A DNA stretch of 33,193 bases from Coriobacteriia bacterium. GTDB taxonomy: Bacteria > Actinomycetota > Coriobacteriia > WRKU01 > WQUG01. The DNA lies in assembly GCA_009781115.1 (NCBI GenBank), contig WQYT01000015.1, positions 1-33,193 of the forward strand, in the 5' to 3' direction. This document shows positions 1 through 33,193 of the stretch, one piece after another; position 1 is the stretch's first letter, and each line of letters begins with the position of its first letter. Position numbers and translations under genes: made by a program. The notes beneath the pieces are model-generated. The model was not told the origin of the DNA. It did not search any database and worked only from the letters and a program-made list of their open reading frames with translations.

Positions 1-762
1 ACGAAGACCTTCCCGGACAACGAGTACCTGCTGTTCGCCACGCGCGCCGGCATGGTGAAAAAGACCGCCATGGACGCCTACAAGAACGGCCGGCGCGACG
101 GTATCATCGCGATCAAGATGCGCGACGACGATGCGCTGATCTCGGTACGTCGCGTGCATGAGGGCCAGAAAGTCATCATGGTGAGCACGGTGGGCAAGGC
201 GATACTGTGGGACGAGGACGAGGCCCGGCCCATGGGGCGCGACACCCAGGGCGTCAAGGGCATGAACATCAAAGAGAGCGAGGGCGAGGCAGTCCTCGGC
301 ATGGAGATCGCGCCGAAAGGCTCCGAGCTCTTCGTGGTAACCGAGCGTGGCTACGGCAAGCGTACGCCCATTGACGACTACCCGAAGCATCACCGCGGTG
401 GTCAGGGCGTCAAGACCATCGTGGTCACGCCTAAGAAGGGCCTGCTTGCCGGCATGAAGATTGTCGGCCCCGGCCACGAGCTCATGCTGGTCAGCGAGGA
501 AGGCGTGGTCATCCGCGTCAAGTCCGACGACATCAGCAAGCTGGGCCGCTCGACCCAGGGCGTCAAGGTCATGAACGTCGGCGAGACCGACCGCGTGAGC
601 GCCATCGCCCGCGTGAGCAGCGGCAAGAAGAAGGCGAAAGCTGCACGGGCGGCGAAAGCTCCCGAGGGCCAGGAAGCCCTCGCCGTCGAAGGCCTGGAAC
701 TCGAAGAGCCCGAAGCAGACGAAGCCGACGCGTTACTCGACGAGGAGTTCAACGAAGAGTAG
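1..762 (+). CDS. gyrA: DNA gyrase subunit A, C-terminal part (5' truncated by window)
   Basis: Frame open from base 1 (TKTFPDNEYLLFATRAGMVKKT...); beta-pinwheel repeats typical of the GyrA CTD (GMNIKESEGEAVLGMEI, TERGYGKRTPIDDYPKHHRGGQGVKTI) and acidic C-terminal tail. Confidence 0.95.
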   Translation, partial: TKTFPDNEYLLFATRAGMVKKTAMDAYKNGRRDGIIAIKMRDDDALISVRRVHEGQKVIMVSTVGKAILWDEDEARPMGRDTQGVKGMNIKESEGEAVLGMEIAPKGSELFVVTERGYGKRTPIDDYPKHHRGGQGVKTIVVTPKKGLLAGMKIVGPGHELMLVSEEGVVIRVKSDDISKLGRSTQGVKVMNVGETDRVSAIARVSSGKKKAKAARAAKAPEGQEALAVEGLELEEPEADEADALLDEEFNEE

Positions 763-796
763 CCCCCATTCGTGCGTAGGGGTTGCGGAGCGCCTG

Positions 797-821
797 GAGA
801 AGGCTCCGGTGGAGCCTTCTC
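797..821 (+). terminator. Candidate terminator hairpin downstream of gyrA
   Basis: Perfect 11-bp inverted repeat GAGAAGGCTCC-ggt-GGAGCCTTCTC 35 bp after the gyrA stop; no clear T-tract. Confidence 0.5.
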
Positions 822-880
822 AGCGGAGCCAAGGGCGAGCTGGGCGAGCCCCCCGGCGCCCCTCCTCCGGTCGTCAGCTC

Positions 881-979
881 AATATTCGGCCAATAAATCT
901 GCACAACGCGCATAATATTCGCTGTAAAAATCTGCACCAGCATAACAACATTCGGCGTAATAATCTGCACACACCTCTC
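881..979. repeat. Three tandem degenerate 33-bp repeats upstream of AAA ATPase gene
   Basis: Units start at 881, 914 and 947: AATATTCGGCCAATAAATCTGCACAACGCGCAT / AATATTCGCTGTAAAAATCTGCACCAGCATAAC / AACATTCGGCGTAATAATCTGCACACACCTCTC; conserved A-A-Y-ATTCG...AATCTGCAC core. Confidence 0.85.
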
Positions 980-993
980 TGACCTGCTACAAT
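965..993 (+). promoter_or_regulatory. Putative extended -10 promoter for the ATPase gene
   Basis: TGC-TACAAT at 985-993 (TGn extended -10, TACAAT 988-993); weak -35 within the third 33-bp repeat (965-970); predicted TSS ~1000, upstream of SD AGGAGG (1021-1026) and ATG 1036. Confidence 0.5.
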
Positions 994-1035
994 AGCAACA
1001 TGCCACGCACATTAAGCCAGAGGAGGCCATCACCC

Positions 1036-2334
1036 ATGCTCAGCCGCAAAATAGACGCCCAGCTTCTCGCCTGGAAAACCCGGCTCGATCACAAGGCCCT
1101 AGTGGTAAAAGGCGCGCGGCAAGTGGGCAAAACCTTCAGCATCGATCACTTCGCGCGGCAAAATTACCGTTCCTACATCCCCATCAACTTCGAGGAGACC
1201 CCCTCGCTCAAAGCAATCTTTGAAGGCGACCTCGACGCCACAACGATCATCAAGCAGCTCACTCTGCGCATCCCCGGCGCGACGATCATCCCCGGCGGCC
1301 ATACGCTGCTGTTTCTCGACGAGATACAGAGTTGTCCCCAGGCGCGCACGGCTCTGAAATTCCTGGTTCAGGATGGTCGTCTTGATGTCATAGCATCCGG
1401 CTCGCTGCTCGGGATCAACTACGCGGAGGTCTCCTCGTTTCCTGTCGGCTACACCGATCAGCTTGAGATGCACTCGCTGGATTTCGAGGAGTTCTGCTGG
1501 GCGAGCGGGGTTTCGCACGCGGCGCTCACAGACCTGCTTGCGCACTATCAGCAACGTACCCCGATCCCTCAGGCAACGCACGATTATATGCTCCAGTTAT
1601 TCAAAGAGTATATTGTCATCGGAGGGATGCCCGCCGTTGTATCCGCCTTCACCGCACACCACGACTTCAACGAGGCGCTGCGGCTGCAAAAAGGGGTCGT
1701 CAATGACTACCTTGACGACATTGCAAAATATGCGAAGGACGCCGAGAAGGCCAAGGCGCGCGCGTGCTTTCGCTCGGTTCCGCGCCAGCTTGCCAAAGAC
1801 TACAAGAAGTTTCAGTACAGCGTAGTCGAGAAAAACGGGAGCTCCCGCAAGTTCGCCGGCAGCCTGATGTGGCTGCTGGACGCAGGCATCATCACGATCT
1901 GTCACAATCTTAAACGTCCGGAACTCCCCCTGGAGGGCAATGCCGATGAGGCGGCGTTCAAAGTCTACTTAAGTGACACCGGCCTTTTGGTGTCGATGCT
2001 TGAGGAAGGCTCTGCCGCTGACATCATTGACGGAAACCTCGGCATCTACAAAGGGGCAATTTACGAGAACATCATCGCCGATGTCTTTAACAAGGCCGGG
2101 CGCAAGCTCTACTACTTTGAGTATCGCCACCAGATCGAGATAGACTTCTTCATCCGCTACCGCGGCGCCGCAACTGCAGTTGAGGTCAAATCAGCGGAGA
2201 ACACCAAGTCGAAATCACTGCGCGCCATACTCGATAACTACCAGGTGACCCAGGCGATCCGGCTCTCAACCAAAAACATCGGAGAGAGCGGCCCAATTCT
2301 GAGCCTCCCTCTCTATCTGGCCCCCTTTATCTAA
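1036..2334 (+). CDS. AAA family ATPase with DUF4143-like C-terminal domain
   Basis: Walker A-like KGARQVGKT, Walker B LLFLDEIQ, GSLLG motif, C-terminal nuclease-like EIDFFIRYRGAATAVEVKS. Start moved from 1000 to ATG 1036 because of SD AGGAGG at 1021-1026. Confidence 0.85.
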   Translation: MLSRKIDAQLLAWKTRLDHKALVVKGARQVGKTFSIDHFARQNYRSYIPINFEETPSLKAIFEGDLDATTIIKQLTLRIPGATIIPGGHTLLFLDEIQSCPQARTALKFLVQDGRLDVIASGSLLGINYAEVSSFPVGYTDQLEMHSLDFEEFCWASGVSHAALTDLLAHYQQRTPIPQATHDYMLQLFKEYIVIGGMPAVVSAFTAHHDFNEALRLQKGVVNDYLDDIAKYAKDAEKAKARACFRSVPRQLAKDYKKFQYSVVEKNGSSRKFAGSLMWLLDAGIITICHNLKRPELPLEGNADEAAFKVYLSDTGLLVSMLEEGSAADIIDGNLGIYKGAIYENIIADVFNKAGRKLYYFEYRHQIEIDFFIRYRGAATAVEVKSAENTKSKSLRAILDNYQVTQAIRLSTKNIGESGPILSLPLYLAPFI

Positions 2335-2452
2335 CCCGCTCTCACGCCCTGTCCCTCACATCTCTGCCCTGTAACTTCGCGCCTACAAGAGCGAAGGGCT
2401 TTGGATCGTCGCGCAAAGTGTCGTGTCGCTTCTGGATGGCAGCAGTGTGCCG

Positions 2453-2481
2453 TTATCGTATATACTATAAGCACACGATAA
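2453..2481 (+). promoter_or_regulatory. Putative autoregulatory operator/promoter of TA module 1
   Basis: Inverted repeat TTATCGT (2453-2459) / ACGATAA (2475-2481) flanking TATACT (2461-2466), immediately upstream of SD AAGGAG and ATG 2492; nested AGTGTGC...GCACACT pairing as well. Confidence 0.55.
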
Positions 2482-2491
2482 GGAGCACACT

Positions 2492-2791
2492 ATGGTATTC
2501 ATGACAACGCGTGAATTGCGCACCAACACAAAAGAACTGTGGGAAACCCTGGATTCTCAGCAGGAGATCGTACTGACCAATAACGGTAAGCCCCGGGCGG
2601 TTGTGATCCCTACTGATCCCGAAGACCTGGAAGAGACGCTCCTCAGGATCCGCAGCGCTCGCGCAAAGGCGGCATGGTATTCCATCCGCGCGCAGTCCGA
2701 AGCAAATGGCACAGGCAACTTGAGTATGGACGAAATAGATGCGATCATCGCTGAGTCGCGTGCAGAAAGGCGCGCACAGCAGAGCGCCTGA
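2492..2791 (+). CDS. Type II antitoxin, Phd/YefM-like
   Basis: 99 aa: TTRELRTNTKELWETLDSQQEIVLTNNGKPRAVVIP is a typical Phd/YefM N-terminus; next to a PIN-domain ORF. Confidence 0.75.
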   Translation: MVFMTTRELRTNTKELWETLDSQQEIVLTNNGKPRAVVIPTDPEDLEETLLRIRSARAKAAWYSIRAQSEANGTGNLSMDEIDAIIAESRAERRAQQSA

Positions 2792-2792
2792 T

Positions 2793-3197
2793 ATGGGAGC
2801 ACCACGCCTGGTTGTTCTGGATACCAATGTTCTGGTATCAGGGAATATCACAAAGCATAATTCCCCTCCCACTGAACTGGTTGGGATGGTGCTTGATGGC
2901 TTATTGCGCCTTTGTTACGACACCCGCATGATGGCTGAGTACCGCGAGGTACTTTCAAGGCCACAGTTCAATTTTGATACTCGCGAGAAAGAGCTCCTGT
3001 TTGAAATGATCACAAGGTATGGCTTCGACGTTGATCCTCCTCGCTCCACTCTTGACTTTTCTGATGAATCAGATCGCCCGTTCTATGAAGTAGCAGAGCT
3101 CTGCCTTTGCCCGTTGGTAACAGGCAATAAAAAGCACTTTCCGCAGAGGGAGTGGATACTCAGCCCGGCGGAGTACCTTGCCGCGCTGTGGGAGTGA
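2793..3197 (+). CDS. PIN-domain toxin (putative toxin-antitoxin system toxin component, PIN family)
   Basis: MGAPRLVVLDTNVLVSG... DTNVLVSG N-terminal PIN motif and ...CLCPLVTGNKKHFP C-terminal motif. ATG 2793 abuts the antitoxin stop; track start 2739 lies inside the antitoxin. Confidence 0.8.
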   Translation: MGAPRLVVLDTNVLVSGNITKHNSPPTELVGMVLDGLLRLCYDTRMMAEYREVLSRPQFNFDTREKELLFEMITRYGFDVDPPRSTLDFSDESDRPFYEVAELCLCPLVTGNKKHFPQREWILSPAEYLAALWE

Positions 3198-3262
3198 GCT
3201 GCTACAAACTGTATCAGAGGAACAACTGTGACAGGGAGACTGTCTCCTTCCGGTACTGGGCA

Positions 3263-3278
3263 ATGAGCCCGGGCTCAT
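3263..3278. repeat. Perfect 16-bp palindrome ATGAGCCCGGGCTCAT between TA modules 1 and 2
   Basis: Direct reading; possible terminator core or protein site. Confidence 0.5.
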
Positions 3279-3336
3279 GCGTAGCGCGCGGGGACCCGGC
3301 GCGCCATCCTTCCTTTCTGGCGGAGGATTTTGACGG

Positions 3337-3365
3337 TTGACAGATCAGCGTATATGAAGTAATAT
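3337..3365 (+). promoter_or_regulatory. Promoter of TA module 2
   Basis: TTGACA (3337-3342), 17-bp spacer, TAATAT (3360-3365); SD AGAGGTGG upstream of ATG 3404. Confidence 0.65.
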
Positions 3366-3403
3366 ATTTATGTATTATCTTTAAGTATGATAAAAGAGGT
3401 GGC

Positions 3404-3691
3404 ATGGATAAGGTTTTTGTGGATGACAGGGTTCCACAGCGACATCCAAATATCTCAAAGAATGATGCAATGGTAGCGTGGAAGAATTGCATGAGGTCTC
3501 GGCCCAGGATCAACAAGAACCCCAGTGAGTGTCTGGCTATTGGAGTAGACGGGAAAGGCAGACTCTTGGAACTTGTTGCCCTGAGGGACACTGAGGGGGA
3601 CTGGTTGATTTATCATGCAATGACGCCGCCTGCGGAAAACGCGAAAAGAGAGCTTCAGTTTGACCGGAGGAAAAGCCATGAAAAACGATGA
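3404..3691 (+). CDS. Putative type II toxin, BrnT-like
   Basis: 95 aa, VPQRHPNISKNDAMVAWKNCM...YLxIGVDGKGRLLELVALRDTEGDWLIYHAMTPP; overlaps a downstream ribbon-helix-helix ORF, toxin-first order as in BrnTA. Confidence 0.55.
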   Translation: MDKVFVDDRVPQRHPNISKNDAMVAWKNCMRSRPRINKNPSECLAIGVDGKGRLLELVALRDTEGDWLIYHAMTPPAENAKRELQFDRRKSHEKR

Positions 3692-3953
3692 ATTGCATAA
3701 GAAGTTCGGCGTTACCGATGCACAGCTTGATGAACGGGCCGCTGAGTACGAGAGCGAGTCCTGGGAAGGGATGGAGTTCGGTAGAATAGTTCAGGGCCGA
3801 CCTAAGATTTGCGATGAGGAACTAAAGCCGTTGACCATCAAAGTGCCCGCCTCGCGCATTGCGGCTATACAAGAGTCTGCTGCCAGGCGCGGCGTCTCAC
3901 GTTCAGAGTTCGTACGTCAGGCGATCGACAACGAGCTTGCGACCGCCTCCTGA
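3678..3953 (+). CDS. Ribbon-helix-helix (CopG-like) antitoxin, BrnA-like partner
   Basis: C-terminal LTIKVPASRIAAIQESAARRGVSRSEFVRQAIDNEL is a canonical RHH motif; ATG 3678 preceded by GGAGGAAA; overlaps the upstream ORF by 14 nt. Confidence 0.65.
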   Translation: MKNDELHKKFGVTDAQLDERAAEYESESWEGMEFGRIVQGRPKICDEELKPLTIKVPASRIAAIQESAARRGVSRSEFVRQAIDNELATAS

Positions 3954-4027
3954 CTGTCTTTGCCCGCTCGTCTCTTCGCGAGTTAAGAAGTTAGTTCACT
4001 GTGAAAAGTATTGGTAGCCTCTGCCTG

Positions 4028-4096
4028 GTATACCATTTGCACCATCTTTAAGATACTGTTTGCACCCTGCCTGGTATACCATATTCCCTCTAGATG
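4028..4096. repeat. Three tandem degenerate 23-bp repeats
   Basis: Units at 4028, 4051 and 4074: GTATACCATTTGCACC... / AGATACTGTTTGCACC... / GTATACCATATTCCC...; includes a 16-bp exact direct repeat CTGCCTGGTATACCAT at 4021-4036 and 4067-4082. Confidence 0.7.
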
Positions 4097-4133
4097 CTAG
4101 TCGGAATCAATATTGCTCGTTAGCAACGAATAG

Positions 4134-4160
4134 AATTCATCCATTATCAATGGATGAATT
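4134..4160. repeat. Palindromic element, same family as the two palindromes inside the DUF1016 gene
   Basis: AATTCATCCATT-atc-AATGGATGAATT, perfect 12-bp arms, 3-nt centre. Confidence 0.8.
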
Positions 4161-4169
4161 AGAATGTAC

Positions 4170-4199
4170 TTGGTCAAGTTGGTCAAGTATGCTATGATG
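4170..4199 (+). promoter_or_regulatory. Promoter/operator of TA module 3
   Basis: TTGGTC (4170-4175), 18-bp spacer, TATGAT (4194-4199); exact tandem 9-mers TTGGTCAAG at 4170-4178 and 4179-4187 over the -35 region. Confidence 0.55.
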
Positions 4200-4227
4200 A
4201 GGTTATCTTGAAAGGATGGTTCCCTTT

Positions 4228-4485
4228 ATGTTGACCTTGCCATTGGCAGAGGCGAAGACTCAGTTTTCGCAGGTGATGAAAAAAGTGCGTACAGGTGAAT
4301 CAGTCACGGTGTCGTACGGGAAAAAGCGTGAACCGATCGCCGTCATCATCCCCTTTGATGACTGGTCGAAACTCAATCGCAAGCCGCGCAAGCTGGGAGT
4401 TCTGCAGGGCAGAGGGTCGGTGGAGTTTGCTGATGACTGGGCGATGACGGCTGAAGAACTGATCGGTGAAGAGCCGGTTGTCTAA
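4228..4485 (+). CDS. Type II antitoxin, Phd/YefM-like
   Basis: MLTLPLAEAKTQFSQVMKKVRTGESVTVSYGKKREPIAVIIPFDDW; SD AAAGG at 4211-4215 favours ATG 4228 over track start 4216. Confidence 0.8.
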   Translation: MLTLPLAEAKTQFSQVMKKVRTGESVTVSYGKKREPIAVIIPFDDWSKLNRKPRKLGVLQGRGSVEFADDWAMTAEELIGEEPVV

Positions 4486-4880
4486 TGGGCTATCTTCTGG
4501 ACACCCACACGATTCTCTGGATGCTGCTGGAGCCGGAGAAGCTCTCGGCGGAAACGCACAAAGTTTTGCTGAATAATGATGTTGATATTTATTATTCACC
4601 TATTAGCTTGTGGGAGATCGCTATCAAATACTCGATTGGAAAGCTTAATCTGCACGGGGTTACTCCTGATGATGTGATGGCGGCCCTTGATGAGGAGCCT
4701 TTTGACTGTCTTGATGTCTTTCCGGGCATCTGGGCGCAGAGTTATCAGCTGCCCCGGCTCCACAGCGACCCTTTCGATCATCTGCTCGTCTGGGAGGCGC
4801 TCACCAACGACCTGACCTTTTTGAGCGCAGACAAAAAACTCCGTGCGTACGAAAGCGAAGGCCTCCGGATCATTGCGTGA
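4485..4880 (+). CDS. vapC: VapC-family PIN-domain toxin
   Basis: MGYLLDTHTILWMLLEPEKLS... SPISLWEIAIKYSIGKL ... HSDPFDHLLVWEAL...FLSADKKLRAY; ATG overlaps the antitoxin stop (TAATG). Confidence 0.88.
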   Translation: MGYLLDTHTILWMLLEPEKLSAETHKVLLNNDVDIYYSPISLWEIAIKYSIGKLNLHGVTPDDVMAALDEEPFDCLDVFPGIWAQSYQLPRLHSDPFDHLLVWEALTNDLTFLSADKKLRAYESEGLRIIA

Positions 4881-5040
4881 GCCCTGCTGCAATGACTAAC
4901 CAACAACTCATTCCGGCCCGGCGCAATACTTCAAGCGGAGCATATGCCGGTATCTTTTCGTCAGGTAATGTTCGTTATAATAACAGCCAGTACACTAATG
5001 TTGTCTGCTCGCGATTGGGCCTTGCGGTAAAGGAGATGAT

Positions 5041-5337
5041 ATGAGTTTTTGTCAACAGTGTGGGACGCAGCTTCCTGAAGAGGCGGTGTGCTGTTCTGGT
5101 TGCGGTGCGAAAACAGGGCCAGAAGATACCGGGAGAAGTTTCGGTTTTGGCGCTCTGGGGTTTTTCTTTCCTCTTATTGGCATGCTCCTCTATTTCGTCT
5201 GGTATAGGAAGCGACCCGGCCCAGCAAAATCTGCGTTAATAGGGGCGATCATCGGTGTGGTTATCTGGCTTGTCCTCATTTTGCTTGGCACATTTAGCTC
5301 CTCTGGGTTGACCACTATAACCAGCGTCTCTGGATAA
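5041..5337 (+). CDS. Small zinc-ribbon membrane protein
   Basis: MSFCQQCGTQLPEEAVCCSGCGAK (CxxC...CxxC) followed by two hydrophobic helices. Confidence 0.7.
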   Translation: MSFCQQCGTQLPEEAVCCSGCGAKTGPEDTGRSFGFGALGFFFPLIGMLLYFVWYRKRPGPAKSALIGAIIGVVIWLVLILLGTFSSSGLTTITSVSG

Positions 5338-5386
5338 CGCGCTAAGCTCACGCGAAGAATTCCGAGCTGGCGACTATAAGCCCTGC

Positions 5387-5557
5387 TTAGCAGCTGCGCA
5401 GCGTGTGATAGAACCCGGCGGGGGACAGGACGACGGAGGGCTCATTGGGAAAGTGCTTCAAGTTGCCGGTGACCAGCGGGCAGAGGCAGAGGTGCGCCAC
5501 TTCCAGAAAGGGCAGATTATCCGCATCGGGAAGCGTGATATTAAGCTCAACCAGAAA
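5387..5557 (-). pseudogene. Degraded PIN-domain toxin (C-terminal remnant)
   Basis: Minus-strand reading FLVELNITLPDADNLPFLEVAHLCLCPLVTGNLKHFPNEPSVVLSPAGFYHTLRSC* matches the C-terminus of the toxin at 2793-3197 (DESDRPFYEVAELCLCPLVTGNKKHFPQREWILSPAEYLAALWE); in-frame stop upstream and no start codon. Confidence 0.8.
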
Positions 5558-5708
5558 TCAGTAAAAAAACGCACGTCTGTCCGTACTCTCTGTTATACTG
5601 GAAATCAGCGACATTCCCATCAGGTCACCGCAGCTCAGCGCCCTGTTTCGTCACTCGCTGGCGGAAAGTGTCCTTGTTATTTCACCCGATGAACCTAAGG
5701 AGGACCCC

Positions 5709-6884
5709 ATGAGCGAGAAGATCGAAACCTACCGGGATGCTGTTGTAAGAATCAAGAACGCGGTGCTGCAAAGCAGGTACCGGGCAGCAAGCGCCGCAAA
5801 TGCAGAGCAGCTGAACTTGTATTTCAGCGTTGGCGGATACATTTCTGTCAATACACGTTCTGGAAAATGGGGAAGTGGTGCCATTGAGGCCATATCGCAA
5901 CAACTCCAGACGGAACTGCCGGGGCTACGCGGGTTTTCGCCGACGAGCATGAAAAGCATGAGGTTGTTTTATGAGGAGTGGAGTGACGTAATTCGTCCGT
6001 TGGCAACGGACGAATTACCGCTTGGAACAAATCGGCAGTTGCTAACTGCCGATTTAGAAAGCGCAAATGGTCCAACCGGGCCTGCTATTGCAAACGCAGT
6101 TGAGTCAGAGGACTTCGCAGCATTTCTGCGGGTGGGATTTACTCATCACCGTCAGATTATCGCAAAGTGCAAAGACCTCGATGAGCGCTGGTACTACATC
6201 AAGCGTTGTGCCGCTGAGTTCTGGTCGGTCGAGGCGCTCAAGTCTCATATGCGCGCAAGGGATTATCAGCACAGCGGCGGCCTGCCAAACAACTTCACTC
6301 TGACGCTGCCTGATGAGCACACTGCGGCAAGGGCGGTGCGTTCATTTAAGGATGAGTATCTGCTGGACTTCATCAACATTGAGGATGAAACTGATCCGGA
6401 GCTTATCGACGAACGTGTTGTAAGTCATGAAATCGTACGCAATATCACGAAGTTCATCATGAGCATGGGCCGAGGCTTTACTTTTGTCGGTGAGAATCAT
6501 CGAGTGATTTTTGATGAGCAGGAATACTTCATTGACATCTTGCTGTACAGTCGAGACCTGCGTTGTCTGGTCGCGTTGGAGCTTAAGAGTGGCGGCTTCA
6601 AACCTTCCTATCTCGGGCAACTTTCGTTCTATCTTTCTGCTTTGGACGAGCTGGAGAAGATGCCGGATGAGAACGGCTCGATTGGACTCTTGCTCTGCAA
6701 GAAGGCCAGCAAATCGACCGTGGAGTTTGCTGTGCGGGACTATAACAAGCCGATGGGTGTTGCCGTTTATAAGGCTGCCGAGGATGTCCCGGAGCAATAT
6801 CAATCCTTGAAACCCCTTATCGACGGCGTGCAGGGTATTCTGTCTGAGGAGAACGAGGTTGATAGTGCAGCACCCTCGCAGTGA
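5709..6884 (+). CDS. PD-(D/E)XK nuclease family protein, YhcG/DUF1016-like
   Basis: N-terminal helical domain (AVLQSRYRAASAANAEQLNLYFSVGGYIS...WGSGAIEAISQQLQTELPGLRGFSPTSMKSMRLFYEEW) and C-terminal nuclease-like domain (FVGENHRVIFDEQEYFIDILLYSRDLRCLVALELKSGGFKPSYLGQLSFYLSALDE). Confidence 0.9.
   Translation: MSEKIETYRDAVVRIKNAVLQSRYRAASAANAEQLNLYFSVGGYISVNTRSGKWGSGAIEAISQQLQTELPGLRGFSPTSMKSMRLFYEEWSDVIRPLATDELPLGTNRQLLTADLESANGPTGPAIANAVESEDFAAFLRVGFTHHRQIIAKCKDLDERWYYIKRCAAEFWSVEALKSHMRARDYQHSGGLPNNFTLTLPDEHTAARAVRSFKDEYLLDFINIEDETDPELIDERVVSHEIVRNITKFIMSMGRGFTFVGENHRVIFDEQEYFIDILLYSRDLRCLVALELKSGGFKPSYLGQLSFYLSALDELEKMPDENGSIGLLLCKKASKSTVEFAVRDYNKPMGVAVYKAAEDVPEQYQSLKPLIDGVQGILSEENEVDSAAPSQ
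5988..6018. repeat. Intragenic palindrome 1 in the DUF1016 CDS
   Basis: GTAATTCGTCCGTT-ggc-AACGGACGAATTAC, perfect 14-bp arms; encodes VIRPLATDELP. Confidence 0.92.
6029..6055. repeat. Intragenic palindrome 2 in the DUF1016 CDS
   Basis: AAATCGGCAGTT-gct-AACTGCCGATTT, perfect 12-bp arms; encodes NRQLLTADL, in the same frame and 39 bp after palindrome 1. Confidence 0.92.
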
Positions 6885-7054
6885 TCGGGCGGGGGCAGGC
6901 TTGCTGGTTAACGCTCTTGTGGAAAAGCGCGAGACGGGGCGTTTGATCCCCCAACTCGTGTATGATACAAGTGCAGTGAAACGTCGGGAGAAATCACCCG
7001 TCTGATGCGTCAGGGGAGCGCTGCCAGCAAGTTCCTGGAAGGAGCCACAAAACT

Positions 7055-8176
7055 ATGAGTACGATCATGGACATACCACAAGAAGAAACACCCCAGTTGG
7101 AACCCCAGCCAGCAGCGCCAGCAGCGCCGGGAACTACCGACCTGGCAAAGATCGGCAGCAGGTCTGACCTCAATCCAGAGCAGCAGGCGCTGGTCGACCA
7201 GCGCGCACAGGGGCTCACTTTTGATATCAACAGCATCCAGGCTTACGGCAGCGCTGCGCAACAGCGTATGTCCACGTTTACGGAGTCTGCCCTGGGCCGG
7301 GTCCGCGGCAAGGACATGGGGGAGGTCGGCGGCCTGATCACCAACTTGATGGTAGACCTCAAGGGCTTTAACCCCAACGACTCCAAGGGCATCATGGGCC
7401 TCTTTCGCAAGGCGGGCGCCAGCATCGCGAAGATTCAGGCACGCTATACCGCCATCGAATCAAGCGTTGACAAGGTGGTCGAGAAACTCAAAGGGCACGA
7501 GATGGAGCTTAAGGCAGACGTCACGATGCTTGACACCATGTATGACGAGAACCTGAAGTACTACCAGGACCTGACGCTCTACATCCTGGCGGGCAATCAG
7601 GCGCTGGAAAAGGGCCGTGCAGATCTTGCCACGCTCCAGGCAACCGCACAGGAAAGTGGAGAGGCGGCAGACGCGGAGAAATCCTACCGGCTCAGCGAGG
7701 CGATCAATCTGTTCGAGAAGCGGCTGTATGACCTGCAGCTGACCCGCACGATCTCCATCCAGACAGCGCCCCAGATCAGGCTGATCCAGGGCGCGGACAA
7801 CGCCATGGTCAACAAGATCGACAGCACCATCAATAACACGATCCCGCTGTGGAAGCAGCAACTGGTTCTTGCAAAGAGCCTCTTCAACCAGGCCGAGGCA
7901 GAAAAGACGCAGGCAGAAGTCGATGAAACCACTAACGAGCTGCTCAAGCGCAATTCGGCCCAGCTCAAGGCCGGGTCCATTGAGGCCGCCAAAGCCTCAG
8001 AGCGCGGCATCGTTGAAGTAGAGACCTTAGAGCAGACCAACCAGGACCTCATGACTACGCTCGATGAAGTGCTGGCGATCCAAAAAGAGGGCCACGAGAA
8101 GCGCCAGGCAGCAGAAGTCAGGCTTCAGGCCATCGAAGGCGAGCTCAAGGCCAAGCTGCTCGAAACCGCCCGGTAA
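7055..8176 (+). CDS. Toxic anion resistance protein, TelA/KlaA family
   Basis: 373 aa; LDTMYDENLKYYQDLTLYILAGNQALEK, LTRTISIQTAPQIRLIQGADNAMVNKIDSTINNTIPLWKQQLVLA and following TelA-family motifs. Confidence 0.88.
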   Translation: MSTIMDIPQEETPQLEPQPAAPAAPGTTDLAKIGSRSDLNPEQQALVDQRAQGLTFDINSIQAYGSAAQQRMSTFTESALGRVRGKDMGEVGGLITNLMVDLKGFNPNDSKGIMGLFRKAGASIAKIQARYTAIESSVDKVVEKLKGHEMELKADVTMLDTMYDENLKYYQDLTLYILAGNQALEKGRADLATLQATAQESGEAADAEKSYRLSEAINLFEKRLYDLQLTRTISIQTAPQIRLIQGADNAMVNKIDSTINNTIPLWKQQLVLAKSLFNQAEAEKTQAEVDETTNELLKRNSAQLKAGSIEAAKASERGIVEVETLEQTNQDLMTTLDEVLAIQKEGHEKRQAAEVRLQAIEGELKAKLLETAR

Positions 8177-8248
8177 AGTCTGCGCGTAAGGTGAAACCGG
8201 TGCGGGCACATACGCACATAAGCGGGCGCAACAGAGGAGGCGCTCCCC

Positions 8249-9037
8249 ATGCGCACGCGCACTAAAGGCAAAGGCCTCCTGACCGGCGGGCTGAGCGTTC
8301 TGGTGGTCGGCGGCCTGGGGCTTGCTGCGACAAGCATCTTCCGGGTTGCCCTCATCGTCAACCTGGGCATCATCGCGGCAAACGCCGCCCCGATCCCCTG
8401 CGCCGTCCTTATGGGAGCAGGCGGAGTCACCGCTATCCTGGGCGCTGTGCCGCTCATCCGGCAACAGGCCGACCGCCTCTCCGAGGGCCGGCGCACCGCG
8501 CTGCTGGCCGAGGGCAAAGAGACGCCGGAGGCGATCCGCAGCGAGCTTGAGCGCCTGAAGAAACTTCACCCCCTCCTGACGATGGATCTGGACAGTTGCC
8601 TGGAACAGCTGGACAGCATGGAGCGCCGTAAAACGCAGCTGGATGAGATCCTGCGGATCAGCAAGACGGAGATTGAGTGGTCGAGCGTGGTCGACTTGCT
8701 CCAGTCGGTCGAAAAAGTCATCTGCACCAACCTGCGGGCCGTGATTGTACGCGGCATCGCCTGCGATCAAAGCGACCAACCGAACAGCGCTCACTATGAC
8801 GAGCTCAAAAAACTGATCCAGGCCCAGGAGGCAAAAAATCAGAAGCTGCTTGATGAAAGCAAAGAGGCGCTCAACCATGTTGCCGATCTTATCAGCGGTG
8901 ACACCAGCGGCGGCGGCTCCGTGGAGCTTGAGTCGTGGCTGAAAGTACTGCGAGGCATGGTTGCCCAGAACGCCTCCGCTGAGGGGGAGGGCAACCAACA
9001 ACAAAACACTTCTGTTGAAGAGGAGAAAACAGCATGA
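8249..9037 (+). CDS. Membrane-anchored coiled-coil protein in the TelA operon (XpaC-like position; family uncertain)
   Basis: 262 aa; two N-terminal hydrophobic helices then charged helical region; between telA and the VWA lipoprotein and overlapping the latter by 4 nt (ATGA). Confidence 0.6.
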   Translation: MRTRTKGKGLLTGGLSVLVVGGLGLAATSIFRVALIVNLGIIAANAAPIPCAVLMGAGGVTAILGAVPLIRQQADRLSEGRRTALLAEGKETPEAIRSELERLKKLHPLLTMDLDSCLEQLDSMERRKTQLDEILRISKTEIEWSSVVDLLQSVEKVICTNLRAVIVRGIACDQSDQPNSAHYDELKKLIQAQEAKNQKLLDESKEALNHVADLISGDTSGGGSVELESWLKVLRGMVAQNASAEGEGNQQQNTSVEEEKTA

Positions 9038-10692
9038 AACGTGTTTCTTTGATAGCGCTTGCCGTGATTCTGGTTGTAGCGCTGGTTGGTTGCGCGGGGA
9101 CCTCAGAGGACAATCTGACGCAAAAACAAGCGCAGGAAAAACTTGACGCGCTGGTCAAAAGCAAGGTCAAGACCAAAACGGTCAGTCACCAGCCCGATAA
9201 CAGTTGGGTCGGCTCAAGCGGCTCGATCGATGAGCTGCCAGACATCAACCAAAAGTATCCCTTAAGCGTTAAGGGCACGAGCAGTAACAACATCGAGATA
9301 TTTTCTTCGACCGAGAAATCCAGTGCGGACGGCAGCGGCTGGCTTGACATCGAGGCAAAGGCGTTTAACAAGGCCAACAGCGACCGGTCCGTGTCGGTCC
9401 GCCCGATCGCATCCGGCTCAGCCCTGGGCTACATTACCGGCGGCAAATATGTACCCGGCGCCTACAGCCCCGCCAATGAGCTTTGGGCCGCCATGCTCCA
9501 ATCAAAAGGCGTGACTCTTGACACCATCTCGCAGAAGCTGACCGGCAATGAGGCCGGCATCCTCATGAAGAAGAGCGTCTATCAAACCTACGTCAAAAAG
9601 TACGGGCAGCCGGTCACGATCGACAAGGTGGTCAAGGCCGTCCTGGCCGGCGACTTAAAGCTGGCCCACACCGACCCCAACGTCAGCAGCACGGGGCTTA
9701 ACATCATGACCCAGGAGCTGCGCGCCTTTGACCCCGCCAACCCGTTCAGCGAGAAGGCGCAGACCCAAATGCAGCAGTTCGCCGACAAGGTCCCGCCGGT
9801 AAGCCCCACCACGGCAGAGATGGTCCAGGTGGCGAGCAAGGGCCTGGCAGACGCGATCATCACCGAGTATCAGGCCTGGAAGTCTGACCCCTCCCTGAAA
9901 GACTGGGTCTTTACGCCCTGTGGCGTCCTGCACAACAGCCCACTCTACGCTTTTGACAAAGCAACCCCCGAACAAAAACAAACCCTGAAAGCATTTGCGG
10001 ATTTCTGCACAACCAGCGCCGCCCAGCGGCAGGCCACCAGTCTTGGCTTTAACCCCACAGACGGCTACGCCGGGGTCAAAAACGAGTATACCGGCGCGGA
10101 GCTCTATACCGCGCTTGACTTCTGGAAGCAGAACAAGGATGCGGGCAAACCGGTCCTGTCGGTCTTTGTGATCGATCGCAGCGGCAGCATGGAGGGCGAG
10201 CCGCTCAATCAGCTCAAGGCCTCCCTGCTCAACGGCGCAAACTACATCAACGAGAACTACTATGTAGGGCTTGTCAGCTTTAGTTCATCGGGCGATATCA
10301 CCGTTGACCTGCCCATCGATAAGTTCACGGCAGAGCAGCATTCCGTATTCTGCGGCGCGGTGGGCGACCTGCAGGCGCGCGGCAATACCGCCACAAACAG
10401 CGCGCTGGTGGCGGCCATGAATCTGCTGGTAAAAAAGCAGTCAGAGCTGGGTCTCTCTGACGCCAAACTCAGGGTTTTCCTGTTAAGTGACGGGCAGCAA
10501 AATGAAGGCCTGAGCATGAGCCAGATCAAAGGAATCGTCAGCGGCCTGAAGATCCCCATCTATACGATTGGCTACAACAACGACATCGACACACTCAAAG
10601 AGCTGTCTTCGCTTAACGAGGCCTACTGCGTAAACGCTGACAGCAGCGACGTGGTCATGAACCTCAAGCAGCTTTTTACGGCGCAGCTGTAA
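9034..10692 (+). CDS. VWA-domain lipoprotein with N-terminal solute-binding-like region
   Basis: Lipobox VVALVGCAG; MIDAS LSVFVIDRSGSMEGEPLNQL...GNTATNSAL...LLSDGQQNEG. Confidence 0.82.
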   Translation: MKRVSLIALAVILVVALVGCAGTSEDNLTQKQAQEKLDALVKSKVKTKTVSHQPDNSWVGSSGSIDELPDINQKYPLSVKGTSSNNIEIFSSTEKSSADGSGWLDIEAKAFNKANSDRSVSVRPIASGSALGYITGGKYVPGAYSPANELWAAMLQSKGVTLDTISQKLTGNEAGILMKKSVYQTYVKKYGQPVTIDKVVKAVLAGDLKLAHTDPNVSSTGLNIMTQELRAFDPANPFSEKAQTQMQQFADKVPPVSPTTAEMVQVASKGLADAIITEYQAWKSDPSLKDWVFTPCGVLHNSPLYAFDKATPEQKQTLKAFADFCTTSAAQRQATSLGFNPTDGYAGVKNEYTGAELYTALDFWKQNKDAGKPVLSVFVIDRSGSMEGEPLNQLKASLLNGANYINENYYVGLVSFSSSGDITVDLPIDKFTAEQHSVFCGAVGDLQARGNTATNSALVAAMNLLVKKQSELGLSDAKLRVFLLSDGQQNEGLSMSQIKGIVSGLKIPIYTIGYNNDIDTLKELSSLNEAYCVNADSSDVVMNLKQLFTAQL

Positions 10693-11926
10693 TCGTCGCG
10701 GCAAACTGGCGGCCAAAGTCTTCGGCTGCTGCCAGGTCGGCTGCGGTTGGCACAAACTTCACGCGCAGCTGCTGCTCAAAGACCGCCGCCTTCATCGAGG
10801 CCAGGCGCTCGACCACATGGGGCACCCCCTCGCCGCTCCAGCCGTAGCTGCCAAACACGGCGACCGGGCGCTTGGCAAAGTTGATGCCCTCGATGCCCGC
10901 CAGCAGCTCCCACACCACGCCCAGGGCGTCGCGGTTGACAGTCGGCGTGCCCAAAGCAAAGGCGTCGCTTGCGTTCATCAACGCGCGCAGTTCGGCAAGG
11001 TCGTACTCGATCAGGTCGTAGAGTTCCACGGTGGCCCCAGCCAGCGCCGCGCGGATGCCTGTAGCGATATGTTCGGCCAGCGCCGCGGTGTTGCCGTAGG
11101 CGCTGCAGAAAAACACGGGCACACGCAGAGGGACACAGCTGCTGCCGCCAGTGGCCCCAGCCCCAGCCCCAGCCCCAGCTCCAGTTTCAGTCGCCCACTT
11201 GCTGTAGCGCGCAATCTGGCGCTCAAGTTCGCAACCGCGCGTCAAAATTGGGCCATGGCTGACACAGACATAGTCCACGTCCAGCGCGCGCACTTTATCC
11301 AGCCCGCAGCGTACGGCAGGCGAAAACGGGCTCATGATGCTGTCGAAGTAGTGTTTTGCGGAGCTCAGGTAGGCCGCGGGATAGGTGATCTTTACATCAA
11401 AGGTATCCGGCTCGCAGTAATGGCTGCCCAAAAAGTCGCAGGTAAAGACCGTCCGCTCCTCGGGGCAGTAGGTAAACATCGTGTCGGGCCAGTGCAGCAG
11501 GGGCGCGCAGATGAATTGCAGGCTCCGCTCGCCCAGATCAAGAACTTCACCGTCACTCACGATCAGACAGTCGAGGTCGTCGCGGTTAACGATGCTTTTC
11601 AAAAACAGCGCGCCGGAGCGGCTGATGACGATCTTTAGCTCCGGGTAGCGCTCTAGCAGCGCCGCGACTGTGCCGGTGTGATCAGGCTCGGTGTGGTTCA
11701 GCACCAGATAGTCCGGCGTCCGGCCCTCAAGCGCCTCGTCCAGATGAGCAAAATAGACGTCGAGAAAGTCCGCATGCGCCGCCTCAATAAGCGCGATTTT
11801 CTCCGAACCTATCACCACATACGAGTTGTAGCTTGTCCCATATTCTGTGCGCATGGCAACATCGAAAACCCGCATGTTCGGGTTGAGCACACTGGTGACA
11901 AGAATTGACGGGGTGACAGAAACCAT
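10676..11926 (-). CDS. FprA-family A-type flavodiiron protein
   Basis: Metallo-beta-lactamase-like LVLNHTEPDHTGTV (HxExDH), VSHGPILTRG; C-terminal flavodoxin VFFCSAYGNTAALAEHIATGI...FGSYGWSGEGV. Start placed at ATG 11926-11924 (MVSVTPSILV), not at the track start 12625. Confidence 0.88.
   Translation of the reverse strand: MVSVTPSILVTSVLNPNMRVFDVAMRTEYGTSYNSYVVIGSEKIALIEAAHADFLDVYFAHLDEALEGRTPDYLVLNHTEPDHTGTVAALLERYPELKIVISRSGALFLKSIVNRDDLDCLIVSDGEVLDLGERSLQFICAPLLHWPDTMFTYCPEERTVFTCDFLGSHYCEPDTFDVKITYPAAYLSSAKHYFDSIMSPFSPAVRCGLDKVRALDVDYVCVSHGPILTRGCELERQIARYSKWATETGAGAGAGAGATGGSSCVPLRVPVFFCSAYGNTAALAEHIATGIRAALAGATVELYDLIEYDLAELRALMNASDAFALGTPTVNRDALGVVWELLAGIEGINFAKRPVAVFGSYGWSGEGVPHVVERLASMKAAVFEQQLRVKFVPTAADLAAAEDFGRQFAATITAAP
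11155..11184. repeat. Hexanucleotide microsatellite (CCCCAG)4 + CTCCAG in flavodiiron gene
   Basis: ccccagccccagccccagccccagctccag; encodes a Gly-Ala linker (TGAGAGAGAGATGG) between the two domains. Confidence 0.85.
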
Positions 11927-12103
11927 AATGACTCCCTCATGACGAATGATGACAAATAACCCAGCATTTTTATTGTAGCAGCCTGGCCCGTAAAAAGCGG
12001 CGCCCGCATTCTGGCGCCCCGGCGCTTCTGCGCGGCAGATGACAAAACGGTTCCCGCCCCCGCAGGTCAGGTAGGATTGAGAGTGACAGAAAGGAAGCCG
12101 CCC

Positions 12104-12835
12104 ATGTCTCTTAACCTGCTGAAAGCAGCCGACCTCATCACAAAGCCCATCACGATCATCGCCGGACATTACGGTGTGGGCAAGACCAACCTGTCGCTTA
12201 ACCTGGCGATCGATCTGGCCGCCGCCTCCCAGCAGGTCATGCTGGTTGACCTTGATGTGGTCAACCCCTACTTTCGCAGCTCGGATCATCGCGAGGAGCT
12301 TGCCACAGACCAGATCGAGCTGATTGCGCCAACCTTTGCAGGCACCACGCTGGACACGCCGACCCTGCCCCCGGAGGTCGCGGCTGCCTTCAGTCACACA
12401 GGCCCGGTCATCTTCGATGCCGGTGGCGACGACGTTGGCGCCACCGCGCTGGGTGTCTATCATGACCGGCTGCAACAGGCCGCAGACACGGGCGAGCTTG
12501 CAATGTATTACGTGGTCAACCACAACCGCAACCTCACGACGACCGCACGCGACGCGGTTGGCGTGGCGCGCGAAATCGAGGCAACAGCGCGCCTGACGCT
12601 GACCGGCGTCATCAACAACAGCCACCTGGCAGATGAGACCGACCTTTCAACCGTCGCGCAGGGGTATCGCTTTGCGAGCGAAGTCGCCGCGTGCATGGAG
12701 CTGCCGCTGCTGGCGACAACCATCCCGATCGCCCTGGCGCCCGCGGCCCGTACGGCCTCTGAATTTGCCGAAGTCGCCGCAGGCGCAGCCCTTTATCCAA
12801 TAACGCGCCTGGTTCTTCCCCCCTGGGACACATAA
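12104..12835 (+). CDS. P-loop NTPase, ParA/MinD-like
   Basis: Walker A AGHYGVGKTNLSLNLA, VMLVDLDVVNPYFRSSD, PVIFDAGGDDVGATALG. ATG 12104 used. Confidence 0.7.
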   Translation: MSLNLLKAADLITKPITIIAGHYGVGKTNLSLNLAIDLAAASQQVMLVDLDVVNPYFRSSDHREELATDQIELIAPTFAGTTLDTPTLPPEVAAAFSHTGPVIFDAGGDDVGATALGVYHDRLQQAADTGELAMYYVVNHNRNLTTTARDAVGVAREIEATARLTLTGVINNSHLADETDLSTVAQGYRFASEVAACMELPLLATTIPIALAPAARTASEFAEVAAGAALYPITRLVLPPWDT

Positions 12836-12909
12836 AACTCTGCATAAATGGTACTTCATGTAGTACACTTGATACACTATCTTTTTACTTGAAAGGAGCA
12901 GAGAAGATC

Positions 12910-14103
12910 ATGTATAAGAAATTCGGAGCGGTAGCGCTGGCCCTCGTGCTGGTTCTGTCGCTCGCACTGGCAGGTTGTTCTTTGAAAAAGGACAACGGCA
13001 GTAGCACAACCGGCAGCACCGGCGACACGATCAAAATCGGCGCCAACTATGAGCTCAGTGGAGCGGTTGCCACCTATGGCAGCGATTCACTCAAGGGCTT
13101 TAAGATGGCCATCGATGAGGTCAACAAGGCCGGCGGCGTCCTCGGCAAGCAGATCGATGTCATCCAGAAGGACAACAAGTCCGATGCGGCTACAGCAACC
13201 TCAGCCGAGGAGGCCCTTGTATCACAGGGCATCGTGCTTTCCGTGGGTCCTGCGACCTCCGGCAACTTCCGCGCGGTCATCCCTGTAGCCCAGAGCAGCA
13301 AGATCCCCGTCATCTCTTCGTCAGCAACGGCGGACGATGACATCACTGTTGACGCAAAGACAAACCAGGTACGCCAGTATGTGTTCCGCACCTGCTTTAC
13401 GGATTCGTTCCAGGGCAAGGTCATGGCCAATTATGCGGGCCAGAAGCTTAACGCCAAGACGGCGGTCATTTATGCGGACAGCTCCAGCGATTACGCCAAG
13501 GGCCTGGCTGCTAACTTCAAGGCGCAATTTACTGCCAATGGCGGCACCATTGCCGGTGAAGATTCTTATGTCGCAGGCGACAAGGACTTCAGCGCCGTGC
13601 TGACCAGCATGAAAGCCAAGCAATTCGACGTCATGTTTGTTCCGGGTTATTACCAGGAGGCTGGCTTGATCATCAAGCAGGCACGCGAGCTGGGCATCAA
13701 GCAGCCGATCCTCGGCGCCGATGGCTTTGACTCGCCGGACCTGGCAAGCATTGCTGGTGCGACAAACGTCAACGACGTGTACTTCTCCAACCACTATTCT
13801 TCGCTTGACCAGGCTTCTGCGGTACAGGACTTCATTACCGCTTATAAGGCTCTCAATAACGGCGAAGAGCCCAACGCCTTCGTGGCCATGGGTTATGACA
13901 TGGGCAAGTACGTGGCTGACGCCATCACGCGCGCAAACTCGACCGATCCGACCAAGATTGCTGACGCGCTGGCTTCTACCACGAGCTTTACCGGTGCAAC
14001 GGGAACGTTCAGCGTTGGCCAGGATCACAACGTGATCAAGTCTGCCGTCGTTATCAAGATGGAAAACGGCCAGCAGGCTTCAGCTGAGCAGATGAAGATG
14101 TAG
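12910..14103 (+). CDS. livJ: Branched-chain amino-acid ABC transporter, substrate-binding lipoprotein
   Basis: Lipobox LALAGCS; Peripla_BP-like IKIGANYELSGAVATYGSDSLKGFKMAIDEVNKAGGVLGKQI; first gene of a complete liv operon. Confidence 0.9.
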   Translation: MYKKFGAVALALVLVLSLALAGCSLKKDNGSSTTGSTGDTIKIGANYELSGAVATYGSDSLKGFKMAIDEVNKAGGVLGKQIDVIQKDNKSDAATATSAEEALVSQGIVLSVGPATSGNFRAVIPVAQSSKIPVISSSATADDDITVDAKTNQVRQYVFRTCFTDSFQGKVMANYAGQKLNAKTAVIYADSSSDYAKGLAANFKAQFTANGGTIAGEDSYVAGDKDFSAVLTSMKAKQFDVMFVPGYYQEAGLIIKQARELGIKQPILGADGFDSPDLASIAGATNVNDVYFSNHYSSLDQASAVQDFITAYKALNNGEEPNAFVAMGYDMGKYVADAITRANSTDPTKIADALASTTSFTGATGTFSVGQDHNVIKSAVVIKMENGQQASAEQMKM

Positions 14104-14131
14104 TTTCATCTGGCTCTGGTACTACGCACAC

Positions 14132-15028
14132 ATGGAGAATTTTTTACAACAGATTGTTAATGGACTCTCCCAGGGGAGCATTTACGCCCTGATCGCCTTA
14201 GGCTACACGATGGTCTATGGCATCGTGAAGCTGATCAACTTCGCGCATGGCGACGTCTATATGATAGGCGCCTACGTGGGCTTTGCGGTCACGACGTTTA
14301 CGCGCTTTGGGCATTCGCGGTTTGGCTTTATTGCGGCGCTCATCATCTCGATGGTGGCCTGCATGATACTCGGCGTCACCATTGAGCGTATTGCCTACAA
14401 GCCCTTGCGTAACTCGTCGCGTATCGCGGTGTTGATCACGGCGATCGGGGTGTCGCTCTTTCTTGACTATGTGCTGATGTATTTTGTGGGGGCGGCAACC
14501 CGCTCCTATCCGCCGGGAGTTTTGCCCACCCGGGTCTATATGATTGGTGGCGTTGTCATCAAGTTCCAGCAGATCATTGTAGTGCTGGTTTCGATCGTGC
14601 TTATGATTTTGTTGCAGTTCATTGTAAAAAAGACCAAGCAGGGCAAAGCCATGCGCGCAGTCTCTTATGATAAAGAGGCCGCTCAGCTCATGGGCATCAA
14701 TGTTGACCGTACTATTTCATTTACCTTCCTGCTGGGATCGGCGCTGGCGGGCGCCGCAGGGGTGATGGTCGGCATCTACTTCAACTCGATCGATCCGCTT
14801 ATGGGCATGATGCCGGGATTGAAGGCCTTTGTGGCCGCCGTGTTTGGCGGCATCGGTTCGATCCCTGGCGCGATGGTCGGGGGACTTTCCATCGGCGTGA
14901 TAGAGACGCTGGTCGCCGGCTACGGCAGCTCGCTGTATCGTGACGCGGCGGTGTTTGCGATCCTGATCCTAGTCCTGATCATCAAGCCCACGGGCCTTAT
15001 GGGCAAAAACACCGGAAACAAGGTGTAG
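14132..15028 (+). CDS. livH: Branched-chain amino-acid ABC transporter permease LivH
   Basis: FLQQIVNGLSQGSIYALIALGYTMVYGIVKLINFAHGDVYMIGAY. Confidence 0.95.
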   Translation: MENFLQQIVNGLSQGSIYALIALGYTMVYGIVKLINFAHGDVYMIGAYVGFAVTTFTRFGHSRFGFIAALIISMVACMILGVTIERIAYKPLRNSSRIAVLITAIGVSLFLDYVLMYFVGAATRSYPPGVLPTRVYMIGGVVIKFQQIIVVLVSIVLMILLQFIVKKTKQGKAMRAVSYDKEAAQLMGINVDRTISFTFLLGSALAGAAGVMVGIYFNSIDPLMGMMPGLKAFVAAVFGGIGSIPGAMVGGLSIGVIETLVAGYGSSLYRDAAVFAILILVLIIKPTGLMGKNTGNKV

Positions 15029-15032
15029 TGCT

Positions 15033-16181
15033 GTGGCGCGCGCACGCAAGAAAGAACTACAGAAGGGGACGGTTCCTCTGCAAGAGGGTGCCAAGGCTAC
15101 TGCGTCTGACAAAGGAACCGTCCCCGGCGCATCAGCTGCAGTGCGCAAAGGCTTTGCGCGCGGCGTTGGCATACTCACTCTGAAAAACCTCCTGATACTG
15201 CTGGCGATGCTGGCTGCTTTTGGCATCGTGCAGCTGCTGAGCTATCTGGGCTGGGTTACCCCCGTGTATGAGAGTGTGCTTGCGACCATCTGCATCTTTA
15301 TCATCCTGGCGGTCAGCCTTAACCTGATCACGGGCTTTACGGGGCAGTTTTCGCTGGGGCATGCGGGATTTATGGCGGTCGGCGCCTATACCTGCGCGAT
15401 CATCGTGTCATATTATCCAACCACCGCGGGCTTTCTGCTTGGTATGCTTGCTGGCGGGGTGCTCGCGATGATCTTCGGCATTCTTATTGGGTTTCCGACC
15501 CTGCGCCTTAAAGGGGACTATCTGGCAATCGCCACGCTCGGCATGGCAGAGATTATCCGGGTGGTTGTCCAGAACCTCACGATCACAGGCGGCGCTTCCG
15601 GCTTGTTCAGCAATTCGCACATGGCAACCTGGCCCTGGTTGTTTTTCTTCATGGCCGTCTCGATACTGGTGATCAACAACTTCATCAAGTCATCGCGCGG
15701 TCGCGCCTGCATTGCGGTGCGCGAGGATGAGATCGCGGCAGAGTCCATGGGCATCAACTCGACCAAGTACAAGGTCATGGCCTTTGCCATTGGCGCGTTT
15801 TTTGCGGGCATTGGCGGAGGGCTTTACGCCTCGTACTTCTTTGTCATCAAACCGGTTACCTTTGGCTTTTTGATGTCGATCAACATCCTGGTGATGGTCG
15901 TCTTTGGCGGGCTGGGCTCCATCAGCGGCTCGGTTGTTTCTGCGGTGTTGCTCACCCTGCTTACGAACTTCTTCACGATCGCGCCGCCGCTGAACGTCTT
16001 TGGCCTGTTCACGATCGACTGGTCGCGCGTCAACATGATCATCTACGCGCTGCTGCTGATCATCATCATGCTCTTCCGGCCGCAGGGGTTGATGGGCACA
16101 ATGGAAGTGGGCGACCTGTTCAAAAAACGCCCGGGCAGGGGCAGGCGCAGGCGCGGCGCCACGCCGGAGCAGGTGGAGTGA
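15033..16181 (+). CDS. livM: Branched-chain amino-acid ABC transporter permease LivM, with unusual N-terminal extension
   Basis: SLNLITGFTGQFSLGHAGFMAVGAYTCA, GDYLAIATLGMAEIIRVVVQNL; GTG start; extension carries an inverted repeat. Confidence 0.93.
   Translation: MARARKKELQKGTVPLQEGAKATASDKGTVPGASAAVRKGFARGVGILTLKNLLILLAMLAAFGIVQLLSYLGWVTPVYESVLATICIFIILAVSLNLITGFTGQFSLGHAGFMAVGAYTCAIIVSYYPTTAGFLLGMLAGGVLAMIFGILIGFPTLRLKGDYLAIATLGMAEIIRVVVQNLTITGGASGLFSNSHMATWPWLFFFMAVSILVINNFIKSSRGRACIAVREDEIAAESMGINSTKYKVMAFAIGAFFAGIGGGLYASYFFVIKPVTFGFLMSINILVMVVFGGLGSISGSVVSAVLLTLLTNFFTIAPPLNVFGLFTIDWSRVNMIIYALLLIIIMLFRPQGLMGTMEVGDLFKKRPGRGRRRRGATPEQVE
15065..15125. repeat. REP-like inverted repeat inside livM
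   Basis: GGGGACGGTTCCTCTG (15065-15080) and CAAAGGAACCGTCCCC (15110-15125): 16-bp arms with one mismatch, 29-nt centre; reads in frame as GTVPLQEGAKATASDKGTVP. Confidence 0.88.
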
Positions 16182-16183
16182 CC

Positions 16184-16972
16184 ATGTCTCTGCTCACATT
16201 GGAAAACGTTACGATCATCTTTGGCGGCCTGACGGCAGTCTACCGGGTCAACATGCATGTCGAAGATGGCGAGCTGGTGGGGCTGATCGGCCCTAATGGC
16301 GCGGGTAAGACGACCATCTTCAACCTGATTACGGGCGTCTATAAACTCACCGAAGGCACGATCGAGCTGGAGGACCGCAACCGCGACCGCACGATCAACC
16401 TGGTGGGCCGCAAGCCCTATGCCGTCACGGCGCTGGGGGTGGCGCGCACCTTCCAGAACATCCGCCTCTTCAAAGAGATGACGGTGCTTGATAACGTGCG
16501 CATCGCGCTCAATCGCGACGTGCGTACGAACTTGTTGACCGCGCTGACCCATCTGGGCGGCTACCACAAAGAGGAGCGCCGCCTGGTGCAAGAGGCGGAG
16601 AAGTTGCTGGATGTCTTTGACCTGCGCGGCAAGGCAGACGAGCTGGCGCGAAACCTCCCCTACGGCGAGCAGCGCCGCTTAGAGATCGCACGCGCCATGG
16701 CCACGCGCCCCAAGCTGCTGTTGCTTGACGAACCCGCTGCCGGCATGAACCCGATCGAGACCGCGGCCCTGGCCCAGACGGTCAAGCGCATCCGCCATGA
16801 CTTTGGTCTGTCCGTGCTGCTGATCGAACATGATATGTCGTTTGTGATGAAGATCTGCGAGCGCATCTACGTGCTGGATCACGGCGCGCTGATTGCCGAG
16901 GGTACGCCGGCAGAGATCCAGAGCGACCCGCGCGTCATCGAGGCCTATCTGGGGGATGACGATGATATTTGA
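16184..16972 (+). CDS. livG: Branched-chain amino-acid ABC transporter ATP-binding protein LivG
   Basis: GLIGPNGAGKTTIFNLITGVYKLTEG, LLLLDEPAAGMNPIE, ABC signature-like NLPYGEQRRLEIARA. Confidence 0.95.
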   Translation: MSLLTLENVTIIFGGLTAVYRVNMHVEDGELVGLIGPNGAGKTTIFNLITGVYKLTEGTIELEDRNRDRTINLVGRKPYAVTALGVARTFQNIRLFKEMTVLDNVRIALNRDVRTNLLTALTHLGGYHKEERRLVQEAEKLLDVFDLRGKADELARNLPYGEQRRLEIARAMATRPKLLLLDEPAAGMNPIETAALAQTVKRIRHDFGLSVLLIEHDMSFVMKICERIYVLDHGALIAEGTPAEIQSDPRVIEAYLGDDDDI

Positions 16973-17669
16973 GTTGCGCGACCTGGAGGTCAACTACGGC
17001 GTCATCCGGGCGCTTAAGGGCATCAGCCTGGAGGTCGAAACCGGAGAGATCGTCACGCTCATCGGGGCCAACGGCGCCGGTAAGTCAACCACGCTGCGCA
17101 CGATCTCAGGCCTGATCAAGCCCCAGTCCGGGCACGTCATCTTTGATGGCACAGACATCACGCATCTCTCCGCGTCCAAACGCGTTTCTGCCGGAATCTC
17201 GCACGCGCCGGAGGGCCGGCGCATCTTTGCAGAGATGACCACGACAGAAAATCTGGAGATGGGGGCCTTCCTGCGCAACGATAAAGCGGCCGTGCGCAAG
17301 GATATCGAAGAGGTGTTTGAGCGCTTTCCGATCCTGGGGCAGCGCAGCAAGCAGCAGGCCGGCACGCTTTCCGGTGGCGAGCAGCAAATGCTTGCAATCG
17401 GGCGCGCGCTGATGGCCAAGCCGCGCATGATGCTGCTTGACGAGCCCTCGCTGGGCCTGGCGCCCATCGTGGTCAAAGAGATTTTCGCGATCATCCGCGA
17501 GATCAACGCCGCCGGCACCACGATCTTTCTGGTAGAACAAAACGCCCGCATGGCCCTGAAAATCGCCGACCGCGGCTACGTACTTGAAACCGGCGAGATC
17601 ACCCTGTCCGGCACCGGCGAAGAGCTCGCCGCAAGCGACGAAGTCCAACGCTCCTACCTGGGACGCTAA
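16962..17669 (+). CDS. livF: Branched-chain amino-acid ABC transporter ATP-binding protein LivF
   Basis: LIGANGAGKSTTLRTISGLIKP, LSGGEQQMLAIGRALMAKPRMMLLDEPSLGLAPIVV; ATG 16962 overlaps livG. Confidence 0.95.
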   Translation: MIFELRDLEVNYGVIRALKGISLEVETGEIVTLIGANGAGKSTTLRTISGLIKPQSGHVIFDGTDITHLSASKRVSAGISHAPEGRRIFAEMTTTENLEMGAFLRNDKAAVRKDIEEVFERFPILGQRSKQQAGTLSGGEQQMLAIGRALMAKPRMMLLDEPSLGLAPIVVKEIFAIIREINAAGTTIFLVEQNARMALKIADRGYVLETGEITLSGTGEELAASDEVQRSYLGR

Positions 17670-17687
17670 CCCGCCCGCCCAGCAACT

Positions 17688-17705
17688 ACAGAGCCCCGGC
17701 TCTGT
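17688..17705 (+). terminator. Candidate hairpin terminator of the liv operon
   Basis: ACAGAGCC-cc-GGCTCTGT 19 bp after the livF stop; no T-tract. Confidence 0.4.
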
Positions 17706-17884
17706 CCACGACTATCAAGCCGCACCTGCTGCCGCGCTCCCAAACTTTTCCAACTATTTCCCAAAAAGCCCTTGCATTAGCCCGCCACACAGTTCACAAT
17801 AGTTTCATTAAGGAGAAATGTTACAGGAGGAATACATTAAGAGGCAATCACTGTTAGTTTGAATATCCACATTCGGTAAAGAGA

Positions 17885-20800
17885 GTGAGACTGATCATGA
17901 AGGATGCAAGCTACCACCAAACGACGCCAGTAAACGCCAGAACTTGTCCGCGAGGCAATAACTTCGCGCAACCACCGCCTCCACCACACTGCGCAAGCCC
18001 TTGCCCTCCGCCCCCTCTGCCTACTAAACCGCACTTTAAACGTTTCCTTTGTGTTCTTCTGATTTTCTCCCTCTTCTTTTCTGTTTACCCTACCCTTTTA
18101 TTTGCTGCTGACATCCCCCTGTCATCTGATGTGACTTCAGCTTCTGCTTCTTTAGCAGGAGCCGAACCAGTAAGCGATGAGCGCCCCTTAGGACAAAAGC
18201 CCTTAGACAGCAGCCAGCTTGCGCAACTCGGCGCCCAGGCAGAGGCGCAAGCAGGCGAAAGCCCGTACCAGATACCAGAGATCACCGGAGAAGAGACCGA
18301 GCTGCGAACTGAGTCCGTTAAACATTTCAGATGCGCCGATGGCTCATCAGTAGCGGTAGATTATGGCTATCCTGTCCACTTCAAGAGGTCGCTTGACAGC
18401 CCCTGGGAACAGAGAGATTATTCTTTAGTGGATGCAGGGCAGACCGCACGCGATGGTACTAAAGAGTATTCCCTTAAAGCTGCGCCTGATAAGATAACTG
18501 TTGCTGCAACAGCTAAATCAGCCCAGATTCTTTCTGCCCAGGTTGCAGGACACAGTCTCTCTTGGGGATATGCCGGTATTGCTGCAACCAAAGCAGAGGT
18601 TGCAAACGGGCAGGCTGCCATAAGCAGAGATAGCGCCAAGCTTAGCTCTATCAGATCAGAGGTCATAGCAAGTGACATATCAACAACCACACCAAAGCTG
18701 GCAGCTAAGTCCGGCGCACAAAGCCCCGCACAAGCAGAAACAACCAAGCCCGAGGCGCTGACTGGCAATGATAAGTTCTTAACCTTAACCAGTCTTACCT
18801 CATCGTCTTATTACGCTGATATCTATGACAGCGTTGATGTTGACTATGTCATAGGTCCGCTCGGGGTCAAAGACAATTTGATCTTAAAGTCGCCGCAAGC
18901 CCAACATGAGTTTATATCAGACTATGATATTGGGGACTTGACAGCAAGACAGACAGATTCAAAGACCATAGACCTAATGGACGAAACAGGATCAGTTGTT
19001 GCTACCCTCAGCGCACCATATATGACTGACAGCGCAGATGATATCTCCTACGATCTGACGCTTTCTATCGTAAATAACAGCTCCGGAAAGCTCAGCGTAA
19101 AACTTAGCGCTGACAAAACGTGGCTTACCAGCAAAGACAGGGCTTATCCGGTTGTGATAGACCCGATGCTACAAAGCGTCCAGACGACCTATCAGCAGGC
19201 CTATGTTGCTTCAGGGCAGCCCAGCACAGCTCATCCGTATGGCGATATGTATGTCGGCTATGATGGCAACGCCTACAAAATAGCGCGCGGTTATCTGCGC
19301 TTTGATTTTCCCACTATACCAACCGGCTCTATTGTCTTAGAAGCTAACCTTGCAATGTATCAGTATTCCTACAGCGCAGTACCGTCTAATACCACCGCCA
19401 CAACCTATACGTTGCATCCGGTGACAGACACGACCTGGACAGCAAATACGCTGACCTGGAACAATAAACCAGGGTATACCTCAACAGTTTCTGACTACGC
19501 GATTACTTCTTCAGCAAAAAACGCAAACTATCTGACCTTCGACGTTACCAGACTGGTCAAAGATACCCTTGAGACCTCGACTGCTTCAACTAAAAAGCTC
19601 TCAGTCATGCTCAAAGGCAAAAATGAGACCACCACGTCTCCTTACGCAAACGTGCGGCTGCTTACGGCAAACTATCCTGGGCTGCCATCAGGCGCAAAGC
19701 CCTTTATCTATTTCTTCTACCGTGACAGCAAGGGGCTGGAAGACTACTGGTCATATACGACCATAAGTGCCGGAGACGCAGGGACGGCCTCGGTAAATGA
19801 CTACACCGGCAACCTTGTCTTTGAGCACGCAGACGCAGCTACCACAGGGCTCAGGATGCCGGTCGCGCTGTCTTCAGTCTATAACTCCGATATCTCAGAT
19901 GGCTATCGTCCCGGGGGAGCTTCAGGAGAGATCCGTCATGGCAGAGGTTGGAAGCTATCACTGATCTGTCGTGTGCAGACAACAGCTGCCGTTGGCTTTG
20001 CAGGCGACACAACGGTCTATCCTTACGTCTATACTGACGCAGATGGGACGCTGCATTACTTTAGAAAGGACGGAACTAAAATTACCGATGAAGACGGGCT
20101 GAACTTAGAGCTGGCAAAGCTTACTTCAGGCTACAGCATCACTGACAAGAAAGGCGGTGTGATGACCTTTGACGCAGATGGCTATCTCACTCAAATCAAG
20201 GATGCCAATGGTAATGCCGCTACCATCAGCTACGTTTCTGGCTCACACCGCCTGTCACAAGTCAAAGACGGCATTGGGCATATCATCAGCTTTGACGCGC
20301 CACTTAACAGTGCCGGTAATGCTTACTACCTCTCAAAGATCACTGATCCGGCGGGGCGTGTTACGGGCTATTCCTGTGACAGCAATGGACGTCTTGTGCA
20401 GATCAAGTATCCAGACGCTACGCTTTCAAAGTATGAATACAACGCCAAAGGCCAGCTCTACCGCGCCTACTCATCAGATGGTACCGGGGCTGAGTTTATC
20501 TATAAATCAGATGGCAGCGTGTCACGCATACGTGAATATGGAGGAACACCCACAAACCCCATGAGCTCGCCCGGGCTTACCTATCGTTTTGATCGTTCGA
20601 AGTATTGCGCTACTACCATTGAAAGCCCGGGAGCAGACGGAGTCCTTTCTTTAACTGATGGAGACACCCGCAATGACGACAATGTCTTCACAACCCTACA
20701 ATTTGACACCTGGGGGCATACAGTCTCATCCATTGCAAAGGTAGGCAGCACCACACTGGGGGCGGGAACTTCATCTTATACCAAAGGCAGCAATGACAGC

Positions 20801-23800
20801 ACGAGCGACACCGCTAAGCGCAACCGTCTCATTAACTCGGCGACACTGGCCAAAAACTCAGTCAATTTATGTGCCAATCCCGGCGCTGAAGCAGCCTTGG
20901 GCTCAGAGTGGACCAGTCTGCTCTATGGAACAAGCGCTACCTTCAGCTTTGCCCGGACCAGTGCAGATAAATATCAGGGTAACTACTCGCTGAAGCTTAC
21001 TTCAACAGCTGCAGGGACCACCTCGGCTGCCAGGGCTTATCAGGCTTTTTCTACCACTGATGTCAAGGGGGGCTATACCTACACCTTTTCAGCAGACGTA
21101 AAGGCAGCAGGCATAACTCCCGTGCAAGGTTCTGTAAGCTCAAAGGCTGGCGCCGTCCTGCTTTTGTATGCCTACTCGCCAACGGGGAACACTTACACCT
21201 TCTCAGAGTACCTGAGCGGCACTACTGACAGCGCCACAGACAGTGGATGGAGGCGCCTGTATGCCACCTTAAAGATGCCTGATGACACCACCTCTGTGCG
21301 CGCCAACCTCATGATCTATTCAGCCACCGGAAGCGCCTACTTCGATAACATGCAGCTGGAAAACGCCACCGCACCAAACTCTTGCAACCTGATAGAAAAC
21401 GGCAGCCTGGAACGTGGCAGCGGTATTGCTCCAACCAAATGGAGCGCCACAGGCCTTGACGCGTCAACTGATGGGCTGTCAGGCACCTATTATCAGTACA
21501 ACTCAAAGTCTTTCAAGATCGCAGGCGTACCCTCTGCAAGCAAAGAGCTCAAACAAGATATCGCAATCACCGGGGTTGCGCGTGATACCTATATCGTAAG
21601 CGGTTGGGCGCGCGCGACTGCCATCATGCGCGACGACGCCAAATATGACCTGGTGGCCACCGTTACCTATGCAGGCGGCACAACTAAAGACAGAGCAACC
21701 GCCTCATATAACTCCTGCATATCAGACTGGCAATATGTAAGCGCCGCCTTTACGCTGGGGTCAGGAAGCACTTCAAGTGACCTGCCGGTAAAAGTCAGTG
21801 TTCGTCTGCGCTATACCAAGCAAGATAATACCGCCTACTTTGATAACATAGCGCTTATCAAAGACAGCGCGCCTACCTATACCTATGACGCAGATGGAAA
21901 TTTGTTGACCGTATCTGCCAATGCGCAAAATAACGCCGCGATGCAATATACCAATAATGATCTGACCAAGTACACCGATGCCAAAGGCTATGCTTATACG
22001 TATACCTATGACACCAAACACAACATGACCCAGGCAAAAAGCCAAAACGGAGTGACCTCTAACTACGCCTATGTCAACGGCAACCCAAAAACCCTTGATG
22101 TAAAAAGCCCCGGACAGACTCTGGATATTGCAACGTCTCTTACCTATACGGCTGCTACAGGGGGTCTTTCTGCTGGCGGTTATGTGTCGTATGTCTATGA
22201 CCCAGACGGAGTCTCTGAACACTATACCTATGACCAGGCAAAGGGACTTGTGACATCGGCAAGTAACCGTAACAACATCAGTACCACTTATACCTATAAC
22301 GCAAATACTGACCAGATGACCTCCGTGTCCAGCTCAGGAGCTACTGCTTCTTACGGCTATACCGATGATCGCTTAAGCTCTGTTACCCATAACGGCTTTA
22401 GCTATCACTTAAGCTATGATGTCTATGGAAACCCCACGGAGACCAAAGTAGGCAGCCAGTCGCTCTCTAAGCACGCCTACACTGGTTGGGGAGGACTATT
22501 GAGTTCTGAGACCTACGGAAATGGGGACTTGGTGCAGTATGCCTACAACAACTACGGCGCTGTTACCTCCGTCAAGAAAGGAAATGCGACGACTACTCCG
22601 GCTACCAAATACGGTTGGTCATATAACAGTGCGGGAGACCCCTATAAGCACACAGACTATGTATCTGGCCTTACCTATCAGTACCGTACAGACTCAATAG
22701 GGCGGGCTGTCTCCCAGCGTGTCTCATCTACTGCCGACAGCTCTACTAAATACGAGACCCAGTACGGCTATGACGTAAACAACAACATAAACAAAGTGGT
22801 AAACGCAGCTACCGGAGGATCTACGTATACAACCTCATATACCTACGGGCAAGATAACCTGCCCACAACAGCAGGGTTTTTAGGCACGACACGCAAAATT
22901 GACTATACCCATGACGCCTTAAACCGTCTGCAGCAGACTAACCTGAGCTTAGATGCTCCTCTCAATCAGTATTATGGTTACAAGCTCTCTGACAGAAACA
23001 CAACTGATCAAACACAGTATCGCACCACAACGCTTGCTTATGAGTTTATCGGGCTGAGGGGTTATACCTATACCTATGACAGCATGGGCAATCTCTTAAC
23101 CGTCAGAGAAGGCGTCCGTGCAAACCAGGACGTTAACGCAGGTTCAGGCTTTGCTACCAAGATTAGCTATCAATATGACAACCTGGGACAGCTCATAAGA
23201 GAAAACAACGTCTACACTAACAAGACCACGACCTGGACCTATGACAGCGGCGGAAACATTACTTCCAGAAAAGAATACGCCTACACCACAGGAACTCTGG
23301 GGGCAGTGCAAAAGACAGTCAGTTATACCTATAACGCTACCTGGAAAGACAGGCTGGACAACTACGGTGGGAGCGCAATCACTTATGACGCCATAGGTAA
23401 CCCGCTTAGCTATAGAGGTTACAGCTTGGGCTGGAGCGGGGGCAGACAGCTGGCAACCATCTCCGGCAACAAGATTACCTCAGGAAGCTTTAAATATGAC
23501 GCAGCAGGACTACGAAGCCAGAAAAAGATCAATGGAGTCACTACTGACTACTACTATGTAGGAGGACAGCTCCTGGCAGAAAACAGAGGCGGTGTAATCT
23601 ATCAATACCAATATGACGCAGCAGGCAGACCAGCCCGCATCTCTTTTACCAGCTCTGACGGTGTAGCTACCAGTCTCTACCTTATTTCTAACAGCAGAGG
23701 AGACATCGAAGAGATACGCAACGCTGCCGGTAACTTATGCGCTCGTTACTACTACGATGCCACAGGAAATATCACCTCTATCCAAAATGCGAGTGGAGCA

Positions 23801-24592
23801 GAGATTACCAGCGCCACCAACATCGCCATCATCAATCCCTTCCGCTACCGGGGCTACTACTACGATTCAGAGACAGGACTGTACTATCTGGAGAGCAGAT
23901 ACTATGACCCTGCTACCGGGAGGTTTATCAATGCTGATGGCATGGTGCAGACGGGACAAGAGATCAACGGGACTAACATGTTTGCCTACTGCGGCAATGA
24001 TCCAGTGAATAATGTTGATCCATCGGGACAGTTGTTTACGCCTGGAGAGGCGAACTCATACTACTATACGGGCAATCCAAAAGCTCCCGATGCAAAGTTA
24101 TACGCAAAGATTTACCCCAAACAGCAGAAAAAAGCAAATAAAATGCAGCAAGAATTCGTTGGACCATCGGCAGCCAGTCAAAATAGAATTTTTGATACTA
24201 TTGACGAAGCCGCAATAGATTTTGTATTGCGATACAATGCCATATCGATAAGTTCCTGTCGAGAATATGATGTAATTATTGTAAAAACACCTGACGGTAG
24301 ATACACCTATGGGGAGCCAGGGATAGGCCCTAAAAGAACAGGCTATAAGGGGTCAGGTGCTGCTTTGTATTGGGATGCAAATATTGTTGGCTGGGTGCAT
24401 ACACACGGACAATATTATGGCCCGCTAAATGACTACTTCACTAGTACTGGTGCCGATTATGATATTTCAAAAAATTGGAACATACCTGGATATGTGGGAA
24501 CTCCAGCGGGTACAGTGAGAAAATATAACCCCTTTAATGGCAGTGACTTGATAATTTTCTATAATGCTCCGCGTGACCCAAGGCATCCGTAA
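17885..24592 (+). CDS. Secreted RHS/YD-repeat polymorphic toxin with C-terminal DUF4329-like domain
   Basis: 2235 aa; N-terminal hydrophobic segment RFLCVLLIFSLFFSVYPTLLFAAD; DNRLRE-like region (YVASGQPSTAHPYGDMYVGYDGNAYKIARGYLRFDFP); two CBM-like NxxxNPGAE/NLIENGSLE modules; many YD repeats (YTYDADGNLLTV, YQYDAAGRPARI); RHS core end FRYRGYYYDSETGLYYLESRYYDPATGRFINADG...NPVNNVDPSG-type; variable tail with VGWVHTHGQYYG. Confidence 0.9.
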   Translation: MRLIMKDASYHQTTPVNARTCPRGNNFAQPPPPPHCASPCPPPPLPTKPHFKRFLCVLLIFSLFFSVYPTLLFAADIPLSSDVTSASASLAGAEPVSDERPLGQKPLDSSQLAQLGAQAEAQAGESPYQIPEITGEETELRTESVKHFRCADGSSVAVDYGYPVHFKRSLDSPWEQRDYSLVDAGQTARDGTKEYSLKAAPDKITVAATAKSAQILSAQVAGHSLSWGYAGIAATKAEVANGQAAISRDSAKLSSIRSEVIASDISTTTPKLAAKSGAQSPAQAETTKPEALTGNDKFLTLTSLTSSSYYADIYDSVDVDYVIGPLGVKDNLILKSPQAQHEFISDYDIGDLTARQTDSKTIDLMDETGSVVATLSAPYMTDSADDISYDLTLSIVNNSSGKLSVKLSADKTWLTSKDRAYPVVIDPMLQSVQTTYQQAYVASGQPSTAHPYGDMYVGYDGNAYKIARGYLRFDFPTIPTGSIVLEANLAMYQYSYSAVPSNTTATTYTLHPVTDTTWTANTLTWNNKPGYTSTVSDYAITSSAKNANYLTFDVTRLVKDTLETSTASTKKLSVMLKGKNETTTSPYANVRLLTANYPGLPSGAKPFIYFFYRDSKGLEDYWSYTTISAGDAGTASVNDYTGNLVFEHADAATTGLRMPVALSSVYNSDISDGYRPGGASGEIRHGRGWKLSLICRVQTTAAVGFAGDTTVYPYVYTDADGTLHYFRKDGTKITDEDGLNLELAKLTSGYSITDKKGGVMTFDADGYLTQIKDANGNAATISYVSGSHRLSQVKDGIGHIISFDAPLNSAGNAYYLSKITDPAGRVTGYSCDSNGRLVQIKYPDATLSKYEYNAKGQLYRAYSSDGTGAEFIYKSDGSVSRIREYGGTPTNPMSSPGLTYRFDRSKYCATTIESPGADGVLSLTDGDTRNDDNVFTTLQFDTWGHTVSSIAKVGSTTLGAGTSSYTKGSNDSTSDTAKRNRLINSATLAKNSVNLCANPGAEAALGSEWTSLLYGTSATFSFARTSADKYQGNYSLKLTSTAAGTTSAARAYQAFSTTDVKGGYTYTFSADVKAAGITPVQGSVSSKAGAVLLLYAYSPTGNTYTFSEYLSGTTDSATDSGWRRLYATLKMPDDTTSVRANLMIYSATGSAYFDNMQLENATAPNSCNLIENGSLERGSGIAPTKWSATGLDASTDGLSGTYYQYNSKSFKIAGVPSASKELKQDIAITGVARDTYIVSGWARATAIMRDDAKYDLVATVTYAGGTTKDRATASYNSCISDWQYVSAAFTLGSGSTSSDLPVKVSVRLRYTKQDNTAYFDNIALIKDSAPTYTYDADGNLLTVSANAQNNAAMQYTNNDLTKYTDAKGYAYTYTYDTKHNMTQAKSQNGVTSNYAYVNGNPKTLDVKSPGQTLDIATSLTYTAATGGLSAGGYVSYVYDPDGVSEHYTYDQAKGLVTSASNRNNISTTYTYNANTDQMTSVSSSGATASYGYTDDRLSSVTHNGFSYHLSYDVYGNPTETKVGSQSLSKHAYTGWGGLLSSETYGNGDLVQYAYNNYGAVTSVKKGNATTTPATKYGWSYNSAGDPYKHTDYVSGLTYQYRTDSIGRAVSQRVSSTADSSTKYETQYGYDVNNNINKVVNAATGGSTYTTSYTYGQDNLPTTAGFLGTTRKIDYTHDALNRLQQTNLSLDAPLNQYYGYKLSDRNTTDQTQYRTTTLAYEFIGLRGYTYTYDSMGNLLTVREGVRANQDVNAGSGFATKISYQYDNLGQLIRENNVYTNKTTTWTYDSGGNITSRKEYAYTTGTLGAVQKTVSYTYNATWKDRLDNYGGSAITYDAIGNPLSYRGYSLGWSGGRQLATISGNKITSGSFKYDAAGLRSQKKINGVTTDYYYVGGQLLAENRGGVIYQYQYDAAGRPARISFTSSDGVATSLYLISNSRGDIEEIRNAAGNLCARYYYDATGNITSIQNASGAEITSATNIAIINPFRYRGYYYDSETGLYYLESRYYDPATGRFINADGMVQTGQEINGTNMFAYCGNDPVNNVDPSGQLFTPGEANSYYYTGNPKAPDAKLYAKIYPKQQKKANKMQQEFVGPSAASQNRIFDTIDEAAIDFVLRYNAISISSCREYDVIIVKTPDGRYTYGEPGIGPKRTGYKGSGAALYWDANIVGWVHTHGQYYGPLNDYFTSTGADYDISKNWNIPGYVGTPAGTVRKYNPFNGSDLIIFYNAPRDPRHP

Positions 24593-24612
24593 AACTGAAA
24601 GGAAGTGTTGAA

Positions 24613-25146
24613 ATGAAGAGAGTAACTAATGCAGTTAAGATTCTTACGTTAGTATTCATTTTCATGATCGGGTGCACGGCGTGTGCGCAAGAATCTGGGC
24701 ATGCAGAACCTCATAGTTCTACGAACAGTAGCCAGTCAAAAACAAGCAGTTCTGTTGAGTCTACTGAATCAAATAAGCAAATCGTTTATGATTTATTTAA
24801 CAAGCTGTATATATATGAAGATGATGGTGATACTGCTGCTGATTTTGCAATAGGTGAGGCAGACAAATTATCTGACAAATGTTTAGGGAAAATTACTTCC
24901 GAAGAAGATGCCAAAGAAAAAGCTGAAGTCACTTGGATGAAAATAGACGGATATGGTGACGCCAAAGGTGAAAAACCATATGATGCAACATATTATAAGG
25001 AGTATGATGTCTGGCTGATTCATGGAGCTCTTAATACGCCAAGCACAGATTCAAGCGGCAGAAAGTACGCTATTCCTGGTGGAGTAGATTACATTATCAT
25101 GCGAGCATCAAACGGAGAAGTCTTAGCGGTTTGGGGTGACAGTTGA
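24613..25146 (+). CDS. Lipoprotein, candidate immunity protein (NTF2-fold immunity-like C-terminus)
   Basis: Lipobox FMIGCTAC; ITSEEDAKEKAEVTWMKIDGYGDAKGEKPYDATYYKEYDVWLIHGAL...GGVDYIIMRASNGEVLAVWGD resembles NTF2-fold immunity domains; immediately downstream of the RHS toxin. Confidence 0.6.
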   Translation: MKRVTNAVKILTLVFIFMIGCTACAQESGHAEPHSSTNSSQSKTSSSVESTESNKQIVYDLFNKLYIYEDDGDTAADFAIGEADKLSDKCLGKITSEEDAKEKAEVTWMKIDGYGDAKGEKPYDATYYKEYDVWLIHGALNTPSTDSSGRKYAIPGGVDYIIMRASNGEVLAVWGDS

Positions 25147-25152
25147 TTCCGG

Positions 25153-25239
25153 TGGGGTGCATACCCCGCAGCTCTGCTGCGTGCCGGACGGCGATGCGAA
25201 GCGAGCTAGGCCTGATACCCCGCGGTCTCTGCCGCGGGG
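25153..25239. repeat. REP-like double-hairpin element
   Basis: CGCAGC-tct-GCTGCG (25167-25181) and CCCCGCGG-tctctg-CCGCGGGG (25218-25239), each preceded by ATACCCCGC; GC-rich in an AT-rich neighbourhood. Confidence 0.75.
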
Positions 25240-25256
25240 AGCGGCTTCGTTTCGAT

Positions 25257-25397
25257 GGATTCGCTGTAAATACGTTTTATGGAGGTGCATACAGTGGGTG
25301 GTTTACAACTGATGTTAAAACGCATCTGTTCTCACTCTCTACAAATCCGGGCGGGTCTGCTGGGATAGATCATTATTGGGACGTAAGTAGTAAATGA
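25257..25397 (+). pseudogene. Orphan RHS toxin C-terminal fragment
   Basis: GFAVNTFYGGAYSGWFTTDVKTHLFSLSTNPGGSAGIDHYWDVSSK*; no own start; its stop overlaps the ATG of the next ORF (ATGA). Confidence 0.5.
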
Positions 25398-25636
25398 AGT
25401 ACTATCATTTAATTTTTGGAAGTCTTTCTGTGATTGTGGGTCTCTATTCGATCATTAGAAGGAATCATCCATCAAAGCGCCAAGAAATTCTTTGGGGTGA
25501 GGAATTAATAGAGAAAAGAGCCTACAAAGTATCTTACATTATTCTTAGCATTTTGATCATTTTGGTTGGACTAAATTTAATCGCCAAAGGAATATTTGAT
25601 CCAAACAGTGGGTATTTCTTTGTTCGCTTTAGATAG
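25394..25636 (+). CDS. Small two-TM protein, candidate immunity protein
   Basis: 80 aa MKYYHLIFGSLSVIVGLYSIIRRNHPSKRQ...KVSYIILSILIILVGLNLIAKGIF; translationally coupled to the preceding fragment. Confidence 0.6.
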   Translation: MKYYHLIFGSLSVIVGLYSIIRRNHPSKRQEILWGEELIEKRAYKVSYIILSILIILVGLNLIAKGIFDPNSGYFFVRFR

Positions 25637-25656
25637 TCTGCATTTGAAGCAGGTAA

Positions 25657-25764
25657 AGTAAGAGACCACTACCTGGAGCTAGGACGATGGAGAAAATATC
25701 ACCGCCAAAAGGAACACATTCAGTCAATCCAAAATATGAAGGCCGATTCTATAAATATAAGTAG
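25657..25764 (+). pseudogene. Short orphan ORF, possible RHS toxin C-terminal fragment
   Basis: SKRPLPGARTMEKISPPKGTHSVNPKYEGRFYKYK* ends 7 nt before the ATG of the next lipoprotein remnant. Confidence 0.4.
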
Positions 25765-25771
25765 GAGGAAA

Positions 25772-25935
25772 ATGAAGAAGCTTATCTTAATTACAATGAT
25801 CGTCTGCTCTTGCGTTCTGGTTTTCTGTAGTAGGAATACGTCATCAGAAAAGCAAGTTCAAGTGTTATTACACAGAGCAAAAACTATATCATTACGCGGC
25901 TTAGTGTAGATAAAGTATCGAGCATATATAACTGA
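25772..25935 (+). pseudogene. Frameshifted short lipoprotein remnant
   Basis: MKKLILITMIVCSCVLVFCSRNTSSEKQ... in one frame, continuing as SSSVITQSKNYIITRLSVDKVSSIYN* in another; SD TAGGAGGAAA. Confidence 0.45.
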
Positions 25936-25945
25936 GGTGACAGAG

Positions 25946-26855
25946 ATGAAATTAGTAAAGATATTAATAATTGCTTTACTTTTGTCTGCTCTTTCAGCTT
26001 GTAGTTTAGTGACAAACGGCGATTCTGGTTCCAGCAACACTGTAAGCAGTTCTGGGGCATGGAAATTACATTCGCATCAGTCATTGACGAGCAACGCGAT
26101 CTCGCGAGCAGAGCTACGTGCAAATGAAGGGATGACGATTGATGTTTTGGGTGTCGGATTGAAAAGCGTTGTTGTCAGGAGGAAGGCTGAGGAGCACGTC
26201 ACTAGCTTTAATCAATCCCCTTTATATGCATATATTCTCAGTGATTATCGTTATAATCAGCCTGCCACTCATGATTTCTATTTAGCTGTCGAAACGGGAA
26301 GCAAAGTACTGTTTTACGACTTCGAGAGTTCCAGTCTTGATGATATTTTATGCTTTTGTGACGTGGATGGTGATGGACTGGATGAGATTATTGTCCAACA
26401 AACGATTGATGAGCTCGGAGGGGCGGGGCAATTTTCATCACACATTTTTAAGGTCATTGATAATAAAATTCAAGAAATATTTTATTCATCAACGGCTAAT
26501 CAGTTTGATACTGGTTTTACCAGCATGTTTTTGAATGGGCGCAAATTAAAGATCACGAATAGTATTACTGGATACCATAAGATCATTGATATATCAAAAA
26601 GATATACCAGTGATTTCTTTGACAAAAATGGCAAACCTGTTAGCAAAGAAACGATTTGGTGTGACAGTTTTCATGAGTTTACCCCCAGGGATGTCGATGG
26701 AGACGGCGTTTTTTGAGATGATCTGTTTGCAGTATGTATCCCTGGATAGTCACGCAGATGGCATAGGCGATACCAAAAGTGTTTTGAAATACAATAAGCA
26801 AACAAGAAAGTTTGAAGTTGTCCAGGCAGAGTTCATCCCTGCAAAGTATTTGTAA
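25946..26855 (+). pseudogene. FG-GAP/VCBS-like lipoprotein interrupted by a frameshift at a T6 tract
   Basis: Lipobox LSALSACS; DVDGDGLDEIIV and DVDGDGVF|EMICLQYVSLDSHADG...; ORFs 25937-26716 and 26586-26855 join if one T of 26709-26714 is skipped. Confidence 0.7.
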
Positions 26856-26865
26856 GGCCAGGTAA

Positions 26866-26961
26866 AATGAAAAAGTGGATCAAGTCAGGAAACTTTCAGT
26901 TCGACGTGTTGAGGCGTATTGGGGTGATGAGTATGAAGATAGATTTTTCATTAAGAAGTAA
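26866..26961 (+). pseudogene. Short orphan ORF, possible RHS toxin C-terminal fragment
   Basis: NEKVDQVRKLSVRRVEAYWGDEYEDRFFIKK*; no start codon; ends 9 nt before the next lipoprotein ATG. Confidence 0.4.
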
Positions 26962-26970
26962 AGAGGCATC

Positions 26971-27564
26971 ATGCGCAAGAAGTCGTTCCTTATCATTCTC
27001 GTGGTTTTCTTATTGATGGGCTGTAATGGGAAGGACACTCAATTAAATAAACCAAACTTTCCCGCTTCTGTAGATGCGCCTGCTGCGGTTCAGCCCGTAA
27101 TTTCGGAAGGCGAGCAATATAAGGTTGTCGGTGATTTAGAAAACGGGTGGCATTATTATATATATGACCGAAAGGGTGATGTTGTAGATAGTAGTAGCGG
27201 AGATAGAGTTCCTCCAGATATTAATTATGTCTCTAGTGACATCATCGAGATACGTTCGCATGGGGGAACTTATGCTGACGTCTGCAAGTATTATGACGTC
27301 ACTTCCAATCAATTTTCCGAAGACTATGACAATCCATTTCTCGTGCAGGGTGGCAAAATCGTTTACTATGACGCACAGACAAGAATGCTCACAATAAGAG
27401 ATATCTTTGATAAGTCAGTCTTCTATAAGGAATATAAAAGAAATATGTCTTGGGATCGGCCGCCGCTTTCCATTAAATTAGATTACAATGACAGGCAGCT
27501 AACGATAACTTATTATGATGAATCTGATGTTCACATAAAAACGGAAACATTGAAATTGAATTAG
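26971..27564 (+). CDS. Lipoprotein of unknown function (candidate immunity protein)
   Basis: MRKKSFLIILVVFLLMGCNG lipobox; 197 aa; within the RHS tail. Confidence 0.6.
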   Translation: MRKKSFLIILVVFLLMGCNGKDTQLNKPNFPASVDAPAAVQPVISEGEQYKVVGDLENGWHYYIYDRKGDVVDSSSGDRVPPDINYVSSDIIEIRSHGGTYADVCKYYDVTSNQFSEDYDNPFLVQGGKIVYYDAQTRMLTIRDIFDKSVFYKEYKRNMSWDRPPLSIKLDYNDRQLTITYYDESDVHIKTETLKLN

Positions 27565-27720
27565 TTCGGCTGTGAAACAGGTAGATATGACGGAAAATGC
27601 GCTGCAGCAATATCTGGTAATTTTAGTAGGATACCATCAATTTTTATGCAACATACAATTGGTGGGCATCTTGGAAGGCGACAAGATGAATGTAATCTGT
27701 TCATAAATGGGGCGTATTAA
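27565..27720 (+). pseudogene. Orphan RHS toxin C-terminal fragment (candidate)
   Basis: FGCETGRYDGKCAAAISGNFSRIPSIFMQHTIGGHLGRRQDECNLFINGAY*; no start codon, in frame with and directly after the preceding TAG. Confidence 0.45.
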
Positions 27721-28336
27721 GTTGAAACAAACAAAAATGGTCACCGCCATCCTCCTCTTTCTTATGTTGCTGTTTCTTGTATCTGCATGTCAGCATTTAC
27801 CATCAGGAAGTTCTGGCACTTCGTCGAGTAATAAAAAATTGAGCAGTGATACTAATGTGATGCCAAGCAATATAGGAATGACTCCTGGAGATAATTATTA
27901 CGAAGAAAATGCCAAGTGGTTCAAGAACAATCCCATTGATAAAGCCTACCTTGCGGAAGCTCAACCAGATACTACATATGGCAATGCGGAGCTCGAAATG
28001 AAGTATTTGACTATCTGGCAAAATGAAGTTGCTTTCAGCGCATCAAATTTCAGAAAACGACTAGATGCAAGCGATGCTGCTGCATTCGATCGTCAACAAA
28101 AACTGTGGGAAGAGTGGGCAAATGGCAGTATTGATTTCGACCATGACATAATGAATCACGGAAAATACGGAATTGATATGGGAACAAGCAGGCAGTTTAT
28201 TTACACCGATGCAAAAATGAATATATGGCGAGATAGGGACATGCATTTGAAATACCTTACGTCATACCTGGAATATTATTGTGATAATCCTCTGCCTGAA
28301 AACCAATGGACCTGGAACAAGTTTAATTATCCTTAG
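27707..28336 (+). CDS. Lipoprotein of unknown function (candidate immunity protein)
   Basis: Lipobox LLFLVSACQ; 209 aa or slightly shorter (alternative starts TTG 27722, ATG 27737). Confidence 0.6.
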   Translation: MGRIKLKQTKMVTAILLFLMLLFLVSACQHLPSGSSGTSSSNKKLSSDTNVMPSNIGMTPGDNYYEENAKWFKNNPIDKAYLAEAQPDTTYGNAELEMKYLTIWQNEVAFSASNFRKRLDASDAAAFDRQQKLWEEWANGSIDFDHDIMNHGKYGIDMGTSRQFIYTDAKMNIWRDRDMHLKYLTSYLEYYCDNPLPENQWTWNKFNYP

Positions 28337-28340
28337 GAGG

Positions 28341-28457
28341 ATAATAAGACACATCAATAATCTTCTGTATTGGGGTGATGGGTTACGAAGAAAGAAAAAT
28401 AACCCATGGAGCTCAGGAAGAGTAGTAAGCATAACGAAAGTAGGCAACTGCCATTAA
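28341..28457 (+). pseudogene. Short orphan ORF, possible RHS toxin C-terminal fragment
   Basis: IIRHINNLLYWGDGLRRKKNNPWSSGRVVSITKVGNCH*; no start; precedes a lipoprotein ATG by 11 nt. Confidence 0.35.
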
Positions 28458-28468
28458 GGGAGTGGAAC

Positions 28469-29109
28469 ATGAAAAAAGCTGTTATACTGCCAGCCCTTAT
28501 AACGCTGCTTATATTATTAATAGCAGGATGCGCTTTAAACGCTAACAGCAATCCGAATAGCTCGCAGTTATCTTCAAGCACAAATGTAAAGGCAGAGCCA
28601 TGGCAAAATGCGTATGCGGAATTTCTAAAGGGCTTTCCTGCTCTTACTGACTATGATTTCTCGACTTTTTCTTTGAGGGACTTAGATAATGACAGCGTTC
28701 CCGAATTAATAATCATTCAAGGAAAAGAAGATGAACAAATTAAGACCCTATCTGTTTATTCCTATAACGGCCTGTTGTTAAAACTGGCGAATGCGATGAT
28801 CCAAACTCATATGCAGGTGCATTCCGTTTCTCAAAGAGCCCGATATTTCCCGGATTGTTTTCTCTTAGATGGGATGGAGGTGTAGAGTATTACGGATACC
28901 TGTCAGTCAAGGAAAAGCAATTGGTGTTTGAGGATTTATGGCGGATGGATCGGACGTCAGATGTACCGCAACAAATAGAAGTTTCTGATAATAAGGAGCT
29001 TGTCCATGAATCAATGCGCGTATTCTTGCCTGGTGATAATACTGATAATTCGCTCAAAACATACTTAATGAATAACGATAATATCAATGAAATTGTTTTG
29101 CAGAATTGA
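28469..29109 (+). pseudogene. VCBS-like lipoprotein interrupted by a frameshift near 28848
   Basis: Lipobox LLIAGCAL; ORF 28406-28885 (real start 28469) continues in the -1 frame as ...YFPGLFSLRWDGGVEYYGYLSVKEKQLVFEDLWRMDRTS... to 29109. Confidence 0.65.
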
Positions 29110-29188
29110 GGCCCGTCTTGGAAAAAGCGTACTACTTTGTGAAAAATGATAACCAGGTATTCTCAGTGCTGAAACAGAAAGAGCAGGA

Positions 29189-30040
29189 ATGAAAAAATTA
29201 ATTGCTGTTTGCATTTTGCTGATGTTGGTTTTGGCGTCATGCACAACGTCACAAAGACCAAACCCGATGGGATCATCATCAGTACAATCAAAGCCTGAAC
29301 TTTCATCGGCAGAGACAACTAATACAACAGGTGATGCTCCGTATACAATAAGCAACTCATATATTGCTATTACAAATACCGCAGCGAAGTATTTCATCCA
29401 AACCTATACGCTGATTGACAATTCACACAAGAACAGTAAAGTCTCTATTCGCTTTCCACAGCTTGTTATGGGGGATGACGCAATAAATAAACTCATAGAA
29501 AATTATGCAATCCATTTTGCAGAAAACGGCTATGGAAAAGATTACGCTAACTTGTCTTTGGACGTGGATTATCATATTACTTACAATGATGATGAGTGGA
29601 TAAGCATTTCATTTAATGGGTTTGGCAATGTAAAAACTGCGCCGCATCCCAATAACATATTAACGACATTAAACATTAATTTGAAGAATGGATCGACTCT
29701 AAAACTGAGTGATATTTATACGATTGATAAAAGTTTTGTACAGATCTATCGGAAAGAATTTGCGAAACAAATGGCTTATCGTTTTGGGGTGGCAGACACC
29801 ACAGCAAATGAAGCCGCCAGGAACTACCTGGATCAATATGACGATAAGACGCTGACAGGGTACCTTAATGATTCTTACTGTTACATGACTTGCGATAAAA
29901 TCGGAATTAGTTTTGAAACGATATTTGCAATGGGCAATCATTTTGAACCTGAAATCCCTTATTCAGATTTGCTACCGTATTTGAAACTGCATACAGCACC
30001 CTTCAGCAAGCCTGGGTTTGGAACTATGGTTGGATGGTAA
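29189..30040 (+). CDS. Lipoprotein with DUF4163/RsiV-like domain
   Basis: Lipobox LVLASCTT; NLSLDVDYHITYNDDEWISISFNGFGNVKTAPHPNNILTTLNINLKNGSTLKLSDIYTID. Confidence 0.65.
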   Translation: MKKLIAVCILLMLVLASCTTSQRPNPMGSSSVQSKPELSSAETTNTTGDAPYTISNSYIAITNTAAKYFIQTYTLIDNSHKNSKVSIRFPQLVMGDDAINKLIENYAIHFAENGYGKDYANLSLDVDYHITYNDDEWISISFNGFGNVKTAPHPNNILTTLNINLKNGSTLKLSDIYTIDKSFVQIYRKEFAKQMAYRFGVADTTANEAARNYLDQYDDKTLTGYLNDSYCYMTCDKIGISFETIFAMGNHFEPEIPYSDLLPYLKLHTAPFSKPGFGTMVGW

Positions 30041-30087
30041 GAATACGTGAGCTACTAATCCACAGAATCTTTAAAAAGGAAAAGAAG

Positions 30088-30909
30088 ATGAAATATTTCA
30101 GAGAGTATCACCTCCTCAGGCTTTCAATAACCCTTGCATTGATAACCCTGTTGCTTTCTGGTTGTGCAGGAAATCAAAAACAAACAAGTAGTTTAGGTAG
30201 AGCTGTATCGGGGGGATTTGATGTTGTTTCCTATTGCGCAAAGGAAGAAACTGCCAAAAATCGTATTTATTTTAACTATCCGCAATTTCAAGAGACAACG
30301 CCTGATGCAGACAAACTCAATGGACTGATAACTGGATTTGTAAAAAACGCTTTGCAGATATGTAATGGCGGGGGAGGATTTAAAGGCAACTTAAAAGATA
30401 CTTCTGAGAGTTGGAAATGGGATGAAGATGGCTATAGTGTTTTGGCTCTTGATGTTGACTATAAGATTACACGAAACGACTCAGATTATCTTAGCGTTAC
30501 GTTTGAAGGGGAATTTAATCATAAACGGCTCCCACATCCCACAAACTATTTCAACGCGCTTGTTATTGATATTAGAAAATGCGAATTAGTTTCATTATTA
30601 GATCTATATAATGTCGATGACGACTTTTTGAAAATGCTGAGAAGCGAATTTTCAAAACAGATTATTAGGGACCCGAAATATAATGAGATAAATGCGAATG
30701 AGAGAAAAATGTTGCAAGGATCTTTTGATGATTACACAGATGACTATTTGCGTAAATTGCTGGGACCCGAAGATGCCTATCCAAAATTATATCAGAGGAT
30801 GTTTTTGACTTCAGATATGGTGGGGGTTAGTATGCCACTGTCACATGTCGTAGGCGATCATTTTGAAGTGATGATCAGCTACGACGAATTAAGCAGCTTT
30901 GAAAGGTAA
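30088..30909 (+). CDS. Lipoprotein with DUF4163/RsiV-like domain, paralogue of the preceding gene
   Basis: Lipobox LLLSGCAG; VLALDVDYKITRNDSDYLSVTFEGEFNHKRLPHPTNYFNALVIDI...LLDLYNVDDDFLKMLRSEFSKQ aligns with 29189-30040. ATG 30088 used. Confidence 0.65.
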   Translation: MKYFREYHLLRLSITLALITLLLSGCAGNQKQTSSLGRAVSGGFDVVSYCAKEETAKNRIYFNYPQFQETTPDADKLNGLITGFVKNALQICNGGGGFKGNLKDTSESWKWDEDGYSVLALDVDYKITRNDSDYLSVTFEGEFNHKRLPHPTNYFNALVIDIRKCELVSLLDLYNVDDDFLKMLRSEFSKQIIRDPKYNEINANERKMLQGSFDDYTDDYLRKLLGPEDAYPKLYQRMFLTSDMVGVSMPLSHVVGDHFEVMISYDELSSFER

Positions 30910-31210
30910 ACATGGCCACCTGCATTATCTACAACTTAAGTTTAACGGGTGCGCGTGTATTTTGGTACAAACTTGCCGGTGAAGATTCGCCTCAAGTTTC
31001 TCTCAAGCGACTGGGTTTTTGGCTGCTTGATTTGGGCTCCGCTAAGCGCGTTGTTTCAGGTCTGGTATGGGGCCTCTGAAAGTTGTGCTCTGCTTTGCGC
31101 GCACCGTAATCTTATCCGTTTCTTCCCAGATTGTGGGTGGGAGGTATACCGGCGGGCTGTTTTGCGATATCCTAGATAGTTATTAGCTATCATTTTCGGA
31201 AGGGTATTGT

Positions 31211-31441
31211 ATGTCAAGGATCATCGTTGACGACAGCTACTGCAAAGGCTGTGGCCTTTGTGTAACCGTCTGTCCGCGCGACGTCATGGAGCTCGATCAG
31301 GAGACCCTGACGTCAAAGGGTTATCACCCGGCGCGGCTGACCGATCAGTCTCGCTGCACGGGCTGCGCGCTGTGCGCACAGATATGTCCCGATGTGGCGA
31401 TCACGGTATTCAAAGACGCCAAAGGGGAGGTGAAAGCCTGA
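31211..31441 (+). CDS. 2-oxoacid:ferredoxin oxidoreductase delta subunit (2x4Fe-4S ferredoxin)
   Basis: CKGCGLCVTVCPRD and CTGCALCAQICPD; first gene of an oxidoreductase operon. Confidence 0.88.
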   Translation: MSRIIVDDSYCKGCGLCVTVCPRDVMELDQETLTSKGYHPARLTDQSRCTGCALCAQICPDVAITVFKDAKGEVKA

Positions 31442-32538
31442 TGTCAAGTGAAAAAGTTCTCATGAAGGGCAACGAAGTTCTGGCGGAGGCCGCGCTCAGG
31501 AGCGGCTGCACCTGTTTCTTCGGCTACCCCATCACCCCGCAGACCGAGCTGGCCGCCTACATGGCAAAGCGCATGCCCAAGACCGGCGGCGCTTACCTGC
31601 AGGCAGAAAGCGAAGTCGCAGCCATCAACATGGTCTATGGAGCCGCGGCGGCAGGCGCTCGCGTCATGACGTCGTCAAGCTCGCCGGGTATCTCGCTTAA
31701 GACCGAGGGCATCTCGTATCTGGTGGGCGCCGACCTGCCCGCTGTGATCATCAACGTCATGCGCGGCGGTCCGGGTCTGGGCGGCATCCAGCCGAGCCAG
31801 GCCGACTACTGGCAGGCCACGCGCGCGCTCGGCCACGGCGACGGGCACCTGATCGTGCTGGCTCCTGCCACCGTGCAGGAGATGGCCGACATGGTCGCCA
31901 CCGCCTTTGCGCTGGGCGACACCTACCGCACGCCCGTGATGGTGCTCGCCGACGGCATGCTCGGCCAGATGATGGAGCCGGTCACCTTGCCGGAGCCGCT
32001 CGACCTGACCAGCATCGAGGCCAAGCCCTGGGCGCTGACCGGCGCCGGGAGCCCCGGGCGTACGACGCGCAACATCGCCAACTCGCTTGACTTGGTGGCG
32101 GGCAACCTTGAGCGCCGCAATGACGAGCGTTTCGAGCGCTACGAACAGATCAAAGCCAAGGAGCAACGTGCCGAGACCTACCTGATCGATGACGCCGAGT
32201 ATGTGGTCGTCGCCTTTGGCGCCTGTGCCCGCATCGCGCGCAGCGGTGTCGAGCGCGCCCGCGCCGCTGGCATCAAGGCTGGGCTGATCCGCCCGATCAC
32301 ACTCTGGCCCTTCACGACACAGGCAATCGAAGCTGCCGTGCCTGGCGCGCGCGCGTTCCTTTCGGTAGAGATGAACAAAGGCCAGATGGTCGACGACGTG
32401 CGCCTGGCGGTCAATGGGCGCGTGCCGGTCGAGTTCTTTGGCCACACCGGCGGCGTGATCCCAACACCGGCAGAGGTGGCCACGGTACTGGCAGACTTGC
32501 AGCAGACCGTGACGGCCTGCGACCTAAAGGAGGCGTGA
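31441..32538 (+). CDS. 2-oxoacid:ferredoxin oxidoreductase alpha subunit (VorB/KorA-like)
   Basis: MSSEKVLMKGNEVLAEAALRSGCTCFFGYPITPQTELAAYMAKRMP...; ATG 31441 overlaps the delta stop; track start 31258 lies in another frame of the ferredoxin gene. Confidence 0.9.
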   Translation: MSSEKVLMKGNEVLAEAALRSGCTCFFGYPITPQTELAAYMAKRMPKTGGAYLQAESEVAAINMVYGAAAAGARVMTSSSSPGISLKTEGISYLVGADLPAVIINVMRGGPGLGGIQPSQADYWQATRALGHGDGHLIVLAPATVQEMADMVATAFALGDTYRTPVMVLADGMLGQMMEPVTLPEPLDLTSIEAKPWALTGAGSPGRTTRNIANSLDLVAGNLERRNDERFERYEQIKAKEQRAETYLIDDAEYVVVAFGACARIARSGVERARAAGIKAGLIRPITLWPFTTQAIEAAVPGARAFLSVEMNKGQMVDDVRLAVNGRVPVEFFGHTGGVIPTPAEVATVLADLQQTVTACDLKEA

Positions 32539-32543
32539 TCATT

Positions 32544-33193
32544 ATGACTGCTCCTACAGCTACTCCCACAAAAACAGTCGCTGAGCTGGAGGCTCGCGCA
32601 GGTGAGCAGGTCGTTTTCCAACGCCCGCTCTCTCTTACGAGCGCGAACTTCAGCTACTGCCCGGGCTGCACGCATGGTGTGGTCAACCGCCTGATAGCCG
32701 AGACGGTCGATGAGCTTGATATCAAGGGTCGCACCATTGGTGTGGTGCCGGTGGGGTGCTCGGTCACCGCCTATGACTTCTTCGACCTGGACATGGCGCA
32801 GGCGGCGCACGGCCGCGCATCGGCGGTCGCCACGGGCATCAAGCGCGCCAACCCGGACTCGATCGTGTTCGCCTATCAGGGCGACGGCGACCTGGCAAGT
32901 ATCGGCACGGCCGAGACGGTACACGCGGCCACGCGCGGCGAGAACATCACCGTGATCTTTATCAACAACGCGATCTACGGCATGACGGGCGGCCAGATGG
33001 CGCCGACCTCACTGCCCGGCCAGGTCACTCAGACCTCGCCGCTCGGGCGCGATACAAAAACGATGGGCTTTCCCATCCGGGTCTGCGAGATGCTCGCCAC
33101 CCTTGACGGTCCGGCACTCGTGCAGCGCGTGAGCGTGGACAGCCCCAAGAACATCCGGCAGGCCAAAGCCGCCATCAAGAAGGCCTTCAGCTA
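32544..33193 (+). CDS. 2-oxoacid:ferredoxin oxidoreductase beta subunit (TPP-binding), 3' truncated by window
   Basis: Open frame to window end, not in the ORF track: MTAPTATPTKTVAELEARAGEQVVFQRPLSLTSANFSYCPGCTHGVVNRL...VFAYQGDGDLASIGTAE...FINNAIYGMTGGQMAPTS (TPP motif GDGD...NN). Confidence 0.93.
   Translation, partial: MTAPTATPTKTVAELEARAGEQVVFQRPLSLTSANFSYCPGCTHGVVNRLIAETVDELDIKGRTIGVVPVGCSVTAYDFFDLDMAQAAHGRASAVATGIKRANPDSIVFAYQGDGDLASIGTAETVHAATRGENITVIFINNAIYGMTGGQMAPTSLPGQVTQTSPLGRDTKTMGFPIRVCEMLATLDGPALVQRVSVDSPKNIRQAKAAIKKAFS

Follow-up and report, generated by a model that had tools for sequence, protein, structure and literature searches.

The window, i.e. the whole 33,193-nt stretch analysed here (contig WQYT01000015.1 of a Coriobacteriia draft genome, assembly GCA_009781115.1), carries an accessory cluster after gyrA (1000-6884) that looks like a defence/toxin-antitoxin island. 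It comprises an ATPase gene (DUF4143, 1000-2334) that corresponds to the PADLOC candidate PDC-S01, two Phd/PIN pairs, an RHH/BrnT-like pair (3404-3953) and a DUF1016/YhcG gene (PDC-S02). The features relevant for the following analysis are:

4134-4160, no strand: palindrome AATTCATCCATT-atc-AATGGATGAATT, candidate outlying copy of the DUF1016 site, located by pattern searches of window and genome
4171-4198, plus strand: promoter-like element TGGTCA-16-TATGAT, directly downstream of the palindrome and ahead of phd
4216-4485, plus strand: Phd/YefM-type antitoxin gene, downstream of the palindrome
4485-4880, plus strand: PIN-domain (VapC-like) toxin gene
5709-6884, plus strand: DUF1016/YhcG gene with DUF1016_N (PF17761) and the YhcG PD-(D/E)XK nuclease domain (PF06250), assigned by profile search
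5988-6018, no strand: in-gene palindrome 1, GTAATTCGTCCGTTG-g-CAACGGACGAATTAC, the predicted primary site, in the variable segment of DUF1016_N
6029-6055, no strand: in-gene palindrome 2, AAATCGGCAGTT-gct-AACTGCCGATTT, a weaker relative of palindrome 1

The palindrome at 4134-4160 consists of two perfect 12-bp arms around a 3-nt centre. It is 27 bp long, bears AATT at both ends and has an odd centre, which is the architecture of the DUF1016 palindromes described below. An earlier note, made from the sequence alone, had given its position and arms correctly and had placed it between the BrnT-like pair and the phd-PIN pair (4216-4880), which is the case. The gap between the palindrome and the promoter-like element of phd-PIN is 11 bp; matches of the TGGTCA-16-TATGAT type in this region show no excess over shuffles. 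The DUF1016 gene starts 1.55 kb past the palindrome. When 4134-4160 is aligned to the 27-bp stretch 5990-6016 inside this gene, 2 of the 12 arm positions differ. Both changes are G to A, at distances 4 and 8 from the dyad, and both are compensated on the opposite arm so that the symmetry is kept. Alignment thus reproduces the two compensated stem differences described earlier, and the separation then put at ~1.8 kb amounts to 1,856 bp from dyad to dyad. The 3-nt centre said to be common to both palindromes applies to the aligned part; palindrome 1 as a whole has 15-bp arms and a 1-nt centre (5988-6018). Similarly, of the two intragenic copies that had been proposed, 5988-6018 stands, whereas 6029-6055 is more remote, with 3 of 12 arm positions deviating from palindrome 1.

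To search for related sites, the pattern ATTCRTCCRTTNNNAAYGGAYGAAT was used with up to 3 mismatches, with 100 dinucleotide shuffles as the control for the window and the reversed pattern as the control for the genome. Two matches are found in the window and none across the 100 shuffles; 4134-4160 is a genuine, perfect palindrome that chance does not explain. In the draft genome (1,975,242 bases, 128 contigs, 87.5% complete), 4134-4160 and in-gene palindrome 1 are again the only matches, the reversed pattern has none across the 1.98 Mb, and a second pattern with a looser core retrieves the same two sites only. Since its sole relative in the 1.98-Mb genome is the in-gene palindrome of the DUF1016 gene, 4134-4160 is not a dispersed repeat.

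The protein encoded at 5709-6884 matches DUF1016_N with 91.7 bits (cut-off 32.8), followed by YhcG_C with 156.6 bits (cut-off 32.5), and has the PD-(D/E)XK catalytic residues, namely D at profile column 227 and E-L-K at columns 242-244. At least 99% of the family's genes retain the catalytic residues E186, D227 and K244. In fold searches, the C-terminal part matches PD-(D/E)XK structures, such as EndoMS, Hjc, R2 and XisH, with moderate scores; among the matches listed, all concern the nuclease part and none the N-terminal domain, which has no bearing on fold novelty. A sequence search of the PDB with the family profile gave no match. The family is also known as COG4804 and, in PADLOC, as the phage-defence candidate PDC-S02. 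The nuclease domain of YhcG had previously been assigned to PD-(D/E)XK, while its N-terminal domain and its target were left unknown (PMC1189080). Of 296 genomes from the class to which the window belongs, 109 have a YhcG_C match, and yhcG is present in most E. coli genomes. Four genomes have 10 to 20 DUF1016 matches each, among them that of the archaeon Bathycorpusculum with 20.

The host genome contains two more DUF1016 genes, on contigs C20 and C40, with other in-gene palindromes: L003:1635-1661 (AATTGTTGTGAC-gct), which is located at the column-57 position, and L004:224-250 (AATTGCGAACGCA-c arms). The palindromes of the host's DUF1016 genes are apparently orthogonal sites within one cell. 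Contig C40 also carries perfect inverted repeats with 69- and 31-bp arms and the motif GACAGGGGGACGG (L136:5187-5329 and 9269-9334).

DUF1016 genes from the same class contain perfect palindromes of differing sequence at the same gene position. A scan of genome contigs yielded 80 loci from many phyla, including archaea, and further genomes extended the set to 364 genes. For 301 of them, 50 codon shuffles each were generated, in which protein and codon usage were kept. In 165 of the 301 genes the palindrome is longer than in all 50 synonymous shuffles, with about 6 such genes expected. The palindromes are typically ~27 bp long, and nearly all of those with arms of ≥10 have their centre at profile column 95 or a few columns away at most, i.e. 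5-6 residues ahead of a W-x-H motif. A small second class of eight palindromes has its dyad at column 57. In four loci and some others, two in-gene palindromes with a near-equal half-site occur exactly 108 bp apart, at columns 57 and 95. Relatives translate one and the same DNA palindrome in two different frames (CNSCCT and VQQLAAQ), so the constraint is not on the peptide. A protein-level cause of the in-gene palindrome is ruled out by the synonymous shuffles together with these two reading frames.

The outer AATT (positions 10-13 from the dyad) is conserved with more than 1 bit per position. The core positions 3-9 are variable, with 119 distinct 7-mers among 238 palindromes, every one of them self-complementary. 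The best dyad in the variable segment pairs at 10 of 10 positions in 152 genes, at 9 of 10 in 102 and at 8 of 10 in 61.

The variable core was compared with the residues of the encoded protein. Columns 91-98 were excluded because the palindrome itself encodes them. The strongest links between a protein column and a half-site base are 131 with base 3, 74 with base 7, 102 with base 3, 78 with bases 5 and 6, and 77 with base 9. In a sister-pair test (111 phylogenetically independent pairs, 2,995 tests), these links are recovered with p=2.6e-13 for column 74 and base 7, 1.7e-10 for 102 and base 3, 1.9e-9 for 131 and base 3, 2.6e-8 for 77 and base 9, and 1.4e-7 for 78 and base 6. The pairings make chemical sense: R74 is accompanied by G7 in 43.5 of 45 genes by weight and R132 by C2 in 44.7 of 44.7, and further pairings are R or K131 with C3 and R78 with G6. 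When clusters at 50% identity are left out, residues predict bases 2-7 above baseline (83% vs. 16% for base 3), figures that are flattered because the predictor columns were picked on the full data set; the sister-pair test is independent of that choice. The same prediction fails for bases 8-9, and entropy-matched columns elsewhere yield on average no prediction above baseline. Two AlphaFold models of moderate confidence (pTM 0.57 and 0.52) place the covarying residues at the N-terminal ends of three helices. The corresponding codons in the window are:

5943-5957, plus strand: codons of T79, K82 and S83 (profile columns 74, 77 and 78), at the N-terminal end of a predicted helix; they co-vary with half-site bases 5-9
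6141-6143, plus strand: codon of T145 (column 102), which co-varies with base 3
6228-6233, plus strand: codons of V174 and E175 (columns 131 and 132), at the start of a further predicted helix; they co-vary with bases 3 and 2

The candidate specificity residues of the window protein are T74, K77, S78, T102, R105, V131, E132 and A133. Bases T2, T3, C6 and T7 are present in both palindrome 1 and 4134-4160 and fit E132, V131/T102, S78 and T74, respectively. Bases 4 and 5 of the window sites are off the prediction, with C4 and A5 predicted and G or A and C, respectively, observed. The summed predictor score of 4134-4160 is unexceptional and matched by 9% of the family palindromes. The nearest relatives (L212 and L208, 54% identity) share T74, K77, V131 and E132, and their sites are of the ATTCGTCA type. 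Palindrome 2 has G as base 7, the usual partner of R74, whereas the window protein has T74; it is possibly the remnant of a former specificity.

A natural exchange of such residues is found in E. coli, where the variable insert of K-12 yhcG carries three palindromes. The yhcG allele of strain WP3-S18-ESBL-09 is nearly identical to that of K-12 up to a block in which GFSAKNLRQM is replaced by GFSTRNLWQF. The palindrome adjacent to the swapped block changes from AATTCGCCAGACA to AATTGTGCAGACA arms, where AATTCGCCAGACA is the intact form of other strains and that of K-12 is damaged. Helix and palindrome have thus been exchanged as one block, and the pairings K74/C7 and R74/G7 match those of the family at large. 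The change from R77 to W77 together with C9 to G9 departs from what is usual in the family. In the swapped allele, the second palindrome has retained C7, and G7 is found in the later palindromes of the K-12 type; these may be old sites that were left behind. In close pairs across the family, differences in columns 50-115 are several times as frequent as in the nuclease domain. At the gltD-nanQ locus, where yhcG resides, the gene is often broken: a truncation at nt 406, within the third palindrome, has a transposase gene beside it, an IS2 insertion is found, IS1 lies beside a truncated yhcG, and ATCC 43894 has an in-frame 78-bp deletion of palindromes 2-3.

Further copies of the palindromes were searched for in the DUF1016 loci. 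A second copy of a gene's own palindrome is present in the locus of 31 of 200 genes, as opposed to 4-6 with swapped palindromes; many of these are second in-gene copies. Among the out-of-gene palindromes, the 8-base core is identical in 6 of the 22 that lie between -350 and +60 relative to the gene, and in none of the 120 at greater distance. Four of the six are located upstream of the start and two just past the stop. At 1.55 kb from the gene start, 4134-4160 is more distant than most extra copies, and a few percent of the unrelated palindromes far from the gene likewise show two core mismatches.

Taken together, DUF1016 is probably a sequence-specific DNA-binding nuclease, with 5988-6018 as its in-gene site and 4134-4160 as an outlying copy upstream of phd-PIN (estimated probability about 0.72, on sequence comparisons). 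A tie between the palindromes and the DUF1016 protein, as the earlier note had suggested, is borne out: in many phyla a palindrome is fixed within the gene and selected at the DNA level, it co-varies with residues of the protein, it was swapped along with them in E. coli, and extra copies recur at the gene ends. From these patterns we infer physical binding, in which DUF1016_N, most simply as a symmetric dimer, would read a ~27-bp dyad of the form AATT-N7-9-centre-N7-9-AATT. The primary site would lie within the nuclease's own gene, near the codons for the reading helix ends, and site and specificity would therefore move together in recombination. As to the effect of binding, the most likely role of the sites would be that of operators limiting DUF1016's own expression, with those in the gene acting as a road-block and those upstream mediating repression. 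Binding at 4134 would, in addition, involve the phd-PIN promoter next to it. The location of copies near start codons and within the gene is in line with operators, which is why a regulatory role is favoured. Two points count against it, namely the copies just past stop codons, which are odd for operators, and the conserved nuclease site, which autoregulation does not explain. Since 4134-4160 lies 11 bp before the promoter-like element, both control of the phd-PIN module by DUF1016 and the marking of a unit border are possible.

The main alternative is that the palindromes are recombination or insertion junctions. The predicted DUF1016 nuclease would act at the dyad, whereby the gene or island is gained or lost or its specificity block exchanged, and 4134-4160 would be the left border of a DUF1016 and phd-PIN island. 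We regard this as possible, albeit tentatively, and it may coexist with operators. E. coli Nissle lacks yhcG and has a single palindrome between gltD and nanQ, whereas in K-12 one palindrome follows gltD and another lies 15 bp past yhcG. The Nissle junction combines the left flank of one K-12 palindrome with the right flank of the other, i.e. the empty site equals the outer flanks of the two palindromes around the yhcG segment. Ordinary recombination between 27-bp repeats, however, explains this empty site equally well. In a BLAST search of E. coli, the palindrome was found in 5,082 genomes and yhcG in 4,417, so at least 665 genomes have the palindrome with no detected yhcG. Against junctions, the left palindrome is missing in many yhcG-bearing E. 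coli strains. Junctions are also suggested by the extra copies upstream of the start and just past the stop, by the several-fold higher divergence of the segment around the palindrome in close pairs, by the deletions and IS insertions that hit the palindrome array in E. coli, and by a nuclease fold near those of Holliday resolvase, R2 and XisH. For the window locus itself, a genome of the same genus (G008) gives no empty site; it shares the window sequence from 7136 on only. Recombination agrees with the copies behind stop codons, the empty site in E. coli and the swapped blocks; it may hold alongside regulation. A conceivable, rather speculative extension is that DUF1016 genes are self-addressed, specificity-switching elements, in which the site beside the reading codons would serve both control and DNA exchange (gain, loss and block swap). 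The palindrome at 4134-4160 would then be the outer address of a unit that includes the toxin-antitoxin module.

Alternatively, 4134-4160 could be the operator of the adjacent phd-PIN module with no tie to DUF1016, its likeness to palindrome 1 being due to coincidence or convergence. Phd-type antitoxins commonly bind palindromes near their promoters, and the position of 4134-4160 upstream of the promoter-like element is compatible with this. We nevertheless consider it unlikely, as 10 of 12 arm positions match the in-gene palindrome with the differences compensated, the AATT architecture is that of the DUF1016 family, and the genome has no other such site. Moreover, a tandem 9-bp direct repeat (TTGGTCAAG-TTGGTCAAG, 4170-4187), which lies between palindrome and phd and overlaps the promoter-like element, offers an alternative Phd operator; it is a likely, putative operator of the Phd-PIN module.

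The earlier note had proposed a dispersed palindromic family, which would be comparable to mobile REP-like elements. The sites are indeed palindromic, intergenic as well as intragenic copies exist, and a few unlinked copies are known from other genomes. One of these, an intergenic copy in Hymenobacter artigasi (L454, around 4623-4667), is a perfect palindrome of ~45 bp (CAGGAGGTTAATTGTGCAACA...). The genome-wide search suggested in that note, however, returned two matches in all, with a single out-of-gene copy in 1.98 Mb. A count in 41 other genomes gave 0-3 occurrences each of the most frequent site version (TTGTGCA-N9-TGCACAA), mostly within DUF1016 genes, with two control matches in total. 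The in-gene copy moreover occupies a fixed codon position, which is not expected from insertion. A comparison by eye of the neighbourhoods of six unlinked copies found no shared gene type. Dispersal, for which the note had named a lack of other genomic copies as the refuting outcome, is thus largely refuted for this genome and very improbable. An RNA hairpin element (terminator, mRNA stability element or riboregulator) is hardly credible: the palindromes could fold and there is a weak terminator-like match on the minus strand (4160-4134), but the mismatches of imperfect dyads (60 A.C vs. 24 G.T) show no G-U excess, the reverse of the pattern that an RNA stem would permit and the ground on which this reading is rejected, centres of 0-1 nt are common, and the covariation involves protein residues beyond arm-to-arm pairing.

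DUF1016/YhcG is a very widespread predicted nuclease, so far a phage-defence candidate without an assigned target. The present data point to a concrete predicted DNA target for each genome, readable from DUF1016's own gene, and to a residue-to-base code that is open to single-substitution tests, for which the E. coli allele swap is a natural experiment. A recognition site beside the codons of the recognition helix would keep site and reader linked through recombination. In the open literature, i.e. outside subscription journals, no link of DUF1016 with palindromes or with an in-gene recognition palindrome was found. Within that scope, the in-gene site system of DUF1016 would be new; 4134-4160 is a single member of this system. 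We know of no described precedent for a recognition site encoded beside the recognition helix.

Several known systems share single traits with it. REP/RAYT systems and CGTC-tagged repeats likewise involve short palindromes in inter- and intragenic positions, and the arms of palindrome 1 contain CGTC. REPs are multi-copy and have an unpaired terminal tag, in the CGTC type with stems of 8-9 bp (PMC3733652). In contrast, the DUF1016 site is present in two copies in 1.98 Mb and is bound to one codon position of one gene family, whereas REPs have no fixed gene position. An unpaired GTAG or CGTC end is absent as well: CGTC is located inside the 12-15 bp stem of palindrome 1, and 4134-4160 has CATC there. 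Rickettsia palindromic elements (PMC4316617) and PARCELs (PMC2996958) are similar in that palindromes are translated in frame. They are inserted in many unrelated genes or form tandem repeats (PMC4316617; PMC2996958). The DUF1016 palindromes, in contrast, are found at one profile position of one family and are matched to the predicted DNA-reading residues of the same protein. The C proteins of restriction-modification systems and HTH-bearing methyltransferases belong to DNA-acting systems that limit their own expression via a dyad operator in the promoter. The proposed role of the DUF1016 sites is analogous, i.e. a DNA-acting enzyme would limit its own expression through a dyad operator, but the primary DUF1016 site is in the coding sequence beside the recognition codons instead of in a promoter. 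A homing endonuclease has a long, nearly unique target at its own locus, which is interrupted by its gene, so that occupied and empty alleles exist. DUF1016 resembles this class in its long, near-unique predicted target tied to its own locus and in its occupied and empty alleles; it differs in that the palindromes stay intact in occupied alleles of E. coli, both within and behind yhcG, and that the empty site likewise contains one.

Follow-up and report, generated by a model that had tools for sequence, protein, structure and literature searches.

A DUF1016/YhcG nuclease gene contains covarying palindromes that are predicted DNA sites of its own product

We analysed a 33,193-nucleotide stretch of DNA from a Coriobacteriia bacterium (hereafter the window), in which a gene of the DUF1016/YhcG nuclease family (PDC-S02) carries two in-frame palindromes (Table 1). 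In Pfam, the encoded protein matches YhcG_C at 6e-46 (156.6 bits against a curated cut-off of 32.5) and DUF1016_N at 5.5e-26 (91.7 bits, cut-off 32.8), with no domains besides these two and no ParBc CTPase domain found. PADLOC assigns it to PDC-S02 at 3.5e-108, a family that it lists as a candidate for phage defence. A TelA-family (toxic anion resistance) gene lies directly downstream (7055-8176, Pfam). Upstream are two candidate toxin-antitoxin-like gene pairs (2492-3197 and 4216-4880), in each of which a PIN-like ORF follows a short antitoxin-like one, with PIN confirmed by Pfam for 4485-4880 only. Further along, a 2235-aa ORF (17885-24592) has, by eye, an RHS/YD-repeat-like look; with the row of small lipoprotein-like ORFs that follows it (24613-30909), it resembles a polymorphic-toxin locus.

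Table 1 Features of the nuclease gene in the window, with the E. coli yhcG palindromes for comparison
Feature	Position in window	Strand	Remarks
DUF1016/YhcG-family nuclease gene	5709..6884	+	391 aa; Pfam, PADLOC candidate PDC-S02
DUF1016 N-terminal domain	5751..6269	+	ParB/Noc-type HTH fold, assigned via the relative L164
Predicted DNA-reading stretch	5940..5963	+	P78-T79-S80-M81-K82-S83-M84-R85 (= L164 79-86); covariation with pairs 5, 7, 8
Palindrome 1	5988..6018	.	27-bp unit 5990-6016 = AATTCGTCCGTTGGCAACGGACGAATT; encodes VIRPLATDEL; predicted cognate site
Palindrome 2	6029..6055	.	AAATCGGCAGTTGCTAACTGCCGATTT; encodes NRQLLTADL; second predicted site
V174	6228..6230	+	Equivalent of L164 residue 133; covariation with pair 3
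PD-(D/E)XK nuclease domain (YhcG_C)	6342..6806	+	Closest solved fold NucS/EndoMS
E. coli yhcG palindromes			K-12 AATTCGCCAGACAGTGTCTGGCGAATT; divergent allele (e.g. WP_001521407) AATTGTGCAGACACTGTCTGCACAATT

An earlier note on this DNA had described two palindromes in frame at 5988-6055, 39 bp apart, and both are present as described. Palindrome 1 can be read with 15-bp arms around a 1-nt axis or with 14-bp arms around a 3-nt centre, and palindrome 2 has 12-bp arms and a 3-nt centre. Their axes fall at 6003 and 6042, and the 27-bp unit of palindrome 2 begins 12 nt past the end of that of palindrome 1. Pairs 1-4, 6 and 8-10 (counted from the centre) are common to both, and each of the three differences in the left arm is compensated in the right arm, as the note had also held. 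The 391-aa ORF likewise encodes, in frame, the repeated peptide that the note reported, as IRPLATDEL and NRQLLTADL. In an AlphaFold model, the palindromes encode a low-confidence linker (pLDDT<50, residues 99-125) within the N-terminal domain. Across the organism's own genome, the palindrome design was found only at these two copies, and the core of palindrome 1 had no other copy at up to 3 mismatches.

Most members of the family, across several phyla, carry a near-perfect palindrome of 26-27 bp at homologous codons, with a minority showing no clear palindrome. In a first sample (80 homologues fetched, 81 usable genes), 80% of genes contained a perfect inverted repeat whose arms measured 10 bp or more, vs 3.6% of codon-shuffled copies. 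Among 97 representatives of the wider family, comprising homologues and further members drawn from other genomes, 85 had at least 11/13 pairs, compared with 7% of codon shuffles, and the palindrome axis was concentrated at codons 100-130. Palindromes with at least 12/13 pairs reached 0.65 per kb in DUF1016 coding DNA and 0.043 in the flanks, a 15-fold difference. Short-linker members have a single 27-bp unit, typically AATT-N9-[C/G]-N9-AATT, immediately followed by the conserved motif LxW[ST]H. One to three units occur in long-linker members, the window gene included. When 35 non-redundant genes were anchored on LxW[ST]H, blind to the palindromes, the mean was 9.4/13 pairs vs 5.0 after codon shuffling. 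Two outcomes had been named beforehand as refuting, namely synonymous changes that destroy the palindrome in homologues with the same peptide motif, and palindromes no commoner than in codon-shuffled controls; both were tested, and neither test gave a refutation.

The arms are nearly free to vary in sequence while their symmetry is kept. In 66 units, which were preselected for pairing, 96% of cells were paired and the covariation score was 0.82; shuffles scored 0.19 and slid partners no higher than 0.17. Symmetry spans roughly pairs 3-13; at the very centre (1-2 pairs) and beyond pair 13, it comes close to the chance level. The arms had seemed to evolve faster than the gene in pooled close pairs, and we dropped this idea since disjoint pairs gave 6.2% vs 8.6%. 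EcoRI-like cutting at the AATT ends was also rejected, because Ile and Leu/Phe codons together with the symmetry can account for these ends. Few DUF1016 relatives were found on viral contigs, and the open-access literature that we searched held no description of the palindrome, the ParB-like fold or the residue-base code of this family.

The bases of the palindrome follow particular residues of the protein that the same gene encodes. We compared 49 non-redundant genes of the 27-bp class (<60% identity), each entered with a unit of at least 11/13 pairs, using the residue numbering of a reference protein, L164. Counted over genes that are related by descent and hence non-independent, Arg or Lys at residue 133 went with C at pair 3 in 14/14 cases vs 1/35 otherwise (Fisher 2e-11; next-best column 5e-6), Arg at residue 80 with G at pair 7 in 15/17 vs 1/32 (1e-9; next best 0.01), Arg or Lys at residue 83 with G at pair 8 in 20/27 vs 1/22 (5e-7), and Asn, Gln or Tyr at residue 84 with A at pair 5 in 20/22 vs 8/27 (3e-5); R84 went with C in 9/13. 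The associations of residue 133 with pair 3 and of residue 80 with pair 7 persisted among 26 genes sharing less than 50% identity (6e-7 and 6e-6), and the signal was lost at a cut of <40%, which left only 11 genes. The 26-bp class (16 genes, mostly Bacteroidota) repeats the code, with R80-G in 6/6, N84-A in 7/7, Y84-A in 3/3, K83-G in 9/10 and R/K133-C in 2/2.

Mutual information gave a consistent picture: residue 133 with pair 3 ranked first by a wide margin (z ~11), followed among others by residues 80, 83, 84 and 86, which lie in the predicted reading helix. Nine of the ten highest-ranking columns outside the palindrome fell in residues 50-135 (2.4 expected), and none of the ten in the nuclease domain. 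Within 14 genes that carry several palindromes, pair 3 agreed in 93% of comparisons, whereas agreement between genes was 36%; the outer pairs stayed symmetric even where they varied within one gene. In the window protein, the counterparts of residues 80/83/84/86/133 are T79, K82, S83, R85 and V174; T at pair 3 and G at pair 8 are common to both window palindromes and fit the code for V and K/R.

E. coli yhcG offers a comparison within one species. Genes with K80/R83/R86 have C/G at pairs 7/8 of the first unit, while those with R80/W83/K86 have G/T; compared as sequences, helix and palindrome are switched together between the two classes, as the code predicts. At pairs 7-9, the second and third palindromes do not match the first, so a fixed base at the outer positions is no strict requirement. 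Strains with yhcG have one palindrome just past the stop codon, and strains without it have a lone palindrome between gltD and nanQ. In this gltD-nanQ region (L187, L188, L084, L087-L096) we also observed that yhcG is frequently broken or lost, through IS1 insertions and, in E. coli B, truncation at the third palindrome. An O157:H7 strain has lost palindromes 2-3 in frame, and several of the breakpoints are located in palindromes.

We then considered the fold of the domain in which the covarying residues lie. In the AlphaFold model of L164, a short-type protein, the palindrome encodes an ordered loop straight after helix 79-91. Structure comparison of its N-terminal domain gave supportive, though moderate, matches: Z 8.9 with Noc (7nfu_A, 98 residues), 8.1 with the Noc DNA-binding domain (6y93_A, 103/105 residues) and 7.6 with Spo0J-parS, scores that belong to this relative rather than to the window protein and to a kind of fold, helical, that reaches middling Z by chance. 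The HTH_ParB profile matches 9/44 members (best 1.2e-4) and is weak or absent in most. The nuclease domain is similar to NucS/EndoMS (2vld, Z 11.1); searching by sequence gave no convincing solved structure. In ParB and Noc, which bind palindromes as dimers, the ParB recognition helix alpha4 enters the major groove of the palindrome, alpha6 and alpha8 also contact the site, few residues set specificity, and the Arg of Noc at ParB position 201 reads a C:G pair (PMC7383237).

We conclude, with a probability of about 85%, that the protein probably reads the palindrome in its own gene as its cognate DNA site; symmetry throughout the family, a residue-to-base code and a similar fold, all of them computed, lead us to infer physical binding. 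The proposed protein would combine a ParB/Noc-type HTH domain with a NucS-like PD-(D/E)XK nuclease domain, and the HTH domain would bind the palindrome as a dimer, one monomer per half-site. The site would sit in the ORF codons right after the predicted reading helix, in the following loop or linker. Should the reading residues change, both half-sites would have to change as well; arm changes would be compensated because both half-sites serve identical monomers. The symmetry of the varying outer pairs goes beyond what a dimer site alone demands. Among the readings offered by the earlier note, that of a cis binding site for the nuclease system is strongly supported by the covariation of palindrome bases with residues of the protein's own HTH domain; the mobile element and the RNA hairpin are unsupported.

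Several features of the palindrome would also suit a site recognised by structure, where an extruded hairpin or cruciform is cut or bound by the NucS-like nuclease regardless of sequence. The end of symmetry at pair 13 and its near-chance level in the central 1-2 pairs resemble a stem with a 3-4-nt loop, the nearest nuclease folds, NucS/EndoMS, are structure-specific endonucleases, YhcG was placed near Holliday-junction resolvases by Kosinski et al. 2005 (PMC1189080), and outer pairs that vary within one gene remain paired. However, an unread centre is equally expected of a dimer site, and recognition by structure predicts no residue-to-base code, yet a strong one is seen; we regard this explanation as very unlikely. 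Even less credence is due to an mRNA hairpin within the ORF as a control on how the nuclease message is translated or degraded. The RNA does fold strongly (-19.8 and -16.1 kcal/mol; z -5.5 and -6.2) and the 66 units covary, but the antisense strand folds as well, G-T mismatches are not consistently in excess of A-C mismatches (12 v 29 and 11 v 15; 7 v 3 in a small set), and covariation with the HTH residues is left unexplained. Rfam gave no structured-RNA match up to E 1 in 5700-6900.

Insertion of a mobile palindromic element of the Rickettsia or REP type into ORFs would explain why perfect palindromes range from 0 to 3 per gene and why solo palindromes, including a tandem triple in L237, occur near and away from genes. 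Against this, genes from different phyla have the palindrome at homologous codons, and pattern searches gave no copies in ordinary genes: the well-formed matches checked in other genomes lie inside further DUF1016 genes, and those in the class of the window's organism are DUF1016 genes, relics or solo sites. Many solo copies have flanks of decayed DUF1016 sequence, and two are remnants beside matching flanks, where the comparison of same-genus pairs (L191 vs L192, L207 vs L246) shows the gene mostly deleted and the palindrome left; in three genomes with solo copies, no recognisable YhcG_C domain was found. Because the codon position is homologous and the recognisable copies in the pattern searches are DUF1016 genes, relics and solo sites, the Rickettsia-like element suggested earlier is unsupported and, in our view, hardly tenable. 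The least credible explanation is that the palindromes have no function and are maintained by template-switch (quasipalindrome) mutation. Solo palindromes are indeed still near-perfect in genomes without the gene; yet template switching acts anywhere, whereas the palindromes are enriched 15-fold in DUF1016 coding DNA and track protein residues, and one-sided and two-sided changes numbered 13 and 13 in close pairs.

Comparison with known systems helps to place the predicted protein-site pairs. One parS site of B. subtilis lies within the spo0J (parB) gene. DUF1016 is predicted to share with ParB-parS and Noc-NBS the HTH fold, a palindromic site, reading by a dimer, contacts through alpha4 and later helices, and specificity set by few residues, with Arg against G:C as in ParB/Noc (PMC7383237). 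Unlike in ParB/Noc, a PD-(D/E)XK nuclease stands in place of a CTPase domain, none having been found, and the predicted site as a rule lies within the protein's own ORF, with many specificities having arisen by divergence. Since the ParBc CTPase domain was not found, we describe DUF1016 as working like ParB/Noc rather than as a member. PDC-S02, defined by DUF1016_N and YhcG_C, is the same family as the window gene; the palindrome, the ParB-like fold and the code go beyond what the papers searched describe for it. NucS/EndoMS resembles the nuclease domain in fold and differs in the N-terminal domain, and we are not aware of an intragenic site of this kind for NucS. Rickettsia palindromic elements and GTAG/CGTC REPs (PMC3733652) are likewise short palindromes, some of them in frame within ORFs. 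In contrast to these, DUF1016 palindromes are not dispersed among unrelated genes, with only the two window copies in that organism's genome and the well-formed ones checked elsewhere lying in DUF1016 genes, and position and code tie them to a single gene family.

As to what binding would achieve, we tentatively favour, at somewhat less than even odds, negative self-control, that is, self-repression or the parking (sequestration) of the nuclease on its own gene. A nuclease dimer bound there would block further transcription and/or keep the enzyme parked, and as the site lies within the ORF it would therefore always move with the gene on transfer. Self-cleavage and sensor roles are less likely. 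In the latter, which we consider unlikely, the site would act as a licence: the nuclease would be harmless on its own gene and freed to cut DNA upon gene loss, degradation or abnormal copying. If true, sensing of plasmid loss or phage takeover would turn this one gene into an addiction or abortive defence system, with a DNA site in the toxin's own reading frame as the 'antidote' and with lineages that diversify into separate specificities.

The predicted self-site has wider implications. An uncharacterised nuclease family, present in most E. coli genomes and many phyla, gains a predicted DNA target for each member, and the code makes this target testable by few-residue swaps. This would be a rare case in which the same stretch of DNA codes for a protein and serves as its predicted read site, and it would explain the covarying coding palindromes without a mobile element. 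The family would also serve as a large natural collection of matched protein-site pairs in which to follow the evolution of DNA-binding specificity.

Two further ideas were examined and rejected. An operator in the promoter, as in classic autorepression, was set aside, as most DUF1016 genes showed no similar palindrome in their promoter region and the flank scan gave mostly downstream relics. A link to the CGTC-tagged REPs, which have no known transposase (PMC3733652), was dropped as their stem is absent from the phage WO, Rickettsiales and Moraxella DUF1016 genes examined. Additionally, the L237 triple (L237:3257-3330) consists of three different tandem palindromes upstream of a DUF1016 gene, which share AATT ends and have arms resembling those in DUF1016 genes of related species. 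About 100 nt past a Treponema DUF1016 gene (L016:4198-4224) lies a perfect palindrome, AAAATTGCAGACAGTGTCTGCAATTTT, with an E. coli-type core unlike the internal palindromes of that gene.

What the first reader, a model, noticed from the sequence alone, without database searches (positions are those of the whole stretch)
24032..30909. RHS toxin tail: string of orphan toxin C-termini and lipoprotein immunity candidates
Right after the RHS core (…NADGMVQTGQEINGTNMFAYCGNDPVNNVDPSG) composition drops to visibly AT-rich and stays so for ~7 kb until the oxidoreductase operon. In this stretch seven lipoprotein genes or remnants and one two-TM gene alternate with short start-less ORFs: GFAVNTFYGGAYSGWFTTDVKTHLF…, SKRPLPGARTMEKISPPKGTHSV…, NEKVDQVRKL…EAYWGDEYEDRFF…, FGCETGRYDGKCAAAISGNF…, LLYWGDGLRRKKNN…. 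Most end within ~20 nt of, or overlap, the next gene start. This matches how displaced CT/immunity cassettes accumulate behind polymorphic toxins, but with almost all immunity candidates secreted as lipoproteins, which would imply toxins acting outside the cytoplasm or neutralised at the cell surface.
Basis: partly seen in the sequence, partly recalled or inferred. Interest (0 to 1): 0.82.

Follow-up and report, generated by a model that had tools for sequence, protein, structure and literature searches.

The report
RHS toxin with lipoprotein immunity tail
Behind a large bacterial RHS surface-toxin gene sits a row of leftover antidote genes, nearly all coding for proteins tethered to the outside of the cell, and relatives show that at least one of them guards against a cell-wall-cutting toxin that used to be attached to the same locus.

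Summary
Observation mostly confirmed. After the RHS core (ends 24031) G+C falls from about 0.50 to about 0.40 until about 31 kb. The stretch holds the RHS gene's own toxin tip (DUF4329 = Tox-JAB-2), its immunity lipoprotein (Imm-NTF2-2), then six further complete or frameshifted lipoprotein genes, one truncated lipoprotein gene and one two-TM gene, all on one strand. One displaced cassette is demonstrated: F4+L6 (27565-28336) is the tail of a GH24 lysozyme plus an LprI-like lipoprotein. An intact RHS-GH24 + LprI-lipoprotein pair exists in Coriobacteriia genome G368; a longer remnant plus an RHS-core scrap lies at the orthologous site in same-genus G001. In 400 genomes of the class this lipoprotein family occurs only in those three places. 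Across the class, the nine RHS tips with a recognisable peptidoglycan-acting domain all had an exported next gene (0 of 24 sampled TM/cytosolic cases). The other fragments (F1, F2, F3, F5, F6) have no detectable homologue, and their open frames are only marginally better than chance. Strings of leftover immunity genes are known; a nearly all-lipoprotein one, tied to cell-wall-degrading tips, is a new variant.

The parts
17885..24592 (+). RHS gene: signal peptide, CBM96/DNRLRE domain, RHS repeats, Rhs-associated core (23789-24031)
24032..24592 (+). Current toxin tip (CT): DUF4329 / Tox-JAB-2, with HTH...S...D residues
   Evidence: Pfam PF14220 E=2.4e-13; Tox-JAB-2 definition in PMC3482391
24613..25146 (+). 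Cognate immunity lipoprotein, Imm-NTF2-2
   Evidence: PF15631 E=7.8e-8, above cut-off; only copy in 400 genomes of the class
25145..25257 (.). Dispersed G+C-rich repeat element, also on contigs C89 and C7 of the same genome (84-85%)
25258..25397 (+). F1: start-less open frame ending in ATGA overlap with the two-TM gene; possible CT remnant
   Evidence: no homologue
25394..25636 (+). Two-TM protein, immunity candidate
   Evidence: most RHS immunity candidates in this class are TM
25657..25764 (+). F2: start-less open frame; unproven CT remnant
25772..25909 (+). L3: truncated lipoprotein gene
25946..26855 (+). L4: FG-GAP-type lipoprotein, frameshifted at a T6 run near 26710 (frames 25946-26716 and 26715-26855)
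   Evidence: relative in G061, 46% over the alignment; both halves match it in order
26866..26961 (+). F3: start-less open frame; unproven CT remnant
26971..27564 (+). L5: lipoprotein, no known family
27565..27720 (+). F4: C-terminal remnant of a GH24 (phage-type) lysozyme CT
   Evidence: score 55 to the G001 tail, maximum of 3000 shuffles 49; shared RRxDExNxFxxGxY tail with G368
27722..28336 (+). L6: LprI-like (lysozyme-inhibitor-like) lipoprotein, immunity of the GH24 tip (start 27707, 27722 or 27737)
   Evidence: homologues directly behind GH24 tips in G368 and G001
28337..28457 (+). F5: open frame ending 11 nt before L7; unproven CT remnant
28469..29109 (+). L7: FG-GAP-motif lipoprotein, frameshifted near 28790 (frames 28469-28885 and 28798-29109)
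29110..29192 (+). F6: open frame with ATGA overlap with L9; unproven CT remnant
29189..30040 (+). L9: lipoprotein, distant PdaC/RsiV-like similarity
   Evidence: PdaC E=0.048, below cut-off; relatives in the class
30088..30909 (+). L10: lipoprotein, paralogue of L9 (33% identity)

Best explanation
The locus is a WapA-like secreted RHS polymorphic toxin whose 3' tip has been exchanged repeatedly. Each incoming toxin-tip/immunity pair was inserted at the RHS core, pushed the previous pair downstream and cut off its toxin part. Old immunity genes were kept, some by now decaying, as a same-strand tail. The current pair is a DUF4329 (Tox-JAB-2) tip and an Imm-NTF2-2 lipoprotein. Most of the displaced tips probably acted in the cell wall zone, so the antidotes are lipoproteins displayed on the outer face of the membrane. 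SHOWN: current pair; lipoprotein tail; F4+L6 as remnant of a GH24-lysozyme/LprI-lipoprotein pair; intact version in a relative; same chromosomal site in G001; class-wide link between exported immunity and cell-wall-acting tips. INFERRED: order of insertions, that L4, L5, L7, L9, L10 are immunity genes, that any of them still protects, and where the DUF4329 tip acts.
For: DUF4329/Imm-NTF2-2 pair, a pairing already listed in PMC3482391. G368: RHS gene ending in Phage_lysozyme (1.9e-16) followed after 10 nt by an LprI lipoprotein (1.9e-4, above cut-off) homologous to L6. G001: GH24 tail plus LprI lipoprotein just upstream of the same oxidoreductase operon (88% DNA identity over 2087 nt), with a 73-nt scrap of RHS-core DNA directly after the lipoprotein. 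L6 family in 3 of 400 genomes, each time behind a GH24 tip or remnant. F4 aligns to the GH24 tail of G001 better than any of 3000 shuffles. Survey of 116 RHS tips: peptidoglycan-type Pfam domains at E<=0.01 in 6 of 13 lipoprotein-followed tips, 3 of 13 SP/1TM-followed tips, 0 of 24 sampled TM or cytosolic ones; p=0.0018 exported versus rest, 0.006 lipoprotein versus rest. Independent loci in G061 with Phage_lysozyme2 tips are followed by tandem, partly decayed lipoprotein genes.
Against: Five of six orphan fragments have no homologue and the open-frame signal is marginal. L5 and L7 match no family; L4 and L9/L10 relatives were found away from RHS genes. The L6 match to the LprI profile itself is below cut-off. 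AlphaFold models of L9 and L6 were too poor to use. Rules for calling lipoproteins and next genes were simple and at least two calls are doubtful (L137 with gap 122, L025 multi-TM).
Confidence: 0.74

Rival explanations
1. A general surface-lipoprotein island: the lipoproteins are host-lysozyme or stress-defence proteins (LprI-like, PdaC/RsiV-like, FG-GAP) that accumulated next to an RHS gene, without cognate RHS tips; only the first is immunity.
For: LprI/FG-GAP lipoproteins sit beside comEC/holA in this genome and in G001 without a toxin; L9/L10-like proteins found in the class are PdaC/RsiV-like and not at RHS genes in the loci looked at; a termite gut would contain host lysozyme (own knowledge).
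Against: L6 family is found only behind GH24 tips; same-strand packing with remnant and ATGA overlaps; RHS-core scrap next to the L6 orthologue in G001.
Confidence: 0.15
2. The whole tail arrived as one block from a donor (probably Bacillota) together with the RHS tip, so the array was built elsewhere and is only a passenger here.
For: Uniform low G+C from CT to L10; Imm-NTF2-2 in 1 of 400 class genomes; block import is one of the routes described in PMC5361080.
Against: A GH24/LprI pair is present at the orthologous site in G001, so at least that cassette seems to have been exchanged at this locus within the genus. It is compatible with the best explanation in mechanism and differs only in where the array formed.
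Confidence: 0.3
3. The start-less fragments F1, F2, F3, F5 and F6 are chance open frames in A+T-rich spacers, and only F4 is a real toxin remnant.
For: Combined p=0.02 only, driven partly by F4's own gap; no homologues.
Against: F1 and F6 end in ATGA overlaps with the next gene, a usual CT/immunity junction.
Confidence: 0.45

Closest known systems
[quoted passage not shown] 2012, PMC3482391)
   Same: Full toxin gene followed by several different immunity genes, read there as leftovers of earlier tip replacements.
   Different: That survey names Imm65 as its only lipoprotein immunity family; here eight of nine candidates, one of them truncated, are lipoproteins.
Tox-JAB-2 (DUF4329) / Imm-NTF2 family 2
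   Same: Same toxin tip and same immunity family, same RHS carrier.
   Different: The immunity protein carries a lipoprotein signal, which does not fit the suggestion there that JAB tips act as nucleases.
Sequential displacement immunity arrays in Vibrio cholerae T6SS (PMC5361080)
   Same: Successive replacement of effector modules leaving immunity genes and 3' ends behind.
   Different: Secreted RHS surface protein in a Gram-positive lineage; most antidotes exported lipoproteins.
TslA/TilA lipase and immunity lipoprotein arrays of Staphylococcus (PMC10730906)
   Same: Variable rows of immunity lipoproteins against an extracellular toxin.
   Different: One paralogous family (DUF576) and a T7SS lipase; here several unrelated families behind an RHS gene.
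X-Tfi lipoproteins of the bacteria-killing T4SS (PMC6536674)
   Same: Lipoprotein antidotes to peptidoglycan hydrolases, one with the topology of lysozyme inhibitors.
   Different: Gram-negative periplasm, T4SS, not an RHS tail.

Membership tests
RHS polymorphic toxin | RHS repeats and Rhs-associated core followed by a variable tip | tested here: met
   tip begins at 24032
Tox-JAB-2 / Imm-NTF2-2 pair | DUF4329 tip with H[ST]H, S, D residues, followed by Imm-NTF2-2 | tested here: met
   Pfam above cut-off for both; HTH and S/D seen in the sequence
Tox-JAB-2 / Imm-NTF2-2 pair | Toxic enzyme activity of the tip | not testable with these tools
   no solved relative by sequence
Displaced CT/immunity array | Tandem different immunity genes, same strand, behind the active toxin | tested here: met
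Displaced CT/immunity array | Former tips recognisable as remnants and as intact tips in relatives | tested here: inconclusive
   met for F4+L6; no homologue for F1, F2, F3, F5, F6
Polyimmunity locus (Zhang 2012) | Immunity genes not interrupted by toxin genes or cassettes and apart from regular toxin loci | tested here: not met
   headed by an RHS toxin and containing at least one toxin remnant
LprI lysozyme inhibitor (PF07007) | L6 scores above the Pfam cut-off | tested here: not met
   E=0.14, 13 of 22 bits; its homologues in G368 and G001 do reach the cut-off
GH24 phage-type lysozyme (PF00959) | F4 holds the catalytic domain | tested here: not met
   F4 is only the last 51 residues; no Pfam hit
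RsiV/PdaC lysozyme-binding proteins | L9/L10 above the PdaC cut-off or same fold as RsiV | tested here: inconclusive
   E=0.048 and 0.16, below cut-off; model pLDDT 51, no usable fold match

The most novel reading that the evidence does not exclude
The tail is a bank of outward-facing antidotes, largely built from lysozyme-inhibitor-like families, against cell-wall-degrading RHS tips; and DUF4329/JAB tips act on the cell surface rather than as nucleases, since their immunity protein is a lipoprotein here and a JAB-like (HTH..D) tip in G127 is also followed by a lipoprotein.
Probability: 0.35. Interest if true: 0.7.

Novelty: new variant of a known kind. Interest (0 to 1): 0.52.

Why it matters
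The best-studied RHS/CDI toxins act inside the target cell and have cytosolic antidotes (own knowledge). This locus and its relatives suggest a branch in a Gram-positive lineage (Coriobacteriia) in which RHS tips attack the cell wall from outside and protection is a membrane-anchored lipoprotein. The rule that exported immunity goes with peptidoglycan-acting tips can be used to predict where unknown tips such as DUF4329 act.

Tried and rejected
Scan of genome contigs with the L4 pair: nothing. Scan with the GH24 tip: only G368, G001 and two Bacteroidota loci; no entry into Bacillota genomes was obtained. Plasmid collection: only one weak L10 match. Viral contigs with L9/L10: nothing. Rfam: nothing. 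PADLOC: nothing usable. PDB by sequence for L6, L9/L10 and DUF4329: nothing significant; for L4 only general FG-GAP proteins. AlphaFold of L9 and L6: mean pLDDT 51 and 48, fold search meaningless. L4 against the Phage_lysozyme2-linked lipoproteins: hhalign 82% but only over the FG-GAP motif, so not claimed as homology. First RHS-core patterns too strict, replaced by profile coordinates.
Full report
Setting. The window is contig C15 of a draft genome of 1.98 Mb in 128 contigs. Two related genomes could be named: G001 = WRFR01000025.1 and G368 = WRBR01000079.1, Coriobacteriia MAGs with isolate names Lab288P4bin85 and Lab288P1bin85; that these come from termite gut is my own reading of the sample names. 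The RHS gene runs 17885-24592 and carries an N-terminal hydrophobic signal, a CBM96/DNRLRE domain, RHS repeats and the Rhs-associated core ending at 24031. Downstream G+C drops to about 0.40 until the oxidoreductase operon near 31.2 kb.

What is in the tail. The current tip is DUF4329 (Tox-JAB-2), followed after 20 nt by an Imm-NTF2-2 lipoprotein. This pairing is listed by Zhang et al. 2012 (PMC3482391). Behind it, all on the + strand, are a 113-bp dispersed repeat, a two-TM gene, a truncated lipoprotein gene, and lipoproteins L4, L5, L6, L7, L9 and L10. L4 and L7 are split by frameshifts. Between them lie start-less open frames F1-F6. F1 and F6 overlap the next gene as ATGA.

Are the fragments more than chance? 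Against dinucleotide shuffles of each spacer, the length of open frame reaching the next start gives single p-values of 0.04-0.78 and a combined p of 0.02. That is marginal. Homology is the better test. F4 aligns with the C-terminus of a GH24 lysozyme tip in G001 with score 55 against a maximum of 49 in 3000 shuffles, and shares the tail motif with G368. The other fragments match nothing convincing in 156 loci, which include the regions behind more than 100 RHS cores.

The demonstrated cassette. In G368 an RHS gene ends in a GH24 domain (PF00959, 1.9e-16), and 10 nt later starts an LprI lipoprotein (PF07007, 1.9e-4, above cut-off) homologous to L6. In G001 a GH24 C-terminal piece of about 104 residues precedes an LprI lipoprotein. 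The DNA from window 31120 onward is 88% identical to G001 from 1449 onward, so this is the same chromosomal site, and directly after the G001 lipoprotein lies a 73-nt scrap of RHS-core DNA (79%, 1e-11). A profile of the L6 family finds only these three places in 400 genomes of the class. Intact tip, long remnant and short remnant thus form a series that fits displacement of a GH24/LprI pair from the tip position. The oxidoreductase operon also lies near the G368 locus (about 70% DNA identity), but other genes intervene there.

Where do the toxins act? In the class, 60 of 300 genomes have an RHS core. For 116 tips the next gene was classed as TM 60, cytosolic 21, SP/1TM 13, lipoprotein 13, none 9 (the window is one of the lipoprotein cases). 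Pfam at E<=0.01: lipoprotein-followed tips were CHAP (two), NlpC/P60 or endolysin-like (two), YkuD, PG_binding, Peptidase_C39, DUF6973, Zn_dep_PLPC, DUF4329 and three without a hit. SP/1TM-followed tips: Phage_lysozyme2, Amidase_6, YkuD, Ntox44 twice, rest none. TM or cytosolic sample (24): no peptidoglycan-type domain; one nuclease-type tip (Tox-REase-7) with a cytosolic antidote. Peptidoglycan types are 9 of 26 exported against 0 of 24 others, p=0.0018; lipoprotein alone 6 of 13 against 3 of 37, p=0.006. The comparison set is a random sample of the TM and cytosolic cases, related genomes are not independent, and the classification rules are simple, so the figures are indicative.

Independent parallels. 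In G061 an RHS gene (contig C62) and a second long surface protein (C63) end in Phage_lysozyme2 (3.1e-22, 6.6e-19) and are each followed by tandem lipoprotein genes of one family, the later copies decayed. On C62 the first of these has an atypical lipobox. The family is related to FG-GAP+LprI lipoproteins in the window's own genome (hhalign 98%, 1.6e-13). On contig C8 of the window's genome, where no RHS gene was found, a CHAP-like C-terminal remnant (E=0.006, below cut-off) ends right at the start of a lipoprotein gene, among other lipoproteins. So the same kind of debris occurs elsewhere in this genome.

Limits. L5 and L7 have no family, L9/L10 are only distantly PdaC/RsiV-like, and L4's relative in G061 is not at an RHS gene. 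LprI/FG-GAP lipoproteins also occur next to comEC without a toxin. Bacillota, the likely donors, could not be searched. Structure predictions were unusable.

Comparison with the known. Strings of immunity genes left by tip replacement are described (PMC3482391; PMC5361080). Lipoprotein antidotes are known singly or as paralogous rows (Imm65; TilA, PMC10730906; X-Tfi, PMC6536674). What is new here is a mixed row, nearly all lipoproteins, behind an RHS gene, with at least one member traced to a displaced cell-wall-cutting tip. Filed as a new variant of a known kind.

Noticed in passing
window 25145-25257: 113-bp G+C-rich (0.68) repeat with hairpin-like palindromes, also at G000:C89:1153-1259 and G000:C7:6818-6914 (84-85%), with shorter partial copies on other contigs; absent from 12 relatives.
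   Followed up: partly
L058:4350-9607 (G000:C8): Second lipoprotein array in the same genome, without an RHS gene found on that contig: PdaC-like, FG-GAP+LprI fusions, and a CHAP-like C-terminal remnant ending at the start of the next lipoprotein gene.
   Followed up: partly
L022:1145-1217: 73-nt scrap of RHS-core DNA (79% to window 23334-23406) directly behind the LprI lipoprotein gene of G001.
   Followed up: yes
L185:1-8042 (G061:C63): 1868-aa surface protein ending in Phage_lysozyme2, followed by two intact and at least one decayed lipoprotein genes of one family.
   Followed up: partly
L127 and L128 (G015:C1:763500-785000): Long row of RHS-core-bearing orphan tips in one complete genome, with a mixture of TM, lipoprotein and other next genes.
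   Followed up: no
L117:4294-4896 (G127:C9): Tip with HTH...D residues resembling the window's DUF4329 tip, followed by a lipoprotein; no Pfam hit.
   Followed up: partly
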